Below are positions 1 through 64,000 of a stretch of 64,000 bases of DNA, piece after piece (positions within the stretch are counted from its first letter, which is position 1; each line of letters begins with the position of its first letter). Location of the stretch: IMG/VR virus record IMGVR_UViG_3300021197_001752, positions 62,001 to 126,000 of that record, one strand, 5' to 3'. A model generated the notes under the pieces. It did not search any database and was not told the DNA's origin. It worked only from the letters and a program-made list of their open reading frames with translations. Position numbers and translations under genes: made by a program. Source of the stretch: a virus.

Positions 1-1054
1 ATTTAGTATGATCAAAATTTCTATTATCTTCATGATCGTTAATCCATAACCATATTTCTTTTGGTGGGATACTTTGATTCCTGATAGCTTCTATTTGCTT
101 CTCTAGGTTATAAGGTCTACGATAAGAATTGAGAATCACAGTAATATCCGAACCGATTTCAGTATTTGTTTTTTTCATGATCTCATCGGTTGCAAACGTT
201 TTTTCTATTATATTTAACGTGTTGTCTAGTGATCCTTTGATTTTCTTTATTATACTATCTCTTGTACCGTTAACAAACCAATCTTCACTTGCAACTCCCA
301 ATAACTTTGGATTTGTTATTATTTCACACCCAGCTAGTTTAGCTTCTACTACTGTTCGACAAAAGGTTTCTAATACAGCAGGAAAGAATACAAATTTTTC
401 ATATTGTGATAGAACCTTAAGAAGTTCCACGGGATTAGGAGCGTCAACCAAATCATACTCAATATTATTTTTTCTACAATATGATTCTGCTACAGCTTGA
501 TTTTTAGTTGGGTTACTAGATCTCAATATCGCCGCTGGTTTTGTCTTTATAATCTCTAGGTTTTCTGCCGCCTTAATAAAGTCTTCACTCCAGATAGAGC
601 ACTCAAGATTATGTGGCGTAGAGTCTTTTATATTTCTTGCTAGTACATCACGGTGAATTTTGCTTTGGCATAAAACGGTTGCACAGAGATATAAACCTTC
701 ACCATTTAAGTATGAATCGTCTGGGACTGTAAAATTTTCATACTTAGACGGATCTCTTCCTGAAATATACTTGTGATCGTGCTCATAAATGATATACTTA
801 TAATCAGGGTTAGCAGTGGTCAAATCACGTAACATTAATTTACAAGAGGTAGACATGAGCAAATGATTACCAATTATAACACGTTGGTCATCCAATACAG
901 CATGTTGAAAGTCTTCATCTGTTAGGTTTTCAGATTTCATCTTCCTAACAAAATGTCCTCTATCCTTCAATCCCTGACATACTAGATCATTAACTAGTTC
1001 ACCGCCACCAGGGACCTCATCAGCAAAGACATCTGCTATAAAAATAAACTTCAT
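1..1054 (-). CDS. Two-domain glycosyltransferase, C-terminus cut by window edge
   Basis: An open frame starts at the ATG at 1054 and stays open to base 1, about 351 codons. It opens MKFIFIADVFADEVPGGGEL, the Rossmann start with a glycine-rich loop seen in GT-B (GT4-type) glycosyltransferases. Near residue 230 it has PAVLETFCRTVVEAKLAG, resembling the GT4 E-x7-E nucleotide-sugar region. After about residue 305 a second start-like segment, DITVILNSYRRP followed by IRNQSIPPKEIWLW, matches the beginning of a GT2 (GT-A) domain. The gene may therefore encode a GT-B plus GT-A fusion. It overlaps the preceding glycosyltransferase by one base (TAATG). Substrate unknown; it may decorate phage or host surface glycans. 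Class fairly sure, fusion likely. Confidence 0.75.
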   Translation of the reverse strand, partial: MKFIFIADVFADEVPGGGELVNDLVCQGLKDRGHFVRKMKSENLTDEDFQHAVLDDQRVIIGNHLLMSTSCKLMLRDLTTANPDYKYIIYEHDHKYISGRDPSKYENFTVPDDSYLNGEGLYLCATVLCQSKIHRDVLARNIKDSTPHNLECSIWSEDFIKAAENLEIIKTKPAAILRSSNPTKNQAVAESYCRKNNIEYDLVDAPNPVELLKVLSQYEKFVFFPAVLETFCRTVVEAKLAGCEIITNPKLLGVASEDWFVNGTRDSIIKKIKGSLDNTLNIIEKTFATDEIMKKTNTEIGSDITVILNSYRRPYNLEKQIEAIRNQSIPPKEIWLWINDHEDNRNFDHTK

Positions 1055-2307
1055 TATAGCGTGCCAACTTGATTTATATCTGACTGCCATTCTTTACTAG
1101 TGTCAGGGCTGACCTTTAGAACTGCATCAACTACCTGCTTTTGGATAATATCTTCTGAGTGTGTCTCAAATAAGCTATCCTTTAGAGCCATTGCTGTGTT
1201 CTTCTTGGCTTTATGATTTTCATAAAGCTTTCTCATAGTAGACTTTGATTTGTGTTCTTTTGGATAACACCACTGACTATCCTTTTCAAGGACGTTTTCC
1301 CAAACAGCTTCTTCTTGGATAGGTGCTATATCATAGCCAATCTTTTCAAACATGGTTTGTCGGCTAACTTTACCATTACTCTTATTTTTATTGATACACA
1401 AAAAGTCCATATGACCTGACCAACCTGGCGCAGCGATTGGCATACCACTATATGCCGCCTCAAATAACGGAAGACCATACCCTTCACCATGTGTTGTAGT
1501 AACATATGCTTTGATCTTAGGGTGTAAGTAGATCCCGTGTATCTCTTCCTCGGTCATGTTACCATGCAATAAATGCACGCCGCATTTCTTATCTGGGAAT
1601 GGTTGCAAGATCTGCTTAATCATATCTGTACACACCATCCTGTCAGATAAACAGTTTTTGGCTTTATTTGTTTTTACCACTAAACCAATTTCTTCATCAT
1701 GGAATTCTTCAACAAACCATTTGATCAAGGCAGACAAATTCTTCCTCGGACCCCATTGAGAAATAGTGAGAAAGTTGAAGTCATGAGGCAGGTCGATTTT
1801 ATCTGATAAATCTTCTGGTTCTGTATACTTCACAGGGTAATTAATAATCTTTGTATCAGTGTTATATTTGAGGGGTACAACTTGACCGTTAGGTAAATTT
1901 ACCTGTACGTCGTTTCTCATAAAGCCATCGAGAGCATGTTTCGATGTTACTATCATTAAGTCCATCTCGTTTGCAAATTGAATCCAGCCAGGTGAAACTC
2001 GATCGGATTCAATACCTGCTGTGACACCAATATTCTTGGTTGCATACTTTTTAAACTCAGGTGGTATTGTAACTTGAATAGACAAATCGAATGGACCGTT
2101 GAACTGCTGCTTTTTCTTGGCTAAGAAGTCATAATATTTTCTTCTATGGTCGAAGTCAGTAATCCATGGAGTATTACCCCAGTTGATAGGCTCAAGATAT
2201 AAATCAAATAGTTCTGGCCTAGTAGACAATGCATCCACTATCATTCTAGCATGTTCGCCATAACCACTTCTCGTCAGTACTGGTGCTCTAACAAATACTT
2301 TTTTCAC
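1054..2307 (-). CDS. Family 4-like glycosyltransferase
   Basis: This 417-residue protein would transfer a sugar from a nucleotide-activated donor. Its N-terminus (VFVRAPVLTRSGYGEHAR) has the glycine-rich acceptor-side loop of GT-B enzymes. The C-terminal half carries TTTHGEGYGLPLFEAAYSG, the conserved E-x7-E donor-binding motif of GT4. The start is GTG at 2307, coupled through a GTGA overlap to the stop of the upstream glycosyltransferase gene. With its two neighbours it forms a three-gene glycosyltransferase operon. A phosphomannomutase gene at 44113-44889 may supply mannose-1-phosphate for such enzymes (inference). Acceptor and donor cannot be told from sequence. Confidence 0.85.
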   Translation of the reverse strand: MKKVFVRAPVLTRSGYGEHARMIVDALSTRPELFDLYLEPINWGNTPWITDFDHRRKYYDFLAKKKQQFNGPFDLSIQVTIPPEFKKYATKNIGVTAGIESDRVSPGWIQFANEMDLMIVTSKHALDGFMRNDVQVNLPNGQVVPLKYNTDTKIINYPVKYTEPEDLSDKIDLPHDFNFLTISQWGPRKNLSALIKWFVEEFHDEEIGLVVKTNKAKNCLSDRMVCTDMIKQILQPFPDKKCGVHLLHGNMTEEEIHGIYLHPKIKAYVTTTHGEGYGLPLFEAAYSGMPIAAPGWSGHMDFLCINKNKSNGKVSRQTMFEKIGYDIAPIQEEAVWENVLEKDSQWCYPKEHKSKSTMRKLYENHKAKKNTAMALKDSLFETHSEDIIQKQVVDAVLKVSPDTSKEWQSDINQVGTL

Positions 2308-3560
2308 AGGTCTATAACCTCCCAGGCTTTATATCCTTTTCTTGTGTCCCACGAACCATGCCTTTCATGTACATCCAACAAAAGGTCAACCCATCGTTTT
2401 TGGAACTTATCAAATCCATAATTATTTTTCACATGTGCTGCACCCTTTTTACCCATCTCATGGCGCTCTTCAGGGGTCATATTATACATTTTCTCAAGTG
2501 CATCTACAAAATCATCTTTACTTACTCTATCCTCATAGATCCAAGGAACTTGAGGTGATCCAATAACAGCTTTGGACGCTGGTTCAATACCGACGCCGAA
2601 CCACTCCTTACCATCTGTAACTTGCTCTTGTAAGCCGCCTGTCATGTTGACTATGATAGGTGTCTCACAGGACAAAGCCTCTAGTGTCCCCAAGCCGAAA
2701 CCCTCAGCATCAGATATATTGACTACAACATCTGACATATTATAAATGGTTGACAAATGCTCGGATGCAACCTTTTGTGTCGAAAACATAACCTGACCTT
2801 GATCAAGACCAAGGTGACCTGCTAGTACATCTAGTGGCTGACCATGTTGATCTCTTAGGTCTGTGTGCATTACTAGCACTGCTTTATCGTGCCCGATACG
2901 ATCACAGAAGTCTTTCCACCAAAACAATAGCGTCCCGCTCTGCTTTCTTCTAGCATTTCTATTAACCCAGCCCACTATAAACTTATCTTTAGCCTTTGGG
3001 TTGTTGCCTTTCACTGTCTGAATTTGTTCTTCTGTCAGTCTCTTAAAAATATTCTCATCTACAGCATGTGGGATATAATGCTCCTCAACATCTGGTGCTA
3101 CATTTTGGACGATATCACTGGTTACTTTTGAGATAGAAGCTATTACATCTGTAGATTCATACCACCTCTTATTGAAGGTTGGATATGGTTTATTATCCCA
3201 AACATGGTAATATACCATAGGTACCAATGGGCGGACCTCATCTTCCATTTCCCATAACCAGCCATAAAAGCGTGGATCTGTCATGAAATAAATCATATCG
3301 ATTTTTTCGTTATGTAGAATACTTCTAATATAATCAGGAGTACCATAACCATCTACTGGGATGATAACCCAATCATCGCCATATTTATCTGTTTTAGTAG
3401 GTTCATAATTATTATGCTTTACGGCACCGCCGAGGGATAATACTTGAAACTTGCCAGAGTCCAGTAATCCCTCAATGACATATTTCGTCTGTGTACCTAC
3501 TCCTGATGGTAAAAGCGGATGATCGCTTAAAGTCAGTATTTTAATTTTCTTATCTGCCAA
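2304..3560 (-). CDS. Family 4-like glycosyltransferase
   Basis: 418 residues with GT-B layout. The N-terminal SDHPLLPSGVGTQTKYVIEG is the glycine-rich loop near the active site. The C-terminal ISDAEGFGLGTLEALSCETP is the GT4 donor-site E-x7-E motif. The start is TTG at 3560, preceded by AGGAGG nine bases upstream, which makes this weak start codon credible. It is the first gene of the three-gene glycosyltransferase run and ends in a GTGA overlap with the next. It is only about 20% like its neighbour by eye, so the two are not recent duplicates. Possible roles are fibre glycosylation, host O-antigen alteration or DNA glucosylation; the sequence does not choose between them. Confidence 0.85.
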   Translation of the reverse strand: MADKKIKILTLSDHPLLPSGVGTQTKYVIEGLLDSGKFQVLSLGGAVKHNNYEPTKTDKYGDDWVIIPVDGYGTPDYIRSILHNEKIDMIYFMTDPRFYGWLWEMEDEVRPLVPMVYYHVWDNKPYPTFNKRWYESTDVIASISKVTSDIVQNVAPDVEEHYIPHAVDENIFKRLTEEQIQTVKGNNPKAKDKFIVGWVNRNARRKQSGTLLFWWKDFCDRIGHDKAVLVMHTDLRDQHGQPLDVLAGHLGLDQGQVMFSTQKVASEHLSTIYNMSDVVVNISDAEGFGLGTLEALSCETPIIVNMTGGLQEQVTDGKEWFGVGIEPASKAVIGSPQVPWIYEDRVSKDDFVDALEKMYNMTPEERHEMGKKGAAHVKNNYGFDKFQKRWVDLLLDVHERHGSWDTRKGYKAWEVIDL

Positions 3561-3573
3561 GTTTTATTCCCTC

Positions 3574-4404
3574 CTATGGACAATACTCTGTATTGTGAAA
3601 CGTGCAGCTTCCAAACCTTTTTTGACAGTTTGTGCAATTCAGTTTATTTTTGATATAGTTCCCTTTGTCTATATTATAGATTGCTTTTTTCAAAGTGTTA
3701 AGGGCATTTTCTATTCTTTTAGGCCCAGTGGTAACTCTAACAAATTCCACCTTTTTGCCAGCCTTAGCAGTTCTCTTGAGCAATACAAAGTATGTTTCCA
3801 CATCTTTCATATCTACCTCATATTTCTGTGAATAAAAATACTTGTAAAATGCTAGCTGGTATGCAAGTGTGGAGTCTGATTTCTTCTTACTGTTCCAACC
3901 CCATGAAGTTGTCTTCCAGTCAATCAGATATATTTTTTCATCGTGCTTGTTATATACTACCAGATCAATAAAGCCTTTAAACTTCTTCTTGGTATCAAAA
4001 TAGTTTACATCTTCGTATAGTTTCTCTTCGGCTGCCAGGACTTCCCAACCTACACCATAGTCTCCAAACCTTTCAGTCAGGGCAGAGTATACTTCTTTTA
4101 CAATCTCTGTGCCCTGTTCTAACCAGGCTTTGATATCAAAATCCGTTAGGATGCGTCTCTTTTCTACTTCTGGTAAACTTTTTATCTCTTTCTTGAGGAT
4201 TGATTGAAAGTTTGCAATCATCTCATCGATGTTACCTACCTTCTTCTTTGTAATATCCACTTCGATTGTTTCATGAAGTGCTTTACCAAAGGCTGTATAT
4301 ATGTTGCCCTCAAAGCCCTTAAGCTTATCAATGTGTACTAACTTATGATAGTAAGGACAGATGGACCAGTCCTTCCACTCCGAATAAGAAATATGTTTTT
4401 TCAA
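3574..4404 (-). CDS. Cas4/RecB-like PD-(D/E)XK exonuclease with probable Fe-S cluster
   Basis: 276 residues. The order of motifs is that of the RecB/Cas4 nuclease family: a Cys at residue 17 (SICPYYH), GKALHE near 42, the metal-binding Asp in GFIDLVVY, the catalytic DWKT in IYLIDWKTTSW, and QLAFYKYFY as the QxxxY motif. The C-terminal NCTNCQKRFGSCTFH cluster plus the N-terminal Cys would hold a 4Fe-4S cluster as in Cas4 and AddB. In phages such nucleases usually process DNA ends in recombination or replication. The start is TTG at 4404 immediately after the previous stop, so translation is probably coupled. No CRISPR array is present. Confident on fold, not on role. Confidence 0.8.
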   Translation of the reverse strand: MKKHISYSEWKDWSICPYYHKLVHIDKLKGFEGNIYTAFGKALHETIEVDITKKKVGNIDEMIANFQSILKKEIKSLPEVEKRRILTDFDIKAWLEQGTEIVKEVYSALTERFGDYGVGWEVLAAEEKLYEDVNYFDTKKKFKGFIDLVVYNKHDEKIYLIDWKTTSWGWNSKKKSDSTLAYQLAFYKYFYSQKYEVDMKDVETYFVLLKRTAKAGKKVEFVRVTTGPKRIENALNTLKKAIYNIDKGNYIKNKLNCTNCQKRFGSCTFHNTEYCP

Positions 4405-5097
4405 TTATCTGCTTTCTTTTCTTGCTTCTAGATCAAGTTCTTCTAGTCTCTTATATAACACAGGACAGTCACGATGTAAAGTTTTATGATTGCCAAGATA
4501 ATATTGTTCAAAGCCAACTGCGAAGTATTCACGTAGTGACATTGCTTGATATGGTCTGATAAACATACCAGCAGTCATCATTTTAATCTTTTCTTTACCA
4601 ATCCTTTTATATAGAAATGTGTCAAACTCTGGATCATAAGCCACATCCTTGAAATCAAATTGTGTGTAATCATACCCATCGGCGGCGACTTCAAAACGTA
4701 GCTCCATTCGCTTCAGGTGAAATTCATCTCTGATTGCGTTATCGCCATATATAAAATCGTCATACAGAAATTCAGCATGGTGACCTATCTCGTGGATCAA
4801 ATCATCTAGCATGTCGGCATTGCTATCTTGTCGCTGTGCACTAACATATAAGATGTGATCATCTGACGAATACTTTGCGCTAATGTTTCTTTCCTCGAAC
4901 TCTTCTAGATCCAATACCTTGATACCATTAAGCTTCTTAAAATATGCACTTGGCACGGAGCCTTTGAGGGTGATTAGTACTTTAGATAGATTTATATCCT
5001 CTGGCATGTCTGAGGTGATTTCAATACCTACTTGGTTAATAGACATGTTTTCTCTGATAACGTTAGACGTTTTACGAATGTAACTTTCTGCGCTCAT
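4405..5097 (-). CDS. Zinc metallopeptidase-like protein (HEIGHH)
   Basis: 230 residues. DDLIHEIGHHAEF at about residues 102-114 is a zincin HExxH motif in a suitable helix. A downstream acidic cluster (RDEFHLKRMELRFEVAADGY) may give the third ligand. The rest is not recognisable. Proteins of this kind in phages may be virion-associated or inactive structural relatives. It starts with ATG and overlaps the PhoH gene stop by one base, so it belongs to the same operon as PhoH and the nuclease. No signal peptide is seen, so it should act in the cytoplasm or in the particle. Confidence 0.6.
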   Translation of the reverse strand: MSAESYIRKTSNVIRENMSINQVGIEITSDMPEDINLSKVLITLKGSVPSAYFKKLNGIKVLDLEEFEERNISAKYSSDDHILYVSAQRQDSNADMLDDLIHEIGHHAEFLYDDFIYGDNAIRDEFHLKRMELRFEVAADGYDYTQFDFKDVAYDPEFDTFLYKRIGKEKIKMMTAGMFIRPYQAMSLREYFAVGFEQYYLGNHKTLHRDCPVLYKRLEELDLEARKESR

Positions 5098-6398
5098 TAT
5101 AGTATTTCCGCTGCTATACCTGCTAGCCTGCTTCTTTCTCCTTTTTTCAAAGTAACGTGTCCTGCAATATTATAGTCCTTAAACTTCTCTACTGCGTGTG
5201 TCAGACCGTTGGATACTGAATCAACATAGGAATTATCTATTTGCTCTACATCTCCCGTCAACACCAATTTAGTACCATCTCCAACTCTTGTTATTATAGT
5301 CTTTAATTCATGAGATGTTAAATTTTGTGCTTCATCTACTATTATAAAGGCGTTGGCAATAGATCGACCACGGATGTATGTCATTGCTTCAATTTCTACT
5401 GTTCCTTGTTCCATCTGTTCTTCTAGAGCCATGCGATTACCAAATAAGTATTCTAGATTATCTTTCAGTGGGGCAATCCATGGCATCATCTTTTCTTCCA
5501 ACGTTCCTGGGAGAAAACCAATATCTCTTCCCATAGGCTGTACAGGCCTAGTAACGATCAATCGGTCATAACCACCATTAGCTGCTGTGCTGTTGAGAAC
5601 TTGTTCTAGCCCACACGCTGCTGCTATAAGAGTTTTACCTGTACCCGCTTTTCCCGTCAATGATATTATATCAATGTTTCTGTCAAAAAGCAAGTCCATT
5701 GCAAACTTTTGTTCAGTATTTCTTGGTGACATTCCCCAAATCCTTTTATAGGTATTGATTTTTTGTAAGGGGGTGTGCTCATCCATATATCTTGTTATCG
5801 CAGATTTACTTTCGTCGTCATGCGCTTTGAGAGTAACAAACTGATTGGGATATAATTTATATCCTTCTGGTGCCTCTACTTCACCCTGTTGATAAAACTT
5901 ATCAATAGTTTCTGGTGGTACTTCTATTGTCACCTTGCCGTTATATAATCTATCAACTGATTCCACCACTTGAGCAGGCTGGTAATCATATGCCGCTACT
6001 CCGAATGCATCACACTTAACACGCATGTTGACATCACGAGATACTACCGCTACCTCACGACCTTCCATCTTGAGCCTAAGAGCAGTACAAATTATTTTAT
6101 TATCTGAGTCATCAGGGTTCATACCAACTGGCATATACCTTGGGTCATATTGCGCAGCGAACACTTTACCTAAGTTCTCAGATATTTCCACTCCTACAAA
6201 TAAGCTGCCCTTAGCTCTGAGTGAATCTAAGATTCTGTTCATAGTTCTAGCATTTAGACCTGCATTATCTTGCCTATGCTTATGCTTATCTATTTCATCT
6301 AAGACTATGGTTGGGATTGCAATGTTGTGTTTGCCAAATGAATATAGGGCTTTCACATCGGTGAGATACACGTTGGTATCGATAACTATAGTTTTCAT
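5097..6398 (-). CDS. phoH: PIN domain-PhoH ATPase (PhoH2-like)
   Basis: 433 residues in two domains. Residues 1-145 are a PIN RNase domain with acidic residues D7 (VIDTNVYL), E35 (VLDEIDKH), D97-D99 (NPDDSDNK) and D122 (VVSRDVNM). From about 210 onward is a PhoH helicase-like ATPase with Walker A GKAGTGKT (249-256) and Walker B FIIVDEAQN. This architecture matches the bacterial PhoH2/YlaK family, an RNA helicase fused to an RNase; most phage PhoH proteins lack the PIN part. It starts at ATG 6398 with GAGG upstream and directly follows the tmRNA gene, with which it could share RNA-surveillance work (inference). Confidence 0.9.
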   Translation of the reverse strand: MKTIVIDTNVYLTDVKALYSFGKHNIAIPTIVLDEIDKHKHRQDNAGLNARTMNRILDSLRAKGSLFVGVEISENLGKVFAAQYDPRYMPVGMNPDDSDNKIICTALRLKMEGREVAVVSRDVNMRVKCDAFGVAAYDYQPAQVVESVDRLYNGKVTIEVPPETIDKFYQQGEVEAPEGYKLYPNQFVTLKAHDDESKSAITRYMDEHTPLQKINTYKRIWGMSPRNTEQKFAMDLLFDRNIDIISLTGKAGTGKTLIAAACGLEQVLNSTAANGGYDRLIVTRPVQPMGRDIGFLPGTLEEKMMPWIAPLKDNLEYLFGNRMALEEQMEQGTVEIEAMTYIRGRSIANAFIIVDEAQNLTSHELKTIITRVGDGTKLVLTGDVEQIDNSYVDSVSNGLTHAVEKFKDYNIAGHVTLKKGERSRLAGIAAEIL

Positions 6399-6430
6399 AT
6401 AAACCTCTTCTCGTTATAAGTAGTAATACA

Positions 6431-6455
6431 AAGACAAAAGCCGCCCGAAGGCGGC
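6431..6455 (-). terminator. Rho-independent terminator of tmRNA gene
   Basis: On the minus strand a GCCGCC-TTCG-GGCGGC hairpin with a stable UUCG tetraloop is followed by TTTTGTCTTTG. It begins one base after the tmRNA CCA end. Confidence 0.9.
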
Positions 6456-6780
6456 TGGTGGAGGTAGGGGGAATCGAACCCCCGTCTTGTCTAGTTCCAC
6501 AGAAAGGTCATTCACAAGGTTAGGTCTGTTTTTATCGTCAGACAGCCCACTTGACTAGATCATTTTATTATGGCTAAGATGATCAAAAGCACTTATAGGA
6601 CAAAAATACGGCTTTCTGTTTCTTGGCTGCCGTCGCCTCAAGTTAAGTCAGGTTATTAAGCTGCTAATGCTAGTTGAAAATCGTCGTTTGCGATTAAAAG
6701 TTTAAGCGTTTTTAGTGAGCCACGCTTCCCTCACCCTTGCACCTTTTCTACTTCCCCATCAGTCGATACCGTTTACCCCC
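6456..6780 (-). ncRNA. ssrA: tmRNA (one-piece)
   Basis: A complete 325-nt tmRNA. The 5' GGGGGTA and 3' TACCTCC form the acceptor stem, including the G3-U70 pair needed for alanylation. The 3' end carries a T-arm with TTCGATT and an encoded CCA. The resume codon GCA is at 6691 and the tag reading frame runs to TAA at 6656-6658, encoding ANDDFQLALAA. Its LAA end is the ClpXP recognition signal. tmRNA frees stalled ribosomes and marks the unfinished protein for proteolysis. A phage-coded ClpP-like protein lies at 52987-53739. The gene has its own promoter and terminator. Phage tmRNAs are known but uncommon. Confidence 0.95.
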
Positions 6781-6791
6781 ATCACATTAAT

Positions 6792-6820
6792 AGTATATAC
6801 TTAAATTTAAGTTTTGTAAA
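6792..6820 (-). promoter_or_regulatory. Sigma70-like promoter of tmRNA gene
   Basis: Minus strand TTTACA (6815-6820), 17-nt spacer, TATACT (6792-6797). The mature tmRNA 5' end is 12 nt beyond the -10 box, leaving a short leader for RNase P to remove. Confidence 0.7.
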
Positions 6821-6897
6821 GGCAATAAGCTTTTTTTATAAGTTTAAAGGCTAAGTAGGCTCATTATACCTGAGGCTGAAGAAGTGTTAAATTTATT

Positions 6898-7701
6898 TTA
6901 CGCTGGAGGTGGTTCTTCCTCTGGCTCTTCATCTTCTATCTCTTCGCCTTCGGAGTCATCGGCTGGGCTTGTTTCAGAATCTGCATCAGCTTTTTCTTTT
7001 TCGTATTCATCAGTTGTCTCTTCACCTGGGTCAACTGCTAGTGAATCTTCAAACTTGTCAAAATACAACATGAGGTTAGTCAGCAAGTACTCTCTGAAAA
7101 CTGATTTATCTTCAGCATCAGCTAGCATTTCATAGTGATCAACAATCTGCGTTTCAATTCTTTCAAAAGTTTTCTGTGCAAAGTTTCTTCCCGTAGCATC
7201 TTCGCCTGAGATTCCGAAATCATCCAGCACGTCTTCTTCAGCAGGCTCGATATCAATAAAGTCACCAGTAATCTGCTCACTTTCTTCATCGCTATCATCA
7301 CCATCAATTGACACTTGAACTTTTTCAAGAAGCTGTGTGAGGTCATATTCTATATTTTCATTTGCTGCTTCTTTGCTAGCATCAACAGGTACTAGGCTAT
7401 TTTTAGCGGCCGCTATAATATGGTTCCGAAAAGAGTTTCTTTGCTCAGTACTTGTTGTGAGCATCATATAAGAATCCTCTAAAATAGGAACAATCCTCTT
7501 CAGCAAATCAGCCAGTACATTGATACCAGTAGATCTAGTAGAGGTTTCATCTGTTTCTATTTCAGATAACAATTTCTGAACTATAGAACGGAATTTGTTC
7601 TCTTGCTCAGTTAGTCTATTTCTTTTTTCAATGAGTTTCTTACGAATATGCTTGCGTAATACTTGCTCACCAATTAATTTATTTCTGTCAACATAAGTCA
7701 T
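6898..7701 (-). CDS. Acidic helical protein, possible virion/prohead component
   Basis: 267 residues from the ATG at 7701 (MTYVDRNKLIGEQ). This start lies just after the upstream stop at 7709 and has GGAG upstream; the frame is open further upstream but there it only overlaps the neighbour. The N-terminal 40 residues are basic and helical (EQVLRKHIRKKLIEKR), the middle is helical, and the last 100 are strongly acidic (Asp/Glu/Pro). That layout resembles prohead core or scaffold-associated proteins, and the N-terminus faintly resembles the tag peptides found at 52-60 kb. No enzymatic motif is seen. The last gene before the tmRNA unit. Confidence 0.65.
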   Translation of the reverse strand: MTYVDRNKLIGEQVLRKHIRKKLIEKRNRLTEQENKFRSIVQKLLSEIETDETSTRSTGINVLADLLKRIVPILEDSYMMLTTSTEQRNSFRNHIIAAAKNSLVPVDASKEAANENIEYDLTQLLEKVQVSIDGDDSDEESEQITGDFIDIEPAEEDVLDDFGISGEDATGRNFAQKTFERIETQIVDHYEMLADAEDKSVFREYLLTNLMLYFDKFEDSLAVDPGEETTDEYEKEKADADSETSPADDSEGEEIEDEEPEEEPPPA

Positions 7702-7708
7702 ACTATAA

Positions 7709-9724
7709 CTATCTCCGTTTTGATTTAGTTGTCTTTTTCTTCTTTTTTCTTTTAGAATCTTTACTGCTAGTATATATGCCCAAAGGAGCCCCATATCCAC
7801 CAACAGCATGTGCGCCTGCCATTTCATCGATAACATCATCGATCATTTGCAACTCGTTTACACCAGTAGCTATGGTCCAAGCTTGATCTGCCAGATCATC
7901 ATTCTTACGGATAAAATCTGGTAAGTGTTTTTTGAATTCTTTTTCATTATTAGCTAATACTAACTCCCGCATCTGAGTGCCTGATACGCCGCTTGCATAC
8001 ATCTTTGTCTTAACATATTCGACATTAACACCAGGATTTTTCCGCTCTGCAAATGAAGCTAATCTTTCAGCAGCCGACCCACTTTCTTTTTCACCTTGAC
8101 CAAGCACCAAGGAATCGCCAGGCTTGAATTGTTTTTTATCTTCAATCATATCGTATACATATCTGACTGGGGATGCGGGTGGAACAATTAGACTTATCTT
8201 TTTTACACTTTTATCAGGGTCATTCTTTATATATAATTCCCAGATTCTCTTAGATTGATTTACGGTGATTCCATCACGAGTACCAGGTGAAATAAGAACC
8301 CTAACCTCATCGATGTCTTCCATCTCGGCAAATGATCTAGCACCAAGGTAGTGACCAGCATGGGGAGGTTTGAAGGCTCCTGGGACGAATGCTACTCTTT
8401 TACCGTTAGGATCTGCCTCATTAACAGTTTCGATAGCTTCAGTTATAATACTATCAAATCTTCTAAGGATATTTTCTTTTGCAACATTTGTTTTGATCCT
8501 ACCGTACTTCAGTATCCCTAATACTTGGTTGATAGGAGCAAAGTTACCAGTAAACTTATAGAGCATACCATCCACTACAAATACCATGCCCTCAGCACTA
8601 GTAGTCACACGATCTAAACCACCAATTTTCCGAAGCTGGATTCTAACAGCGTCCATCTCTTCTGCCGAAATGGAACCATCGGTAGCCATAGCTTCAAGAT
8701 CAGTCACAGTTTTAGATAAGGTTGATCGTAATCTATCAACTTCTTTTCGGGGATCTAAGACAAAAACACTCTGAACAGTTTTTAATACTTCCACAGCAAA
8801 TTCATGGATAGCTAGTTCAATAGGCTGGATAGCGTTAGCCATCATTTGTTTGACAATGACTGGTTCGGACATTTGACTAACAGTCTCTTTTTGTTCTGGT
8901 GTCAACCCCTTCTTAATTTTAGTTAGATTAGGGAAGCCTTCCAGACGCAGAATACGAGCAACCATCCCAGCCCTTTTTTCTTCTGGCAATTCTTTAACCT
9001 GATCATCTAAGGTAAGGGTTAACCTTTTTTTAAGGTAGTCCTCAACTGTAGCATTACTTTGTAGGCCTATCGATGCAACAGCATTATTAATAGCGGTCTT
9101 GGTATCTGTGGCGGACTTATCGTCCGATAACGCTTTTAGCTTCAGAGTTGCCTTTCTAGCTATTTCAAATTCTTTGCCCTTTGCAGCATCTTGCATTTTC
9201 TTTAGGTTGTTATCTAATACCTGAAGAGAGCCATCACTATTAGCATCATAATTTTGTGGTGCTTTATTATCATCTAAGATCTTGTGACCATCTGAGTGGA
9301 TCTTTAAAATCTTTTTATCATAAAGGATTACATTGGGATTCTCTGGGGACATAACTTCTATGTTGTACCATTTGGTGGCGTCTTGCCCAAAGATTTTAAC
9401 TCTGTCCTCTGGGCTGATTGCTTTGACCGCAGCATCAAAGGTATTGAAGGCTTCATTGTACGTTTTTTCGATAGCACCACGACCTGCGAACTTGGCAGCT
9501 AAGCCAGCAGCATCCATTCCGCCCTGTTTGAGGTTTCCTTTATTTCTGGCAGCCAAAGAGGCTTGTCGTTCTTCAGACCAGGAAATAAATAAATTTTGAC
9601 CATCTACTTTTTCTTCTGCTTGGAGCTTACCACGGCTTGCAGAATCGATGATATCCATCATCTTATCAAAGGTCATGCTTCTGTCATCATAAAGATGATT
9701 TAAGTGTCCGCCTACACCACCCAT
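7709..9724 (-). CDS. Ligase-like nucleotidyltransferase fused to NMNAT-like adenylyltransferase
   Basis: 671 residues. Near the N-terminus, EEKVDGQNL (Lys39) fits the KxDG motif I of covalent DNA/RNA ligases. ARNKG could be motif Ia, YNIEVMSP motif III, SAEGMVFVVDG motif IV and LYKFTG motif V. After about residue 440 comes a cytidylyltransferase-like domain: FVPGAFKPPHAGHY is the HxGH loop, followed by ISPGTRDGIT and SGTQMREL, the (S/T)xxxR signature of nicotinamide-nucleotide adenylyltransferases. The C-terminus is poly-basic. The protein could join or adenylylate nucleic acid ends and make or use NAD (inference). It overlaps the previous gene at TAATG. Domain calls are motif-based. Confidence 0.75.
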   Translation of the reverse strand: MGGVGGHLNHLYDDRSMTFDKMMDIIDSASRGKLQAEEKVDGQNLFISWSEERQASLAARNKGNLKQGGMDAAGLAAKFAGRGAIEKTYNEAFNTFDAAVKAISPEDRVKIFGQDATKWYNIEVMSPENPNVILYDKKILKIHSDGHKILDDNKAPQNYDANSDGSLQVLDNNLKKMQDAAKGKEFEIARKATLKLKALSDDKSATDTKTAINNAVASIGLQSNATVEDYLKKRLTLTLDDQVKELPEEKRAGMVARILRLEGFPNLTKIKKGLTPEQKETVSQMSEPVIVKQMMANAIQPIELAIHEFAVEVLKTVQSVFVLDPRKEVDRLRSTLSKTVTDLEAMATDGSISAEEMDAVRIQLRKIGGLDRVTTSAEGMVFVVDGMLYKFTGNFAPINQVLGILKYGRIKTNVAKENILRRFDSIITEAIETVNEADPNGKRVAFVPGAFKPPHAGHYLGARSFAEMEDIDEVRVLISPGTRDGITVNQSKRIWELYIKNDPDKSVKKISLIVPPASPVRYVYDMIEDKKQFKPGDSLVLGQGEKESGSAAERLASFAERKNPGVNVEYVKTKMYASGVSGTQMRELVLANNEKEFKKHLPDFIRKNDDLADQAWTIATGVNELQMIDDVIDEMAGAHAVGGYGAPLGIYTSSKDSKRKKKKKTTKSKRR

Positions 9725-9981
9725 TACTTATCTCCCGAATCCTCGTTTAAAACCTGAAGCTGCTCTTCTAAGTGGGTAATTTTCTCTTCAAGCTTACGGA
9801 GGTGTGACTTCATCTTCCTAGTCTGCTCCAATGCTAAAGAGATACGATTCTTATCTTTTTTAGAGGAAACCTTGACAGATCTCAAATTATCCTCAATAGC
9901 TTGCAGCGAATAAGAGTAGCCACTAGCACTAAATTCTTCATTTAGCAAGAAACTTTTAGTTATTTTGTTTAATAGGCTCAT
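9724..9981 (-). CDS. Small coiled-coil protein
   Basis: 85 residues from ATG at 9981 (MSLLNKITKSFLLNEEF), with AGGAAG upstream. The open frame extends to 10149 but only as a shadow of the neighbour. The C-terminal half (SHLRKLEEKITHLEEQ) is a leucine-rich coiled coil. The N-terminus ITKSFLLNEEF is reminiscent of capsid-targeting tags. Overlaps the next gene by TAATG and the previous by 26 bases. Function unknown; a scaffold-associated role is possible. Confidence 0.65.
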   Translation of the reverse strand: MSLLNKITKSFLLNEEFSASGYSYSLQAIEDNLRSVKVSSKKDKNRISLALEQTRKMKSHLRKLEEKITHLEEQLQVLNEDSGDK

Positions 9982-10216
9982 TTTTCTTCCTGCTCCTAGG
10001 TTTGGTATTAGACGTTTTTTTTGGAGTTTTGTTCGTTCTTTTTGGTTTTCTGTTTTCAAGTTCAATCTTAGCGTTTGCAACGGTTTCCTCGTACAAAGCG
10101 CCAGGATTGCCTTCTTCATTCTTAGGAAAAATCTTCTTGCAATAATCAATTACTTCTTGATTGTTATTGATTATTGCCTCTACTAATCTATCCTGCCATT
10201 TTACAAAGCTACCCAT
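9956..10216 (-). CDS. Small basic protein of unknown function
   Basis: 86 residues, ATG at 10216 with AAGGAG eight bases upstream. The N-terminal 50 residues look folded and helical (VKWQDRLVEAIINNNQEVI); the last 30 are Lys/Arg/Asn/Pro-rich and probably disordered, suiting nucleic-acid binding. It starts the run leading to the ligase fusion gene. Confidence 0.65.
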   Translation of the reverse strand: MGSFVKWQDRLVEAIINNNQEVIDYCKKIFPKNEEGNPGALYEETVANAKIELENRKPKRTNKTPKKTSNTKPRSRKKNEPIKQNN

Positions 10217-10226
10217 ATCATTCTCC

Positions 10227-11297
10227 TTATTTTAGCTTACTAACTCTGTCGATATAGAACGACCACAGTGAGTCATCCTCGATAGTGGAAATCATTTTTA
10301 CAATACCTACTTCATTTGGTCCGAGCTTTAGGTCCTCTACCCCTACTATTTTAGGAGCTTGTTTATTTGTTACCACATTGCCATAGCCATAGTATACCAC
10401 CATATCAGCAAAAGGTCTATAGACTTTTCTACTTTTATTAGTAACATAAAGAGTATATTCTTGACCTTCTCTTAAATTAGTTATTTGTAAGTTGATGCCA
10501 GCGTAGGGGTTTTTACTATTTGGCTTGATGTCAACATGAGCGTTGCTATAACCACCCTGAGTGCTCCATAAGATATTAGAAAATTGCTGCTTGTTTCTCA
10601 CAAGCTCAGATGATACTAGCCTGATGAAACCTCTGCCTGAATATGAAATAGTGATTGTCTTACCAGTTGAACTGAGTTCTATATTCTCGCCGCCAGATAT
10701 CTTCTTATATAAAGCAGTGCGTCCATTGACAGCAGAAAATATCCCTTCGCCTATAGATCCTAGATTAGCAGCAGAATCAATTTGGTTCGCTAAAGAGATC
10801 TGTATATTATCTGGGCCTTCCGACACATTGATACCATCTTTTGCTGTAATGGTTTTTAGCTTCCTGCCGTCATCAGTAGATAAGCTAGTTCCCTTACCAT
10901 TAGATTCTAATATCGTAATACAGTCAGATAGAACCACGACAGCATCATCTAATCTTTTATAGTGTAGGTTTCCGCCCATGTCAAATAGGTAACCATTTTT
11001 AAATGTTCTGCCTGCTGGTATTTCACTAACAGGGGATAGAGAGATACAGCCGTCTACGTGCAGTTTTGAATGCCCATCAGCAAAACCCGTATCGTCACAT
11101 ATCGATATAGATTTTGTAGTCATCCTACTGGTTGCAATTACTGTTTCGCCACAAACCGAATCGGCTGCTAAAGAGGTTGCTTTTACATTCTTTAGTTCAG
11201 CGTCGTTGGCTTCTAAATTACCATTGATCTCCGCATCGCCGTCGTGCGGAAAAGGTGGTGGATAGTTAAATACAATTTGATGTTTCTTTTTAGCCAT
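10227..11297 (-). CDS. Tail fibre-like structural protein
   Basis: 356 residues. The first 60 (NYPPPFPHDGDAEINGNLEA then NVKATSLAADSV) repeat the 'gNLEa / VKATsL' beta-strand pattern typical of trimeric phage fibre shafts, like the opening of the protein at 16190-17053. The middle is Ser/Asp/Gly-rich beta sequence and the C-terminus ends SLWSFYIDRVSKLK. No chaperone or enzymatic motif is seen. It is first in its own unit: a CTATTTAATAA motif lies 17 bases upstream of ATG 11297, and no clear ribosome site is visible, so it may be translated from a very short leader. Confidence 0.7.
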   Translation of the reverse strand: MAKKKHQIVFNYPPPFPHDGDAEINGNLEANDAELKNVKATSLAADSVCGETVIATSRMTTKSISICDDTGFADGHSKLHVDGCISLSPVSEIPAGRTFKNGYLFDMGGNLHYKRLDDAVVVLSDCITILESNGKGTSLSTDDGRKLKTITAKDGINVSEGPDNIQISLANQIDSAANLGSIGEGIFSAVNGRTALYKKISGGENIELSSTGKTITISYSGRGFIRLVSSELVRNKQQFSNILWSTQGGYSNAHVDIKPNSKNPYAGINLQITNLREGQEYTLYVTNKSRKVYRPFADMVVYYGYGNVVTNKQAPKIVGVEDLKLGPNEVGIVKMISTIEDDSLWSFYIDRVSKLK

Positions 11298-11304
11298 AGT
11301 CGTT

Positions 11305-11314
11305 ATTAAATAGT
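11305..11314 (-). promoter_or_regulatory. CTATTTA motif, candidate late promoter
   Basis: Minus strand ACTATTTAAT, 8-17 bases before the ATG of the fibre-like gene. One of several sense-strand copies in front of structural-type genes. Confidence 0.35.
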
Positions 11315-11338
11315 CTCCATAAAATATGTTGTATGTTT

Positions 11339-12286
11339 TTATACTTCAGCGGTGGATAATAAAGCGTATTTACAAAATAGATATTTCAGTACGCTCCCAA
11401 TCTGCGTTCCATCATGACAGTTGTTGTAAATAATAATTTCAGCAACTTGCGGGCTTGTTATAAATTGTCCATCTGTAACTGGTATTATAGCGAAATCGTC
11501 ACCTTGATCAGTTTCACTAGAAACTAAGTTAGAAGTAAAAGATCCGATATCATTTGATGTTGCCCTATAGAAAGATACATTGTCGTCAATTTTAATAGCA
11601 TAAGCACAAAACTTATCCTTTATGATATTGTTATATGTTGAGCTAGCTGATACAGCCATACTATGAGAATCTACATCACCAAAGTCATTAACATCAGGTG
11701 AGTCTTCCATATCATCAACAGAATATTTCATAACAATATAAAGTGATTTATGCTTTAGGGATTTCAAAGCATCAGGCGGCGAGTTGCATTCAAAATATGC
11801 TCGCTCATCATCAAATTCTATTGTTGAAAATCCGTTCAGTAAATGCTTATTATAATTTGGACTTGCATCTACATCTGGCGCTTTGATATTTTCACATTGA
11901 CCGCTGCTATCAGCCCACGAAACCGTAATCGGAGATTCGTCTGTTACGTCAAAACTAAGATCCTCAGCAATCAAGTGTAATAGTTTCTCGTTTGGCATTG
12001 GTGCAGGACCACCAGTAAATCTTCTTACCTTATTCTCTCTGACTTCTTCAACACCAGAGGGCACAATACCCCCTTCTTGTACTACATAAGCTGTACTTCT
12101 AGGAGGCTGTTTTAAACTTCCTGCCCCGAAGGCTGTGACACGAGTTGGTATAGGCCCACATACACCTTCATCAAATTCTTCTCTAATATCTTGTATTCTG
12201 GTTATTACTCCGCTGCCATTCATCATCCCGATAGCTCTGGGCAGGCTACCACTAGCTATCAGACTATTGATTAAATCAGTTGACAT
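11339..12286 (-). CDS. Tail-associated protein with probable concanavalin-like domain
   Basis: 315 residues. The N-terminal 90 residues (GSGVITRIQDIREEFDEG) look like an attachment region. The C-terminal 200 residues are beta-rich and finish VAEIIIYNNCHDG then VLKYLFCKYAL, the ending common in LamG/concanavalin-like domains of phage adhesins. That suggests glycan binding at the host surface (inference). Ten bases separate it from the upstream fibre gene at 12297, so the two are probably co-transcribed. Confidence 0.65.
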   Translation of the reverse strand: MSTDLINSLIASGSLPRAIGMMNGSGVITRIQDIREEFDEGVCGPIPTRVTAFGAGSLKQPPRSTAYVVQEGGIVPSGVEEVRENKVRRFTGGPAPMPNEKLLHLIAEDLSFDVTDESPITVSWADSSGQCENIKAPDVDASPNYNKHLLNGFSTIEFDDERAYFECNSPPDALKSLKHKSLYIVMKYSVDDMEDSPDVNDFGDVDSHSMAVSASSTYNNIIKDKFCAYAIKIDDNVSFYRATSNDIGSFTSNLVSSETDQGDDFAIIPVTDGQFITSPQVAEIIIYNNCHDGTQIGSVLKYLFCKYALLSTAEV

Positions 12287-12296
12287 TGCGATCCCC

Positions 12297-13415
12297 CTAT
12301 TTTACCTGGTACCAGGCTTTATGAGAACCTTCGCTAATCCAAACAAAGGTTAAAGCTGATATACCACCTGCATCAGTTAGCTGACTATAGGACCCGCTGA
12401 TTAGTCCTGCTGGTAAAATCATAGTGTTATTTGTTGAACCATTTTGGGCTATGATAGTAAGACGCTGACCAGAATTAGTGGCAACTGGAAAGTTTAAAGC
12501 GTGCACTTCCTGACCACCCATTTCACTGCCGTTGATGGAGTCTGCGTCTAATAATATAATACCTGAAGTTGTAGAAAGAGTACTGCTAGTTCCACTACCA
12601 AGATCTTGTGTTGTTACATCGGTTGCAAAAAAATCTGATTTAGTTGTGCCTATTACTTCCAAGTCTGTAGATGGAGTGCTTGTATGAATGCCGACATAGC
12701 CGTTAGTTCCCTCAATAGTAATCCGAGCTTTGTGTCCGTTGTTTGATGAATCATTGGCAAGCTGAATGGGTCTAAGGTTTGAATTGGCGTGGTTTGGGCA
12801 AAATGCGTCAAGAAAATATGCACCAGCCAAAGAGTCAGTATATGTGGTTCCTGCGGTACCCTCCAGAGCCATGGAGGCAAGGCGATTGCCTCGCCCAGTG
12901 GCATCCGTCAGACTATCTGAATAGTAGTCAATAAAGGGATTATCTGCTTCGCCAGTGGTGTTAGCAGTATCAGCGATTAGTTTAATCCCCACATCTCTCT
13001 TGCTTCTTAATCTAATAATAGCATCAGCCTCATGACCCGTAATAGCATCAAACGGATCTGTGATGTCTAAGACTGTTTGAGGCGAATTATTTCCAATACC
13101 AATTCGGTTAGTGCCGCCATCAATATAGAACATATGAGTATTATGATTACTTTCTACTCGGAAATCTTTGTCTGCTGAACCTTCGTTAAATACAGCAGCG
13201 CCTTCTACCTTTAAAGTTCCAGTCACCTGATGCACATCACTTGAGTTATCACCTATGGTAATACCACCAGGCTCAATGGAAAGATTAGTTGCATCGTTGA
13301 CCACAAAATTAATTTGATCTACTTCAAAATCTATTTTTGTATGATCGTCGATATCACCAGAAAATGTAATATCTCCCATTTCGCTCTTGCCGCTATGACG
13401 TCCACTGTATCCCAT
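12297..13415 (-). CDS. Tail fibre-like protein
   Basis: 372 residues from ATG at 13415 (MGYSGRHSGKSEMGDITFSG). The open frame runs further upstream to 13490, but those codons lie inside the terminator hairpin of the previous gene, so the downstream ATG preceded by GAGGG is chosen. Sequence is beta-rich with VHQVTGTLKVEGAAVFNEGS, a shaft-type repeat, and SGQRLTIIAQNGSTN near the C-terminus, a motif shared with the proteins at 13517 and 16190. Ends AWYQVK. Structural; receptor-binding or shaft role inferred. Confidence 0.7.
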   Translation of the reverse strand: MGYSGRHSGKSEMGDITFSGDIDDHTKIDFEVDQINFVVNDATNLSIEPGGITIGDNSSDVHQVTGTLKVEGAAVFNEGSADKDFRVESNHNTHMFYIDGGTNRIGIGNNSPQTVLDITDPFDAITGHEADAIIRLRSKRDVGIKLIADTANTTGEADNPFIDYYSDSLTDATGRGNRLASMALEGTAGTTYTDSLAGAYFLDAFCPNHANSNLRPIQLANDSSNNGHKARITIEGTNGYVGIHTSTPSTDLEVIGTTKSDFFATDVTTQDLGSGTSSTLSTTSGIILLDADSINGSEMGGQEVHALNFPVATNSGQRLTIIAQNGSTNNTMILPAGLISGSYSQLTDAGGISALTFVWISEGSHKAWYQVK

Positions 13416-13444
13416 ATTATAACCCTCTGCCTTATAAGTAGTTT

Positions 13445-13481
13445 TATATAAAACAAAGGGGACACCGAAGTGTCCCCTTTG
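13445..13481 (-). terminator. Rho-independent terminator after the large fibre gene
   Basis: Minus strand: a 12-bp perfect hairpin (CAAAGGGGACAC / GTGTCCCCTTTG, loop TTCG) followed by TTTTATAT, between the large fibre gene and the next fibre gene. Confidence 0.9.
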
Positions 13482-13516
13482 AGGTAGCAAACTTTATATA
13501 ACCTATCTACAAAATA

Positions 13517-16045
13517 CTAGTAGATGTCGTATCCCGTACCGTTCCACATCAAGTTGACAGCAGCCATTGGTGAGGACATGGTAAGCGCAGCAAGACCGTC
13601 AAAGGTCATGTTGCTAGCACCAGAGCCTGTTAGGACGACAGCGCCGTCCGATAGACTTTGGTACTTGATAGTAAGCATCTTGCCAGCTTCACTTGCAGCG
13701 TGTACAGGCAAGAAGAGTTTAATATCTTCCGAACCTGATGGTGCGACTGCAAGGTAAGATGGGAAGTTAGCTGCACTAACACTACCCGACACAATGTGTA
13801 TTCTTGAACTGGAAACCAGACCGCCGATCAGATCGACGTTTGCTGGGTACTGAAGTGAGCCGCCCGCCAAGAATGACGATGAATGACCCAAGATCAATGA
13901 ACCAGATGTTCGCACGGTGCCACCAAGAACTTGGTGACCTGCTGACATGTTGGATGATACAGAATCACCCGCTGATGTAATACCACCAGCAGCCTGTACA
14001 ACACCTGCTGCACTAACAGTTAAGGCAGCAGTACCGCCCGAACCACCGACTGCAAGAGTGTCCATACCCACGTCACCGAAAGCACCTGAAGCAAACATTG
14101 ACATGCCAGTTCCTTGGACGTTGCGGAAACCAGAAATATCACTATCACTGTTTACAACAACAGCCTTAGATGCTGCAACTGAGCCAGCAGTAATATCATC
14201 AAGCTGCTCAAGGTCAGCTTCGTTGATCACAGCACTACCGATAGTAAAACCAGCAGCAGTGACAACACCTGAAGCACCAAGCGATGTTACACCAGTAACA
14301 GCACCACCAGCATTAACACCAACAGCGACAACTGCACCAGCAGCAGTAACTGTGAAGGCATCGTCAACATTAAGTCCGCCGTCAAAGGTACCAAGACCAC
14401 TAGCAGCAACTGTGGTTGCACCAGCAATGGCACCAGCAGCACTAATGCCACCACCTTGAAGTGCCAAGCTTGTACCACCTAGTGCATCAAATGTACCAGC
14501 AGCACCAGACAATGCACCTTCGACTGTACCATCACCCTGAACAGTAAGATCACCACCAGAGTCAATCTTCATTGCTTCACTACCAGAGAAAGCAAAGATC
14601 AATTCATCTTCAGCAGCATCATTGAAAGCAATTTCTGCAATTGATTTACCAGCGCCTGGACTTCCGAAGAAGATACCGCCGCCGTCTAGCTGCGAAGCAC
14701 CTGCTGAACCACTACCAATGATGATGCGAACATCTTCAACAGCCAATTCTGTTGCATTGGTGGTGACACGGTTGAAGGCACCTTGGATATCCACGTCACC
14801 CTTAATGGTGAGCTTGCCATCAGCCAATGTCAACAAATCAGCATCATCTGCATGACCGATTTGTACAGCGGTGATGTTACGGAAACCACCCGCATCCTTG
14901 TTAGCATCTACAACGACAGCCTTGTTAGCTGCAACTGTACCATTAGTGATACCGTCAAGCTTCTCAAGGTCAGCTTCGTTGAGATCAGCACTACCAATGA
15001 TAATGCTTGTACCAGCAGTAACGCTACCATCAAAAGCAGCATTGCCTAAGAACGTAGCATTGCCAGAACCTGAGACGGTTCTGCCGCTAATATCACGGGC
15101 ACCTGCGATATCGAGCGAGGCATCTAGGACCATTGCTTTACCAGCAGCGGCTGTACCATCAGTGATACCATCCAACTTCTCAAGGTCAGCTTCGCTCATG
15201 ACAGCACTACCAACGGTAAGACCGCCAGCAGTGAGAACACCTGCAACATTTGCAGTAGACTCAATGTCTAGAGTAAGACCAGAGACGGCCGCCGAAGCAG
15301 ATAGACCTGTTGCAACAACGTGAGTTGCACCAATCGTACCAGTGACGTTAACATTAGCATTGTGAGTAGCAACACCATGAGCGGTATTAGCAGCATGACT
15401 AATCAAGTTGCCTTTAACCTCTAGATCATCACCAACAAAAAGATCGGTGATTGAACCTGATGGTGAGCTAACGCTGACCGAACCAGTAACAGCAACAGCA
15501 GTTAAGCTGTTGAAGCTAGTAGCATCTTTAGTAGCATTTACAACGACCGCCTTAGAGGCTGCAACTGTACCAGCAGTAATACCATCAAGCTGCTCAAGGT
15601 CAGCTTCGCTCATGACAGCACTACCGATAGTAAAGCTGGTAGCAGCCGCAATTGTACCATTAACCGTTAGAGCACCATCTGCTAATTCTAACAAGTCGTT
15701 ATCGGCATTGACACCAATCTTGACCGCTTGGATCATTGATGCACCGAATGCACCAGTAACAGCAGTAACACCTGACATGTAAGTGCCAAGCTGTGCTAGA
15801 GATAGAACTTTATTGCTATCACTATCACTGTCATCCATAAGGATGAGTTCATCAGTGTGCGCTAGAGCACCGTCAGCACCGCCGCCTAGATTGTAGTTTG
15901 TACCAGCAGCTAGGTTTAGATCTGCAACATCGATTGACTTGTCGGCGAATTCAATACCACCTGAAAGTTGTAACTTATCATTAGCACCATCAAGAGCGAT
16001 AGTACCGTTGAGTCTCGCAAGACCCGATTGAAATTTATAAGCCAT
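13517..16045 (-). CDS. Large repeat-containing tail fibre protein
   Basis: 842 residues, Ala/Gly/Ser/Val-rich, no membrane segment. Four copies of a roughly 43-residue unit, GSAVMSEADLEQLDGIT followed by AASKAVVV, start near residues 139, 277, 348 and 601. A second repeat, NDLLELADGALTVNG, occurs near 113-130 and 399-416. Such units build elongated trimeric fibres. The C-terminus has EAGKMLTIKYQSLSDGAVVL, related to the ends of the neighbouring fibre proteins, and closes NLMWNGTGYDIY. ATG at 16045 with AGGAGG eight bases upstream; a strong terminator follows. Probably a long tail fibre or baseplate spike; host-range determinant inferred. Confidence 0.8.
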   Translation of the reverse strand: MAYKFQSGLARLNGTIALDGANDKLQLSGGIEFADKSIDVADLNLAAGTNYNLGGGADGALAHTDELILMDDSDSDSNKVLSLAQLGTYMSGVTAVTGAFGASMIQAVKIGVNADNDLLELADGALTVNGTIAAATSFTIGSAVMSEADLEQLDGITAGTVAASKAVVVNATKDATSFNSLTAVAVTGSVSVSSPSGSITDLFVGDDLEVKGNLISHAANTAHGVATHNANVNVTGTIGATHVVATGLSASAAVSGLTLDIESTANVAGVLTAGGLTVGSAVMSEADLEKLDGITDGTAAAGKAMVLDASLDIAGARDISGRTVSGSGNATFLGNAAFDGSVTAGTSIIIGSADLNEADLEKLDGITNGTVAANKAVVVDANKDAGGFRNITAVQIGHADDADLLTLADGKLTIKGDVDIQGAFNRVTTNATELAVEDVRIIIGSGSAGASQLDGGGIFFGSPGAGKSIAEIAFNDAAEDELIFAFSGSEAMKIDSGGDLTVQGDGTVEGALSGAAGTFDALGGTSLALQGGGISAAGAIAGATTVAASGLGTFDGGLNVDDAFTVTAAGAVVAVGVNAGGAVTGVTSLGASGVVTAAGFTIGSAVINEADLEQLDDITAGSVAASKAVVVNSDSDISGFRNVQGTGMSMFASGAFGDVGMDTLAVGGSGGTAALTVSAAGVVQAAGGITSAGDSVSSNMSAGHQVLGGTVRTSGSLILGHSSSFLAGGSLQYPANVDLIGGLVSSSRIHIVSGSVSAANFPSYLAVAPSGSEDIKLFLPVHAASEAGKMLTIKYQSLSDGAVVLTGSGASNMTFDGLAALTMSSPMAAVNLMWNGTGYDIY
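14117..15631 (-). repeat. Four in-frame 130-nt coding repeats in fibre gene
   Basis: Units at about 15500-15631, 15086-15217, 14873-15004 and 14117-14245 encode the SEADLEQLDGIT module. DNA identity between units is high in the core (for example the shared string ctcaaggtcagcttcg on the plus strand), which invites recombination between units. Confidence 0.8.
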
Positions 16046-16189
16046 ATTTATTTTCCTCCTAAATATGAGAAAAACTTATTATCTAAATAACATTTTATAA
16101 ACTAATTTATTAGCGTTGTTTGGGTACGCCAATCAGTTCATGGAACCATGATAACCTATAATGTGTTGTATTTTCGGAACCTATTTTGG

Positions 16190-17053
16190 TTAGTAAACGA
16201 AATAACCATTGCTACCATTTGTATATAGGCTGATCGCAGCAAAAGGGGAGCGTAAAAGAATAAAACCTGCACCATCAATTGTTTGTACGCCTGAGGCGGA
16301 AATAGCGATATTATGCGTGTGTGAGTTCCCAAGCTCATCCTTTAACACGAGAGTTTGACCCTCAGTTAAGCTGGATGCGTCTGGGAGTCTAATATCTAAA
16401 TCATCAGTAGCTCTGATAGCAAGATAATAATCTGTTTGAGAAGCAGTAACAGTAGAAGTAACTGCCCTTCTATTCAAAACCAATCCAGCGTTGACAACTA
16501 GCTTGTTACCATCAAAAGTTAGATTAGCTTCACCATTGATTGATCCATCACCACCAGCAGTGGTGAGTCTGTTATTGGAATCATTACTTATCGTTACAGA
16601 ACCGCCACCTGTTGTTAGAACCATTTTATTATTTGCATCTAATGCTAAGAAGCTTCCAGGTCCAGCGACTGACCCTGTTGTTACATCGTCGGATACTAAA
16701 ATGTTACCTGATACATTTAGAGCGCCTGTAAGTTCTAAATCAGTACCATCAAAGGTTAGGTTTGCTTCGCCATTGAAAGAATCTGAATCAACTGAAGTGA
16801 TAAGCCTATTGTCAGAAGCATTGGCAACATTTGGCCCTGAGCTTGACATGTTTACTAGAGTACTATCTGAGAACTTTGCAAACATCTGATTGCCAGACAT
16901 AAACATCTTTACAGTACCCGCAGCAGGTGCACCAGGCACACTAGTAACCTCAGAGAGATTCAGTACTCCGCTTACTTCTAAGTTACCTGTTACGGCAGCA
17001 TCACCGTTGAAGGGAAATAAGTCTACATTTCCGATAACTAATTTAGCAGTCAT
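16190..17053 (-). CDS. Tail fibre-like protein
   Basis: 287 residues. It opens VIGNVDLFPFNGDAAVTGNL and has two related internal segments, DSDSFNGEANLTFDGTDLEL and DGSINGEANLTFDGNKLVV, a tandem beta repeat. Near the C-terminus EGQTLVLKDELGN leads to a closing beta domain ending NGYFVY. First structural gene downstream of the tRNA island; ATG at 17053. A CTATTTATTTT motif lies about 40 bases upstream. Confidence 0.7.
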   Translation of the reverse strand: MTAKLVIGNVDLFPFNGDAAVTGNLEVSGVLNLSEVTSVPGAPAAGTVKMFMSGNQMFAKFSDSTLVNMSSSGPNVANASDNRLITSVDSDSFNGEANLTFDGTDLELTGALNVSGNILVSDDVTTGSVAGPGSFLALDANNKMVLTTGGGSVTISNDSNNRLTTAGGDGSINGEANLTFDGNKLVVNAGLVLNRRAVTSTVTASQTDYYLAIRATDDLDIRLPDASSLTEGQTLVLKDELGNSHTHNIAISASGVQTIDGAGFILLRSPFAAISLYTNGSNGYFVY

Positions 17054-17087
17054 ATAAAGAGATCCTGTATTATTATATTAGGCATAC

Positions 17088-17100
17088 AAAATAAATAGAT
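17088..17100 (-). promoter_or_regulatory. CTATTTA motif, candidate late promoter
   Basis: Minus strand CAATCTATTTATTTT upstream of the fibre-like gene at 16190-17053. Confidence 0.35.
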
Positions 17101-17110
17101 TGTATATAAA

Positions 17111-17136
17111 ACAAAAAAGCCCCCTTTCGGGAGCTT
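17111..17136 (-). terminator. Rho-independent terminator of tRNA/TilS operon
   Basis: Minus strand AGCTCCC-GAAA-GGGGGCT hairpin (one G-U pair) followed by TTTTTTGTTTT, nine bases after the last tRNA. Confidence 0.9.
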
Positions 17137-17144
17137 ATTGTGTT

Positions 17145-17220
17145 TGGTGCCCAAAGTAGGACTTGAACCTACAACCTTCGGTTTACAAAACCGCTGCTCT
17201 ACCAGTTGAGCCATTCGGGC
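17145..17220 (-). tRNA. tRNA-Thr (anticodon UGU)
   Basis: 76 nt with encoded CCA. Acceptor GCCCGAA/TTTGGGC, D stem GCTC/GAGC, anticodon loop TTTGTAA and T-loop TTCAAGT all fold. The loop places UGU at 34-36, reading ACA/ACG threonine codons. Confidence 0.95.
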
Positions 17221-17221
17221 A

Positions 17222-17298
17222 TGGTAGTCCACCGAGGAATCGAACCTCGAACCTACTGATTATGAGTCAGTTGCTCTAACCAATTGAGCTAGTGGACC
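17222..17298 (-). tRNA. tRNA with CAU anticodon, probably tRNA-Ile2 (lysidine target)
   Basis: 77 nt with encoded CCA; acceptor GGTCCAC/GTGGACT, loop CTCATAA, T-loop TTCGATT. CAU could be Met or Ile2. The acceptor holds C4-G69 and C5-G68, the two pairs E. coli TilS uses to pick tRNA-Ile2 over elongator tRNA-Met, and a tilS gene starts nine bases upstream. It is therefore called Ile2, which after lysidine formation reads AUA. Confidence 0.85.
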
Positions 17299-17307
17299 AC
17301 AGTTCTG

Positions 17308-17910
17308 TTAGTTGTTATTATACCTGCTTTCTACAATTTTTTTAAATGTTTTTTGGATACCTGGGTTAATTTCTTTTGCAACGGGCATCATGTCATGTCT
17401 AATAATACTTCTCATAAACTTTCTATTATTATTGCCAGGGTCAGTTAGGAAAGGAACATTCTTCCGTGTGCACCAGTCAACTAAGTTTTGTTTTGAGGTA
17501 GATAAGAAAGGACGGATAACATTTTTATTTTGATAAGGGATAAACTTTCCTTTACCATGTACAGATGAAAATAGAAACCACTCAATAACGTCGTCTAAAT
17601 TATGTCCAGTTACAATGGGTAGTTTATAGTCATGAAATCGCTTGTAGCGTTCATCCCGCCAGTGCTCCTCAAGTGACTTGCCGCTTGGACGAGATTCTGA
17701 TAAAACGCTGGTTACAAATGGGATTTTCTTACCTGCGCAATAGCTTCTAAGAAAGTGATAAGCTTCGTCGCCAAAGGTTGTACCATGATCAAAATAGTAT
17801 GCTGTAACATTATGATTATTATTAAGGAAATCTAAGATAGCCATAGAATCAGGACCACCACTAACGGCGACTACTAACTCCCTGGGTAACTTCCCTAAAA
17901 CTTTCAGCAT
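17308..17910 (-). CDS. tilS: Minimal tRNA(Ile)-lysidine synthetase
   Basis: 200 residues. It modifies C34 of the CAU tRNA-Ile to lysidine using ATP and lysine, which changes charging from Met to Ile and decoding from AUG to AUA. Residues 13-20 are the N-type PP-loop VVAVSGGPDS. VTGHNLDDVIEWFLF is the second conserved block, and FLTDPGNNNRKFMRSIIRH is the TilS DPSNxxxxFxRxxIRH signature. Cellular TilS proteins have an extra C-terminal domain (E. coli 432 residues); only the catalytic core is kept here. The gene sits between tRNA-Arg and tRNA-Ile2 and shares their transcript and terminator. Confidence 0.92.
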   Translation of the reverse strand: MLKVLGKLPRELVVAVSGGPDSMAILDFLNNNHNVTAYYFDHGTTFGDEAYHFLRSYCAGKKIPFVTSVLSESRPSGKSLEEHWRDERYKRFHDYKLPIVTGHNLDDVIEWFLFSSVHGKGKFIPYQNKNVIRPFLSTSKQNLVDWCTRKNVPFLTDPGNNNRKFMRSIIRHDMMPVAKEINPGIQKTFKKIVESRYNNN

Positions 17911-17922
17911 CTCGAAACTCCT

Positions 17923-17999
17923 TGGTGATCCAGGCAGGATTTGAACCTGCGACCCACGGTTTAGAAGACCGTTGCTCTATCCAACTGAGCTACTGGACC
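17923..17999 (-). tRNA. tRNA-Arg (anticodon UCU)
   Basis: 77 nt with encoded CCA. Acceptor GGTCCAG/CTGGATC, anticodon stem ACGGT/ACCGT with loop CTTCTAA, T-loop TTCAAAT. Reads AGA/AGG, codons often rare in bacterial hosts. Confidence 0.95.
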
Positions 18000-18004
18000 A
18001 TATG

Positions 18005-18079
18005 TGGAGCGGATGGTAGGACTCTCACCTACGTCTTTTGAATGGTATCCAAACGCTTTGATCCCTAAGCTACATCCGC
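18005..18079 (-). tRNA. tRNA-Gly-like, unusual anticodon ACC
   Basis: 75 nt. Perfect acceptor GCGGATG/CATCCGC with U73 and encoded CCA. The anticodon stem TTTGG/TCAAA closes loop ATACCAT, giving ACC at 34-36 with U33 and A37. G1-C72, C2-G71, G3-C70, C35, C36 and U73 are the E. coli tRNA-Gly identity set, which supports glycine. The T-loop TGAGAGT lacks the usual TTC, so function is less certain. It would read GGU. Confidence 0.7.
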
Positions 18080-18084
18080 AAAAG

Positions 18085-18170
18085 TGAAGAGTTTTCGCCC
18101 AAGTACGCTTAGGGCTCCTGTCCATATTTGTATCTAACCCTACAAACCGTTTTCCACACGCAACTCTTCA
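18085..18170 (-). ncRNA. Structured RNA element of unknown class
   Basis: A perfect 9-bp inverted repeat (TGAAGAGTT / AACTCTTCA) encloses two hairpins: TTTGTA/TACAAA with an 8-nt loop, and GCCCTAAG/CTTGGGC with loop CGTA and one bulge. GAAA separates the second hairpin from the closing helix. It sits six bases upstream of tRNA-Gly on the same transcript. No T-arm or D-arm of tRNA type can be formed. Function unknown; it may guide processing or be an independent small RNA. Confidence 0.5.
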
Positions 18171-18279
18171 AAGGTATGTGGTTACTGAAGGTAGGGACGC
18201 TGGCTCTTTATGCTTCCTGCCAGATCGGTTCGGGTTTAGCCCTGACACTTATCTTCGTCTTGTGTATTTATTTTTCATT
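18171..18279 (-). other. Non-coding spacer before tRNA island
   Basis: No open frame with a ribosome site. A CTGGC/GCCAG hairpin and a GGG/CCC hairpin are visible on the minus strand. Probably the leader of the tRNA transcript or the 3' end of the small-gene mRNA. Confidence 0.4.
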
Positions 18280-18498
18280 TTATTCTTCCTCGTCTGGGAC
18301 CCAATTACCAAAGCCAACACCGCCATGCCAGAAATCAATAGCACTTTCTGGTGCTGCTGTCCCTGTGTCTGGGATGACATCAACCCAATCAGTAACAAAC
18401 TTATCTACAGAAGCGTTGAAATCGTCAAGGGATGCCCCTTCTCTGCTGATGATCTCGATTGTAAAATTACACTTCCACTGTTTTTTATTTTCAGGCAT
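18280..18498 (-). CDS. Small acidic protein, unknown function
   Basis: 72 residues, ATG at 18498 with AAGGAG seven bases upstream. Starts MPENKKQWKCNFTIEIISRE, like a one-layer beta-alpha fold, and ends in an acidic WVPDEEE tail. Last gene of the operon driven by the promoter at 19313-19340. Confidence 0.7.
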   Translation of the reverse strand: MPENKKQWKCNFTIEIISREGASLDDFNASVDKFVTDWVDVIPDTGTAAPESAIDFWHGGVGFGNWVPDEEE

Positions 18499-18508
18499 TA
18501 CGATCTCC

Positions 18509-18778
18509 TTAAAAGGTTAGCCAGTAAATAGGTTGTTCTAAATTCAAAAGTGCTCCACCAATCATACCAACACTGATTCCTGCCAGAAACATTAGTGGCT
18601 GCATCCATCGTGATCTGTAAGCCCGACCAGCGTCAATAGAAGCATCAATGATGAACTTAGGTGATACACCCCAATCAGGAGTCATCATTTCTTCTGGTGT
18701 CAATCTACCACTCTCAAGACACTTGAGAAGAAACTCATACATATCATCTGTATTATCAAACTCTTTTAAGTGACTCAT
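18509..18778 (-). CDS. Small membrane-anchored protein, unknown
   Basis: 89 residues. The N-terminal 60 are soluble (MSHLKEFDNTDDMYEFLLKC) and a C-terminal membrane helix is formed by PLMFLAGISVGMIGGALLN. Tail-anchored topology suggests the bulk faces the cytoplasm. Same operon as its neighbours. Confidence 0.7.
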   Translation of the reverse strand: MSHLKEFDNTDDMYEFLLKCLESGRLTPEEMMTPDWGVSPKFIIDASIDAGRAYRSRWMQPLMFLAGISVGMIGGALLNLEQPIYWLTF

Positions 18779-18786
18779 ACTGTCTC

Positions 18787-19101
18787 CTAGATTCCGTAGA
18801 CGCCGATGACGTCTTTTGCTTTGTCTTCAAGAATGTTTCCACGAGAGAAGTTCCGAGCAGGAGACTTCCAAGAAGCAGGCTTCCAAATCAAGCCATCCTC
18901 TTTACTGACGAAGAACCAAACGTGCTGGTTGTATTCGCCCTGTGACTTGATGACTTTGTAATACTTGCCGCCCTCTTTGACTTTGACTTTGGGAACCTCC
19001 AAGTTTGGCAACTTAGAACTGTAGTGTTCACTGACAATCTCAACACACTGACCAATGAAGTCTTGCAGATGAAACTCAACTTCGGGATTTGCAATAGCCA
19101 T
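18787..19101 (-). CDS. Small conserved-type phage protein, unknown
   Basis: 104 residues. The N-terminal helix (FHLQDFIGQCVEIVSEHY) is followed by VKEGGKYYKVIKSQ and a motif HVWFFVSKEDGLIWKPASWK, a short beta sheet with aromatic residues. No known active site. It overlaps the upstream gene by TAATG. Similar short proteins seem common in marine phages, judged from memory. Confidence 0.7.
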   Translation of the reverse strand: MAIANPEVEFHLQDFIGQCVEIVSEHYSSKLPNLEVPKVKVKEGGKYYKVIKSQGEYNQHVWFFVSKEDGLIWKPASWKSPARNFSRGNILEDKAKDVIGVYGI

Positions 19102-19292
19102 TATGCTTCCTTTCGTAATGCTTCTGCGTGGTGATGTTGGATGGGGTACATACTTTTTTTATTTACACCCCAATCCACAACGACCATCTGGTGACCATCA
19201 AACTGGTGACCCTCAAGGCTAATAACTTTACCAATACTATTATGGTAAAGCGGGTGAAAACGGTGACTAACTTTGGAACCTACTTGAATCAT
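19101..19292 (-). CDS. SH3-like small barrel protein
   Basis: 63 residues. MIQVGSKVSHRFHPLYHNSI then GKVISLEG and MVVVDWGVNKK give the 'GxxVxH ... GxV ... VxWG' pattern of small SH3-like barrels. First gene of an operon: ATG 19292 is 21 bases after the -10 box of the cassette promoter and has AAGGGAG. Partner unknown. Confidence 0.7.
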   Translation of the reverse strand: MIQVGSKVSHRFHPLYHNSIGKVISLEGHQFDGHQMVVVDWGVNKKSMYPIQHHHAEALRKEA

Positions 19293-19312
19293 TTCTCTCT
19301 CCCTTACAATTT

Positions 19313-19340
19313 ATAATACCACACTATATCAAAGTGTCAA
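19313..19340 (-). promoter_or_regulatory. Cassette promoter (sigma70-like, 16-nt spacer)
   Basis: TTGACA (19335-19340), 16 nt, TATTAT (19313-19318), then the shared leader AAATTGTAAGGGAG that includes the ribosome site. Drives 19292 to 18280. Confidence 0.8.
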
Positions 19341-19348
19341 GCAAATAT

Positions 19349-19624
19349 TTAAACTTTTTCTAGATTACATGCGTAGTCAACAAACAATCCGATATTAGAC
19401 TCTTTAACACCTACTGGTTGCAGCCGAAACATCAGATGATCCTCAGCACCTTCGTAGGCCCGATCAAAAGCATCGTCGTTAGCTGATGACAAACTTTCCA
19501 CCAAGCACATAACAGGAACTGCTTTGTTACCTGCATCGTCAAAGTTGCCACCTGCCATCACAAGATCCCCAAGCTTGATGGGGCATCGTGCTTTGATTTC
19601 TTCTAAGATTTCTTTGCTTCTCAT
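19349..19624 (-). CDS. Small SH3-like protein, unknown
   Basis: 91 residues. IKLGDLVMAGGNFDD is the GDLV core; the rest is mixed alpha-beta with an acidic middle (YEGAEDHLMF). Adjacent to the 19625 gene without a gap, so translation is coupled. Confidence 0.7.
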   Translation of the reverse strand: MRSKEILEEIKARCPIKLGDLVMAGGNFDDAGNKAVPVMCLVESLSSANDDAFDRAYEGAEDHLMFRLQPVGVKESNIGLFVDYACNLEKV

Positions 19625-20080
19625 TTATGCCGCCAACTCTAAATCACGCTCGGAGTAGAAAGGATTGTAACTGTCTTCACTACCTGGGTACTGAACCTTG
19701 TAGTTACCGCCAGACTCAGCTTGGATCACCAAGGCAACCTTGCCTGCCAGCTTCCAACGCTGATTACGCTTACTGTTCTTGAACTGAACAAGTGAACCGA
19801 CTTCGTACTTCGGAGGCAGCGGAGCCAGCGAATCAAGTGCTTGCTTGAGATTATCAAGATGATAACCAGCGAAGTAATCAACCATAGCATCACTATGGTC
19901 ATTATAGCGACGCACATGGGGGTTACTGATGTGACCATCACTATTGACCCAAAATGAAATCTCACTCAAAGCACCCTCAAAGCGAACGTAAACTTTGCGA
20001 TCACTCTGGTCGATTTCAACCTCACGACCAACGATGCTGGCACGCTTCTGGATTCTCTTGATAGCATTCTCTAACTTCAT
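19625..20080 (-). CDS. Small protein with C-terminal SH3-like domain
   Basis: 151 residues. Residues 1-95 form an alpha-beta region (RKVYVRFEGALSEISFWVNS). The C-terminal part, YEVGSLVQFKNSKRNQRWKL then GKVALVIQ and YKVQYPGSED, has the GSLV / GKV / YKVxYP barrel pattern. ATG 20080 lies 23 bases after the -10 of its cassette promoter. Function unknown; RNA or protein binding plausible. Confidence 0.75.
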   Translation of the reverse strand: MKLENAIKRIQKRASIVGREVEIDQSDRKVYVRFEGALSEISFWVNSDGHISNPHVRRYNDHSDAMVDYFAGYHLDNLKQALDSLAPLPPKYEVGSLVQFKNSKRNQRWKLAGKVALVIQAESGGNYKVQYPGSEDSYNPFYSERDLELAA

Positions 20081-20102
20081 AACTCTATCTCCCTTACAAT
20101 TT

Positions 20103-20130
20103 ATAATACCATAGCACGGCTATATGTCAA
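20103..20130 (-). promoter_or_regulatory. Cassette promoter (sigma70-like, 16-nt spacer)
   Basis: TTGACA (20125-20130), 16 nt, TATTAT (20103-20108), then AAATTGTAAGGGAG. Drives the 20080 and 19624 genes. Confidence 0.8.
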
Positions 20131-20149
20131 GGAAATCAAAATAAAAAAA

Positions 20150-20180
20150 GATAAAAAAAAGACACCCCCGAAGGAGTGCC
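20150..20180 (-). terminator. Rho-independent terminator
   Basis: Minus strand GGCACTCC-TTCG-GGGGTGTC hairpin followed by TTTTTTTTATC. Ends the transcript of the 20211-20693 gene. Confidence 0.88.
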
Positions 20181-20210
20181 TTTCTCTTAGCCAAAGCTGT
20201 AGATTACCTA

Positions 20211-20693
20211 TTAGGCACCGACAACAGTAGGCTCGAATCCAAACCATTGGGTTGCATCGGCTGCGATACAAACCAACATTGCATTTGCAGCAACAGTAAT
20301 TGCAGCATTATCAGACCCAGGTGAAACCTTATCACCCGTTGAAGGAAATACCTCTAAGGTGCTACCTGAGGAGTTCTGGATGAAATAAATATTCCCAGCC
20401 CCAACATCAGCTAAAGCGGGCAATTTAACACCTTTGGTGTTATCTCCACCAGTAACTACAACCATTGCACCACCTGTGGCACTAATAGCTGTCACATCGC
20501 CCTGGTTAGACCCTGCTGCTGTAACAGCCTGCGCTCCGACTGATAAACCTCCACCAAAAAGTGGTGTTGATTGTACCGAAACTGCACCCGTCATCCCGAC
20601 TTGACCCGTCACAGAGAGTGAATTTTGAATTGTAACCCCAGATCCAGCACTTTGTACCAAACCCTTTCCATCACTAAATACCGATTGTACCAT
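20211..20693 (-). CDS. Small structural (fibre/decoration-type) protein
   Basis: 160 residues, Gly/Ala/Val/Ser-rich and beta-predicted. VTIQNSLSVTGQVGMTGAV resembles a fibre shaft, and the C-terminal domain GNIYFIQNSSGSTLEVFPST to DATQWFGFEP resembles the small beta domain at the end of many phage fibre or head-decoration proteins. Monocistronic: its own upstream motif, a long 5' leader with a stem, and its own terminator. Strong isolated expression would fit a virion component. Confidence 0.65.
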   Translation of the reverse strand: MVQSVFSDGKGLVQSAGSGVTIQNSLSVTGQVGMTGAVSVQSTPLFGGGLSVGAQAVTAAGSNQGDVTAISATGGAMVVVTGGDNTKGVKLPALADVGAGNIYFIQNSSGSTLEVFPSTGDKVSPGSDNAAITVAANAMLVCIAADATQWFGFEPTVVGA

Positions 20694-20717
20694 AATATCC
20701 TCCTATCTTACATGCTT

Positions 20718-20760
20718 CCGACACGAGGCGTAAGTTCCCTCAATTATGGTCGTGTGTCGG
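20718..20760 (-). promoter_or_regulatory. 5' leader stem of structural gene
   Basis: Perfect 7-bp inverted repeat CCGACAC/GTGTCGG, 29 bases apart, in the leader of the 20211-20693 gene between the CTATTTA motif and the ribosome site AGGAGG. Confidence 0.4.
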
Positions 20761-20764
20761 GCTT

Positions 20765-20776
20765 ATAATAAATAGC
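20765..20776 (-). promoter_or_regulatory. CTATTTA motif, candidate late promoter
   Basis: Minus strand GTGCTATTTATTAT, 72-83 bases upstream of ATG 20693. Confidence 0.35.
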
Positions 20777-20800
20777 ACGTTACTTGTGCAAATGTTAAAT

Positions 20801-21271
20801 TTATTTACCCCAGTTAGGGAATCTTTTTTTATAATATATTCTTAGTCGGTTGACCTTGTTGGCGTAAGCTAATATTTTATCTTTGTTCTTTGAAACTTTC
20901 CACCCTGGTCCGCCATTATAGCAGGCAGGAAGATTTAGTCCTTGGCATGTTTTATACCTTCTCATTTCTTTCAGGACAACCATCGCTGCAACCGTTGCAT
21001 GGTAAGGATTAGACATGTCTTTATAAAATGTTTTTCTGTCTTTATATTCCCACTCTCTGCCCCAGAAAGACCAGTTGATTTGAAATAGACCATAGTCATT
21101 AGTTTTAGATATACTGAATGGATTTAGTCTAGATTCTACCCACGCTATTGAAACCAGTAGGTATGGGTCTTCTCCAACGGGTCTAGCCTTTTCAATTATT
21201 GTATGAGCCATAGACGTCTGTTGTACCGTGAAGTACGACGGGAAACTTAAAGATAATAATAACCACAACAT
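20801..21271 (-). CDS. Exported lytic transglycosylase (SLT family)
   Basis: 156 residues. An N-terminal hydrophobic stretch (MLWLLLSLSFPSYFTV) acts as a signal peptide or anchor. The catalytic Glu is in WVESRLNPFS, followed by DYGLFQINWSFWG and LPACYNGGPGW, the ES / GLxQIN / YNGGP motifs of soluble lytic transglycosylases. It cleaves peptidoglycan glycan strands with 1,6-anhydro product and could serve lysis or act during entry. It precedes small membrane-protein genes in the same direction. Compact relative to cellular Slt; catalytic motifs complete. Confidence 0.88.
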   Translation of the reverse strand: MLWLLLSLSFPSYFTVQQTSMAHTIIEKARPVGEDPYLLVSIAWVESRLNPFSISKTNDYGLFQINWSFWGREWEYKDRKTFYKDMSNPYHATVAAMVVLKEMRRYKTCQGLNLPACYNGGPGWKVSKNKDKILAYANKVNRLRIYYKKRFPNWGK

Positions 21272-21281
21272 AATGATCTAA

Positions 21282-21464
21282 CTAGAAGCCACAGCATTCA
21301 TCGGGAAACATATTATTTGAAACTCCCGACTGATTAAAACTAGCAGCATCCTTTGGCACCTCATAAAACTCCATGTCGATCATGAAGGTTTCTAGGGCAT
21401 CCTGAATGGTGGGTGCCCAGATTGTAAAGGTCATACCACGGACTTCGATTTGAAAGCAGTTCAT
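21282..21464 (-). CDS. Small unknown protein
   Basis: 60 residues, ATG 21464 in an ATGA overlap with the upstream membrane-protein gene and with AAAGGA upstream. Begins MNCFQIEVRGMTFTIWAPTI, a beta-beta-alpha pattern; ends in DECCGF. No known family. Confidence 0.65.
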   Translation of the reverse strand: MNCFQIEVRGMTFTIWAPTIQDALETFMIDMEFYEVPKDAASFNQSGVSNNMFPDECCGF

Positions 21465-21679
21465 TTGTTATCCTTTCGAGAACGCTTATTACGCATATAC
21501 CGATATTGTTCCCTCTGCAATCTTTGCAGAGTTAATATTCTTTCTTCTTTTATCCTCTTCAACAATTCTCTCTGCTTCTCTGCGTGCTTTGATTTCAGCC
21601 AGGCGATGAACATTATAGTTCCACCAGGCAAAAGCAGGGCTAACAGAATACCAGCCAGTAGAGTAATCGATGGAAACAC
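21461..21679 (-). CDS. Small membrane protein with basic coiled tail
   Basis: 72 residues from GTG 21679, AAGGA eight bases upstream. ITLLAGILLALLLPGGTIMF is a membrane helix; the rest is a basic helix (RIKEERILTLQRLQREQ). Chosen over an overlapping 63-residue frame (ATG at about 21677, MSVSIDYSTGWYS) because its stop overlaps the next ATG by ATGA. The other frame is also protein-like, so some doubt remains. Near the transglycosylase, so a lysis role such as holin or spanin part is possible. Confidence 0.6.
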   Translation of the reverse strand: MFPSITLLAGILLALLLPGGTIMFIAWLKSKHAEKQRELLKRIKEERILTLQRLQREQYRYMRNKRSRKDNK

Positions 21680-21690
21680 TCATAACATCC

Positions 21691-22011
21691 TTATACGTCT
21701 TCAAACAAAAATGGCTCACCATCTTCGTCAAACTGGACAATCAAAGAGAAGTCGTTTTCAATAGTTGTTTTAAACATTTTACTTTTCTTTCCGCTTGATT
21801 TTCCATTGTTGAGCCAGTAAACCATGTAACTACATGTTTTTTCACCAGCAAGATTCTCGTTTGTTACGTCATGGGCCTCTGTCACCACACCCCAAAGAGA
21901 AGGATCTTTATAATGTTTTACCCAAGTACCATACGGCAGAGCGTGCTCTGGACGGTCCTCTTTGAGTTTATCGATAATATCACCTAGAATCTCTTTGAAG
22001 TGATCAGACAT
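21691..22011 (-). CDS. Small SH3-like protein
   Basis: 106 residues. The N-terminal helix FKEILGDIIDKLKED is followed by PYGTWVKHYKDPSLWGVVTE and CSYMVYWLNNGK, the 'WVKH ... GVV ... YxVxW' barrel pattern that recurs in this phage. Starts right after the upstream gene stop. Confidence 0.7.
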   Translation of the reverse strand: MSDHFKEILGDIIDKLKEDRPEHALPYGTWVKHYKDPSLWGVVTEAHDVTNENLAGEKTCSYMVYWLNNGKSSGKKSKMFKTTIENDFSLIVQFDEDGEPFLFEDV

Positions 22012-22485
22012 CTACGCCTTCTTTCTGCTTCTTTTGGTAGACCGCTTTTTAGTTGTTGCCTTAGTAGCGGTCTTACTAGCAGTTCTTGTTTTAGTTACAG
22101 TCTTTGCTTTAGGTTCAGTAGTCGTCTTTTTGACAACTGGGGTGGTTGTAACTTCTGTCGTCACCTTAGTAGTCTTAGCAGTCACTGGCGTGGTCGTAGT
22201 GGTCGTCGCAGCAGTCGTTTCAACTTCCACTGGAGTTGCTTTGGCTTTAACTTCTACAGGGGTAGACGTGGTTGTGGCGCTACCACCAAAAAGTGTTTCC
22301 TGAAATACCTTATGGTGTTCTTCCTTATCATAACGTGCTTCTGCATCAGCTTTACGAAGAGCCTTCTTTACCTCAACTTCCGTTAGTACTTTAGCACGCT
22401 CTAGTGGCAGGGTGGGATCATCCTGCATCATTTCCCTCATACGATTTATGAATGCCAATCGTCTTCTTTTTCTTCTCTTAGCCAT
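22012..22485 (-). CDS. Thr/Lys/Ala-rich low-complexity protein
   Basis: 157 residues. Residues 1-60 are basic then helical (MAKRRKRRRLAFINRMREMM). Residues 70-157 are almost only Thr, Ala, Lys, Val and Arg, ending KKRSTKRSRKKA. The tail resembles histone H1-type or secreted mucin-like tails; a DNA- or RNA-binding role fits the charge (inference). ATG 22485 with AGGAGG upstream and a CTATTTAAT motif at 22511-22520. Low-complexity coding repeats (acn gtn, aaa acn) may slip during replication. Confidence 0.65.
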   Translation of the reverse strand: MAKRRKRRRLAFINRMREMMQDDPTLPLERAKVLTEVEVKKALRKADAEARYDKEEHHKVFQETLFGGSATTTSTPVEVKAKATPVEVETTAATTTTTTPVTAKTTKVTTEVTTTPVVKKTTTEPKAKTVTKTRTASKTATKATTKKRSTKRSRKKA

Positions 22486-22510
22486 TTTATGTAACCTCCT
22501 TATTGGTTTT

Positions 22511-22520
22511 ATTAAATAGT
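22511..22520 (-). promoter_or_regulatory. CTATTTA motif, candidate late promoter
   Basis: Minus strand ACTATTTAAT, 34 bases upstream of ATG 22485. Confidence 0.35.
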
Positions 22521-22521
22521 T

Positions 22522-22713
22522 CTAATCAATAATCACGCCACCAGTCATGTCTTCGTTCATATCAATAATACAAATGCCACGATCAGAACCTGTAGGTGCT
22601 GTGGTAGACTCTTCATATATTTCATTATGCTGTGGTACTGGTAACTCTAATTCCTGTTCTTTGTAACGTTCCTTACGGCGTCGTTTGTCGGGCAAGTATG
22701 GATAAATTTTCAT
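22522..22713 (-). CDS. Small unknown protein
   Basis: 63 residues, ATG 22713. Basic N-terminus (PDKRRRKERYKEQE) and acidic C-terminus (CIIDMNEDMTGGVIID). First gene after the promoter overlapping the end of the pilin-like gene. No family recognised. Confidence 0.6.
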   Translation of the reverse strand: MKIYPYLPDKRRRKERYKEQELELPVPQHNEIYEESTTAPTGSDRGICIIDMNEDMTGGVIID

Positions 22714-22755
22714 GATGGAATATCCTCATGTTAAAGTTTATGACCCCTTATAATA

Positions 22756-22783
22756 GTTATACCTTAAAAATCATTATTGTCAA
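22756..22783 (-). promoter_or_regulatory. Sigma70-like promoter, 16-nt spacer
   Basis: TTGACA (22778-22783), 16 nt, TATAAC (22756-22761). It overlaps the last codons of the pilin-like gene and has the same spacing as the cassette promoters but a different leader. Confidence 0.65.
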
Positions 22784-23183
22784 GAGAATAAAAACTTTGA
22801 TATGTCACAGATGACTCATGTTTAGTATTTCTTTTATACCAGCCAGTGCTCTGAACATAATAATCACCACGACCTAAAGCCTGACCATACTGACCACAGC
22901 AGAACTTGATAGTGACTTCATAGTTATGTTTTTCAGACATCCTCTCATTGATCAGGTCAAGTTGCAAATTGGTTCCCGCTAAATTTTTTAGATAGTCATA
23001 TTCAAATCGCATAGCCGCAAAATGATTCATACCGCTTTGTGCAGCCATCGCCGCTTGGTTATGCCTACGTTTATTACCAGCGATCATCATTTCTAAATTG
23101 GTGGATTGGAAAAGCATGATTGCTAATCCAGTAAGCAGCATACCCATAGTAACAGCTACAATTAGTGCGAACCCTTTCCTCAA
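22764..23183 (-). CDS. Type IV pilin-like protein (PilX-type N-terminus)
   Basis: 139 residues. MRKGFALIVAVTMGMLLTGL is a class III signal: basic residues, Gly at -1, Phe at +1 for prepilin peptidase, then a hydrophobic helix. The following EMMIAGNKRRHNQAAMAAQS matches the 'kMAGNxRdrxxAfqAAEaalr' helix of PilX-family minor pilins. The usual Glu5 is absent. The C-terminal domain has a CC pair (IKFCCGQYG) and beta-type sequence. It would be processed and inserted by the host type IV pilus machinery. Start is TTG 23183 with AGGG upstream, overlapping the secreted partner gene by TTGA. Confidence 0.75.
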   Translation of the reverse strand: MRKGFALIVAVTMGMLLTGLAIMLFQSTNLEMMIAGNKRRHNQAAMAAQSGMNHFAAMRFEYDYLKNLAGTNLQLDLINERMSEKHNYEVTIKFCCGQYGQALGRGDYYVQSTGWYKRNTKHESSVTYQSFYSLDNNDF

Positions 23184-23518
23184 TATACTACCCTAATATT
23201 CCTAGGCATCGATCGGTTCGGCGGAGGGGCTACTCCACCTGCCTCAACCCAGTTGCGGGGCAGCGCCAGATTTTGTGCAACCCAAGCAGCAGTTGCTTCC
23301 TTACACCGCTCCCTAGCCTGCCGAGTGAAAGCCCTCTCTAGACAGTTGCGCTCTTCTGTCATCACTCTATTACAAAAGCAAGCTACACGTTGCAGTAGCT
23401 CATCCTCTTGTGAAAGGTTGACGCCCGCAGGTAACGGGGTCTCACTACCAGGCAGAACTCGTGGGCAATCGATTTGCGGGCTAGCAAGTAAAATATTAAT
23501 TATCAATAAAGTCATCAT
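23180..23518 (-). CDS. Secreted Cys-rich protein paired with pilin-like gene
   Basis: 112 residues from ATG 23518 (MMTLLIINILLASPQ), five bases after GGAG; an upstream ATG at 23542 lacks a ribosome site. The hydrophobic N-terminus is a signal peptide, with cleavage likely after ASP or at Q. The mature part has five Cys (DCPRVLPG, RVACFCNRV, RNCLERAF, RERCKEA), suited to disulfides in the periplasm. Its TGA overlaps the TTG of the pilin-like gene, so the two products are made together. Function unknown; a pilus-associated or surface-exclusion role is inferred. Confidence 0.65.
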   Translation of the reverse strand: MMTLLIINILLASPQIDCPRVLPGSETPLPAGVNLSQEDELLQRVACFCNRVMTEERNCLERAFTRQARERCKEATAAWVAQNLALPRNWVEAGGVAPPPNRSMPRNIRVVY

Positions 23519-23753
23519 AATACTCCGAGTAGTCATCGACAATCACTTTGATCGAGCCCTCAAGATTTCCAGTGCCGAGGTACCACTCAAGGTTGTACTC
23601 AGTCAGCACGTCCAATACAATATCTCGCATGGCGCTACTATGACCAGTGACGACCTCAAGAATACTCGCTCGCCGCAGATTTTTTTCGATAAAGCTCGCC
23701 GTTAAATTTTTTGCCTCATCATGAGGTGCGCCATGTAAGTCTAGCTTGTTCAC
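23496..23753 (-). CDS. Smr-domain protein
   Basis: 85 residues, nearly only an Smr domain: LDLHGAPHDEAKNLTASFI is the LDLHG box with following helix, and LEVVTGHSSAMRDIVLDVL is the (T)GxxS/HS box of the nucleic-acid-binding site. Smr domains (as in MutS2 C-termini) bind or nick RNA/DNA and can cleave mRNA at stalled ribosomes. Start is GTG 23753 with AAGGAG upstream. Overlaps the upstream small membrane gene by one base and the next gene by 23. Confidence 0.8.
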   Translation of the reverse strand: MNKLDLHGAPHDEAKNLTASFIEKNLRRASILEVVTGHSSAMRDIVLDVLTEYNLEWYLGTGNLEGSIKVIVDDYSEYYDDFIDN

Positions 23754-23875
23754 TAGTTCTTCTCCTTTTTGTTTGGCAGTCCAAAGAAAGCCGATGCAAT
23801 AACAAATGTAATTACCGTACTAAAACCAACCCAGGCTATAAATGCAAATAGTCCCATTACAATCGATTCAGTCAT
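23753..23875 (-). CDS. Small single-helix membrane peptide
   Basis: 40 residues from ATG 23875: MTESIVMGLFAFIAWVGFST followed by more hydrophobic residues and a basic end (LPNKKEKN). One membrane helix. Contains the AAGGAG used by the Smr gene. Function unknown. Confidence 0.6.
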   Translation of the reverse strand: MTESIVMGLFAFIAWVGFSTVITFVIASAFFGLPNKKEKN

Positions 23876-23886
23876 ATAGTTCTCTC

Positions 23887-24135
23887 CTAACTTGATGATA
23901 CCACAATTAGTTCATTATGATAATGATATTTTTTAAAATCATCAAGATCGCTAGCGGGCGCTAAAACATAACAAAATGTATAATGCTCTGCCCTATGGTC
24001 ATTTAGTTCGTACGGGCTCATAGGCTCCAAACCTACCACAATATAAAGGTCTTCTTGTTCATCAAAGTCGGCGTAGTGCTTAATGCGAACCAGAGAGCCG
24101 AGTGGTATTTTCTTTATTCTTGGAGACAATCTCAT
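23887..24135 (-). CDS. Small SH3-like protein
   Basis: 82 residues from ATG 24135 (MRLSPRIKKIPLGSLVRIKH). The open frame extends to 24192 but with no ribosome site; GAGGA precedes this ATG. GSLVRIKHYADFDEQEDLYI and VLAPASDLDDF follow the small-barrel pattern. It overlaps the upstream gene by 56 bases. Confidence 0.6.
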   Translation of the reverse strand: MRLSPRIKKIPLGSLVRIKHYADFDEQEDLYIVVGLEPMSPYELNDHRAEHYTFCYVLAPASDLDDFKKYHYHNELIVVSSS

Positions 24136-24529
24136 ATTCCTCAGGGAAGATCCACCACTTAGGTCCTTTGGGCAGCCAGTGCACATGTACATTAAATGAT
24201 GACATGTCCACTACGATCCCCAGGGTACCCCTTTCGATACTAACGCTTGACCCGCCGTAAATTTCATCCAGCATGTCGGCGTAAATTTTTGGTGAACTCG
24301 TGCCGATGCCTTGCTTCCCAGCACTACTGCACCCTGGCCCAGAACCATAAGAAGCTTCATAACCGTCCATCGTAAACGCAGGTCCATAAATAACAAACTT
24401 TGATTCCACCAAATCGCCAATAGAAGTTTCCGTAATTTTTTTTATAAGCCGCTGTCTTAAAGGCGGCGCAAGTTTTTCGTAGGCTAGCTGCGCCCTAAGG
24501 GCGTCTGATCCGCTGTGGTTTCCTTCCAT
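24080..24529 (-). CDS. Small protein with SH3-like region
   Basis: 149 residues. The N-terminal helix (DALRAQLAYEKLAPPLRQRL) is followed by TSIGDLVESKFVIYGPAF, a Gly/Ser-rich linker and IERGTLGIVVDMSSFNVHV then WIFPEEYEIVS, together a barrel split by an insertion. The leader of 160 bases carries two copies of a palindromic repeat. Function unknown. Confidence 0.65.
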   Translation of the reverse strand: MEGNHSGSDALRAQLAYEKLAPPLRQRLIKKITETSIGDLVESKFVIYGPAFTMDGYEASYGSGPGCSSAGKQGIGTSSPKIYADMLDEIYGGSSVSIERGTLGIVVDMSSFNVHVHWLPKGPKWWIFPEEYEIVSKNKENTTRLSGSH

Positions 24530-24534
24530 ATAGT

Positions 24535-24551
24535 AGGTAGGCTACCGCAGA
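24535..24551. repeat. Palindromic repeat copy 1
   Basis: taggtaggctaccgcag on the plus strand; core GGTAG-G-CTACC is a perfect inverted repeat. Lies just before ATG 24529. Confidence 0.5.
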
Positions 24552-24692
24552 CTCCTTGGTCACTTCTTTTTTTCTTATAGTTTCCGCTTAAATGGCTAGC
24601 TTTGGTAAACAACATGCTTTACAGACACATAGGTAGGGCTACCGTAGGCTAAAGGTTTTTTTATTGCAGAAACGCAAAAAGTGTTTTCAAGT
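24552..24692. other. Non-coding leader region
   Basis: No supported gene. Holds the second palindromic repeat. A 43-codon minus-strand frame is present but has no ribosome site. Confidence 0.4.
24630..24647. repeat. Palindromic repeat copy 2
   Basis: taggtagggctaccgtag, 16 of 18 positions like copy 1 and about 95 bases away. Possible operator or RNA hairpin pair in the leader of the 24080-24529 gene. Confidence 0.5.
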
Positions 24693-24908
24693 TTAAGGCG
24701 CAGTCGAGAACAATATAAAGTCGTCCTCGTGATAAAGCATTGCCTCCGTATTGCCGTAGTGCGATGGGTGTGCATTATGTACGTACACAAAGCCCCCTTT
24801 GTGCTGCCTTACGACAATGTAGAGATTACCCCCAACACCACCCAGTAGATGATTAGGCGGAAACTTTACAAGGTCACCTATTTTGAACTTGTCGCCTTGA
24901 GCGGGCAC
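24693..24908 (-). CDS. Small SH3-like protein
   Basis: 71 residues, GTG 24908 with AAGGAG eight bases upstream. FKIGDLVKFPPNHLLGGVGG then LYIVVRQHKGGFVYVHNA is the compact GDLV barrel with almost nothing else. Overlaps the end of the upstream gene. Confidence 0.7.
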   Translation of the reverse strand: MPAQGDKFKIGDLVKFPPNHLLGGVGGNLYIVVRQHKGGFVYVHNAHPSHYGNTEAMLYHEDDFILFSTAP

Positions 24909-25257
24909 TGGCTAGTCTCCTTAGATCTTCCCACATGGCTTCTTCAGTGGGATCACTTGCATCGTAGTCCTTAAGGACAACATTTTTTTTCCTAAGGACC
25001 CCAAGCGTAAACTGGATTTTTGGTAGGGACTCTACTGGAATAGGGGAATCCTCCTCGTGCGCAAGGCGGCAGGTCCCGCCACCCATGGCTTCATACGACG
25101 CCTTGAACTGCTCAACGCTGTCACACGCTTGCCAAAGCTGGATGAAACTCTCATGGGTCAGCTTAGCTAAGTAAAAGTAATGCTCTTCCCCGATTTTTGC
25201 TACATGCTTGTAGTCCCAACCAGGGTTCTCTAAAGTTACAATATTCTCTTGGCTCAT
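24874..25257 (-). CDS. Small unknown protein
   Basis: 127 residues. Starts MSQENIVTLENPGWDYKHVA with aromatic residues; helical middle (LTHESFIQLWQACDSVEQF); basic end (RLASARSRRQVQNR). No known motif. Coupled to the 25254 gene by a 4-base overlap. Confidence 0.65.
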   Translation of the reverse strand: MSQENIVTLENPGWDYKHVAKIGEEHYFYLAKLTHESFIQLWQACDSVEQFKASYEAMGGGTCRLAHEEDSPIPVESLPKIQFTLGVLRKKNVVLKDYDASDPTEEAMWEDLRRLASARSRRQVQNR

Positions 25258-25454
25258 TTAGCCTCCTTTAAATCATGTTGATAATACCAAAGCTTCTTAC
25301 CTCGGTCTGGTCCTTTGAACCAGTCCACTTTGTACTGCGGTAGTGCGCCTGGTTCTTTAAGTTCATTTACAATCAAACCTAAAGTCGATGAGACGACTTG
25401 GCCGCTATGGAGCCCACCACGGATTGCTTGTTGTACTAAGGAACCGATGCCCAT
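25254..25454 (-). CDS. Small SH3-like protein
   Basis: 66 residues from ATG 25454 (MGIGSLVQQAIRGGLHSGQV), two bases after the previous stop and with GGTGAG upstream; an earlier in-frame ATG at 25490 would overlap that gene. YKVDWFKGPDRGKKLWYYQ completes the small-barrel pattern. Confidence 0.65.
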   Translation of the reverse strand: MGIGSLVQQAIRGGLHSGQVVSSTLGLIVNELKEPGALPQYKVDWFKGPDRGKKLWYYQHDLKEAK

Positions 25455-25456
25455 TC

Positions 25457-25654
25457 TTAGCTCACCAATTTTAAGTCTGTTAGCATACAATATTCTCTAC
25501 CCCCGCCATTTAGCAGCACCGTGCAAATGTACTTGCCGATGTTGCCTTCCCAAGCCATCGGTTGAATCACTTCTACAATGCCCACTAGATCTGGTACATC
25601 GCCTGCCTCCTGGGGTACGCATATTTGCACCATGCTGCCCAACTGGATATTCAT
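25457..25654 (-). CDS. Small SH3-like protein
   Basis: 65 residues. IQLGSMVQICVPQEAG, LVGIVEVIQP and KYICTVLLNGGGREY are the strands of a GSxV barrel. ATGA overlap with the upstream 55-residue gene. Confidence 0.65.
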   Translation of the reverse strand: MNIQLGSMVQICVPQEAGDVPDLVGIVEVIQPMAWEGNIGKYICTVLLNGGGREYCMLTDLKLVS

Positions 25655-25818
25655 TCCTCAATGGTGCCTTCCTTGAGCATTAGATAAGCTCGTCGCCCAT
25701 AGTGCCCTTGAAGTTCCCACACGATGCCTGTCTCATAAAGCTCTTGGTACAACTCAACCACTTGGCTGTCGTCAAGAGCGTTTTTCTCATAGGCGCTAAT
25801 CTTCTCTGCTAAGTCCAT
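25651..25818 (-). CDS. Small conserved phage protein (LQGHYGR family)
   Basis: 55 residues, ATG 25818 with AAGGAGG eight bases upstream. Sequence DLAEKISAYEKNALDDSQVV then ELYQELYETGIVWELQGHYG is strongly like a family of 50-60-residue proteins widespread in phages whose members share the LQGHYGR motif (recalled, not searched). Helical; role unknown. Confidence 0.8.
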   Translation of the reverse strand: MDLAEKISAYEKNALDDSQVVELYQELYETGIVWELQGHYGRRAYLMLKEGTIEE

Positions 25819-25828
25819 GGTAGCCTCC

Positions 25829-26011
25829 TTATTGTAAGGTATCCGATTTTATAATACTTTTCTCTATTAGTTCAGCCTTTTCTTCTAACAAAACCACTCT
25901 TTCTTTAATATCGGTTGTCAGAGAGTACAGGGCTGTTACTGCACGTTCTAATGTTAGGAACGCTCTTACGAATTGTTCTAGTTCTAAGTTAGTCAATTTA
26001 TTCTTTTCCAA
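25829..26011 (-). CDS. Small coiled-coil protein
   Basis: 60 residues, TTG start at 26011 with only a weak ribosome site. LEQFVRAFLTLERAVTALYS and KERVVLLEEKAELIEKSI give a continuous heptad-type helix. Possible but not certain gene. Confidence 0.45.
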   Translation of the reverse strand: MEKNKLTNLELEQFVRAFLTLERAVTALYSLTTDIKERVVLLEEKAELIEKSIIKSDTLQ

Positions 26012-26105
26012 AAAAGTCTCATTTTTTTAATTTACAATTTTTCAAGTTTTCTAAATTCTACAGAAATTTCATACACATCGTTAATGTCCTTAGGCGGCTT
26101 ATATA

Positions 26106-26181
26106 CCCTCCCTGCCCCCTAGGGACATACTTCCCGTAGGGAGAGGGCCCATGGGTACCCCAGGGGGGTGGGGGCCCCTAG
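26106..26181. other. GC-rich palindrome cluster
   Basis: About 76 bases with very high GC in an otherwise 40-45% GC genome. Overlapping palindromes CCTAGG-like, GGGCCC, CCATGG-like, GGTACC and GGGGCCCC; runs of six G and five C. Could fold into strong hairpins on either strand. No gene in 26012-26208. Confidence 0.6.
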
Positions 26182-26208
26182 TGTATCACAGTTGGCTACA
26201 GCAGGCTG

Positions 26209-26451
26209 TCAGGCGTTGCCTAGCCTATGCCAGGTGGGCAGTCTGCTGAACTCATTGTGTGTAGGGTATTCCCAGTAGGCATCGTTAGCCATTAGGTAAC
26301 CGTAGGCTTTGTCAATGTCCTCTGGTATACTACTCCACCAGTGTTCGGTCACTAGGATACTATCCTCTAGGTTAATAATGTTTACTCTCTGCCGCCCGAA
26401 GGGTGAATGCATAGCGTCAAACTCCTGTCGCTTTTTTTCAAGGGGTGTCAA
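26209..26451 (-). CDS. Small unknown protein
   Basis: 80 residues, TTG start at 26451 directly after the stop of the VWA-protein gene, so probably translationally coupled. TPLEKKRQEFDAMHSPFGRQ, then NLEDSILVTEHWWSSIPEDI and an aromatic-rich end. No known family. Confidence 0.55.
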   Translation of the reverse strand: MTPLEKKRQEFDAMHSPFGRQRVNIINLEDSILVTEHWWSSIPEDIDKAYGYLMANDAYWEYPTHNEFSRLPTWHRLGNA

Positions 26452-27690
26452 TTAGTCTACAGCGATCACTCGCTCATTGGTTTGGAAGTAGGGACGGCTA
26501 GCACCACGGCTGTCCGTTAGCCACAGGCGTTGCGCCTTGCAGGCTTTAGGCTTGGGTGCCTCCATGTCCGTAAGGATAATGATACCATCCACGCTGTTGT
26601 TGTTAGCCCAGTCGGTAGGAGCATCGAAGCAGGTACCGCCACACATAACACGCTCAGCCTTTTGGCTCTTGCCCTTCTTCCAGACGTAGACCTTATCAGC
26701 ATCGACCTGGGTATCGAAGGGTACCACGGTAAACTCAGCGAGCTTAGCCAGGTTATTCAACTCAGCGAAGAAGGCTTCTAGCATCTCATCACTGACACTA
26801 CCAGACTGGTCAATGGCAATAGCAATCTTAGCTTGCCGCCGTACCTTCTTGCCTGGGTGGATGTAGGGGTAACGCTTATCAATACGCTTTACCGTGCTGC
26901 TCTTGCTGGCACGCTGGCTGGTCTTGATGAAGTACCTGAGTACCTTGCGCCAGTCTACCTTGGTCTCAAGGCGCTTCATGATCTCTTTGCGTACCCCACC
27001 TGACACTGAGCCCCAGCCACTGGAAGACTGAGCAGCCTCTTGCGCAGCTTCCTTGATGGCGTTCTTGAGTCGCTCCTTAGCCATCTGGGCTACCTCACTA
27101 CTGGCAGCTTCTTCCCAGCCAGAGTGATCATCAAAGTTACCAGGGCTTCCAGAGCCATTACTATTATTTTCTTCTTGCCCGCCAGAGTCGTCACCGCCAG
27201 ATGACTCACCCTCACCGTCGCCCTCTCCATCACCGTCTTGGCTCTCGCCCTCACCCTCGGACTCTTGGTCTTCAGGCATGTTGGCTAAGTACCACTCAGC
27301 AGACTCACCCTTGGGCATGTCTTCAAAGGGAGCGACACCAGGCATACAGCAGTTGTCAGGTAGCTCACCAACCAAGTGGCTATTGATAGCCAGGTCAGCA
27401 GCGATGTTCCACTTCTGATGAGGGACACCTTCAGGCTTACGGCTGGTAACATGATCAAAGATCAAGTGGTAGAACTCATGTTTGAGTACCCCAGCTTTCT
27501 CTACATCACTCAGGCTTTCAAAGAAGTCTGGGTTGTAAGCCATCTCAAAGTGACCATTCTCTGGATTGACTCTGACACCCGCAGTAGGGATACCATAGTT
27601 TTCCTTCTTTTCAATCTTACGACTTAGTGCAGCAAAGAAAGGCTCTTTGAGCAGCAAGCGATAAGCATGTAGTCTTAGATCAAAACTCAT
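26452..27690 (-). CDS. VWA-like metallopeptidase-type protein, MoxR partner
   Basis: 412 residues. The N-terminal domain has GVLKHEFYHLIFDH (HExxH) as in DUF2201-type predicted metallopeptidases. An acidic Gly/Ser linker of about 50 residues follows. The C-terminal VWA-like domain contains IAIAIDQSGSVSDEMLEAFF, a MIDAS-type DxSGS motif, and IIILTDMEAP. Such proteins work with MoxR AAA+ ATPases in remodelling or maturing protein complexes. A MoxR gene is directly upstream (27842-28894); each has its own cassette promoter, so the two should be co-regulated. Target unknown. Confidence 0.8.
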   Translation of the reverse strand: MSFDLRLHAYRLLLKEPFFAALSRKIEKKENYGIPTAGVRVNPENGHFEMAYNPDFFESLSDVEKAGVLKHEFYHLIFDHVTSRKPEGVPHQKWNIAADLAINSHLVGELPDNCCMPGVAPFEDMPKGESAEWYLANMPEDQESEGEGESQDGDGEGDGEGESSGGDDSGGQEENNSNGSGSPGNFDDHSGWEEAASSEVAQMAKERLKNAIKEAAQEAAQSSSGWGSVSGGVRKEIMKRLETKVDWRKVLRYFIKTSQRASKSSTVKRIDKRYPYIHPGKKVRRQAKIAIAIDQSGSVSDEMLEAFFAELNNLAKLAEFTVVPFDTQVDADKVYVWKKGKSQKAERVMCGGTCFDAPTDWANNNSVDGIIILTDMEAPKPKACKAQRLWLTDSRGASRPYFQTNERVIAVD

Positions 27691-27711
27691 TTCATCTCTT
27701 CCTTACAATTT

Positions 27712-27739
27712 ATAGTACCACACTATGGCTACCTGTCAA
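27712..27739 (-). promoter_or_regulatory. Cassette promoter (sigma70-like, 16-nt spacer)
   Basis: TTGACA (27734-27739), 16 nt, TACTAT (27712-27717), then AAATTGTAAGGAAG. Drives the VWA-protein gene. Confidence 0.8.
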
Positions 27740-27764
27740 GTAAACTACTATATTTATTTGCCCT

Positions 27765-27798
27765 TTAAAAGCAAAAGCCCACCATTACTTCGGTGGGC
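27765..27798 (-). terminator. Rho-independent terminator of moxR-like gene
   Basis: Minus strand GCCCACC-GAAGTAAT-GGTGGGC hairpin followed by TTTTGCTTTT, upstream of the next cassette promoter. Confidence 0.85.
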
Positions 27799-27841
27799 CC
27801 TGCCGATCTCAAGGGAACCTTAGTTTGTGTAAGGTAGAGAA

Positions 27842-28894
27842 TCAGGCTCCCAAGATCTTTGCCAGGTACCCAGCGACGGAATCACCGCCAGCAAGCTCAG
27901 CAGCATGAAACAGCTTCACTTTGGGTTGTGGCATCCGAGCGACAACTTGCCACAGCTTCATGGCAGCTTCGCTAGGAAGGGTAACGAAGTACTTAGCCAG
28001 GTTCACAACCTGTTCTTCACTAAGGTCTTCTTCATTGAGTTTTCCAGAAGCGTCAAGCTTCTCAATCAAAGCACAGTTATCATTCAAGGAGAACCCAGCA
28101 AGGGCTTCCGAACGCTCACCGTTGAGCAACTGATCAACCGTAACCTGCCGCTCGTAGTTGGCAGCGAAGTCGTTGAAGGAAACAGCAGCTTCAAAGCCCA
28201 CGAAGGACTGAGCAAGGGCGAACATCTGGGGACCTGGGGACTCCAGAAGCTCAGCTTTAGCCAGCACTTGGTTCAACCGATCCCAGCTACGACGGCTAGG
28301 GTACCGCTTGTTAGGCTCGATGTCACCATTATGCTCAAGGTGATCACGATTCTGGTTGATGAAGTCCCAAACCAGGGAGTCAACATTGTCTTTTGCCCAA
28401 GACAACCAGTCCTCTACCGTGGGCTCAATGTCCCAAACCGACCAACGGTCAAGTTCAGCAGGGTCCATCTCATTGACTTGGTACTGCTCACCGTGCTCAC
28501 CGCCATTGATGGCAGCAAATACGATCGTATCAGCATGAAGGTAGTGCCCGTTGAGCTTTCGGCTGTCCGTCAACTCAAAGATACCCTGGCGAACTTCCAA
28601 GGTGGCACGGTCAACTTCGTCCAAGAAGAGAACAACGGGCTCTTCACAAGCCTGCTTGAACCAATCTGGGGGATTGAAGCTGGTACGGTTGCCTTCAATG
28701 CTAGGCAAGCCAACCAAGTCACCCTCGGTCATCTGGCTGGCACGACGCTCCACTACTGGAAGCTCCATGCCCTTAGCAATCTGGTAAACAACTTGGCTCT
28801 TACCCACACCGTGGCGACCACGAAGCAGGACAGGCAGGCGAGCGGCAGATACCGCAGGCGCTAAGTTCACAAAGGTTTTGAAGTCTACACTCAT
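27842..28894 (-). CDS. MoxR-family AAA+ ATPase
   Basis: 350 residues. Walker A is GRHGVGKS (about residue 26-33), Walker B VVLFLDEVDRATLEV, sensor 1 IVFAAINGGEHG, and MDPAELDRW carries the arginine-finger region, all in MoxR/RavA order. MoxR ATPases drive remodelling through a VWA partner, here the gene at 26452-27690. It has its own cassette promoter and terminator. In phages, such pairs are seen occasionally; possible roles are virion assembly or inactivation of a host complex (inference). Confidence 0.9.
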   Translation of the reverse strand: MSVDFKTFVNLAPAVSAARLPVLLRGRHGVGKSQVVYQIAKGMELPVVERRASQMTEGDLVGLPSIEGNRTSFNPPDWFKQACEEPVVLFLDEVDRATLEVRQGIFELTDSRKLNGHYLHADTIVFAAINGGEHGEQYQVNEMDPAELDRWSVWDIEPTVEDWLSWAKDNVDSLVWDFINQNRDHLEHNGDIEPNKRYPSRRSWDRLNQVLAKAELLESPGPQMFALAQSFVGFEAAVSFNDFAANYERQVTVDQLLNGERSEALAGFSLNDNCALIEKLDASGKLNEEDLSEEQVVNLAKYFVTLPSEAAMKLWQVVARMPQPKVKLFHAAELAGGDSVAGYLAKILGA

Positions 28895-28918
28895 ATCAAT
28901 CTCTCTCCCTTACATCTT

Positions 28919-28946
28919 ATAGTACCATGTATACGCTGGGAGTCAA
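28919..28946 (-). promoter_or_regulatory. Cassette promoter (sigma70-like, 16-nt spacer)
   Basis: TTGACT (28941-28946), 16 nt, TACTAT (28919-28924), then AAGATGTAAGGGAG. Drives the MoxR gene. Confidence 0.8.
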
Positions 28947-28993
28947 GGAAACTGCTAAACTTTTTTCACTTTATTTCTCCCTGCGAAAACTGT

Positions 28994-29022
28994 TTAACAA
29001 CCATTAGTATATGGTGTATAAT
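28994..29022 (+). promoter_or_regulatory. Plus-strand sigma70-like promoter
   Basis: TTAACA (28994-28999), 17 nt, TATAAT (29017-29022). It points away from the MoxR promoter into a region with no plus-strand gene. Confidence 0.55.
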
Positions 29023-29028
29023 GAGAGT

Positions 29029-29145
29029 TTATTCCCCTTAGCCTGCTAAATAATCCGCTTGACGCCTTTACATCATCTATGTATTAGGTCCCTCCGCACT
29101 TCAAGGCAGACCAGACATTGGTGTCATACCACTGCCTATTTTATA
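29029..29145 (+). ncRNA. Candidate small non-coding RNA
   Basis: Predicted transcript from the plus-strand promoter at 28994-29022. No coding frame. It ends with AGGCAG/CTGCCT (29104-29109 with 29132-29137) enclosing a smaller ACCA/TGGT stem and followed by ATTTTAT, a terminator-like ending. Antisense to nothing but intergenic DNA. Confidence 0.35.
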
Positions 29146-29146
29146 A

Positions 29147-29242
29147 TCAAAACCTTATTTTTGCACAATTAATAAGCAAACCTCCTGCATAAAAAGTAGG
29201 CACCCCTATGACTTTGCTGTCAACTTGAAAAAAAGCGCCCAT
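29147..29242 (-). CDS. Possible 31-residue peptide
   Basis: ATG 29242 with AGGAG eight bases upstream: MGAFFQVDSKVIGVPTFYAG followed by a hydrophobic end with one Cys. The ribosome site is good, but the length is at the noise level. Confidence 0.3.
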   Translation of the reverse strand: MGAFFQVDSKVIGVPTFYAGGLLINCAKIRF

Positions 29243-29292
29243 TTATTGTCACTCCTAAACACAACTATGCACAAATATTAGGCAAAGCTTCT

Positions 29293-29700
29293 TTAAACAC
29301 GAGAGGCCTCAACGGCGGCGACCCTGGCGGCTCTTCTTCTCTTGTTCCGTCGTATCCTCAATTGGCTAATCGACACATCGGTCACTCCGTACTCACCCTT
29401 GGCAGCAAGTCCTTCTCTGCCATGCCACATTCGGCTGAAAGCACTACCACTGTACTCATTACCTACTTCATCATAAAAGCCTAACTTATATAACTCTCTT
29501 GTAACATGACTATAGAAGTTTCTGTGTGTAGTAATCAACTTAACCCAACCTTCGATATCCTCCATAGAAGCAAACCAGTTACCTGGGGTTCTCCATTCTG
29601 TCTCTCCATTAGGATCATCTATGTTCTTCTGGATGTACTCATCTGCAATCCTATAGATGTGTTCAATCATTTCTTCACTAGGGTCTTCTAATTCAAACAT
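29293..29700 (-). CDS. Small unknown protein with basic tail
   Basis: 135 residues. Helical N-terminus (PSEEMIEHIYRIADEYIQKN), then GNWFASMEDIEGWVKLITTH and a Gly-rich middle, and a strongly basic C-terminus (LRIRRNKRRRAARVAAVEA), which suggests nucleic-acid binding. No known family. Confidence 0.65.
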   Translation of the reverse strand: MFELEDPSEEMIEHIYRIADEYIQKNIDDPNGETEWRTPGNWFASMEDIEGWVKLITTHRNFYSHVTRELYKLGFYDEVGNEYSGSAFSRMWHGREGLAAKGEYGVTDVSISQLRIRRNKRRRAARVAAVEASRV

Positions 29701-29725
29701 TATTATTTGTCGCCCGCTGCTTATA

Positions 29726-29914
29726 TTATAGGATCAAACTTAGCAGCACCAAAAGGCTTAGGATACCTAGCTTCATTTGGGTGCGCTTGTGGTTCTGCTC
29801 TAACAACTCGACCTTGGATTCTGCATTGATTACTCTTGTATACAATCCCTCTACGTCGTTAGCGAAAATAGAGATTGTCTTGTTGAGCTTCTGCTCTATG
29901 TGATAGTTTGCCAT
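29726..29914 (-). CDS. Small tail-anchored membrane protein
   Basis: 62 residues. A coiled N-terminal helix (YTRVINAESKVELLEQNHKR) and a C-terminal membrane anchor (LGILSLLVLLSLIL). AAGGA upstream of ATG 29914. Unknown role. Confidence 0.6.
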   Translation of the reverse strand: MANYHIEQKLNKTISIFANDVEGLYTRVINAESKVELLEQNHKRTQMKLGILSLLVLLSLIL

Positions 29915-29932
29915 TGTTCTTATGTTCCTTTG

Positions 29933-30121
29933 CTAGTAGATCTTTGGCTCGAAATAGGAAGCGGGCGCTCTGTTGTACCACTCCTCTTCTGTTTGTTCTT
30001 GTGTGGCTCGTTTGTATAATCTCATATACTCTTTGGTCCAAGACTTGCCTCTGTTGCTCCATCTCTTATGTTCTGCTAGGGCGTCGGTCCATGCTGGGTA
30101 TCTATCATATCGCTTATGCAT
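29933..30121 (-). CDS. Small unknown protein
   Basis: 62 residues, ATG 30121 overlapping the upstream stop as TAATG. Basic and aromatic (MHKRYDRYPAWTDALAEHKR, EEWYNRAPASYFEPKIY). Preferred over an overlapping antiphase frame because of the start-stop coupling. Confidence 0.6.
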   Translation of the reverse strand: MHKRYDRYPAWTDALAEHKRWSNRGKSWTKEYMRLYKRATQEQTEEEWYNRAPASYFEPKIY

Positions 30122-30258
30122 TAGTGTCTGTCCCTGTCATCATCAAAGCTTTCCATTAGATCTAAGAACCAATCAAAGAACTTATAGAGGTATCTGTTTA
30201 TTACGATGCCTGCTGCAAATGCTACAATCATTGTCGCTACTACTTTTAACGTATACAA
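30121..30258 (-). CDS. Small membrane peptide
   Basis: 45 residues from TTG 30258, AGAGGA upstream: YTLKVVATMIVAFAAGIVIN is one membrane helix, then an aromatic-acidic end (FFDWFLDLMESFDDDRD). Lies one base after the upstream stop and overlaps the next ATG. Confidence 0.5.
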   Translation of the reverse strand: MYTLKVVATMIVAFAAGIVINRYLYKFFDWFLDLMESFDDDRDRH

Positions 30259-30259
30259 C

Positions 30260-30424
30260 TTATAAGTCCTCTAGTATTGATTCTTTTATTTTTGTTACGT
30301 CGCCCAATGTTGCTCCGCCTTGGCTGATAAGCAGGTCGAGTAGAACAAGGGCAGCTTCTGCGCCTGGATGCTCGTCGCTATTCAACTGGTAGCGGATCAA
30401 CCTGATTACCTCTGCTCTCTTCAT
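30260..30424 (-). CDS. Small helical protein
   Basis: 54 residues, ATG 30424 in an ATGA overlap with the nuclease gene stop. MKRAEVIRLIRYQLNSDEHP then AALVLLDLLISQGGATLGDV, two amphipathic helices. Translational coupling suggests it works with the nuclease pair, for example as regulator or inhibitor (inference). Confidence 0.6.
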   Translation of the reverse strand: MKRAEVIRLIRYQLNSDEHPGAEAALVLLDLLISQGGATLGDVTKIKESILEDL

Positions 30425-31122
30425 CGCTTCAATTGGGCAATGCCACTGGGGGAGTCTAAGCTAATCGGTGACTTACCCTTGAACTTTAGTCGTGCCTGGG
30501 CCCGCAACAAACCGCTGACTCGCCGAACGCCTGCGGCGTTTAGTGTAGAGCCACTGCGCCCCGCTCGTAACTCAATGTCAATCTCGCCTTCGAGCTTGGG
30601 TACGGGTAGGTTCGCTGGGTTCTCACCCAAATAGAATAAGCCTGCTCCACCAATCTGCATATAGTGGATGCCCTTCTTCTTGTAGTGGTCAATAATAAAA
30701 GAAGCGTCCTCTTTGATTTTAGCGTTGATAGGTTTTAATAATCCTTTTTGCTTTGCTGCCGTCCAAGTGTACTTGTCGCAAGTGGTAGGGAACTTCTCTC
30801 CACCAATGGCTGAGAGTAGTCGCTCAATAGCATCTACCTTTTGACCTAGTGCTGTGATGATTAGCTCTGCTGTGTTGCCATCTACGGCTTCACTTACCAT
30901 CTCAAAGCCACCATTATCGTAGCGTACAGAGGTGCCTCCCATTTGTGCGTGGGAGTCCTGCTTCACTTCTAATAAATATTTTTTACCGCCGACAAAAAAA
31001 TCTGCGTCGGCAAGTGTTGCCGATGCGCCTGCCCCCTCCTGAATATCGCCTGCGACCCCTGCCGCTTTCAAAGCTTCAATGACCGTTGTCTCGTAAGCAA
31101 ACCCTTGTTCGTTATTACTCAT
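30421..31122 (-). CDS. PD-(D/E)XK restriction endonuclease-like nuclease
   Basis: 233 residues. GFAYETTVIEALKAAGV is a typical lead helix, and LADADFFVGGKKYLLEVKQD carries the catalytic Asp and the ExK pair. The C-terminal half (GLLRAQARLKFKGKSPISL) is basic. The order fits restriction-type or host-DNA-degrading nucleases. It overlaps the DUF262-HNH gene by ATGA and the 54-residue gene by ATGA, so the three are made as one unit. Confidence 0.75.
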   Translation of the reverse strand: MSNNEQGFAYETTVIEALKAAGVAGDIQEGAGASATLADADFFVGGKKYLLEVKQDSHAQMGGTSVRYDNGGFEMVSEAVDGNTAELIITALGQKVDAIERLLSAIGGEKFPTTCDKYTWTAAKQKGLLKPINAKIKEDASFIIDHYKKKGIHYMQIGGAGLFYLGENPANLPVPKLEGEIDIELRAGRSGSTLNAAGVRRVSGLLRAQARLKFKGKSPISLDSPSGIAQLKR

Positions 31123-33095
31123 TGTGCTTCCATTTCTTCCTTTGAGTTATTCATCTCAACTAACTTCAATCGCTCTTCCTTGAGCTTGCGCTCTCTTGGA
31201 TTCCTACACTCGTTACAGTCCGATTTAACACCATCTAAATGTGACTTAGTGTTGTCTAAGGCATACTCACTCCATGGTATCATTTCGCCTGGCTTGCACT
31301 TGCTACATTCCTTACCCGCAAAACTAAGCTCTCGATCGGTTAAGAAAAACAAGCGGTTTTCGTACAAATGCTCAAGAAGCAATGCCTTGCCTTCTTTGGG
31401 GTATACTTTCTCCCAATACTCAAACCAATCAGTTGTTTGTCGTGAATTATTATCTTTAGCTAATACAAGCCAGAAGTTACTCTGATCATCACGACCGCCT
31501 CTAGCAAGGGGGATGTAGTGATCGACCTCACAGCGACCTTCCTCTACATCCTCAAGCTCTACGTTTGGAGCGCAAACGCCAGCATCAAATAACTCCATAT
31601 GATCCTGCATACTGCTAGCGGCAGTTCGCCTGCACTTGATAGCTTGACTAGCTAACCACTGTGTTTCCCTCTTAGCGTCGTCAGCTTGTAAATAATCAAG
31701 CATATATTCAAGGCGCTTATTCATGCCCTTGATACGCCAGGCTGATTTCTTACTGTGTGCCCAAGAATAGATTTTTGGATTCTTTAGTTTTTTAGCCTTT
31801 TTCTCAGCAGCGTCTGCTGCTTTATCCCACTGCCTCACCCTGGTCTCTGAGAATGTGTATTTCTTATCCATCCGATCCTGCATTTTCTCATACATGGACC
31901 AGAAAGCCGAGGCGTCGTTTAGTTCAAAGCCCTGCTTATCAAATGCAACAAGTAAGCTCAAGATATCTGAACGATCGCTTTGATCCATATCACCAATAGG
32001 TTCACCATCAGTTTTGACGTTTGCATTCCAGATCTTAACAAATTGAGCCCACACAGTGTTAGAAAACCTAGGGTAGTAGTGAACCACATCAGCAGACCTA
32101 ATGTACATGTCTTTAAGCCTGTGCTTATTGTTAATAGTGCTAGGTGTCTGCACCTTACCACCAGTAATCTCTCCAGAAACTCTTGCTTCGTGGTATTTCT
32201 CATACTGCTGATAATCAGCGTACATACTGAATGCACAAGCAATCAACTCATCGTTGGAGTAACGATAGCAATTTGGATAAATGTCTTTATCCTTACTGCT
32301 GACCTTGAAGTACCTCACTGGTGCTGGGGCGTTATGTTCCGCCTTGTATGCCTTCCAAGTATTATATTCTTCTGCTGCATCGTCACGGGCCAGTATGCAA
32401 ATCTGTGTATTTGACGCATTGCGATCTTCGGCATCATTTGTGGTCCCTGTAGAGTGCCAGCGACCGAAAGTCATGTAAATCTCTGGATTGGTGTAGCCAG
32501 CGAAAACATCGACCGAAAAGGTGAAGTTATTAAGGTAATTCCTATGGTCAATCGTAAGTTCTGAGTAAAGAGCACCGTCAGGATACAGCTTTTTATGCTC
32601 GGGGTCGGTTGGATACCACTTAAATTCATCAGCGACGTATGCTGCGCCTGTCTCTACTCTGTTGTTACAGTCAAAAGACATCAACTCAAAAAGATCTTTA
32701 ATTTTTTGATCAAGCTCCCCTCTGTCTTCGCCCTGGATCAAGTAGGCCCCATTAGCGTCTTTTGCCTGAAACTGTAACACCAGACTAACCAAAGTAAACG
32801 GCTGCAAGGGGATGCCACGCATTACCGAATCCATGTAAAAGCTCCGAGTTGCCTTATCCCAAAATCCTCGTCGCTGAAATCCCAAGTTCAGCCAGATCTT
32901 TTTATAGATCGGCTCGACAGCAGGAACTATTACGCCTGATGGCAACGTCTCGGCAGGGGAACCGATAAACACCTGCCTAAAGGTCGGTCGATAAGTGGTT
33001 TGATGCCTGACCTGCCCACTCGATAGTGTAGCGATCTGGGCGTGATGCGTTGGTTTGATACCTTCATCCCATGTTGGTCTTACTGTGTTTGACAA
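31119..33095 (-). CDS. DUF262-like / HNH nuclease fusion
   Basis: 658 residues. Residues 60-115 include NLGFQRRGFWDKATRSFYMD and SVMRGIPLQPF, the 'QR..W......f..Si..g.pip' signature of DUF262 (ParB-like, NTP-dependent) domains. Residues 550-600 hold CEVDHYIPLARGGRDDQSNF, a full HNH motif. The C-terminus has two CxxC pairs (CSKCKPGE, CNECR), a zinc ribbon. DUF262 plus HNH is the GmrSD type of modification-dependent restriction enzyme. Start is TTG 33095, eight bases after AGGAGG. Likely cleaves foreign or host DNA; actual target unknown. Confidence 0.8.
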   Translation of the reverse strand: MSNTVRPTWDEGIKPTHHAQIATLSSGQVRHQTTYRPTFRQVFIGSPAETLPSGVIVPAVEPIYKKIWLNLGFQRRGFWDKATRSFYMDSVMRGIPLQPFTLVSLVLQFQAKDANGAYLIQGEDRGELDQKIKDLFELMSFDCNNRVETGAAYVADEFKWYPTDPEHKKLYPDGALYSELTIDHRNYLNNFTFSVDVFAGYTNPEIYMTFGRWHSTGTTNDAEDRNASNTQICILARDDAAEEYNTWKAYKAEHNAPAPVRYFKVSSKDKDIYPNCYRYSNDELIACAFSMYADYQQYEKYHEARVSGEITGGKVQTPSTINNKHRLKDMYIRSADVVHYYPRFSNTVWAQFVKIWNANVKTDGEPIGDMDQSDRSDILSLLVAFDKQGFELNDASAFWSMYEKMQDRMDKKYTFSETRVRQWDKAADAAEKKAKKLKNPKIYSWAHSKKSAWRIKGMNKRLEYMLDYLQADDAKRETQWLASQAIKCRRTAASSMQDHMELFDAGVCAPNVELEDVEEGRCEVDHYIPLARGGRDDQSNFWLVLAKDNNSRQTTDWFEYWEKVYPKEGKALLLEHLYENRLFFLTDRELSFAGKECSKCKPGEMIPWSEYALDNTKSHLDGVKSDCNECRNPRERKLKEERLKLVEMNNSKEEMEAQ

Positions 33096-33167
33096 GCGTA
33101 ATACCTCCTCTGTATTTCTATTGTAAGATTATATTATATTATTTTTTGATATGCGTTAAGGTTTTAT

Positions 33168-33614
33168 TTAAAACTCTTCGCAATGAATTTCTGCTGGGTC
33201 GCAGTCTAACTTTAGCCGCCAGCCTTTCTCGACTGGGTTATCGACAACATAGCTGCGAACTTTATAATAATGCTGCTCGTCTGAAACTGAGATCAAGTCT
33301 TGGTCCGTCTCTACATTGAAAACAAATTTGCAAACTCGAACAGCTTCTTGCGCACCTTTACGCACGCCAGAGCCAACCGCCTTGATGTTCTCACTGTTGG
33401 CTAAGAATACCGCAACCTTGCAGTATCGACCAAACTTGTCCATCTCTTTAGTATGCAGGTTGACTCTTTCGCAACACTTGCGAATATCTGCTGGTGATTT
33501 CTTATAGAATTTCATAGAGCAGCCGCTCATAGCTCCGAAGACTAACAGCAAGCTAGCTAGGATTCCTAAGTAAGTAACCACGTCAATGGTACTAAGATTC
33601 TTTAACTTCTTCAT
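33168..33614 (-). CDS. Putative lipoprotein, Cys-rich
   Basis: 148 residues. After a membrane segment (VVTYLGILASLLLVFGAM) comes SGCSMKFYKK, a lipobox-like Cys at about 32, so it is probably lipid-anchored. The mature part has several Cys (IRKCCERVNL, RYCKVAV, VRVCKFV, KLDCDPAEIHC) and mixed beta sequence. Periplasmic; possible outer spanin or surface protein. Overlaps the next gene by 23 bases. Confidence 0.6.
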   Translation of the reverse strand: MKKLKNLSTIDVVTYLGILASLLLVFGAMSGCSMKFYKKSPADIRKCCERVNLHTKEMDKFGRYCKVAVFLANSENIKAVGSGVRKGAQEAVRVCKFVFNVETDQDLISVSDEQHYYKVRSYVVDNPVEKGWRLKLDCDPAEIHCEEF

Positions 33615-33792
33615 CCTGTTTTTCGCTTTCTAATTCTAGTTTGTGTCCGCAAAGGGGACAATTCCAATTACCAACTTCTCTAAATGCATATCGGAAGCCG
33701 CAAGCCTCAAGTAGCTTGTTGTTGCGACCAGGCCCCGAAGGGCAAGCATAAAGATAAGTCTTTTTATTTATCTTTGTTCGCACCGAATTCAT
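33592..33792 (-). CDS. Small zinc-ribbon-like protein
   Basis: 66 residues. YACPSGPG, LEACGFRY and WNCPLCGHKLE provide four Cys in a ribbon-like arrangement. Acidic C-terminus. Overlaps the 32-residue membrane peptide gene upstream. Confidence 0.6.
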   Translation of the reverse strand: MNSVRTKINKKTYLYACPSGPGRNNKLLEACGFRYAFREVGNWNCPLCGHKLELESEKQDEEVKES

Positions 33793-33862
33793 ATCCTATC
33801 CAAAAGGTAACAACCATACATGCCAATACAAGTCCAACTTGTGCCATGTCATGAACGCTCAT
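33764..33862 (-). CDS. Small membrane peptide
   Basis: 32 residues, ATG 33862 in ATGA overlap: MSVHDMAQVGLVLACMVVTF then WIGYEFGANKDK. One membrane helix, basic end. Confidence 0.5.
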   Translation of the reverse strand: MSVHDMAQVGLVLACMVVTFWIGYEFGANKDK

Positions 33863-33993
33863 AATCTTTTATTAACTTTGTTTTTATACAGCCTGTTACC
33901 AATTGATTGGTGCAGCTTATCAAGCAATAACACGGTCATTACACTGGTGCCGACGGCGAGTGTGGCAAATCCAAGTCCAGTCCAGCTAGTCAC
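33859..33993 (-). CDS. Small membrane peptide
   Basis: 44 residues from GTG 33993, GAGTGAG upstream: TSWTGLGFATLAVGTSVMTV forms a membrane helix; basic C-terminus (GNRLYKNKVNKRL). ATGA-coupled to the next. Confidence 0.5.
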   Translation of the reverse strand: MTSWTGLGFATLAVGTSVMTVLLLDKLHQSIGNRLYKNKVNKRL

Positions 33994-34120
33994 GCTTTCT
34001 CACTCCAATTTTGATAAGCACTAAGATACCCTTGTTCTGGAACCATTGTCCAGCAAGGTGACCACGAGATAACAAAACCCTCGCTAACCAGAAGTATAAT
34101 CTTGCTAGTAGTGGTTTCAT
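33986..34120 (-). CDS. Small basic hydrophobic peptide
   Basis: 44 residues, ATG 34120 in ATGA overlap: MKPLLARLYFWLARVLLSRG then HLAGQWFQNKG and a basic end. Amphipathic and membrane-seeking. Confidence 0.5.
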   Translation of the reverse strand: MKPLLARLYFWLARVLLSRGHLAGQWFQNKGILVLIKIGVRKRD

Positions 34121-34290
34121 TTCTTGCGGCTCCTTTTCTTCTTAGCTTTCTTGACTTGCACGATATCTGACTTGATCGTGGCGATCTCTGCCTCTAAGCT
34201 GTCAAGTCTGAGGTTTGTCGTATAATAAAATCCCACCAGTGGGATCAACAAGGTAGCAATCGTAACGATTACTTTGACGTCAATCTTCAT
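34117..34290 (-). CDS. Small membrane protein with coiled basic tail
   Basis: 57 residues, ATG 34290 in ATGA overlap. VKVIVTIATLLIPLVGFYYT is a membrane helix, LDSLEAEIATIKSDIVQVKK a coiled coil, and KAKKKRSRKK a basic end. Resembles inner-membrane spanin-like or anchor proteins in layout only. Confidence 0.55.
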   Translation of the reverse strand: MKIDVKVIVTIATLLIPLVGFYYTTNLRLDSLEAEIATIKSDIVQVKKAKKKRSRKK

Positions 34291-34463
34291 TCTTTATTCA
34301 AAGTTTCTTTGACAAGTCCTGAAGTTAGTGTCTTGAGCCTGCGAAGTTCTTTGCGTACACGAACGCCAGCAGCCTTGTTGCCACTTGCGGACTTGCCCAT
34401 ATCTACTTCCAGCATATCAATAAGATTTTTGATTTCAGCCCAGTTATTTAAAATGTTATTCAT
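34287..34463 (-). CDS. Histone H1-like (Hc1-type) small basic protein
   Basis: 58 residues, ATG 34463 with AGGAGG upstream. The core SASGNKAAGVRVRKELRRLK is like the 'kGNKAAaqRvRkdl.kLek' repeat of bacterial histone H1-like Hc1 proteins and the short phage proteins related to them. Helical and basic at the C-terminus; DNA binding likely. First of five ATGA- or overlap-linked tiny genes. Confidence 0.7.
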   Translation of the reverse strand: MNNILNNWAEIKNLIDMLEVDMGKSASGNKAAGVRVRKELRRLKTLTSGLVKETLNKE

Positions 34464-34544
34464 TATCGTAACCTCCTAATGGTTATTCTTTATCTAATAT
34501 ATACTATGTTCAAGCAAGTGTTTAGCTATTTTATTGTAAAAAAC

Positions 34545-34775
34545 TCAATCACCAAACATATCTTTAGCTAAATCATTAGATGCTTTCTCGACTACGCTCT
34601 TCAAAGCTTCTAGTGCAGCATGAGCCTTGTACATATCAACATAGCTAGTGCAGCCACTGTCATACTCATGTGCATAGTCCATAGCCTTCTCGGCCCAATC
34701 CATGGCATCTTGAATCCTGCCTGCTGTCTCTTCAAAGCTTGTAATTGTTTTATCAATTTTAGTTGCCCAACCCAT
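34545..34775 (-). CDS. Small helical protein
   Basis: 76 residues. Three helices (DKTITSFEETAGRIQDAMDW, SYVDMYKAHAALEALKSVVE) with an acidic character. No known motif; ATG 34775 with AAAGGAA upstream. Confidence 0.65.
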   Translation of the reverse strand: MGWATKIDKTITSFEETAGRIQDAMDWAEKAMDYAHEYDSGCTSYVDMYKAHAALEALKSVVEKASNDLAKDMFGD

Positions 34776-34790
34776 GTAGATTCCTTTCTC

Positions 34791-35702
34791 TTAGTCTTGC
34801 GACCAGTTGCTGACCTGGCTGATAAGCTGATTGATCTCTGGCTCAAGGCTAGCGTCAACAAGCCGCTCTCCCGAGTCGTCATCTTTGGTAACGACCCAGT
34901 GATAAACACCAGAGCATTCGGGACTGATAAGGGTCACATTGTCACCCTTCCATCCGCTGTCCTTATTGACAGGACCGCCAACATAACCGCTGACCAAGCC
35001 GTGCCCGTCTGGCTCTTTCGCATAGTAGCGGTAGTGGCTTTGCTGCTTGAGGTCCTGAGGAATCCGAAGCATACCCTCTTGACCGTCAGGCTTGCGAACC
35101 TTGATGATGGCTCCCTTGAACCAGTCGTTGAAATCACGTGGAATGCCCGACTCGTCGTCATAATTAGGCTGGGCAACCGCTTCCCAGTTGACACCCGTGA
35201 CCATGCACATCACATTTTCATAGTCTTCAATCTTCCAGTTGTACTCTCTGAGCCGCATCAAAGCGCCTGGGACGACGCCAGCATTACTCAAGCAGGCAGC
35301 GAGAACTCGATGAGCCAGACCTTGCATAGCGTCAGCATCAAGACGATGCTGCTTCTTGGCTGGGCAGGTACGAGCATTGTGTCCATGCTCACCGCAGAAG
35401 CCACACTGGCGACCACGAGCATTCTTCTTGACCTGAGCAATCTTGCGCTCTTCAATCTCTTCCCAGAGCCAGCGGTCACGCCAGGAGATTTCGTCCTCAT
35501 CGGCGTCTTGAATCTTAGCAGCCTCGTTGATCCTGCTGATCCAAGAGGTGGAAGCATAAGCAAGCTCATCTTCCGAGCGGTAAACGCCATACTTCTCAGC
35601 AAGTCTTTCAACTCTGGCGTGTGCTTCTTTGATTTGCGGGCAACCACGACGGTTGTGTCCGTATTGACCACAGTGTTGACATTGATTGGAACGATAGCCC
35701 AT
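34791..35702 (-). CDS. Double CCHC zinc-knuckle protein
   Basis: 303 residues. Two retroviral-type zinc knuckles, CQHCGQYGHNRRGC (residues 8-21) and CGFCGEHGHNARTC (about 99-112), both C-x2-C-x4-H-x4-C, flank a helical region. Such knuckles bind single-stranded RNA or DNA. The C-terminal 150 residues hold GAIIKVRKPDGQEGMLRIP and DSGWKGDNVTLISPECSGVY, beta-rich and barrel-like. It has its own cassette promoter. Role unknown; binding of mRNA or ssDNA is inferred. Confidence 0.8.
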   Translation of the reverse strand: MGYRSNQCQHCGQYGHNRRGCPQIKEAHARVERLAEKYGVYRSEDELAYASTSWISRINEAAKIQDADEDEISWRDRWLWEEIEERKIAQVKKNARGRQCGFCGEHGHNARTCPAKKQHRLDADAMQGLAHRVLAACLSNAGVVPGALMRLREYNWKIEDYENVMCMVTGVNWEAVAQPNYDDESGIPRDFNDWFKGAIIKVRKPDGQEGMLRIPQDLKQQSHYRYYAKEPDGHGLVSGYVGGPVNKDSGWKGDNVTLISPECSGVYHWVVTKDDDSGERLVDASLEPEINQLISQVSNWSQD

Positions 35703-35724
35703 ATCTGTATCTCCCTTACAATTT

Positions 35725-35752
35725 ATATTACCACGGATAGGGGATACGTCAA
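35725..35752 (-). promoter_or_regulatory. Cassette promoter (sigma70-like, 16-nt spacer)
   Basis: TTGACG (35747-35752), 16 nt, TAATAT (35725-35730), then AAATTGTAAGGGAG. Drives the zinc-knuckle gene. Confidence 0.8.
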
Positions 35753-35782
35753 GGAAACTGGCAAATATATTTTATTATTATT

Positions 35783-36367
35783 TTACCTGTCGCCCGTTGA
35801 GCCTAGTGCACCATCGCCTCTGCTTGTGTCGTCGTCATAAATATTATCTGATTCTACCAGGCTGATATTTGTTTCAACCTTTACGAAGACCGCCTGGGCA
35901 ATCTTGTCGCCGTCGTGGAGAGTCTGGTTGCGGTGGGTAACGTTGTGAAGGTTCACGAAGATCTCACCAGTATACCCTCGGTCAACAACACAAGCACCCA
36001 CAAGCAAGCCACGCTTACTAGCAATACCTGACTTGTTCTTGATCTCCAGCATGTAACCCTCAGGAACTTCGATCCTTAACCCAGTTGGGATTACGGATGA
36101 ACCAAACGGTAGCACGGTTTCAATCTGAGAATCTAGCTCGGGCTTTGGCGTCGGGCAAAAGAACAAGTCCATACCCGCATCAGTGCTGTGGGCCCTCACT
36201 GGCATCTTAGCATTTTCATGAACTCGCTGTACTCTTACTTGCATATTCTTTTTCTCTACTTTCATTTTATTCCCTGGTCGGTCTGCGCAGGCTGGCTTCA
36301 AGTCACACCCGCAGTCATAACATTCATCACTAACATTAAATAAATTACTTTGGTCACTGACTGACAA
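35783..36367 (-). CDS. dut: dUTPase
   Basis: 194 residues. Hydrolyses dUTP to dUMP and pyrophosphate, keeping uracil out of DNA and feeding dTMP synthesis. All five trimeric dUTPase motifs are present: AHSTDAGMDLF, NKSGIASKRGL, VVDRGYTGEIFVNLHN, GDKIAQAVF and RGDGALGSTG (P-loop-like, normally RGxxGFGSTG). The first 45 residues are an unusual Cys-rich extension (DECYDCGCDLKPAC), perhaps metal-binding. TTG start at 36367 with GGAG upstream, overlapping the methyltransferase gene by 14 bases; internal ATGs exist. Confidence 0.93.
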   Translation of the reverse strand: MSVSDQSNLFNVSDECYDCGCDLKPACADRPGNKMKVEKKNMQVRVQRVHENAKMPVRAHSTDAGMDLFFCPTPKPELDSQIETVLPFGSSVIPTGLRIEVPEGYMLEIKNKSGIASKRGLLVGACVVDRGYTGEIFVNLHNVTHRNQTLHDGDKIAQAVFVKVETNISLVESDNIYDDDTSRGDGALGSTGDR

Positions 36368-36923
36368 AATCTAACTCCACATCTGCTTCAACTTCATTGC
36401 CATGCACGTCCCAGCCATCGGCGGCGGTTCTGGCAAACATTTCTAACTTGGCTTGTTCTGGGAACATCTCTTCAATTCTCTTTCTTACTTCCTCTGGCTT
36501 GGCGCTGTGTTTCCCTCTCATCACTGAGACCATCTGCCGAATGTTGCGGGCACCTCGTGGTTTTGGGATCTTGCCTCGCTTGCCAATCAAACAAAGCTCG
36601 ACTTGGCTCATGGTATAAAACCCTGGGTTGACCTTTTGCTTATCCCAGACAAACCCCACAGTTGCCCAGGAGAACCCCCAGGCCTTCAATAGTTCAATCG
36701 CTTGATCAAGGTGCGGACTCGTTGCCCACATAAACATCAAGCAGTCGTCGTCGCACAAACTTGGTACATCTAACTTCTTTAGATCCTTGAGCTTCATACA
36801 GCCGTAGTGCTTGGTTGCGCCGCCGCTGTCGCTACCACCCTGACCCGTATGCTGAAGCTGCCCCTTATAATCCCAAGGCGGATCTGCATAGATAATCTGA
36901 TATTTCTTTACTTCGTCTTGCAT
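36354..36923 (-). CDS. MT-A70-family adenine-N6 methyltransferase
   Basis: 189 residues. IIYADPPWDYKG holds the DPPW catalytic motif of MT-A70 enzymes; CLMFMWATSPHLDQAIELLK and SWATVGFVWDK are their next conserved blocks, and LEMFARTAADGWDVHGNE is the usual family ending. Transfers methyl from SAM to N6 of adenine in DNA (RNA in eukaryotic relatives). Overlaps the second methyltransferase by 16 bases. Probably protects phage DNA from restriction. Confidence 0.88.
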   Translation of the reverse strand: MQDEVKKYQIIYADPPWDYKGQLQHTGQGGSDSGGATKHYGCMKLKDLKKLDVPSLCDDDCLMFMWATSPHLDQAIELLKAWGFSWATVGFVWDKQKVNPGFYTMSQVELCLIGKRGKIPKPRGARNIRQMVSVMRGKHSAKPEEVRKRIEEMFPEQAKLEMFARTAADGWDVHGNEVEADVELDFVSQ

Positions 36924-37651
36924 AGAACCTCTAACCTTTCGAGGGATTTATTAATATACTCTTCATCAAATTCACAGCCCCTAAACGATCGACCTGTATT
37001 TGAACAGGCAATCATCGTTGATCCTGAGCCGCTAAAACAGTCTACCACAGTATCGCCAGGTTGTGTATGAGCTTTTATGATTCTCTCTAGCAATGAGATG
37101 GGTTTCTGGGTAGTGTGCCAGCCTGCATATTCCTTGCTTGTGGTGTGGTTGTTCTTAGTCCAAACATCAGTCGGTATCTTGCCCAGCGGATTGTTGCTGG
37201 CAGTGGCACGAACATTCTTCTTCATCTTGTAGGGCACTCGGATATCATCAGCATGAAATGGAAACTCTTTACCTTTGGAATACATTAATATATCTTCATG
37301 CTTACGGGGAAACTTCTTCTTTGTTCTGCCGCCCCAGTCGTAAGCCCAAATAATCCAGTTTTGATAATGGGCGTCTGGTATCTCGTTGAGAACGTTCAGT
37401 TTATACCTTAGGAACGTGTCTGTCTTCGTTGTGCCCCAAACATAAAAGCAGGCACCTGGCTTCATGATACGGAAACATTCCTCAGTCCAAACCTTGCACC
37501 AATCTAGATACTCTTGCTCAGAGTCCCACTGGTTATCCCAAGCATCTTTGACAATCTCAAAGTAGGGCGGATCAACCACAACAAGGTCGGCTGATTCATC
37601 ATCAAGGGTGCGAAGATATTCCAAACAATCTGCGTGCTTCAAATCAATCAT
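36908..37651 (-). CDS. DNA methyltransferase (DPPY type)
   Basis: 247 residues. LVVVDPPYFEIV is catalytic motif IV (DPPY), and VDCFSGSGSTMIACSNTGR near the C-terminus is motif I (SAM binding), so the order is catalytic first, as in beta-class N6-adenine or N4-cytosine enzymes. HTTQKPISLLERII is the conserved 'KP' block between. No restriction partner is adjacent; with the MT-A70 enzyme it gives the phage two methylation activities. Recognition site unknown. Confidence 0.92.
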   Translation of the reverse strand: MIDLKHADCLEYLRTLDDESADLVVVDPPYFEIVKDAWDNQWDSEQEYLDWCKVWTEECFRIMKPGACFYVWGTTKTDTFLRYKLNVLNEIPDAHYQNWIIWAYDWGGRTKKKFPRKHEDILMYSKGKEFPFHADDIRVPYKMKKNVRATASNNPLGKIPTDVWTKNNHTTSKEYAGWHTTQKPISLLERIIKAHTQPGDTVVDCFSGSGSTMIACSNTGRSFRGCEFDEEYINKSLERLEVLCKTK

Positions 37652-37658
37652 ATTTTCT

Positions 37659-38129
37659 CTACCTCGTGAACATGTCTGCTATGTCTGCTGCCCAGGCGTT
37701 CGGCTTACAGATAGGCTCAAAGCCCATGCCCTGGATCATACCTTCAACAGTTGCAAGCATTTTATTACTTTCGGTTTCATCTTTGACATTGACATCTGCG
37801 TGTACCAACGGAGATCTACCAGTGATGTCTTCTATCATTTGCGCCACTGCGATTGATTCCGTTGTCTCAAATAAAAGTCTCTCTGCTAGTGACTTAAAAT
37901 TGTCAACCTTTACTCTTCGATAGGCCACCAAAACCCCTGAGCCCTTTTGTCGCAGGCATATAGCCGTGCTAACAATTGTATAATCTGTAAACGGCTTACT
38001 GTCGGTACCAACATGGAACGTATACTTATCAGTTGCGCTGGTCTTCTCCAGGGTTGTCTTCAGACAAGGCACAAGCCTACCGCCAAGGAACCTCCACTTA
38101 CCACCAGTAGGTAATCGTTTACTCCCCAT
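37659..38129 (-). CDS. RNase H-like protein (YkuK/DUF458 type)
   Basis: 156 residues. FHVGTDSKPFTDYTIVSTAI opens the RNase H-like fold (first Asp in GTDS), ADVNVKDETESNKML may hold the second acidic pair, and NAWAADIADMF the last Asp, fitting YkuK-type proteins. A nuclease or nucleic-acid-binding role is expected. ATG 38129, overlapping the next gene by 11 bases. Confidence 0.7.
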   Translation of the reverse strand: MGSKRLPTGGKWRFLGGRLVPCLKTTLEKTSATDKYTFHVGTDSKPFTDYTIVSTAICLRQKGSGVLVAYRRVKVDNFKSLAERLLFETTESIAVAQMIEDITGRSPLVHADVNVKDETESNKMLATVEGMIQGMGFEPICKPNAWAADIADMFTR

Positions 38130-38376
38130 CGTGAACCACTAGCTCTACATCAGTATTTTCTGTGTCTGTCTCGACCCAAACACGAGCACCACAGCTTAGT
38201 GGCTTGTGTGGGCTGTATACAACCCTGGCTAGTTCTACACCCTCTTTGGTCATGATGATGGCTTCATGGGCATAGTTGTTCTCTTTGTATGTCTTTACTG
38301 TTAAGACTGGCTCAAAGGTTTTGTTCTTTGTGTTCCTTCGGATGACGTGTTGGTTGACATGAATTATCTTTTTCAT
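38119..38376 (-). CDS. Small conserved phage protein (IHVNQHVIRRN family)
   Basis: 85 residues. IHVNQHVIRRNTKNKTFEPV followed by LTVKTYK and PLSCGARVWVETD is near the consensus of a small beta-rich family I recall as very common in marine phages. Function unknown. ATGA-linked to its neighbour. Confidence 0.8.
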   Translation of the reverse strand: MKKIIHVNQHVIRRNTKNKTFEPVLTVKTYKENNYAHEAIIMTKEGVELARVVYSPHKPLSCGARVWVETDTENTDVELVVHDGE

Positions 38377-38633
38377 TGTTCCTCTTCTTCTACGAAAGGA
38401 TTGATCACTGGTGATCGAAGACCGCCACGAGTAAGATCCATAATGATGCCTCTATACAAGATGTCTCTTGCCCCCAGGGCGATTTCTTCGTGGGTAACCA
38501 TATCGCTGCTAGTGAACAATGTCTCTACGATACAATCAATTGCTGTCTGATCAAGAGACACTGTGAACTTCATTGTTCCTGATAGGCCACTGTACTCAAC
38601 GTCACCGATCTCTACTTTTAGTTTACTACTCAT
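38373..38633 (-). CDS. Small unknown protein
   Basis: 86 residues. KLKVEIGDVEYSGLSGTMKF is a short beta region; DQTAIDCIVETLFTSSD a helix; acidic end (NPFVEEEEQ). No known motif. Confidence 0.65.
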   Translation of the reverse strand: MSSKLKVEIGDVEYSGLSGTMKFTVSLDQTAIDCIVETLFTSSDMVTHEEIALGARDILYRGIIMDLTRGGLRSPVINPFVEEEEQ

Positions 38634-38643
38634 CCTAAATCCT

Positions 38644-38928
38644 TTACTTTACTTTGGGAATTCCACCGAAGTCGTACATCATATCAAGATACCAGTCATT
38701 AAAAGAACTAGCCTTGGGTCGCTTACGTTTCTTAGCTGGCTTGACTGGAGCCCACTTCATCTGGCGGAGAACCTCACGTAAAACTCGTGGGTCTGTCCGC
38801 TTCAGGTAATTCGTTATTTGATTAGCATGGCGCTGCACCTGGGGCTTGTCCATGTAAGGGCGCTTGTTGCCATGGCTTGGCGCTGCCAAGGTTGTGACTA
38901 AAGCAGTTGCTAAGATAATCTTAATCAT
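38644..38928 (-). CDS. Small exported basic protein
   Basis: 94 residues. MIKIILATALVTTLAAPSHG is a signal peptide; the mature part is basic (KPAKKRKRPKASSF) and helical, with an aromatic end. Periplasmic or surface action expected; target unknown. Confidence 0.65.
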   Translation of the reverse strand: MIKIILATALVTTLAAPSHGNKRPYMDKPQVQRHANQITNYLKRTDPRVLREVLRQMKWAPVKPAKKRKRPKASSFNDWYLDMMYDFGGIPKVK

Positions 38929-39235
38929 ATTTCACTTTCTTTGGGTCCATGTTTTCAATCTCTTCGTCAGAAACATCTTCGTCAATAAGGTCGTAAATAG
39001 AAACTTTATCCTCTTTCTTGTGCATCTTCCCAGTTAGTATCCCGTGTACTAGCGATGGGCTGATCTTAATTTGATAGTGATTCTTCTTAGCGAACCACTT
39101 GGCTATCTCTCTCACGCTCATCTTACCTTTTTGCGATCTAATCATTTCTACCTGGCGCTCGGTCAGCTTATGCGAACCCTTCTTAGCTCGCAGTCGATTC
39201 TTCCTCGGTGGTGTCTTTTTATTTTCTTCGCTCAT
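38921..39235 (-). CDS. Small helix-turn-helix DNA-binding protein
   Basis: 104 residues. KLTERQVEMIRSQKGKMSVR then EIAKWFAKKNH and ISPSLVHGILTGK form an HTH of the kind seen in NUMOD and resolvase-type modules; basic N-terminus (PPRKNRLRAKKGSHK), acidic C-terminus. A transcription regulator or nuclease remnant; no catalytic part. It is divergent from the plus-strand J-domain gene, which starts 49 bases away. Confidence 0.7.
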   Translation of the reverse strand: MSEENKKTPPRKNRLRAKKGSHKLTERQVEMIRSQKGKMSVREIAKWFAKKNHYQIKISPSLVHGILTGKMHKKEDKVSIYDLIDEDVSDEEIENMDPKKVKYD

Positions 39236-39272
39236 GATACTATTAATAACACACTTTCCTGATGCCGTAAAG

Positions 39273-39283
39273 CTATTTATAAT
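39273..39283 (+). promoter_or_regulatory. CTATTTATAAT motif between divergent genes
   Basis: CTATTTATAAT on the plus strand abuts ATG 39284. Its complement contains TATAAATAG, similar to the T4 late promoter TATAAATA, pointing to the HTH gene. Direction of use is unresolved. Confidence 0.35.
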
Positions 39284-39952
39284 ATGAGTAATATTAATAA
39301 AAGATCTAAGATGAAAAACAAAAGACTCAGATCGAAGTACGGGTGGGTTAAAAGCGAAGAGGAGTATACAAGTGACTGCTGCGCTGAAGGCGATAGAGAT
39401 ATGAAATCTTCAGATCTTTGGCGTAAGCTTATGGAGTCACGAGGCATATACAGTGGGTATGGTCCTGGGGAGGAGGAGGGCGATGAGCCTGGTGGTCCTA
39501 TTTCAACAGAGGTCAACGATGATGCTAACATATTTGATACCCCAGAAGACCTAGGCCATAACGATGACCCAGATGATGGCGAGGATGTTGAAGCCAGTAA
39601 ATCAGCCAAAGACCCCAACGCAAAAAAGCTTTTTAGGAAACTGATAGAAAAAACACACCCAGATAAAACCAACTCAAATGATAACGTAGAAGACTTCTTC
39701 AAAGCTAGAGAAGCATATGAAAACAGCAACCTAGCTGAACTTGTAGCTTTGTGCATGAAGTATAACATTGAAGTGCCTGAGTACTTAGTGGAAGCCGAGA
39801 ACATATCTTTGGAGCAATCTATTAAAGAGATGGAGCAATCTATCAACAGCAAACAGAGTACGCTTGGTTATCTATGGTTCATGGCGAATAGCGACGAGGA
39901 AAAGCAAAGACTACTAGATATGGTGATGGCTCAGTACGGTGACCGCTTCTAG
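39284..39952 (+). CDS. J-domain (DnaJ-like) protein
   Basis: 222 residues and the only supported plus-strand gene. Residues 110-155 hold AKKLFRKLIEKTHPDKTNSN then DFFKAREAYENSNLAELVAL: the HPD tripeptide between helices II and III and a fitting helix III define a J domain, which stimulates the ATPase of host DnaK. The N-terminal 100 residues are acidic, Gly/Pro-rich and disordered; the C-terminus is helical (LEQSIKEMEQSINSKQ). No clear ribosome site lies before ATG 39284, so a later ATG (39311) is possible. The 3' end overlaps the converging gene by 39 bases. Confidence 0.8.
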   Translation: MSNINKRSKMKNKRLRSKYGWVKSEEEYTSDCCAEGDRDMKSSDLWRKLMESRGIYSGYGPGEEEGDEPGGPISTEVNDDANIFDTPEDLGHNDDPDDGEDVEASKSAKDPNAKKLFRKLIEKTHPDKTNSNDNVEDFFKAREAYENSNLAELVALCMKYNIEVPEYLVEAENISLEQSIKEMEQSINSKQSTLGYLWFMANSDEEKQRLLDMVMAQYGDRF

Positions 39953-40285
39953 GGGGTCAGTCGTCATATGCCGATGAAGCACATAGTCTTGTGCGATATA
40001 CTTTGTACCCTCGATAAAAATCTCATATATTCCTTTTGAATCCTTACCTTTCGGCGCTTTGGCTCTAGTAATTATCCCTGAGGTGCCATGGTAGTGCTTG
40101 TAATTATGCAACACAGGATCAACAATGCTCTTTAGCGATTTAAGTTCTGGTTGAAGAAAGGGGTGATTCGATGTCTGGCTAACCCAGTGGTCTGGTCCAT
40201 AAGAGCACATGACAAACCTCTCCTCTTCAGAGGGTTGGTCTGCACAAAACACTAGGTCACCTACAGCAAACTGCATTCTAGACAT
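39914..40285 (-). CDS. Small SH3-like protein
   Basis: 123 residues. FAVGDLVFCADQPSEEERFV is the GDLV start; GTSGIITRAKAPKG and YEIFIEGTKYIAQDY complete the barrel. ATG 40285 overlaps the previous stop (TAATG). Its end overlaps the plus-strand J-domain gene tail to tail. Confidence 0.65.
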   Translation of the reverse strand: MSRMQFAVGDLVFCADQPSEEERFVMCSYGPDHWVSQTSNHPFLQPELKSLKSIVDPVLHNYKHYHGTSGIITRAKAPKGKDSKGIYEIFIEGTKYIAQDYVLHRHMTTDPLEAVTVLSHHHI

Positions 40286-40560
40286 TACTTTGTTTCGTTG
40301 AAGCTGTTGATACGGTTCCTGACCTGATCAATATCTTCAGCCGCATCTTTGATCTGAGCCAGAGAATCTAAGAGAAGGTCTGTGCAGATGTCTTTATCCA
40401 AAAGGATGTGATCCTTAAACTGTGTTGCACAGGTCTCGATCAGGTCACTCACTAATGATCTCTGTTCCAGTGGTAAGTCCCAGTATCGATCTGCCAACCC
40501 AGCAGCATCTTTAATATGAGACGATAAGTTGTAGTAAATTTGCTCGTCAGATAGCATCAT
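40285..40560 (-). CDS. Small helical protein
   Basis: 91 residues, nearly all helix (EQIYYNLSSHIKDAAGLADR, DKDICTDLLLDSLAQIKDAA). Overlaps the peptidase-like gene by 14 bases. Unknown. Confidence 0.65.
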   Translation of the reverse strand: MMLSDEQIYYNLSSHIKDAAGLADRYWDLPLEQRSLVSDLIETCATQFKDHILLDKDICTDLLLDSLAQIKDAAEDIDQVRNRINSFNETK

Positions 40561-41005
40561 TTTTTTCCTCAGTTAGAAGTTGGTGTAGTTTACTTGGAGA
40601 TAAGTCAGACAATTCATATACTGGTCCGATAATATTGGTTAGCCTTAGTGCATATATGATCCACTCTGAGCAGTACCACTTGCTCACGCATTTTACAAAG
40701 TAATTCGGTAACGCTTGGCTTACCAACATTCCAACCCAGTCATATTTTTGTCCTTTGGTTTTGCTATAAAATCTTAAGAATATCTTTTTTTGCTCTTCTG
40801 TTATGTGGAATGAAATAAAATCCCATTCACTTTCAACATAATTGCATTTAGTTTTTCTAACGCCTTCAACTATAAACGGCTCTATTGTGTAACATTCTTC
40901 ATCTATTACTAGTTCAGCGTGTGAATACTTGCTCCTGGTCCAATACCTTATGAAGCGATTATGCCATCGACCTTTTCCTTTATAGAAAGCGACCTTGGCT
41001 TCCAC
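40547..41005 (-). CDS. Permuted NlpC/P60-like (YiiX-type) papain-fold protein
   Basis: 152 residues. WTRSKYSHAELVID has the catalytic-type His, KTKGQKYDWVGMLVSQALP the middle block, and KWYCSEWIIYALRLTN the catalytic-type Cys. His before Cys is the permuted order of YiiX/LRAT-like NlpC/P60 proteins, amidases or acyltransferases acting on peptides or lipids. No signal peptide. Could trim peptidoglycan peptides or be a virion enzyme; role inferred only. Confidence 0.7.
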   Translation of the reverse strand: MEAKVAFYKGKGRWHNRFIRYWTRSKYSHAELVIDEECYTIEPFIVEGVRKTKCNYVESEWDFISFHITEEQKKIFLRFYSKTKGQKYDWVGMLVSQALPNYFVKCVSKWYCSEWIIYALRLTNIIGPVYELSDLSPSKLHQLLTEEKNDAI

Positions 41006-41015
41006 TGAACCCCCT

Positions 41016-41228
41016 TCAGGTTCCTATGAAATATCCCATAAGAGCCCCGCCTAAGAAAAATATTGGGTTTAGATAGCGATGCATTTCCCGTTGCTGGTGG
41101 CATTGGGCTAACTGAACCGCTAAAGAACCTACTAATTTATCTATGTCTGTCCTAGAGTTTTTAATCAGCAATTGTCCTACAAATGCGATATCATCCTTAG
41201 ATATATTGGGTTTGAAGGGATTATTCAT
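41016..41228 (-). CDS. Small tail-anchored membrane protein
   Basis: 70 residues. A soluble helical part (ISKDDIAFVGQLLIKNSRTD) is followed by the C-terminal anchor LNPIFFLGGALMGYFIGT. Overlaps its neighbour by 8 bases. Confidence 0.65.
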   Translation of the reverse strand: MNNPFKPNISKDDIAFVGQLLIKNSRTDIDKLVGSLAVQLAQCHQQREMHRYLNPIFFLGGALMGYFIGT

Positions 41229-41580
41229 CTTTATGGAGCCACTTTGGGTTAGAAACCCTTGCCTTGTGCATAACGATACGTAGATGCTTAGCGATAGGCA
41301 ATGCTTGCCAAGCCTCTACGGTAAAACACCCTTCAGTTTCGCCATCCTGCGTCACCTCACAACCGAACTTATCGATGAGGCGCTTCTTAAGGTATGTGTA
41401 CTGTGTTTTTGTTTCTCTCTGCACATAGATACCAACGATGCCTTTTCCAAAACCGTCAAAGAACTGATCGTTCTTCCACTTCCCAGAAGACACAGCAACT
41501 GCATGTGAATCCTCTGCTAGCCGATAACGAAGACGATTGCTTTCGCAAAACGTTTTAAACCAAGACTTTTCCTCATTCAT
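41221..41580 (-). CDS. Small unknown protein
   Basis: 119 residues. WFKTFCESNRLRYRLAEDSH, a beta region (GFGKGIVGIYVQRETKTQY) and helices follow; Lys-rich. Resembles no family I know. Confidence 0.65.
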   Translation of the reverse strand: MNEEKSWFKTFCESNRLRYRLAEDSHAVAVSSGKWKNDQFFDGFGKGIVGIYVQRETKTQYTYLKKRLIDKFGCEVTQDGETEGCFTVEAWQALPIAKHLRIVMHKARVSNPKWLHKDE

Positions 41581-41583
41581 ACT

Positions 41584-41832
41584 CTAACCTTTCATCCTTC
41601 TATGGATGTTACTGATTACGTCGATCATGGACATACGGCCCGTTACAACACTATTTACGTACATTCTATTATCCTGCAACATGGGTATATAAAGATTCTT
41701 CCACAAATCTATAGTTGGTGGTGATATCTCGGTCAGACCCAATCGAGCAACGTTAGCTTTTGATTGCTCTACACTATCGCCGCCCATCATACTTCTAAGG
41801 AAAACTAATTCTGCTTTAGTATGCAAGCTCAA
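41584..41832 (-). CDS. Small unknown protein
   Basis: 82 residues, TTG start at 41832 with TAGGTAG upstream. Helical (AELVFLRSMMGGDSVEQSKA) with NVARLGLTEISPPTIDLWKN. Adjacent to a small membrane peptide gene. Confidence 0.55.
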   Translation of the reverse strand: MSLHTKAELVFLRSMMGGDSVEQSKANVARLGLTEISPPTIDLWKNLYIPMLQDNRMYVNSVVTGRMSMIDVISNIHRRMKG

Positions 41833-41834
41833 TT

Positions 41835-41948
41835 CTACCTATCTCCAATTCGTTCAGCGACCAGTATGACTGCTATCACTCCCAAGAACGCAAAGCCCAA
41901 TGCTGCGTTGACTATGGTATGTCTATATTCTATTACATTTTGCAGCAT
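41835..41948 (-). CDS. Small membrane peptide
   Basis: 37 residues from ATG 41948: NVIEYRHTIVNAALGFAFLG then VIAVILVAERIGDR. One membrane helix. Ends two bases before the next start. Confidence 0.5.
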   Translation of the reverse strand: MLQNVIEYRHTIVNAALGFAFLGVIAVILVAERIGDR

Positions 41949-41951
41949 TTG

Positions 41952-42293
41952 TTAATGCTCTTTGAAAGAAATATGATATTTTTTTAGAGTTATTAACCTG
42001 TCGTTGACCATCTCACTATGAAGCTTCATGGTATCGACCTCTTCTGTGGATACTGGTACCACGCCATCTTTTGGTCTTCTCATTATCAATTCCTCCATCA
42101 CCCAATCAATTTGCCCTGTGACTGTACTGACAAACGCACAAAGATCCCTGAGCATCTCTTTGGTATAGAACTCTTCGTCTTCTTCAAAATTTAGTAGAAT
42201 AGATTCTGCATAATTTCTTATCTGCATCAAGTATTCGACGGTAGAGATAACAGTATTTACTTTTATCCCGTAGGTCTTTTTATCGTCAGCCAA
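41952..42293 (-). CDS. Small acidic helical protein
   Basis: 113 residues, TTG 42293 six bases after AGGGG. Helices VEYLMQIRNYAESILLNFEE and MLRDLCAFVSTVTGQIDWVM; no known motif. Confidence 0.6.
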   Translation of the reverse strand: MADDKKTYGIKVNTVISTVEYLMQIRNYAESILLNFEEDEEFYTKEMLRDLCAFVSTVTGQIDWVMEELIMRRPKDGVVPVSTEEVDTMKLHSEMVNDRLITLKKYHISFKEH

Positions 42294-42294
42294 A

Positions 42295-42549
42295 TCATCC
42301 CCTTAGCAGCGTCTTACCCGTCTTGAGATGCTCTCGAAGATCAGTGTAACCACCGATAAACCTAGTTCCACTTGGGGTTACTTCGGTTATGATGGGAACA
42401 GTCTGCCAATTATAATTAGACTTCATTTCCTGTAAAAGTTCAGGGTTGCTATCAACTGACGTCACCTGATAGGCTAAGCCACTCTCTCTCAATAGTTCAA
42501 TTGCCGATACGCAATAAGGACATGTTGTCCTGGCTACTACATTATACAT
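42295..42549 (-). CDS. Glutaredoxin
   Basis: 84 residues. VVARTTCPYCVSAIELLRES has the active-site CPYC, QTVPIITEV the cis-Pro, and FIGGYTDLREHL the GSH-binding region. Class I glutaredoxins reduce disulfides, notably in ribonucleotide reductase, so it supports dNTP supply. No ribonucleotide reductase gene is in this window. Overlaps the upstream gene by 8 bases. Confidence 0.93.
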   Translation of the reverse strand: MYNVVARTTCPYCVSAIELLRESGLAYQVTSVDSNPELLQEMKSNYNWQTVPIITEVTPSGTRFIGGYTDLREHLKTGKTLLRG

Positions 42550-43498
42550 TATTTCTAACTACCTCCAATTGTACGGGATGAATATCCTCGTATACTAAAT
42601 CACCAAATTTCACGGTGTATGATTCTTGCCCATTAGATAGAAAGTGGCTTGGCACTGGATCTTTTCTAAGAACAAGCCCCAATGGAAAAATACAATCTTT
42701 ACTATCTCTACACCAGTTTACAAATTCCACATAAGCTGGTTCTTGATTCTCCGAGATGCCATGAAAAGAAGAGGAGCCTTTTAGAAACTTTAATAACTTC
42801 ACTCTCCTTGGGTGCAACTCTTCGTACTCCAATTTATCACAATATTTCTCAGCCATAGTGATCAAAAGATTTTTTCGATATTTGAAATCAGGTGCGAATA
42901 GTCCCATCCTAACTTCCACTAAAGATCCAACCTTTATTTGTGCGTCATCCTGCACTCGCCTAATGAAGTCGCTTTCTGTCTCGCCAGTCTCGCTAGTCTG
43001 GTACATTAGACTGAGACATCTATTAGCCCCAAAAGGGTTACCAAAGCAAGAAAAGGCTAATCTATGACTAAGCATAAAGAAGTGATGATTTGGGTTGATA
43101 TACTGATCATCCTCTAGGAACAGCGTGTGCTTCTCACTAACCATAAATCTTTTTGACTCGCCATGTAGGTTGAATGACAACATCCTACCCTGCGAAGGAC
43201 GGACCCCTTCGTATTTTATATTATAGGCCCAGACTGGTCTGCCGTCTTTGTGGCAGAGTCTTTTATATCCTGGCTCGTCATGCAGGAGCGTCCTTAGGAA
43301 TACAAGCCGCACTCTGTTAGGGTCCTTCTTGCCAGAAGATACCTGATTAAATCTACGATTAGTTATAGGCTCATAGAATGGATTGTTATATGGTCCCCCA
43401 GGCTGATCTGAATCGTACCAAAAGTCAATAGGGATCAGGTGGTTGGTAGCATAAAAATCATATAGATTCAGCCAGGTGTTTGGCTTAGTAATCCTCAT
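42542..43498 (-). CDS. Unknown protein with SH3-like segments
   Basis: 318 residues from ATG 43498 (MRITKPNTWLNLYDFYATN), ATGA-coupled to the upstream gene; the frame is open to 43531. Aromatic-rich. FFMLSHRLAFSCFGNPFG and QIKVGSLVEVRMGLFAPDF lie in the middle, and TVKFGDLVYEDIHPVQLEVV at the end is another GDLV barrel. No catalytic motif. Its relatives in function are probably the small SH3-like genes around it. Confidence 0.65.
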   Translation of the reverse strand: MRITKPNTWLNLYDFYATNHLIPIDFWYDSDQPGGPYNNPFYEPITNRRFNQVSSGKKDPNRVRLVFLRTLLHDEPGYKRLCHKDGRPVWAYNIKYEGVRPSQGRMLSFNLHGESKRFMVSEKHTLFLEDDQYINPNHHFFMLSHRLAFSCFGNPFGANRCLSLMYQTSETGETESDFIRRVQDDAQIKVGSLVEVRMGLFAPDFKYRKNLLITMAEKYCDKLEYEELHPRRVKLLKFLKGSSSFHGISENQEPAYVEFVNWCRDSKDCIFPLGLVLRKDPVPSHFLSNGQESYTVKFGDLVYEDIHPVQLEVVRNNV

Positions 43499-43725
43499 GT
43501 CATGAAACAGCTTTCTTCCTGAACGCACCAAAGTTCTCCTTCATACAAAATCTCTACCCTGCCACGCCCAAGACCACGATTGTAGACAACATCTCTCGGC
43601 TCTTTTGTGTAGCAAATAGTATTTGCCACGCCTGCCGAATCATATTTTGTTAGCGATGTTTTAGCTGGCAAATAAACCAAGTCACCTTGAGCCAGGAAAC
43701 TACTGATATTAGACTTCCCCATCAT
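43495..43725 (-). CDS. Small SH3-like protein
   Basis: 76 residues. FLAQGDLVYLPAKTSLTKYD starts the barrel; GRGRVEILYEGELWCVQEES ends it. Overlaps the upstream gene by 17 bases. Confidence 0.65.
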   Translation of the reverse strand: MMGKSNISSFLAQGDLVYLPAKTSLTKYDSAGVANTICYTKEPRDVVYNRGLGRGRVEILYEGELWCVQEESCFMT

Positions 43726-44110
43726 CAGGATTCTCCTCGGGCTCTTCTACCACTTGGTCTGAGATCTTCTCTAGGAAGCTATTGAACCTCTCAGCTTCAA
43801 CCAGGCGGCTCTCGATACTTGATTTGAGCCTCGTTGCCTCAACCTCAGCATCGGTCTCTTCACGGTTATGATAGCCATTAAGAATATTGCCAGCTTGGGC
43901 TAGCATCATGTCAACGTCTGCCAGGTGCTCCCGAAGTTCATCAAGGTTACCTAAAACTTCTCCTAGTCTGTCTTCGTCAAGTGGGGTCATAATACTTTCG
44001 TTGTACCCCTTGATCATGTCAAGCAACCGCTGACCCTCGTTTGCTAATAGAGATCTAGATAATGATCTTACCTGATCAATATGGATATTCAAATTGATAT
44101 TTGCACGCAT
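43709..44110 (-). CDS. Helical coiled-coil protein
   Basis: 133 residues, almost all helical (LSRSLLANEGQRLLDMIKGY, LGNLDELREHLADVDMMLAQ) with an acidic C-terminus. No enzymatic motif. Follows the phosphomannomutase gene by two bases. Confidence 0.65.
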   Translation of the reverse strand: MRANINLNIHIDQVRSLSRSLLANEGQRLLDMIKGYNESIMTPLDEDRLGEVLGNLDELREHLADVDMMLAQAGNILNGYHNREETDAEVEATRLKSSIESRLVEAERFNSFLEKISDQVVEEPEENPDDGEV

Positions 44111-44112
44111 AC

Positions 44113-44889
44113 TTATTTTCTCCCTTTGCTGTATACAGATTTTATAATCTCAACCGTTTCCTGCGGTCCAGATACTTCGTGATATGTTTTACACAAAACA
44201 GCTATGTCGCTGTCATTTCCGTTCCCGTCGATGCGATCGCCAAAGAACACACACTCCTCTGGTTTCTCATGCATGTTCCTGAAAGCGTAGGACTTATCCC
44301 AGCCCTTGCGGGTGATGTCGATAGAGATCTGTCCGCCCTTCCTGAAGGATAGTCCCCAGCCCTGGAAGGTCTTCTCAAGTTGCTCAATCGCTTTATCTCT
44401 TTCACCTGATTTACTGTCCCACTTGGCGTAATCATCTCGCTGCTCAAGAGTACAGTTCCTGCCAATCAGAGAGAAGTTGATCAGGGGATCTCGCCACTCG
44501 ACAAACGTACCCGTTTTAAATTTCGTATGATTATCAGCCGCCAGTTTAAGCAGGGTGCTGGTAATATGATTTAGGTCAGCCTGGGAGTAATGATCTGTTA
44601 GGCTGACCTTGTGAATCAGTTCAGGCACAGGTGGCAAGTTTTCGTCATCCATGTCTAAATTACAGTTCCAGACTCTAGTCCCGTTACATGCATAGATGCG
44701 CTCGAATGTGCTCAAGATAAAATCATTATCAAGCTGTTCCGCAACCTTGCCAAGGTCAGATCCCGTAACTAAATACAGCTTAGCTGGCACTAGGCTCTTG
44801 ATCGCCTTAGCTGTTGTGTCCATGATATGACGACGGGACTCAGTTAAGGTCCCGTCCATGTCAAATATGTATGCTTTTGCTTTGTTCAA
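44113..44889 (-). CDS. Phosphomannomutase, eukaryotic (HAD) type
   Basis: 258 residues. YIFDMDGTLTESR is the HAD nucleophile motif with both Asp. INFSLIGRNCTLEQRDDYAK, GLSFRKGGQISIDI, GWDKSYAF and CVFFGDRIDGNGNDSDI match in order the conserved blocks of alpha-PMM (PMM1/PMM2), including the cap residues (GRxC, GGQISxDI). It would convert mannose-6-P and mannose-1-P, feeding GDP-mannose for glycosyltransferases such as those at 1-3.5 kb. Usual bacterial PMM (ManB) is a different family. TTG start at 44889, eight bases after GAGG. Confidence 0.88.
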   Translation of the reverse strand: MNKAKAYIFDMDGTLTESRRHIMDTTAKAIKSLVPAKLYLVTGSDLGKVAEQLDNDFILSTFERIYACNGTRVWNCNLDMDDENLPPVPELIHKVSLTDHYSQADLNHITSTLLKLAADNHTKFKTGTFVEWRDPLINFSLIGRNCTLEQRDDYAKWDSKSGERDKAIEQLEKTFQGWGLSFRKGGQISIDITRKGWDKSYAFRNMHEKPEECVFFGDRIDGNGNDSDIAVLCKTYHEVSGPQETVEIIKSVYSKGRK

Positions 44890-44960
44890 ATCAGCAACCT
44901 CTTCAGTATTATGTATCTTCTTTTACCACATTATTACCCTGACTGTATAATTTATTATTA

Positions 44961-45584
44961 CTATTTGGCAACCTTTAGACAACGGTCTTCAAGTTTGACC
45001 TTGTGACCATTCACCAGCACGGTCGATTTAGCGTGGAGTCCGATCGGATGGTTAGCCAAAACAAGCGCAACTTGGTTATGTAAGTCACGCTGCGGCACCA
45101 AGTTAGCGTTAGCACGGATCTTACAGAGCGCACCGATAGGGAAGGCGGCTGGCTCAGTCGCAGTAGCAATAACCTTCTGGGCGTACTTGTTTTTGGTCAT
45201 GGCAACAAACTGACGCTCAGTAGGAATAAACTCCTCGTCTAAGAGAATCTTGCTGGCAAGATCTCGGAAGTACTGAGTGGTGCGATAGTAGCGAGCCACG
45301 ATGATAGCGGTCTCACGGTGGTCAGACTTGTAGGACTGAGCCCACTGCTCACGCCTCAACACAGACTCGTCAGAGTAGCGTTGTTCCATACGTTCAATAC
45401 ACTCAATCTGCTTGGCGCTCAAATCGCCTTTGTCCTCAAACTGCTTCTTGAGAGACTCAGCGAACCTACGGTCCCCCTCCGATAACTTCTTAGCCATCAG
45501 GGACTCAAAGCGAGCATCGCCGTTCTGAACTTCAAGGCGCTCTGCTCGTTGAGGGCGGCGGTACATCTGGGACCAGTAACTCAT
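44961..45584 (-). CDS. Unknown helical protein with C-terminal SH3-like domain
   Basis: 207 residues. The first 130 are charged helix (LMAKKLSEGDRRFAESLKKQ, YFRDLASKILLDEEFIPTER). The end, FPIGALCKIRANANLVPQRD then NQVALVLANH and VLVNGHKVKLEDRCLKVAK, is a barrel like those of the small early proteins. Own cassette promoter. Possibly RNA-binding; not known. Confidence 0.65.
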   Translation of the reverse strand: MSYWSQMYRRPQRAERLEVQNGDARFESLMAKKLSEGDRRFAESLKKQFEDKGDLSAKQIECIERMEQRYSDESVLRREQWAQSYKSDHRETAIIVARYYRTTQYFRDLASKILLDEEFIPTERQFVAMTKNKYAQKVIATATEPAAFPIGALCKIRANANLVPQRDLHNQVALVLANHPIGLHAKSTVLVNGHKVKLEDRCLKVAK

Positions 45585-45605
45585 ATCTATTCTTCCTTAC
45601 AATTT

Positions 45606-45633
45606 ATAATACCACATATTAGGTATTGGTCAA
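45606..45633 (-). promoter_or_regulatory. Cassette promoter (sigma70-like, 16-nt spacer)
   Basis: TTGACC (45628-45633), 16 nt, TATTAT (45606-45611), then AAATTGTAAGGAAG. Drives the 44961-45584 gene. Confidence 0.8.
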
Positions 45634-45640
45634 GGAAATA

Positions 45641-45712
45641 TTATAAATAAATTACACCACCGAGCATAGCAAGAGCCAGCAGTATTAAAATTTCAATTGC
45701 GTTTAGTCGCAC
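45641..45712 (-). CDS. Very small membrane peptide
   Basis: 23 residues from GTG 45712: MRLNAIEILILLALAMLGGV then IYL. Starts one base after the MscS-like gene stop. Could be a real micro-protein or chance. Confidence 0.35.
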   Translation of the reverse strand: MRLNAIEILILLALAMLGGVIYL

Positions 45713-46054
45713 TTAGATATCCCGTCCTTCGTTTGCGCCTGGCAATGCCTTTTCGATCTTTAGTTTATAGAGATCAGTGTTAGGGATAACAAGCTTCCTA
45801 TCGGTGTCTAATAAGTGGAAGACAGTTTTGACTGGTGTTTGGCGCATGATCCTTGCTTTCTTTTTGCCATCAATCCACACTAAGTCGTCAACATCAAAGT
45901 CGGACCCAAACATAAATCTAAGACCTGCTGCAAAGTTCGTAACAAAGTCTCTGAACATGAAAGTAAGAAACGCCGCTACAAACAAAATACCATAGCCGCC
46001 AACTAGGTGTTCTGCTAACTTAACTAATTCATCTGCTAGGCCTTGGTGATTCAT
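45713..46054 (-). CDS. Mini MscS-like channel protein
   Basis: 113 residues. A membrane helix (YGILFVAAFLTFMFRDFVTN) runs into FAAGLRFMFGSDFDVDDLVW, IDGKKKARIMRQTPVKTVF and LVIPNTDLYKLKIEK, matching the TM3 end and beta domain of MscS (normally about 286 residues). TM1, TM2 and the C-terminal cage are missing. It may form or block a small-conductance mechanosensitive channel in the inner membrane; lysis timing or osmotic effects are possible (inference). Confidence 0.7.
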   Translation of the reverse strand: MNHQGLADELVKLAEHLVGGYGILFVAAFLTFMFRDFVTNFAAGLRFMFGSDFDVDDLVWIDGKKKARIMRQTPVKTVFHLLDTDRKLVIPNTDLYKLKIEKALPGANEGRDI

Positions 46055-46380
46055 TTAAGGTACTCCTTAGCGTAGCCTTCTTGAATGAGCCAGCCATTTA
46101 TGTTTTCATCATCAATAAAAACTTCGCCGAGCCAACGACCATACTTACCTTTCTTATCCTTAAACGTCCTAATGACTACTACCTTATTTAATATTCTTTT
46201 ACGTAAAGCATCTCGGGACTTGATGCCTTCAGGCTTGCTCTTGCCTCTGACCTCTGGAGTGTTGATGCCGAGGAGCCTTATCTTCTGAGACTTTATTATA
46301 ATCCCGAAGCCAAGGTGGAAGTCTACCGTGATGGTGTCGCCGTCATATACTTTTGTGACCATGGCTTTGTACTCATACAT
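46051..46380 (-). CDS. Thermonuclease (SNase) family nuclease
   Basis: 109 residues. MVTKVYDGDTITVDFHLGFG has the first catalytic region, IRLLGINTPEVRGKSKPEGI the Arg/Asp pair, and KKGKYGRWLGEVFIDDENIN the second Arg with family GRxLG. Cleaves DNA and RNA with Ca2+. No signal peptide, so it may act inside the host cell, for example on host nucleic acid. Overlaps both neighbours. Confidence 0.9.
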   Translation of the reverse strand: MYEYKAMVTKVYDGDTITVDFHLGFGIIIKSQKIRLLGINTPEVRGKSKPEGIKSRDALRKRILNKVVVIRTFKDKKGKYGRWLGEVFIDDENINGWLIQEGYAKEYLK

Positions 46381-46732
46381 TGTAATTATATATCCACTGA
46401 TATCTCTTTCTTTTCTCTAAGTAACTTGATTTAAAATCTCTGCCATACGCCTCTTGCTCTGCTCTAATGCGACGGTAAGCCTTTGCACCATCTCTGTACT
46501 TGATGTAACCCCAAGCATAATCCCAAAGATACAATAGCAAGAAGCCGATGACCAGAGTCTCCAGCATTTGCTGGAAGTGGATAGTTTCGTGCCGTTGGGT
46601 TCTTTTATTTATTTCTCCACGGCTAAACACCAGAAAGAAAAGTGTTATGGCACCAATGTTGATCGGAGCAAGGTATGATAACCAGACAGGTATTTTACTG
46701 TTCTCTATAAAAATTGGTTTCCAATTCTTCAT
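46373..46732 (-). CDS. Membrane protein with HETIH zinc motif
   Basis: 119 residues. A membrane helix (LSYLAPINIGAITLFFLVFS), then QRHETIHFQQMLETLVIGFL, where HExxH fits a metallopeptidase helix, followed by another hydrophobic stretch and a basic C-terminus (GRDFKSSYLEKRKRYQ). Whether it is an active protease is unclear. Confidence 0.6.
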   Translation of the reverse strand: MKNWKPIFIENSKIPVWLSYLAPINIGAITLFFLVFSRGEINKRTQRHETIHFQQMLETLVIGFLLLYLWDYAWGYIKYRDGAKAYRRIRAEQEAYGRDFKSSYLEKRKRYQWIYNYNV

Positions 46733-46733
46733 T

Positions 46734-46874
46734 TTATTCTCCCCAGTCTTGCCATTGCCAGCGGGTTTCCATATGCTGGCTGAGCTTCTTCTCTGCTTGC
46801 CTTAGTTTGATACGATAATAAACAGTAGGGATTGAAAACACAATTGCTATTATTATAATTGTGGCAAGTATCAT
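46734..46874 (-). CDS. Small membrane protein
   Basis: 46 residues, ATG 46874 in ATGA overlap: MILATIIIIAIVFSIPTVYY is a membrane helix, then a soluble Lys/Gln tail (KLRQAEKKLSQHMETRWQ). Contains the GGAG for the next gene. Confidence 0.55.
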   Translation of the reverse strand: MILATIIIIAIVFSIPTVYYRIKLRQAEKKLSQHMETRWQWQDWGE

Positions 46875-47329
46875 CTCATCATCAGGTCGGCTAAGTTCTT
46901 GACCCACAAGCCGCCTGCTGCGGTTGCAAGGAGCCAGATAACTTTCTGCATCCCATCTCTCCAGTCTTGAAGCTTAGATACTTCAAGGTGTAGACGCTCG
47001 ACCTCTTCAAGATCTTTGTCTGCTCTAACTTTCCAAACTTGAAGCTCTTTAGCAAATTCAAGTGCTGGTTTTGAATCCTTAACATACTGAAGACGGCTCT
47101 TGGATTCTGTTTCTAATTGCTTTATGCGACTGTACAAACCAGAGTCTGGCTCATAAAGACTTTGCTTGATACCACGGACGGAATCTAGTATTTCAGTCTG
47201 GGCCTGTTTGATGTGATCTACCTCGGACAGTAGCTTATCAAAGCCGCCATTCATCGCAGGAGAGTTAACTACTTTGTGTTCAACCTTTTCTAACTTCTCT
47301 AATAAAAGTTTAAGTATTTCATCACTCAT
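46871..47329 (-). CDS. Coiled-coil protein with C-terminal anchor
   Basis: 152 residues. Long coiled coil (LLEKLEKVEHKVVNSPAMNG, DKDLEEVERLHLEVSKLQD) and a C-terminal hydrophobic segment (VIWLLATAAGGLWVKNLADL). Layout as in phage membrane-linked proteins; role unknown. Confidence 0.65.
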   Translation of the reverse strand: MSDEILKLLLEKLEKVEHKVVNSPAMNGGFDKLLSEVDHIKQAQTEILDSVRGIKQSLYEPDSGLYSRIKQLETESKSRLQYVKDSKPALEFAKELQVWKVRADKDLEEVERLHLEVSKLQDWRDGMQKVIWLLATAAGGLWVKNLADLMMR

Positions 47330-47344
47330 TATTTTTCACCTCGT

Positions 47345-47380
47345 AGAAAAAAATAAAGCCCAGGCAAATGCTGGGCTTTA
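47345..47380 (-). terminator. Rho-independent terminator of groEL
   Basis: Minus strand AAAGCCCAG-CATTTGC-CTGGGCTTT hairpin followed by ATTTTTTT. A second AACTAT/ATAGTT stem lies between it and the groEL stop. Confidence 0.9.
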
Positions 47381-47422
47381 TAGTTTTATGGAACTATCAG
47401 TAAATAGTTTTCAGGTTGTCTT

Positions 47423-49006
47423 TTATTCCACTTGTTCCCGTAAAACCGAGCAGTTTGTAGTAATTAAAATACCCGCTGCTGAGGAAGCGTTTGTAACTGC
47501 TGATTTTGTTACTTTCACTGGGTCTATAACACCCACCTCGATCAAGTCCTCGAAGCGACCTGAGCGGACATTGAAACCTATCAACTCAGTGCCCTCCTCT
47601 GTAGGGATCGAGTTGATAACAACGTCACTAGAGATGCCAGCATTATCTAAGATCTGTCGTAGCGGTGAGTAGCAAGCTGTGATCAAGGTTTGATACCCAA
47701 GCAACTCACCCCGAGTCTCAAAGTTTCTCTCTGGTAAAGCCATTGCCGCTCTGATCAGACTGATGCCGCCGCCTGGTACTACACCTTCTTCTTGGGCGCT
47801 GCGCACAGCCTCAAGCGCATCTTCAAATCGATGCTTCTTCTCTTCGACCTCTACCTCTGTTGCACCGCCGACCTGTAGCAGAGACACCCCTGATGCAAGA
47901 CGGGTGATCCTTTCCTGTATCTTACCTGCCTGATGAAGATCTTCCGTAGCCTCAACTTCGTTCTTCAAGGTCTCCACTAAAGAATCCATCTCCTCAAAGT
48001 TGGTGTTGCCGCCAACAAAGGTTGTCCTAACCTTAAGGATCTCTACACTCTTACATGTACCTAAGTGCTCTAACTTGATATCGCTTAGACGGATGCCACT
48101 GTCACGACTGATAAATGTGCCTCCTGTTGTCGTAGCAATATCAGATAAGATAGCTCGGCGCTCCTCGCCGTATTCAGGTACCTTGATTGCAGCGATCTTC
48201 ATTCCGTTACGCATACGGTTGATAATCAAGGCTGCCAGCAATTGACCAGAGATCTCTTCGGCGGCAATGATACAAGGCCTTCCATCTCTAGCGATGACCT
48301 CAAGTACTGGTAGCATCTCCTCCAGTGAATCAAGCTCGTGATCTGTTGTCAGCACTAAAGCATTATTATATTCTACTGCATTTCTTCTGTGGTCAGTAAC
48401 AAACTTAGCTGAAACATAACCTGCTGCAACTTTGAAACCCTCAATGACGTCTAGCTTGGTCTCTAACGACCTGCTCTCTTCAATCTTAACTGCTCCGTCC
48501 TTACCTGCTGCAACTACCGCTGATGCGACTAGCTTACCAATAGTGCTGTCCCCATTCGCTGAGACTGTGGCAACATGCTGGATGTCTTCCTCTGACGAAA
48601 TAGGACTAGACATAGTATCTAGCGTACTCAGGATATCCTCAGTAGCCATGTCAATGCCACGTTTCATCTCAACGCCTGAAACACCTACCGCTAATTGTTT
48701 CTGAGCTTCCTTGAGCAAGTCACGGGCAATCACGACAGTCGTAGTCGTGCCATCGCCACTAGCCTTCTCCGTTTCCATGCTAGCCTGGCGAACCACGTCA
48801 ATCCCTGCCTGCTCAAAGTCATCCTCCACTTGCACTACTCGTGCGACACTGACGCCATCCTTAGTTACAATGGGTGGTGCCCCTCGTTGATACAGGATAA
48901 CATTCTGTCCTGCTGGTCCGAGCGTTGAGCTAACAGCGTTTGCTAGCTTGTTCACCCCTGCCAATAATTTGTTCTGTGTCTCTGCGCCAAATAATATATT
49001 TGCCAT
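47423..49006 (-). CDS. groEL: Phage GroEL-type chaperonin
   Basis: 527 residues, full length for a group I chaperonin. TLGPAGQNVILYQRG and KDGVSVARVV at the N-terminus, EKASGDGTTTTVVIARDLLK (ATP site), a complete apical region, and EEGVVPGGGISLIRAAMALP at the C-terminal equatorial domain. The usual GGM-rich tail is absent. It folds proteins in a closed cavity, with host or phage GroES; none is seen here. Own strong terminator. Likely assists folding of large virion proteins, together with the phage J-domain protein. Confidence 0.95.
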   Translation of the reverse strand: MANILFGAETQNKLLAGVNKLANAVSSTLGPAGQNVILYQRGAPPIVTKDGVSVARVVQVEDDFEQAGIDVVRQASMETEKASGDGTTTTVVIARDLLKEAQKQLAVGVSGVEMKRGIDMATEDILSTLDTMSSPISSEEDIQHVATVSANGDSTIGKLVASAVVAAGKDGAVKIEESRSLETKLDVIEGFKVAAGYVSAKFVTDHRRNAVEYNNALVLTTDHELDSLEEMLPVLEVIARDGRPCIIAAEEISGQLLAALIINRMRNGMKIAAIKVPEYGEERRAILSDIATTTGGTFISRDSGIRLSDIKLEHLGTCKSVEILKVRTTFVGGNTNFEEMDSLVETLKNEVEATEDLHQAGKIQERITRLASGVSLLQVGGATEVEVEEKKHRFEDALEAVRSAQEEGVVPGGGISLIRAAMALPERNFETRGELLGYQTLITACYSPLRQILDNAGISSDVVINSIPTEEGTELIGFNVRSGRFEDLIEVGVIDPVKVTKSAVTNASSAAGILITTNCSVLREQVE

Positions 49007-49012
49007 CTTACT

Positions 49013-50032
49013 CTACTCCCCACGTTCTTTCGGATAGGACAAGCCTACCTTTTTTGGATTATTATCATTGAACAACTTGTATAGTTGTTTTGTTTCTTTC
49101 TTTGTTCTGCCTAAGATAAAACAGTACTTGTGCTTCGGTGGCACGACACGCCACTCACAGCTTTCTCGGTACTGTTTCTCTTTGGCTTTGAGCTTGTCTT
49201 TCAAGCCAGGGGTAGTAACTTCCATTTCTTTCCATTTGGGAGTATACTTACCCATGTATTTCTTCCATTCGCTAGCACCTATGCCTAATGACTCAGCATA
49301 GCGTTTATATTTAGATTTCTTGCGAAAATCTCTATCACTAAACCAACCTCGGGCTTTGTCCTTAGGATCACGATATACTTTCGCTGTGCCCGACGTTTGA
49401 CCAAGGTAGGTCCAGTTGAGTGCCTGGTAGATTGTCCCTAACTCTTTAGCAAGAGGATCACTGTAGGCTTCAAACGCTCTGAACCTTGTGTTCTGAACCA
49501 TCCACTTACACGATCTGGATACAATCCAAGATCCCAAATTCTTAGGAGCCCAACTGATAGACGCACCTCGTGATACTAGCTTGACCATGTTCTTGTTATC
49601 TTTACCGATCAGGTGGCTGAAGGTATTAGGAACTGCCATAACCACAACGCCTGCTAACTCGCCTGTCTTTTTCATCCTAGCTGTGAACCTGTGGGTTGGT
49701 CGATTAGGGAGACAACCTAGGAACTCGTGGCGAATAATAAAGTCTCTGACCTCATCGCATTGTTCTTTGTACTTCTTGACGTCGGCTCTGTATTCCTTAT
49801 GTTTCTTCTTATACACTTTTTCAGTATAACAATGTGGCAGCATCAGCTTAGCGGGTTCCGCAACAGCCACAAAGTCAAAGTCAGTAGTGCGTAGAGACTC
49901 AGCCCATGCCAAGTCCTTACCTATCTCTTGTAGGTCTTCTTGCATGTTGCGAAGCCTAACTTCGTATTGCCAACAATGCTCTGCTTCTAAATCTTTGAAT
50001 CGCTCAAAGGGGTCAGCTTTCTTAGCTTTCAC
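49013..50032 (-). CDS. Mom-like GNAT DNA-modification protein
   Basis: 339 residues. Residues 125-225 include TARMKKTGELAGVVVMAVPN, LVSRGASISWAPKNLGSWIV, SRSCKWMVQNT and AFEAYSDPLAKELGTIYQAL then NWTYLGQTSGT, which follow the order of phage Mu Mom, a GNAT-fold enzyme that converts DNA adenine to a carbamoylmethyl derivative and blocks restriction. Both ends carry extra basic helices not in Mu Mom. GTG start at 50032. Together with two methyltransferases it suggests heavy DNA modification. Confidence 0.75.
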   Translation of the reverse strand: MKAKKADPFERFKDLEAEHCWQYEVRLRNMQEDLQEIGKDLAWAESLRTTDFDFVAVAEPAKLMLPHCYTEKVYKKKHKEYRADVKKYKEQCDEVRDFIIRHEFLGCLPNRPTHRFTARMKKTGELAGVVVMAVPNTFSHLIGKDNKNMVKLVSRGASISWAPKNLGSWIVSRSCKWMVQNTRFRAFEAYSDPLAKELGTIYQALNWTYLGQTSGTAKVYRDPKDKARGWFSDRDFRKKSKYKRYAESLGIGASEWKKYMGKYTPKWKEMEVTTPGLKDKLKAKEKQYRESCEWRVVPPKHKYCFILGRTKKETKQLYKLFNDNNPKKVGLSYPKERGE

Positions 50033-50045
50033 CGAGCCTCACTTT

Positions 50046-52037
50046 CTATGGGATCTTAATTGTCATCTTACCTTTGTTGCCAGTAGCAAAGTAGTTCTTG
50101 CCACCGTCAACTCGGATCTCGCCATCAAACTTAGCTGGGTAGATAATATCTAATGGTCCCGACTTTATGCCTGTATCACCCTCTGCCACATAAGCTCCCC
50201 TCTTTGCGTAGATCTGTACTAAAGGTAATCTATTATACATCGCTTTAGCAAAGTTTGTAAAGATCTTTTCTCCATTTTTATCTTGCGCATTATTGACTGT
50301 CTGTTGTGCAAGTTTTGCCATGCCAGCAATAATATGGAGCGCCTCGCTATAATCAGACTTGCCTGTGTTGGGATTGAAGAGTGCCTTGAACTTATCAAGT
50401 TTGGCTTTTATATTTTTGTCTGCTACTGGTGCCATCTCTCTAGGCCATCTCTTAGCTTTTTCAGCCTTCATCAACTCTCTAATTTGGTTGTACTGATCCC
50501 CTGTCAGATTGTAGTCGCCTGCTATTTCAACATGCATCCGTATAACTAAATCCCACCAACTATATCTTTTGTCAGCCATCATATCCACAATGCCTGGGTC
50601 TTCTGTATTGCCAGTGTATAAGTTTATCCCTGAAGGGTTGCCTGGTCCATACAATTCTATTAGCTGCTGCTTCTCTTCCTGCTCTATATCCGCCAACTCT
50701 GCATAGAGTTCTGCCACGCTTGGGTTAGCACCTTTCCCAGCCTTTGAACTAACCATGATATCTTGCTTATCACCAAAGTGAACATAGCTATCTTTTAGCT
50801 TTTCGTTCTTAGACATGGGCCATGATACACCGTCGCTCTCAGTCCAGTTGTTAACGCCTCGTGGCTTGAGTAAATTCTCTAGGGCACTGTCGAGTACAGC
50901 GTCGTTACCCAAGTATGTCTTGTTGCCTGCGGCTAAGAATATTGGACCTGTGACTTCGCTTAGGTATTTGAAAATTGATGGTAAGTACTGATCTCTGTTT
51001 TCCTCTGACTCGAATTGCAGAACAGGTAAGGCTTGCCCAGCCACTGCTGCTTTGAGATAAGCAGGAAGACTTCTTGCTAAAGCGGTGTCTATCTTGCTCA
51101 ACACGGACTCATCAAGTGAGCCTGGAACTGAATCAAGAGCCATCTTTTGATCACGGCTGCCGCCCAGTAAACTAGGACCTACCTCTTGAATCTCTTTGCC
51201 AGCCTGTGTGGTCTTAGAGCCGAAGCCTGTCTGTTGTCGAAATTGTGTTTGCTGCCATGGTGGTCCTGGGCTTGTCTGCCCGCTGCCATATTTTATAAAA
51301 GCGTACACCTCTTTTCCCAGAGCCTTTCCTTTATCTGCCTTAGCAAAGAGAATCTGGACTGACTTAACTCTGGAGGGTAATTTATCCTCTTGCCCTTCGG
51401 CGCTGTTATACAGGACAAGCTTACTGAGCTTGCTGTTAGACAGGGCTGACTTCAAGTCGTTGGGGGTGGGAATTTTATTTTGCTTGGCTATAAGTTGATA
51501 AACAGCTAGAGCGAGTTGCGCTTGATTTGTTATTGTTTCGGGCTCGCCTATCTTAATAAACTGTTGCCCGACTGTCTCAATCGCTTGACCTTCCTTGTTG
51601 GTAAGCTTAAGTCCAACGGTGTCTGGGTGCATCACACCCCTGCCTTCTTGAATAATCTCGTTAATACATTGCTCTATGAGAAATTCTAGCCCCATCTCTA
51701 TGGTTCTTGTTTGCGTCTCTCTCATGCTATGTTGGGTATCTTTTATCCCAGCCATCAGAGTGGGGCAAGTTTGACGTAGGTCATCTACCATATCAGGGCA
51801 GTCACAATTATTATGACCAAACTCAACATAATCATCGATACTGTCGGCTTGCTCAGGGCTGACAAATAACCCCATAGTAAATATATAACGCTGCTTATCG
51901 TTCATGGCGTCAAAGTCTCGATCGTAATTATATCCATTGACGTTTAGTCGCTGGTTCAATTGGTTGATCTTATTCTTGTATTCCATCGCCACGTTAGGAT
52001 CTGACGCTAGAGATTGGTAGGGATTGTGCCCTGGCAT
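50046..52037 (-). CDS. Large unknown protein, possible virion-associated nuclease
   Basis: 663 residues. Residues 1-250 are helical with a CDCPD segment; 265-300 are Gly/Gln-rich. SYVHFGDKQDIMVSSKAGKG (near 450) has the spacing of a nuclease-type Asp then SxK strand, and the C-terminus is beta (KFDGEIRVDGGKNYFATGN). It lies beside a gene with a capsid-tag-like N-terminus. No full motif set; a packaged or head-located enzyme is a guess. Confidence 0.6.
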   Translation of the reverse strand: MPGHNPYQSLASDPNVAMEYKNKINQLNQRLNVNGYNYDRDFDAMNDKQRYIFTMGLFVSPEQADSIDDYVEFGHNNCDCPDMVDDLRQTCPTLMAGIKDTQHSMRETQTRTIEMGLEFLIEQCINEIIQEGRGVMHPDTVGLKLTNKEGQAIETVGQQFIKIGEPETITNQAQLALAVYQLIAKQNKIPTPNDLKSALSNSKLSKLVLYNSAEGQEDKLPSRVKSVQILFAKADKGKALGKEVYAFIKYGSGQTSPGPPWQQTQFRQQTGFGSKTTQAGKEIQEVGPSLLGGSRDQKMALDSVPGSLDESVLSKIDTALARSLPAYLKAAVAGQALPVLQFESEENRDQYLPSIFKYLSEVTGPIFLAAGNKTYLGNDAVLDSALENLLKPRGVNNWTESDGVSWPMSKNEKLKDSYVHFGDKQDIMVSSKAGKGANPSVAELYAELADIEQEEKQQLIELYGPGNPSGINLYTGNTEDPGIVDMMADKRYSWWDLVIRMHVEIAGDYNLTGDQYNQIRELMKAEKAKRWPREMAPVADKNIKAKLDKFKALFNPNTGKSDYSEALHIIAGMAKLAQQTVNNAQDKNGEKIFTNFAKAMYNRLPLVQIYAKRGAYVAEGDTGIKSGPLDIIYPAKFDGEIRVDGGKNYFATGNKGKMTIKIP

Positions 52038-52038
52038 G

Positions 52039-52323
52039 TTATTCTCCGCTTAAGGCTGCTAATATTTCCTGTCGGATCATAGCTTCAAGTTCCAAACTTT
52101 CGTTCTTCTCTTCTTCTTCCTCATCGGCGTCACCGCCTTCTTTATCAATGATAGCTTTCTGAAGACCGTCGGGTAACTCGTCTTGATCACCCTTGAGTTT
52201 AGGATTATCGTCATACTTCTTAGTTGATTTTTCTTCTAAGCCCTGGCTCTCTTCATCGAGCTTCTGCTGCTCCTCTTTGATGATTTCCTTAAGCCTAGCC
52301 TTAGTAATTTGAAATGTGTTCAT
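52039..52323 (-). CDS. Tag-bearing acidic small protein
   Basis: 94 residues. The start FQITKARLKEIIKEE matches the tag family at 57-60 kb. The remainder is Glu/Lys-rich, disordered, ending in a helix (LELEAMIRQEILAALSGE). It overlaps nothing; its CTATTTATACA motif lies 32 bases upstream. Probably a prohead core or internal protein. Confidence 0.7.
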   Translation of the reverse strand: MNTFQITKARLKEIIKEEQQKLDEESQGLEEKSTKKYDDNPKLKGDQDELPDGLQKAIIDKEGGDADEEEEEKNESLELEAMIRQEILAALSGE

Positions 52324-52345
52324 GGTAAAAAAGTACTCCTCAATG

Positions 52346-52355
52346 TATAAATAGT
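52346..52355 (-). promoter_or_regulatory. CTATTTA motif, candidate late promoter
   Basis: Minus strand AACTATTTATA, 32 bases upstream of ATG 52323. Confidence 0.35.
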
Positions 52356-52358
52356 TTT

Positions 52359-52970
52359 CTAACTGGCAAAATCCCGCTCTTCAAACAGAGTATAGGTAAA
52401 TGAATTACCAAATGCTTTAGCCGAGTTGTTGCAAATCTCAATAAATGTATTATAATCATCCACCTTTTGGAACACCTGGCAGCCAGCCGACCACCTCTCA
52501 ACTAAGTAAGATTGTGTCCTAGGGTTGCTCCTATGAATGTTGATTCCGAATAGGCCTTCTTGTGTTTCTTCGCAGCCATAATCCAAGATGTCATCCTTGT
52601 TGTTATCTCGCCAAACACGAACTGGCTTTCTCTGGCATAGAGCTTCGTATTTACCCTGGTGCTTAGCTAGCTTCCAAGTCGAACGATATTGACCTGGGAT
52701 GAGAATAGCTGTGCCCTTTGGGCTCAATGGGTTTTCTAACCAGTGCTTGCCTGGGTCTGTAGTCGCACTCCAGACATGGTGTCTCCACTCTCCATTCTCT
52801 CGGTAGACGGCACAGATGTAGTCATCGAAACGATTACTCTCTGGGTTGTCTACTCTGACTCCAAAGATATTGACATTATAATCTTTATTGCCGTCAAAAA
52901 ACATATAGCCTTTTTTCTCGTAAGCAGCAACGACCGCATCTTTGTCAGCAATAATTTCTTCTAAGTTCAT
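52359..52970 (-). CDS. Possible L,D-transpeptidase-like Cys enzyme
   Basis: 203 residues from ATG 52970 (MNLEEIIADKDAVVAAYEKK), nine bases after AGGAG; the longer frame only overlaps clpP. The C-terminal GLFGINIHRSNPRTQSYLVE then RWSAGCQVFQKVDDYN has His followed by SAGC, like the H...SxGC of YkuD-type L,D-transpeptidases. Before it, GTAILIPGQYRSTW is a Gly-rich beta region. It could cut or crosslink peptidoglycan. Spacing differs from classical YkuD, so the call is tentative. Confidence 0.55.
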   Translation of the reverse strand: MNLEEIIADKDAVVAAYEKKGYMFFDGNKDYNVNIFGVRVDNPESNRFDDYICAVYRENGEWRHHVWSATTDPGKHWLENPLSPKGTAILIPGQYRSTWKLAKHQGKYEALCQRKPVRVWRDNNKDDILDYGCEETQEGLFGINIHRSNPRTQSYLVERWSAGCQVFQKVDDYNTFIEICNNSAKAFGNSFTYTLFEERDFAS

Positions 52971-52986
52971 CACTTCTATCTCCTGC

Positions 52987-53739
52987 TTATTCTGGGACAT
53001 CCCAGAAAGACTGGTCGAGGATTCTGTCGGCAATACCATACTCAATAGCTTGTTTAGCATTAATATAAACATTTGTTTTCCGCTCCATCATCTTCTTGAT
53101 CATTCTCTTATTCATGTTGGTGACACTAGCTAAAGCCTCTACGTATTGATCTTGTAACCACTTTGTTTCTTCATACTCAGTTTCAAGCTCGTGCATAGCA
53201 CCATGGTGACCTGCTCGTAGAGAATGGATCATCACTCTGGTATTCTTGCCAATGAACCTACAGCCTTCCGCACCTGATGCTAACAGTAGAACACCTGCTG
53301 ACATAACCTTGCCGAGCCCTACTGTTTCGATAGGCGTTGATGATCTCATCGATAACATCAAATCATGGATACCAAACATGTCGGCAGCGTTACCGCCAAA
53401 GGTTGAAATATAAAACTGCATTGGCTTGACTGCCATGTACTGTTTTGTTTTTTCTGTATTTATTAGAACAAGACTATTGTTGTAGTTGTGATAAATCAAT
53501 GCTGAGATAATAGCAGATGCTGACTCCTCATCAAGATTACCACAAAAGTTAATTGCTCGTGGAGTACGTTTCTCGGTGGGCACCTCAACCAAGGTTGGCA
53601 CCACTTCTCTTATCTCGTCTTCGGTCATGTCTTCAATAGAGACAACCTCTAAAGCAATGTCAAGGTCAGCTTCGGTTTCTGGTACCAGAACCTCGACCTC
53701 TTCTTTGCTACTCTTCCTCTTCGTCTTCTTCGTTGGCAT
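52987..53739 (-). CDS. clpP: ClpP-like serine protease
   Basis: 250 residues. An acidic 60-residue N-terminal extension precedes the ClpP fold: FYISTFGGNAADMFGIHDLM, GLGKVMSAGVLLLASG (Ser147) and TRVMIHSLRAGHHG (His172), with the 25-residue Ser-His spacing of E. coli ClpP. The third triad residue, Asp in E. coli, aligns with Asn223 (KTNVYINAKQ). In phages ClpP-like proteins serve as prohead proteases or as proteolytic partners of host ClpX/ClpA. The neighbours at 52.0-54.8 kb look like capsid assembly genes, which supports a maturation protease; tmRNA-tag degradation is the alternative. Confidence 0.88.
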   Translation of the reverse strand: MPTKKTKRKSSKEEVEVLVPETEADLDIALEVVSIEDMTEDEIREVVPTLVEVPTEKRTPRAINFCGNLDEESASAIISALIYHNYNNSLVLINTEKTKQYMAVKPMQFYISTFGGNAADMFGIHDLMLSMRSSTPIETVGLGKVMSAGVLLLASGAEGCRFIGKNTRVMIHSLRAGHHGAMHELETEYEETKWLQDQYVEALASVTNMNKRMIKKMMERKTNVYINAKQAIEYGIADRILDQSFWDVPE

Positions 53740-54091
53740 AAGTATTTCTTCCTTCTTCGGGTAATAGGTCTTTCATAAGATCGCTTTGCCTAAATTGGCT
53801 AGCGTACTTACTGTATATAGATTGCTCCTGGCGTGTAAAGTATACCTTATCTTCACCAGTTTGTTCATCAAATTCAAATCTAAATTCAAGTTGATCATCT
53901 CGATACTCGATCAATGCTTGAATATATTGGGTTAGATCCCCTACTTGCATAGCACCTTTCTCAATCTGGTCATATGCAAAGTTGAGTACTCTGCTGGCAA
54001 CAAAAAGCTTTTCAGCAGAGACTACCTTATCATCGTCACTAACTTTAGTAAACTTTAGCAGCGTTAGAATATCTTTTACTCTCGCTCTCAT
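53708..54091 (-). CDS. Small unknown protein, capsid-gene neighbour
   Basis: 127 residues. Helical N-terminus (VKDILTLLKFTKVSDDDKVV, EKLFVASRVLNFAYDQIEKG), a beta region (DDQLEFRFEFDEQTGEDKVY) and an acidic end. Overlaps clpP by 32 bases and has its own terminator upstream. Possibly a head-assembly factor. Confidence 0.65.
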   Translation of the reverse strand: MRARVKDILTLLKFTKVSDDDKVVSAEKLFVASRVLNFAYDQIEKGAMQVGDLTQYIQALIEYRDDQLEFRFEFDEQTGEDKVYFTRQEQSIYSKYASQFRQSDLMKDLLPEEGRNTYANEEDEEEE

Positions 54092-54112
54092 AACTTCCTA
54101 ATTCTTTAGGGC

Positions 54113-54156
54113 TAAATAAAAAAAGATGTAGACCAAGTTGCCCTGGCCTACATCTT
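54113..54156 (-). terminator. Rho-independent terminator
   Basis: Minus strand AAGATGTAGGCC/GGTCTACATCTT-type hairpin (34 nt, one mismatch) followed by TTTTTTTATTT, between the acidic scaffold-like gene and the 54091 gene. Confidence 0.88.
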
Positions 54157-54187
54157 ACTTTATAAATGACAAAGTGTAAAGCTTTCT

Positions 54188-54772
54188 TTACTTCTTGTTA
54201 AGGATGCGCTCAAGAACTCTCTTGAGTACGGCTTCTGTTAAAGCCTCTTCATCTACAACCTCTACGACGGTATCGTCTTTGCGGTTATAGTGATCGCCCA
54301 TGCCATGATCCATTGCTGGATCTGCCATTGCTGGGTCTTCGTGTGCCATGGCAGCATCCCCTTCATCACCAGCTTCCATTTCTGGCATTGGTGACTCTTC
54401 CCCTTCATCATCTTCCTCAGTCTCAACACCGAATGGCTCAAGAGCTTTTAAGATAGCTTGGACAACATCCATGCCGTCGGCATCGGATGCTCCGTCCTCT
54501 TCCATCTCGACTTCCATATCACCTTCTTCCTCGCCCTCTTCGTGAGCCTCTTCTTCGATGGCGTTTTCCCCAGTAGCGGCTTCCAATTCGGTTACCGTTT
54601 CTGTTTCGGTCTCATCTTCATCAGTTTCGTCTGTCTTGGAGTTCTCCGTGACAGTCTCCTCTGTTACTTCTTCTTCTTCTGTGAAGAATGTTTCGCTGAT
54701 GACGCTAACGTCAGCTAACTTAGCCCATCTGCGGATGGTCTGTTCATTTAGTAGTTTATCTTGCTTTGTCAT
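54188..54772 (-). CDS. Acidic scaffold/prohead-core-like protein
   Basis: 194 residues. An N-terminal helix (DKLLNEQTIRRWAKLADVSV) is followed by over 100 residues rich in Glu and Asp (for example EVEMEEDGASDADGMD), a His/Asp stretch and a C-terminal helix (TEAVLKRVLERILNKK). The layout, helix-acid-helix, fits a scaffold or prohead core that a protease such as the neighbouring ClpP-like one could degrade. ATG 54772 with AAGGAG upstream; a CTATTTACTAA motif is in its leader; its own terminator follows. Confidence 0.65.
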   Translation of the reverse strand: MTKQDKLLNEQTIRRWAKLADVSVISETFFTEEEEVTEETVTENSKTDETDEDETETETVTELEAATGENAIEEEAHEEGEEEGDMEVEMEEDGASDADGMDVVQAILKALEPFGVETEEDDEGEESPMPEMEAGDEGDAAMAHEDPAMADPAMDHGMGDHYNRKDDTVVEVVDEEALTEAVLKRVLERILNKK

Positions 54773-54827
54773 TTATTCAACTCCTTAAAAATCAGATATA
54801 CTTAGATGACGTCATTCGTCAACTGTT

Positions 54828-54838
54828 AGTAAATAGTT
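54828..54838 (-). promoter_or_regulatory. CTATTTA motif, candidate late promoter
   Basis: Minus strand ACAACTATTTACT, about 60 bases upstream of ATG 54772. Confidence 0.35.
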
Positions 54839-54850
54839 GTGTAAAAAGTA

Positions 54851-55117
54851 TTATTCCTCCATGAAATCAAAAAGTCCTCTTTTACCTGCTTTTTCCATCG
54901 CTTTATCTTGAATTTGTTTGACTCTAGGGAAGCTAATCTGCAATCGATCTGCCACATCTCGCAAGCTAAGACCACCTGGATTTTTATTCGCACAAACGAC
55001 AGAGCAGTTGCTATCACCCTCATAATCAATCCAGTGCCTACACTCTTGCTTATCACAAGATTTACTGAGCCTGTCAAAGAAGTCAAAGCAAATGCTACCG
55101 TTTTCTAATTTATACAA
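54851..55117 (-). CDS. Sigma region-4-like HTH factor with Cys cluster
   Basis: 88 residues, TTG 55117 eight bases after GGAG. The first half has five Cys (GSICFDFF, SCDKQECRHW, DSNCSVVCANK), probably a zinc site. The second, GLSLRDVADRLQISFPRVKQ then IQDKAMEKAGKR, matches the sigma70 region 4.2 helix-turn-helix that contacts the -35 element. It could be a phage transcription factor for late or middle promoters. Too short for a full sigma factor. Directly after the IMPDH/GMPR gene. Confidence 0.75.
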   Translation of the reverse strand: MYKLENGSICFDFFDRLSKSCDKQECRHWIDYEGDSNCSVVCANKNPGGLSLRDVADRLQISFPRVKQIQDKAMEKAGKRGLFDFMEE

Positions 55118-55118
55118 T

Positions 55119-56165
55119 TTATTTTCTCCGACCGTTTTGTGCAGTCATGATATGTGTTCCACTTTCCATTAGTCCAGCAGAAGTTTGACGGGCCCATTCT
55201 ACTTTGTGTTGCAACTCGGCAACAGTGCGTGCACCAGAGTAAGATAAGCCACTCCTGATGCCACCGTCAAGATCCTTAAGAATGTCAACAGCACTACCCT
55301 TGAATGGGATATAAGAAGCAACACCCTCTGGCGTGGATGATTTGCTGCGCCAGTCCATCTGGGCATCCTTAGAAGCCATGCCACGGTATTCCTTCACTCG
55401 ACTATTATCAGGCAGAGTAATAATATCCCCTGGACTTTCCGTGGTGCCCGCTAACATAGAGCCACACATCACAAAGTCAGCGCCTGCGGCTAAAGCCTTG
55501 ACCATATCGCCAGAGTTCTTGAGTCCACCGTCAGCGATGATGGCAACGTCTCTATCAGTTCTAGCACAATCAAAAATAGTTTGTAGTCCTGGGAGTCCAT
55601 GACCAGTCACTAACCGAGTGCTACAGATGGAGCCGCCGCCAATGTTGCAGCGAACTGCATTAGCGCCCCAGTCGGCTAAGTCGTTGATGCCCTCAAGCGT
55701 GCAGACATTGCCTGCTATGATATAAACATGATTTCCATATTCTTCCCGCAGAGTCGTAAGAGCATTCTTCATCAGGGAGTGGTGACCGTGGGCTACGTCT
55801 ACACAAAGGATATCTACCCCAGAAGCGATTAGAGCTTCTGAGCGTTCTAGGTAATCTCCCGTCACACCAATCGCAGCAGCGAGTTTCTTCTCGACCCATT
55901 CAATAGAGTTGGCTGCTTCGATCGCCATCTTCTGCTGCTCTGCAATAGAGTTATAACGATGGAGCACAGCTAAGCCACCAGCCTTACTCATGGTAACCGC
56001 CATCTGTGCTTCAGACACTGTGTCCATTGGCGATGCTATGATAGGCAGAGTGAACTCCCTGTGTCCTAGGTAGCTCGTTGCATCCACCTCGCTTCTGCTT
56101 TCGATGTCGCTATATTGCGGCACGATTAGCATGTCGTCATAAGTGACAGCTTCTTTAAACTTCAC
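55119..56165 (-). CDS. IMP dehydrogenase / GMP reductase family enzyme
   Basis: 348 residues, lacking CBS domains. [20 protein letters not shown] starts the barrel; [20 protein letters not shown] is the catalytic loop with the active Cys; [20 protein letters not shown] and [14 protein letters not shown] follow. The length equals E. coli GMP reductase (347), and IMPDH is usually longer because of CBS domains; which reaction it runs is not settled by sequence. Either would change the purine pool (IMP to XMP, or GMP to IMP). GTG start at 56165 with GGAG upstream. Confidence 0.88.
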
Positions 56166-56433
56166 CTTCTTCTCCTACTAGTTGATTAACTTTATCTTGG
56201 CATTCTGGGCAGAACAAGCGAACCATTTCGTTCTTAGCTCTAACCACGACTTTCCAACTCATGTGTGCCTCCCTTGTCTTAGGAAATTCTATACTACAAG
56301 TAGAACATGTTTTGGGTAGTTTGTCAAACAAATTAATTTGTTTTTGCATACGTTGCTGGGCTTCGTCTGACGCCTGCTTTTGTTTTTTGGTTTTAGCCTT
56401 ACGCTTAAGGCGCTTCTTCTGCTTCTTGTCCAT
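56155..56433 (-). CDS. Small basic zinc-ribbon protein
   Basis: 92 residues. Strongly basic N-terminus (KKRLKRKAKTKKQKQA), then KTCSTCSIEFPK and FCPECQDKVN, a C-x2-C / C-x2-C ribbon. Nucleic-acid binding likely. Driven by the promoter at 56452-56479 and overlaps the IMPDH/GMPR gene by 11 bases. Confidence 0.65.
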   Translation of the reverse strand: MDKKQKKRLKRKAKTKKQKQASDEAQQRMQKQINLFDKLPKTCSTCSIEFPKTREAHMSWKVVVRAKNEMVRLFCPECQDKVNQLVGEEGEV

Positions 56434-56451
56434 TGCATCCCCTTCTCTATA

Positions 56452-56479
56452 AGGATACCATACCTACACTATTTGTAAA
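56452..56479 (-). promoter_or_regulatory. Weak cassette-like promoter, 16-nt spacer
   Basis: TTTACA (56474-56479), 16 nt, TATCCT (56452-56457), then TATAGAGAAGGGGATG. Same spacing and TGG before the -10 as the cassette promoters, but a different leader. Confidence 0.5.
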
Positions 56480-56487
56480 GGATTTAT

Positions 56488-57405
56488 TTATTCTTCTTCT
56501 GAAGATTCTTCTGAAGGTGCATCACCTGAAGTGTCCTTAGCAGCAAGCTGTACGTTCATCCAAGATTGACCCAATGGGTTTTCAACTGGGGCTTCGGCGA
56601 ATCTCTGCACTGATCTTGTCGATTCCTTGGTTGGTGGTACTGGCTCGTTGTTGACAACGATTGTAAAGTTATTGGCACCAAATAACTCTTGATAGTTTTC
56701 TTTATTGTCCTGAACTTGTTGCCACATCTTCTCTACTTCTTCAGGGTCTAGCTTTCTTTCTCTCTTGGCATTTTGTTTTAGTGCACGTTCAAGCGAGGTG
56801 TCCACAAAGATCATGTAGGTGTCGTAGCCAAGATCAATTAGGCGTTGGCGCTTTTTCACCATCTTGCTATAATCTTTACCAGTGCCGTCAATCAGCATCC
56901 CCAGGCGACCTGCGGCATAATAGCCCTGAAGCTTTGCTAACTTACCTTTAGCGACGGCTCGGGTAGAATCGCTTCGGTCGCCCAATAGGCCGATCTGGGC
57001 TGCAAGTTCTGCTGCATCCTGACCTTTATACTCGCCTGCTTCTTTAGCAAGCTGAGAGATGGCACCCAAGTCAGCAAGTGGGATACCCATCTTCTTTAGC
57101 CCGATCTCGAATAGGTTATCACTGTTAACATATTTAAGCCCATAGCGACCCACGAAAGAAGAAGCGTCGAAGGTCTTAGCCTGACCAGCTTCTCGGGCAT
57201 CAAACATTACATCAGCCACATAAGACTTGCCACTGCCTGGTCCGCCCGCCGTAAATACAGCTTTGAGAATGCCCTTATCGTAGACACCCTCATCCAGTAG
57301 TTCTTCGTTGACTACCCCAGGATGATCAAGTAAATAACTTTGACGCTCCTGTAGCATCTCGCCCTGTGCTTCTTTGATTAGTTGCTTAAGTTGTTTGATA
57401 TCCAT
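56488..57405 (-). CDS. Tag-bearing P-loop kinase (zeta-toxin-like)
   Basis: 305 residues. The N-terminus MDIKQLKQLIKEAQGEM is a variant of the tag family. The kinase core has VFTAGGPGSGKSYVADVMF (Walker A), YVNSDNLFEI, MLIDGTGKDYSKMVKKRQRL and ALKQNAKRERKLDPEE (lid arginines), as in zeta-toxin and related nucleotide or polynucleotide kinases. An acidic tail ends it. If the tag targets the capsid, the kinase would be packaged and delivered on infection. Substrate unknown: UDP-GlcNAc (zeta toxins) or nucleic-acid ends are options. Confidence 0.8.
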   Translation of the reverse strand: MDIKQLKQLIKEAQGEMLQERQSYLLDHPGVVNEELLDEGVYDKGILKAVFTAGGPGSGKSYVADVMFDAREAGQAKTFDASSFVGRYGLKYVNSDNLFEIGLKKMGIPLADLGAISQLAKEAGEYKGQDAAELAAQIGLLGDRSDSTRAVAKGKLAKLQGYYAAGRLGMLIDGTGKDYSKMVKKRQRLIDLGYDTYMIFVDTSLERALKQNAKRERKLDPEEVEKMWQQVQDNKENYQELFGANNFTIVVNNEPVPPTKESTRSVQRFAEAPVENPLGQSWMNVQLAAKDTSGDAPSEESSEEE

Positions 57406-57410
57406 GCTAC

Positions 57411-58337
57411 TTATTTACTTCCCATTTCTAACAAGACATTCCTAAATTCTTCTTGAATGATTTTGTTTAGAGCACTGTTTGTCATTTTGATATGACGTTG
57501 CTTGCTTTCGCCAAATGGTAGCTCGCCCTGACCTTCTGGCTCGGCTGCCAAACCTTTGGTCTGACTCTTATAAAGGCTGCCGCCTTGCGCCAATAGATTC
57601 AACACACCCTTTACGCTGCCGATGTTTCCATGACCACCTCTTAGTTTCTTGAGGGCATCATATTTCTCGTCTTCGAGCTTATCATCACCAAAGGGGAACT
57701 GTACACTAAGGTTGAATGCGGTTTTAGATGTGTCGCCTCGGTTTGGAATAGCCTTGAGTTCTATCTCAATATGCTCTGGGTAGAATATATCATACCTCAA
57801 AACACCTGTGGTGATTGACTCTATGTGAGCAATTGGCTTGTTCTTCATATCTGGAATAATATTTGCCAGCACTTTAGCTAAGTGATCTTCATACTCTACA
57901 GCAGCTTTGACCAATGCATCATAAAGGTCGTTGTCTCTACCACGATCTAGCAAGCCAGCGTGGATGGCCTTGTTCGTCGCCGCCAGGTTCATCTCGCCTT
58001 GGGTTTCTTCTGCTAGCTCTTGTCTAATAATATTTTGTAGTTGTTGTTTTGTGATTTTCATTTTATTCTCCCTTTCATCTAGACCGCCATACATTGTGAC
58101 TATCTGTACCGCAGCCTTGTTTACGAGGTCAAAAGGTATCTTATCAAATCTACTCTGGAGATTTTTGATAGTGTATTGTATCTTTTCTTCTTTGTTGTTG
58201 CCTTTGGTAAACTTCTTAATTTTGTCAACACCACCAAATTGCTTAATATAAACGTCAACCATTTTCTGCACGTCCGCTTCGTCGGTGCTGAGCGCCTCTC
58301 TAATCATTTGACGTATTTGATCTTTGGTAATCTTCAT
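57411..58337 (-). CDS. Fused tag protein with two (or three) tag peptides
   Basis: 308 residues. It starts with MKITKDQIRQMIREA. A second tag, MKITKQQLQNIIRQE, begins at Met93 (58061) right after an in-frame ribosome-site sequence (AAAGGGAG), as if a stop codon between two genes had been lost. The second module (93-289) has LRYDIFYPEHIEIELKAIPN and FNLSVQFPFGDDK, beta strands of an unknown domain. The C-terminus MTNSALNKIIQEEFRNVLLE looks like a third tag. Both an entire polyprotein and a protein from the internal start may be made. Confidence 0.75.
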   Translation of the reverse strand: MKITKDQIRQMIREALSTDEADVQKMVDVYIKQFGGVDKIKKFTKGNNKEEKIQYTIKNLQSRFDKIPFDLVNKAAVQIVTMYGGLDERENKMKITKQQLQNIIRQELAEETQGEMNLAATNKAIHAGLLDRGRDNDLYDALVKAAVEYEDHLAKVLANIIPDMKNKPIAHIESITTGVLRYDIFYPEHIEIELKAIPNRGDTSKTAFNLSVQFPFGDDKLEDEKYDALKKLRGGHGNIGSVKGVLNLLAQGGSLYKSQTKGLAAEPEGQGELPFGESKQRHIKMTNSALNKIIQEEFRNVLLEMGSK

Positions 58338-58341
58338 TTTG

Positions 58342-58515
58342 CTATCCTTCGCTATCTACCAGTCTGTCTAGGATAGCTTGCAGTCTTTCATATTGGGACT
58401 TATGTGCCTGCACGGCTTTCTTAAGCTCTGCTATAACATCATTCATCGTGTCTTTGTCACTATCTGAGATTTCTTCCCTAATAATCTTTCTTAGCTCGCC
58501 TTTGCTAATCTTCAT
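58342..58515 (-). CDS. Tag-bearing small helical protein
   Basis: 57 residues, ATG 58515 overlapping the upstream stop (TAATG). MKISKGELRKIIREEI is the tag; the rest is one long helix (VIAELKKAVQAHKSQYERLQ). Stop lies four bases before the next tag gene. Confidence 0.75.
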   Translation of the reverse strand: MKISKGELRKIIREEISDSDKDTMNDVIAELKKAVQAHKSQYERLQAILDRLVDSEG

Positions 58516-58763
58516 TAGTTCTTGCCGTCTTCATTTGCTATTGCTTGCATTATCATACGCAGTGAATCGGCGTCCTCCTGAAGCGGGTGATAATCGCCTT
58601 CTTGGTTTTCAATATACTCCGTAAGAGCATTATAGCCGTCTTCCAGAAGATCAAGGGCTCTGGCGAGAGGACCGCCGTAGGAGTCATAAGGGGCATCACC
58701 CTCAAACTCTTTGAGTAACTCTTCTTTAATAATCTTTTGTAGTTCTTGTTTGGTGATTTTCAT
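58515..58763 (-). CDS. Tag-bearing small protein
   Basis: 82 residues. Tag MKITKQELQKIIKEEL, then a Gly-rich turn (GDAPYDSYGGPLARALDLL) and an acidic helical body. Overlaps both neighbours by ATGA or TAATG. Confidence 0.8.
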   Translation of the reverse strand: MKITKQELQKIIKEELLKEFEGDAPYDSYGGPLARALDLLEDGYNALTEYIENQEGDYHPLQEDADSLRMIMQAIANEDGKN

Positions 58764-58951
58764 TTTCTATCTGCTCCCCTGGATAAGGTGTTTAGAGCAT
58801 TATAAATTTCTTTCATCCGAGAATCCTCAAAACTAAGTTCGTTACTTGTGTCATCCACAATGTCTTGTAAAGCGCCCTGTGCGCTGGCTAGCACCTGTGA
58901 AGTATACGCTTCTTTGATTATGCTTCGTAGCTCTTCTTTAGTGATTTTCAT
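58760..58951 (-). CDS. Tag-bearing small protein
   Basis: 63 residues. Tag MKITKEELRSIIKEA fits the T4-type (I/L)-x-E/A cleavage pattern exactly (IKE then A). The body is helical and neutral (SQVLASAQGALQDIVDDTSN). Confidence 0.8.
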   Translation of the reverse strand: MKITKEELRSIIKEAYTSQVLASAQGALQDIVDDTSNELSFEDSRMKEIYNALNTLSRGADRK

Positions 58952-58954
58952 TTC

Positions 58955-59326
58955 TTAGCCCCAGTCGTCTTCGTCTGGTAGACGGCGACCTGACTCTTTG
59001 GTTAGCATCTGAGCGGCTTCCACAGCTATTTGCTCGTCTGCGCCTTGGTCCTCTAGTTCCTTCTTGAACTCCATAAACACACCAGTGGTTGCTTTAAAAC
59101 GTTCATCGCTCAGCATCGCCTTTTGACCGTCGCTGAGAGTCTTGCCTAGAGCCACAGCCCTAAGGACATAAGTGTATTGGTATGTCTCTTTGTCAGTCAT
59201 TTCTTCCTTATCCAAGCCAAGCTCCTTGAGGATTGCTTTGACAACCTCGTCTCGACGCTCAAGCTGGTTACCTTTATATGTGACTTCTGTAATATACTTG
59301 CGCCACTCTGATAATAATTCTTTCAT
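58955..59326 (-). CDS. Tag-like small protein, second tag type
   Basis: 123 residues from ATG 59326, seven bases after AAGGGG and overlapping the upstream TGA; an ATG at 59332 is also in frame. MKELLSEWRKYITEVTYKG is a different N-terminal helix that still ends I-x-E. The body is helical (VVKAILKELGLDKEEMTDKE) with a Leu-rich second half. Same gene run. Confidence 0.7.
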   Translation of the reverse strand: MKELLSEWRKYITEVTYKGNQLERRDEVVKAILKELGLDKEEMTDKETYQYTYVLRAVALGKTLSDGQKAMLSDERFKATTGVFMEFKKELEDQGADEQIAVEAAQMLTKESGRRLPDEDDWG

Positions 59327-59427
59327 CAACATGCCCCTTCGCAGCTAGCGCAAGCGCAACAGCCGCAGCAGCAGCAACAGTGGCTGCTATTGAATAGATT
59401 AACTAATTTGTGTAATAGGTTTTTCAT
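59326..59427 (-). CDS. Cys-rich mini-protein
   Basis: 33 residues from ATG 59427, in an ATGA overlap with the preceding tag gene. The first 15 residues are an amphipathic helix (MKNLLHKLVNLFNSS); the rest is HCCCCCGCCACASCEGAC, ten Cys in 18 residues. It may bind metal or thiols, or be lipidated. Nothing similar comes to mind among phage proteins. Confidence 0.6.
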   Translation of the reverse strand: MKNLLHKLVNLFNSSHCCCCCGCCACASCEGAC

Positions 59428-59693
59428 GAGTCCATCTCCAAGGCTAACATGATCTCGTCCATTGCCTTAGAGATGCTCCTAGCAGCATCATCAAGATAAC
59501 TCTGCGCATCTTGGATTGGAACACTGCCACCCATCTTATCAACAAGGTCGTTTGAAAGTGAACCGATCTTTTGACGCATCTCCATTAAAGCTGCAACATG
59601 TGGCTGGTCTGCGTGAGGGTTTTTACCAAGGTCAGCGTAGCGCCCGACCTCTTCTTTGATAATCTGCCTTAGCTTTGCTTTGGTGATCTTCAT
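59424..59693 (-). CDS. Tag-bearing small protein
   Basis: 89 residues. Tag MKITKAKLRQIIKEEV, then GRYADLGKNPHADQPHVAAL and a helical body (DAQSYLDDAARSISKAMDEI). One base after the next tag gene's start region; tightly packed. Confidence 0.8.
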   Translation of the reverse strand: MKITKAKLRQIIKEEVGRYADLGKNPHADQPHVAALMEMRQKIGSLSNDLVDKMGGSVPIQDAQSYLDDAARSISKAMDEIMLALEMDS

Positions 59694-59694
59694 T

Positions 59695-59934
59695 CTAGAC
59701 GTCCATCTTGCTCATATCGATATCGCCAGCAGGCTCACCGCTTGGCTTCGTTCCGCCATGGCGATTCTGCATAGCCAGAAGATCATCCATAATCTCTGGT
59801 GTTCCGCCCATCTCTTGGGCTACTCGCATAAGCTCTTGGAACAGCACTTCCATTTGTGTGCTGTACTCTTCGTTGAGTTCTTTAGCAACTTCTTCTTTAA
59901 TGATTTCTTTGAGTTGTTCTTTAGTAATCTTCAT
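59695..59934 (-). CDS. Tag-bearing small protein
   Basis: 79 residues. Tag MKITKEQLKEIIKEEV, helical body (QMEVLFQELMRVAQEMGGTP) and a Gly/Pro-rich end (GGTKPSGEPAGDIDMSKMDV). First gene of the tag run, with a CTATTTATATT motif 55 bases upstream. Confidence 0.8.
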   Translation of the reverse strand: MKITKEQLKEIIKEEVAKELNEEYSTQMEVLFQELMRVAQEMGGTPEIMDDLLAMQNRHGGTKPSGEPAGDIDMSKMDV

Positions 59935-59976
59935 TTAGTAAATCCCCTTTGGGCACCATGTGGGTGCGGTAATACA

Positions 59977-59989
59977 ATATAAATAGTTG
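59977..59989 (-). promoter_or_regulatory. CTATTTA motif, candidate late promoter
   Basis: Minus strand GCAACTATTTATAT between dnaE and the tag gene run. Confidence 0.4.
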
Positions 59990-59996
59990 CTATATG

Positions 59997-62900
59997 TTAT
60001 AAAAGCCTAAGATTATGCTTGATACTATAGGTACTAAATCCCCATCGTGGTTCGTGCTTGAGCTTGCCAACGTAAATACGATTAGTTTTAATGATGTCCG
60101 TGTCTTTCACACCCCAGCATTTGATCTGCTCATCCGCCCCGTTGTGATCGGTGACTGACACAATATAATATTTCTTACCGTGCTTTGTCTTCTTGACTTT
60201 AATCTCTCTTGGGATGAACCAACAAAGAATCAATTCTGGATCATACTCGGAAATCGGTGGGCAGCCTTTGTTCATAAGAGACTCCCGTGTAAAGTCATCC
60301 ATGATAAGGTCAATAGGATAGATACCTGTTAGAGTCGTTAGATGCTCTATCTTTTCTTCCTTTGTGAAGCTACCTTCATCTTTATATGTTTCGATATTTT
60401 CATTTAGGTTCTTCTCCTTGCGTGGACGATCGACAGCCACAGAAGACCAAAAGTGCTTCATGCCTGTGAAGCGATCATCCATCAACTCATTGAGCGCCTG
60501 GCTGCGCACTAGGACGTCCAACGCCTTCTTGTTGAGCTTGGAGTACGTAATGTCTTCATTGAAAATAAACTCTTCAATCTTGTTGAAGGGTCGATTATCT
60601 AGGATCTGCTGAATGGCTGTTGAGCCCAAGCCCTTGATCGCAGTCAATGGTTGGATCAAGTTCTTGCCGTCGGCGTCAATCTCCCAAACCATCCCTGACT
60701 TGTTGATGCTAGCAGGAACAATATTGAACCCAAACTTCTTAGCTGTGTTGATTGCTGCCATCTTGCGCTTTTCTGGTTCTTTATCTAAGAACGCTGCGAT
60801 CCACTCGGTCGGATAGTAATGTGCCAACCAAGCGCACTGGAACGACACTGCCCCATACGAAACTGCGTGTGACAGGTTGAAGCCATAGCCTGAGAAGAAT
60901 ACCATCTTTGCCCAAAGGTCTTTAGCAACCTGCTCCGATAGTCCCTTATCATTACAACCTTTGAGGAACTTAGCATAGATCTTCTCTCTTACACTGTCCT
61001 TGCCCGTACCACGCTTAGTAAGAACTTTGCGGAGGAGGTTCCCTTCGTCTAGTGTGATGTTGTCTCCCAGCTTGTGAGCCAGCATAGCCAACTGCTCTTG
61101 GAACACTAACAGTCCGTATGTATCCCCTAGCACTTCTTCAATAAGCGGGTGCTTATATACTACCTGATCTGGATTACTCTTGTTGGCGATATACATCTGA
61201 TCTGCTTTTGCCGACAAAGGTCCTGGTCTAAAGATCGCCGTGATGGCTGCAAAGTCCATAAGTGACTCTGGCTTGGCTTCTTGACAGAAGGCCTGTGCAG
61301 GTCCACTAGTCATTTGAAAGACGCCTGCCCACTTGCCCTTATGGAAGATGTTCTCCCAGACTGCCTGGTCATCAAAGTCAATCACATTAGGATGAAGTTG
61401 CTCGTCGTAGAAGGCACGTACCTGCTCAAACGTTGGATCTTCAATACCGTGGTGGCGCTTCAAGACGTGGCGAATTGCTCCCGAGATCATGCGGAGAGTT
61501 GATAGCCCAAGCAAGTCAAACTTAATAAACCCTAGCGGTTCCAAGTGTCGAACGTTCTGACCCTCGCTCCATGGAGTCTGCATCACGCCACCTGAGTTGA
61601 TCAATGGCATATGCTTATCTAGATTCTCTGCCACTACGATACCGCCTGCGTGCCTACTAACACTGCGGACATTACCAAACAGGTTATCAACATGTGTAGC
61701 AATATGCGGATACTTATCAAAGAACTCCTGAAGCGTTTCGCTATATTCTTTTACCTCATCAAACGTTGGAACATAAACGCCCGCTGTTTGTCCGTGCGCT
61801 GCCTTAGCCTTGGGGGTAGCCTCGCTCATCATGACGCCCGTAACTTTATTCACCTCTGCAAAGGGGACGCCATAGAACTTGCCAATGTCCTTGATAAGTG
61901 AGCGCAACTGTAGTGTATTGAAGTTGCTAATTGGTACGACGTTGACGCCGAGCTTGCCCCACTCTTCTGCTAGCTGCTCCTTGAGTTGCATTGGCTCCTC
62001 AACATCGAAATCAATATCGGGATAGCCTTTGCCGCCCTTGGTCAAGAACCTCTCGAACTGAAGGCTGTACTTGATCGGATCAACCTGGGTAATGTCTAGG
62101 ACGTAGGATAGCAACGATCCTGCTGCCGAGCCTCGCCCGAGACCAACAAGCATCTCCTCTTGTGCCCTATCGCTAATAGCCTTCATAGTCAAAAAGTATT
62201 GGGCGAAGCCACGGTCCTTGATGACAGACAACTCATACTTGAGCCGCTCGACATACTCTGGATCTTTTAGGTCTTTCTCCTTTAGTCCCTTCAAAGCCTG
62301 CCTTGTTAGTGTTTCCATCGCTGTCGTGCCCTCTGGAACAACAAAGTCTGGCAACCGCACCTGACTATCTGGAAGGAAGTCTTCAATCCGATCGTATGCA
62401 ATATGATGTGTGCGCTCGATGCTGGCACGGACAAAGCTGTCATCATACTCAATCTTAGATCGCCCTGCATATTTCTCATATGCCTCCCACATCTGATCAC
62501 CGTTGCGAGGATACAACTCGTAGCCGATCTCCTCTACCGATTCTGGTAGTCGATGGGCGTCCTGATCTTCATAAGGAGCTTTACCTCCCCACCCAATGCG
62601 GCGATACATCTCACGGTCCTTCCACAACTCTGGTCGTGGGTAGTGACTGTCGGATGTACTGATAACCTCTGCGCCCATCTCTGTGCAAGCTTGGATGATT
62701 AGATCGTTGACAATGTGCTGCTCGGAAATATCGTTCCACTGGATCTCCCCATAGAACCTATCACCAAAGATGTCTTGAAACTCACCGATCGTCTGGCGCA
62801 TCGATGCTAAAACCATATCTGCGTCGTACTCGTGTGTGACTGGATCACGGTGTTTCCAAAAGTCCCCAAAGAGCGGTCCCGACATGCAAGCACTGCTGAC

Positions 62901-63425
62901 GATCAACCCCTCATTATGCTTGTCCAACATCTCAAAGTCAATGCGGGGGTAACGGTAAAAATTCTCGGGACGGTAACTGTCCGATACAAGCTTGAATAGA
63001 TTATTCAAACCGACTTGGTTCTGCGCTAGGATGACCAAGTGCCTGCGGATGTTGAGGGGGTTGAACTTCTTTTGCCTGTTCTCATCCTCGACAACCATAG
63101 CAAACTCTTCTTTCTTCTGGCGCTTGCTGTTGGCTTTATGTTCTTCGTACTGCTGCCGCCACTTCTTATGCGACTTAATAAAGTAAGCCTCGCAACCGTA
63201 GATGGCTTTGAACTCCTTACCTTCCTCACGCATCTTCTTAAGATGCTCAACCTGAAATGATAGCCCGTTCATATGACCATGGTCTGTGAGCGAGTGGGCG
63301 TTCATCCCATTCTCAAAGGCGAAGTCCATATGTTCGCCTGGCATACCTAAGCCATCAAACGGGGAAAGTCCTGAGTGGGCGTGGAGTCCCACAAAAGGAA
63401 TCTTGCTCTCGATTCGTTTTGTCAT
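59997..63425 (-). CDS. dnaE: DNA polymerase III alpha subunit-like (DnaE)
   Basis: 1142 residues from ATG 63425, six bases after AAAGG (an in-frame TTG at 63431 is also possible). The N-terminal PHP domain begins VGLHAHSGLSPFDG (metal-type His) and has LTDHGHMNGL and SDSHYPR. The palm holds LVGLGRGSAAGSLLSYVLDI and YPDIDFDVEEP, the two catalytic Asp of C-family polymerases, then FNLSHAVSYGAVSFQCAWLA. The C-terminus has an OB-like segment (YYIVSVTDHNGADEQIKCWG). It replicates phage DNA; most T4-like phages use a B-family enzyme instead, so this marks the lineage. Driven by a near-consensus promoter. Confidence 0.95.
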   Translation of the reverse strand: MTKRIESKIPFVGLHAHSGLSPFDGLGMPGEHMDFAFENGMNAHSLTDHGHMNGLSFQVEHLKKMREEGKEFKAIYGCEAYFIKSHKKWRQQYEEHKANSKRQKKEEFAMVVEDENRQKKFNPLNIRRHLVILAQNQVGLNNLFKLVSDSYRPENFYRYPRIDFEMLDKHNEGLIVSSACMSGPLFGDFWKHRDPVTHEYDADMVLASMRQTIGEFQDIFGDRFYGEIQWNDISEQHIVNDLIIQACTEMGAEVISTSDSHYPRPELWKDREMYRRIGWGGKAPYEDQDAHRLPESVEEIGYELYPRNGDQMWEAYEKYAGRSKIEYDDSFVRASIERTHHIAYDRIEDFLPDSQVRLPDFVVPEGTTAMETLTRQALKGLKEKDLKDPEYVERLKYELSVIKDRGFAQYFLTMKAISDRAQEEMLVGLGRGSAAGSLLSYVLDITQVDPIKYSLQFERFLTKGGKGYPDIDFDVEEPMQLKEQLAEEWGKLGVNVVPISNFNTLQLRSLIKDIGKFYGVPFAEVNKVTGVMMSEATPKAKAAHGQTAGVYVPTFDEVKEYSETLQEFFDKYPHIATHVDNLFGNVRSVSRHAGGIVVAENLDKHMPLINSGGVMQTPWSEGQNVRHLEPLGFIKFDLLGLSTLRMISGAIRHVLKRHHGIEDPTFEQVRAFYDEQLHPNVIDFDDQAVWENIFHKGKWAGVFQMTSGPAQAFCQEAKPESLMDFAAITAIFRPGPLSAKADQMYIANKSNPDQVVYKHPLIEEVLGDTYGLLVFQEQLAMLAHKLGDNITLDEGNLLRKVLTKRGTGKDSVREKIYAKFLKGCNDKGLSEQVAKDLWAKMVFFSGYGFNLSHAVSYGAVSFQCAWLAHYYPTEWIAAFLDKEPEKRKMAAINTAKKFGFNIVPASINKSGMVWEIDADGKNLIQPLTAIKGLGSTAIQQILDNRPFNKIEEFIFNEDITYSKLNKKALDVLVRSQALNELMDDRFTGMKHFWSSVAVDRPRKEKNLNENIETYKDEGSFTKEEKIEHLTTLTGIYPIDLIMDDFTRESLMNKGCPPISEYDPELILCWFIPREIKVKKTKHGKKYYIVSVTDHNGADEQIKCWGVKDTDIIKTNRIYVGKLKHEPRWGFSTYSIKHNLRLL

Positions 63426-63451
63426 GTGCAACCTTTACTTTGCTTTTTTAT

Positions 63452-63480
63452 ATTATACTATTCTTCTTCGGATTTGTCAA
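63452..63480 (-). promoter_or_regulatory. Consensus sigma70 promoter of dnaE
   Basis: TTGACA (63475-63480), 17 nt, TATAAT (63452-63457), both boxes perfect. It overlaps the end of the upstream gene. Confidence 0.85.
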
Positions 63481-63820
63481 GCTCTTCTTTTTTACCGAAG
63501 ACTTCTTTGGTGCCATCTTGATATGTGATGATCGTCTGATTGGCTGGATGTGGTTCAATGTGAACCTTCACGAAGTCGCTCATACTATCAAAGATAGCGA
63601 TACCGCCACGGGGTGGAGGATAAAGCCAATGGACAACACATTGACCTGTTGCCATCTTCACTCCCTCGATTACCACGCCTTCGCCTGAGACTCCTGTTTC
63701 GTCTGCCTGGCGATATACTGTGAAACTAGTAATCCCTCTAGGTGCCAACTTTGAAGGTGGCTTAGGAATTAAGTCATCTGGCAATTCTTCGTCCGATACT
63801 TTATTTTCTTCATCTGACAT
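63458..63820 (-). CDS. Small SH3-like protein
   Basis: 120 residues from ATG 63820 (MSDEENKVSDEELPDDLIPK), eight bases after GGAGG; two earlier ATGs lie inside the ribosome site. An acidic N-terminus is followed by FTVYRQADETGVSGEGVVIE, CVVHWLYPPPRGGIAI and VKVHIEPHPANQ, a barrel with a variant core. Ends inside the dnaE promoter. Confidence 0.65.
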   Translation of the reverse strand: MSDEENKVSDEELPDDLIPKPPSKLAPRGITSFTVYRQADETGVSGEGVVIEGVKMATGQCVVHWLYPPPRGGIAIFDSMSDFVKVHIEPHPANQTIITYQDGTKEVFGKKEELDKSEEE

Positions 63821-63839
63821 TTTCATTTCCTCCATGGGT

Positions 63840-64000
63840 CTACAACAAAGCAGCAGTAACGATTTTGTTTAATCTGTTCTTGCAAACTGTTCTGACCTCA
63901 TCTCCTCGGTAAATTTCTTTCCTGTGTTCGGGCTGATTCCAATACTCATACATATCGTCTTCCACCCAATCTATCCTAAGGCTAGACCATGAGTCATCGC
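63840..64000 (-). CDS. Unknown gene, N-terminus cut by window edge
   Basis: The last 53 residues of a minus-strand frame ending at TAG 63840: SSLRIDWVEDDMYEYWNQPE, then YRGDEVRTVCKNRLNK and a hydrophobic end. YRGDEV hints at the small-barrel core. Too short to name. Confidence 0.5.
   Translation of the reverse strand, partial: DDSWSSLRIDWVEDDMYEYWNQPEHRKEIYRGDEVRTVCKNRLNKIVTAALL

Follow-up and report, generated by a model that had tools for sequence, protein, structure and literature searches.

The known tRNA(Ile)-lysidine synthetases (TilS) make contact with the tRNA through their C-terminal domains; in those type I enzymes that were studied, these domains also discriminate tRNA-Ile2 from tRNA-Met. 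Type I enzymes carry the domains CTD1 and CTD2, with essential residues in CTD2; type II enzymes have lost CTD2 (PMC12514573). TilS was also described for phages. The Pseudomonas phages MIJ3 and PA5oct encode a protein of about 203 aa and several CAU tRNAs; the distance from tilS to the nearest of these is about 7 kb, and no link to a tRNA was proposed (PMC6892783). For the marine T4-like pelagimyophages of group A, tRNA(Ile)-lysidine synthetase was mentioned in one sentence, with no analysis of a cognate tRNA or of codons (PMC7029224). The TilS of Ralstonia phage RsoM2USA is longer (349 aa), and no tRNA-Ile was annotated there (PMC8504454). In T4 and its relatives the CAU tRNA was read as Ile2, and the T4 cluster also contains Arg and Thr tRNAs (PMC1524935); lysidine was found on a vibriophage CAU tRNA (review, PMC13191261). 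The latter two papers name no phage tilS, and host enzymes are thought to modify the phage tRNAs.

The window, i.e. the whole stretch of DNA analysed here, comprises 64,000 bases (62001-126000) of a 146,705-base IMG/VR virus record. The genome encodes a PolIII-type DNA polymerase, ribonucleotide reductase (RNR), a DnaB-like helicase, a UvsX-like recombinase, GroEL and baseplate/tail genes. This gene content marks the source as a large tailed phage from a lineage not yet cultured; its DNA polymerase is only about 31% identical to the best GenBank phage match. A phage tmRNA was detected at window positions 6456-6780 on the minus strand (RF00023, 93.5 bits vs. 47), which ARAGORN did not report. 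A Mom-like DNA modification protein and a DNA methyltransferase (49013-50032 and 36908-37651, minus strand) suggest that the phage DNA is modified. The cluster under study is read from the minus strand in the order tRNA-Gly(acc), tRNA-Arg(UCU), tilS, CAU tRNA, tRNA-Thr(UGU) and terminator:

19313-19340, minus strand: best candidate for a sigma-70 type promoter upstream of the cluster (consensus match 11/12; the promoter hits of this region are not above the shuffled expectation)
18005-18079, minus strand: tRNA-like gene, anticodon loop read as Gly(ACC) (ARAGORN and Rfam, 56.5 bits)
17923-17999, minus strand: tRNA-Arg(UCU), directly upstream of tilS (ARAGORN and Rfam)
17308-17910, minus strand: tilS, gene of a 200-aa single-domain tRNA(Ile)-lysidine synthetase (TIGR02432, PP-loop and acidic residues, AlphaFold2 and fold match)
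17222-17298, minus strand: CAU-anticodon tRNA, probably tRNA-Ile2 and putative TilS substrate (ARAGORN and Rfam)
17145-17220, minus strand: tRNA-Thr(UGU), final gene of the cluster (ARAGORN and Rfam)
17117-17136, minus strand: intrinsic terminator (hairpin and T-run) closing the cluster

About 12-13 nt separate tRNA-Arg from tilS, about 9-10 nt tilS from the CAU tRNA and 1 nt the CAU tRNA from tRNA-Thr. The motif AGGAG sits right behind the CCA end of tRNA-Arg, ahead of the tilS ATG. No further tRNA turned up elsewhere in the record, of which all but the last 705 bases were searched, and no structured leader RNA at 18080-18270 (fold z 0.29, no Rfam family besides tRNA). The tRNA-like gene at 18005-18079 lacks a CCA end and has an atypical T loop (TGAGAGT). 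In the closest relative (L016) it is absent at that place; compared with L016, it is a near-exact insertion of 75 bases. An earlier note on this DNA had described a minimal tilS of 200 aa adjoining a CAU tRNA with C4-G69 and C5-G68, and gene calls, profile and acceptor stem agree with it. The terminator-bounded tRNA operon claimed in the same note is borne out at its downstream end; no other terminator was found.

The 200-aa open reading frame scored 112.5 bits against TIGR02432 (lysidine_TilS_N, equivalog-domain, cut-off 93.6) and 105.5 bits against PF01171; PHROGs gave no TilS family match for it. The PP-loop SGGPDS comprises residues 17-22. In the HMMER alignment D107 and E110 correspond to D137 and E140 of Aquifex aeolicus TilS, residues which we take to act in the lysine site; across 55 phage homologues neither of them varies, nor do most of the SGGxDS residues. 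With these homologues as input, AlphaFold2 gave a model with pLDDT 95.9. Searched with Foldseek and VIA-align, it matched A. aeolicus TilS (2e89) best, with Z 23.1 over all 200 residues, and the match covers residues 6-234 of 317, i.e. the N-terminal domain and linker. Another PP-loop tRNA enzyme, for instance a thiolase of the TtcA/TtuA type, would be suggested by the TtuA structures, which came next in the fold search. This assignment is extremely improbable: the TIGR02432 cut-off was passed, the TtcA, TtuA and LarE models stayed far under their own cut-offs, no CXXC motif is present, the HMMER search of structures ranked TilS first, and in the fold search TilS structures led by more than 2.5 in Z. 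The alignment to N-terminal domain and linker only includes neither the CTD1 and CTD2 of type I nor the CTD1 that type II retains. Thus, the phage TilS belongs to neither type, and both C-terminal tRNA-binding domains are missing. Since these domains matter for tRNA recognition in known TilS, the 200-aa form could be weak or in need of a partner.

Scans yielded about 74 phage loci with TilS, measuring 197-214 aa from the match start save for one copy cut by the contig end and one of 240 aa. On contigs of bacterial genomes 76 of 78 complete hits had 251-509 aa from the match start. The other two, of about 200 aa, stem from a Halobacteriovorax MAG and a Pelagibacteraceae single-cell genome; they group with the phages, a CAU tRNA is present there too, and these contigs are probably phage DNA. 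In a tree of 104 TilS the phage proteins and those two form one group (SH-aLRT 99). A long branch separates this group from 39 bacterial sequences, which were picked by similarity; as long branches meet here, the tree bears on grouping and not on origin. The TilS of about 200 aa without both C-terminal domains is, as far as the sequences tell, a phage clade. Two of the phage contigs (L078, L092) carry tilS, a CAU tRNA and a nearby tRNA with CTA anticodon (amber-suppressor type), and stop-codon recoding is possible there. In two others (L090, L095) tilS is embedded in an extensive phage tRNA array (about 20 genes, among them Ile(GAT)).

Of the 18 distinct loci in the clade of the window (duplicates removed by hand, here and in the next count), 17 have a CAU tRNA downstream of tilS, at a distance of 4 nt to 1.6 kb, and Arg(UCU) and Thr(UGU) tRNAs are usually present as well. 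Among all distinct phage loci having any tRNA near tilS, 35 of 38 have the CAU tRNA. Chance does not explain the arrangement: relatives whose TilS is 70-92% identical share it.

The annotation program called the CAU tRNA Met. Its acceptor stem, parsed likewise for the near-identical L016, consists of G1.U72, G2-C71, U3-A70, C4-G69, C5-G68, A6-U67 and C7-G66 with A73, and its anticodon loop is CTCATAA. It is no initiator, as neither C1xA72 nor the GGG/CCC anticodon stem occurs. C4-G69, C5-G68, U33, C34 and A37, the features of an E. coli-type substrate, are all present; the E. coli determinant G27.U43 is replaced by A27-U43. According to the literature, type I TilS contacts C4-G69/C5-G68, which are determinants in E. 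coli (PMC12514573); the two pairs are not general among bacteria and G27.U43 is gammaproteobacterial (PMC12069591), and for IleRS, too, C4-G69 is a determinant, though a minor one (PMC9976931). Both pairs occur together in only 9 of 35 CAU tRNAs of relatives, many of which have G4-C69 and G5-C68. Their interpretation as TilS identity pairs in the earlier note therefore stands only in so far as they are present and are E. coli determinants; they are read by domains which the phage TilS lacks, and they are not conserved. As proof of recognition by the phage TilS they were rejected, 26 of the 35 relatives being without them. Judged from this comparison, they are not the identity code of the phage TilS, and they support an Ile2 identity weakly. 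Their loss in most relatives and the program's call would fit an elongator tRNA-Met with tilS as an unrelated neighbour. We regard this as very unlikely in view of the conserved co-location with TilS, of the tRNA-Ile(UAU) carried by relatives in which no tilS was detected, and of the U72/A73 ends, which resemble those of tRNA-Ile. For the single-domain TilS acting on the CAU tRNA, lysidine formation is predicted.

In a sister group with good support tilS has been kept intact; in the one case examined (L060) it lies near a T4-type DNA polymerase. Eleven records of sister or related groups, fragments of 18-78 kb, contain tilS and zero tRNA genes when scored with the Rfam tRNA model (a CAU-tRNA sequence pattern was dropped after missing a known case). 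This group may correspond to the pelagimyophages of group A. If the absence of tRNAs is real, TilS must use host tRNA-Ile2 there; since some relatives keep tilS on tRNA-free contigs, the enzyme probably also acts on the host tRNA. One may go further and assume that the phage TilS serves chiefly to supplement or substitute for host TilS on host tRNA-Ile2 during infection, with the phage tRNA as a helpful extra. Besides the tRNA-free records, the avoidance of AUA in tilS, strongest in these loci (13/318, see below), speaks for it; the CAU tRNA near tilS in nearly all loci of the window clade and the fragmentary nature of the tRNA-free records speak against it. To this assumption we give slightly less than an even probability.

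A tRNA-Ile(UAU) reads AUA without lysidine. Such a tRNA is present in G045 (157,733 bases) and G051 (54,679 bases), both without detected tilS; none was found in tilS-bearing loci or in five large tilS-bearing records. Ten relatives found via the DNA polymerase gave no TilS match in a search run without its own positive control, and the fragment G046 has the CAU tRNA and no tilS. The distribution fits tilS and tRNA-Ile(UAU) as two solutions for one need, in small numbers; the tilS-less relatives may be incomplete contigs.

The earlier note had considered that AUA might be common in the phage genes, and a codon count bears this out: AUA makes up 33% of the Ile codons of the window phage, or 20.9 per 1000 codons, where composition predicts a share of 0.38-0.42. 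The corresponding values per 1000 codons are 4.9 for E. coli and 16.8 for B. fragilis (PMC12514573). Among the A-ending codons tested in five large relatives, AUA and AGA are the most uneven between genes; chi2/df for AUA is 3.1-4.0 in four of them with AGA second, and in the fifth AGA reaches 3.0 and AUA 2.7. In these five the PolIII-type DNA polymerase has 2 AUA in 350 Ile codons. For the DNA polymerases of the lineage (80 loci; window 59997-63431, minus strand, and L228-L307) AUA accounts for 275 of 5741 Ile codons and ACA for 0.37 of Thr codons. The genes of RNR, helicase, UvsX, dUTPase and SSB are also AUA-poor, and many baseplate, tail and neighbouring genes are AUA-rich (0.34-0.58). Exceptions are primase (6/16), head maturation protease (2/18), a large fibre-like gene (1/46) and PhoH (17/33). 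As the initial replication and virion gene sets were partly picked after the AUA values had been seen, only PHROG-annotated genes of the window phage were contrasted: replication/nucleotide genes with UvsX have about 31/291 AUA vs. 73/172 for tail/head (summed by hand, nucleotide-sugar epimerase excluded). Thus, replication genes tend to be AUA-poor and annotated tail/baseplate genes AUA-rich. The GroEL homologue at window 47423-49006 (minus strand; phrog_5725, 443.5 bits) is AUA-poor (4/40). An open reading frame of 3704 aa without PHROG match (L010:2444-13558, minus strand), beside baseplate-type genes, is AUA-rich.

AUA is rare in the tilS genes as well: of the 892 Ile codons in 64 distinct phage copies, 60 are AUA, compared with 2876/9230 (31%) in flanking open reading frames. 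It is their most depleted synonymous codon, at z -13.5 (next codon -4.2), a value that overstates independence as the tilS sequences are related. ATT and ATC are raised in its place; ACA and GTA are not depleted. The AUA share is 0.080 in tilS of the window clade vs. 0.278 in the flanks, 0.083 vs. 0.280 for other tRNA-bearing loci, and 0.041 vs. 0.371 in the group without tRNA; paired tests in the three groups, limited by the same relatedness, gave p of 7e-5, 5e-5 and 6e-8. This codon test is unselected, because the gene was fixed before any codon was examined. Bacterial tilS from 75 genomes, used as control, showed no AUA depletion (0.235 vs. 0.190).

The avoidance of AUA might reflect ordinary host-like codon usage of early genes or gene-specific composition, with no lysidine bottleneck. 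We know of no tilS in T4, which has tRNA-Ile2, and its AUA share follows the same trend from early (0.079) to late genes (0.173), as does that of RB49 without tRNAs (0.039 and 0.068). Codon differences between early and late phage genes were described before (PMC5683454), and in the window phage GC3 is higher in many replication genes. Composition would lower every A-ending codon alike, whereas the depletion in tilS is largely specific for AUA and spares ACA and GTA; furthermore, the contrast between gene classes exceeds that of T4 by far. We consider this explanation possible, though doubtful. The early/late codon bias is already known; its strength and the case of tilS are added here.

That the phage supplies both the tRNA and its modifying enzyme for AUA decoding, as first proposed from the DNA alone, is the reading best supported by the frequency of AUA, the identity of TilS and the synteny. 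A working single-domain TilS, co-transcribed with its CAU tRNA and raising AUA decoding for AUA-rich genes, is quite probable. The cluster from Gly/Arg over tilS and Ile2 to Thr would form one message, from which tRNA processing would cut a tilS mRNA reaching from AGGAG to about 10 nt past the stop codon. With its catalytic domain only, TilS would convert the CAU tRNA from a methionine type to an isoleucine type reading AUA. Both would then raise AUA decoding alongside tRNA-Arg(UCU) for AGA and tRNA-Thr(UGU) for ACA, and AUA-rich genes, in the annotated set mainly tail and baseplate, would benefit. Nearly free of AUA, tilS and most replication genes could be translated before AUA capacity exists. 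An early-expressed enzyme lifting lysidine capacity for AUA-rich, probably late, genes describes this best, with the timing read from annotation. The stricter form, in which AUA is a translational gate with lysidine-tRNA-Ile2 limiting, early genes free of AUA, early TilS opening the AUA-rich late genes and the tRNA recognised by its anticodon arm alone, is unlikely in our opinion.

Earlier papers cover phage TilS (PMC6892783, PMC7029224, PMC8504454), tRNA-Ile2 of phages (PMC1524935) and a phage tRNA bearing lysidine (PMC13191261). The pairing is not new in kind, since phage TilS and phage tRNA-Ile2 were each published. No description of the single-domain clade, the adjacency, the UAU alternative or the AUA-poor tilS was found in the literature searched, mostly without subscription papers, and priority is uncertain to that extent. 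If true, the clade of about 200 aa without C-terminal domains would represent a minimal form of lysidine synthetase, with which the seat of specificity could be tested cleanly. The near-absence of AUA in phage but not bacterial tilS offers a pointer, specific and open to test, to AUA decoding as a limit on these infections, and turns the vague notion that phage tRNAs aid translation into a defined prediction of enzyme and codon. The TilS of MIJ3 and PA5oct belongs to the same clade and is 40% identical. Cellular TilS of type I (E. coli, G. kaustophilus) and type II (A. aeolicus, M. smegmatis) have the same catalytic domain with PP-loop and conserved acids; in contrast to them, the phage TilS is devoid of CTD1 and CTD2, stops after the helical linker and forms a separate clade.
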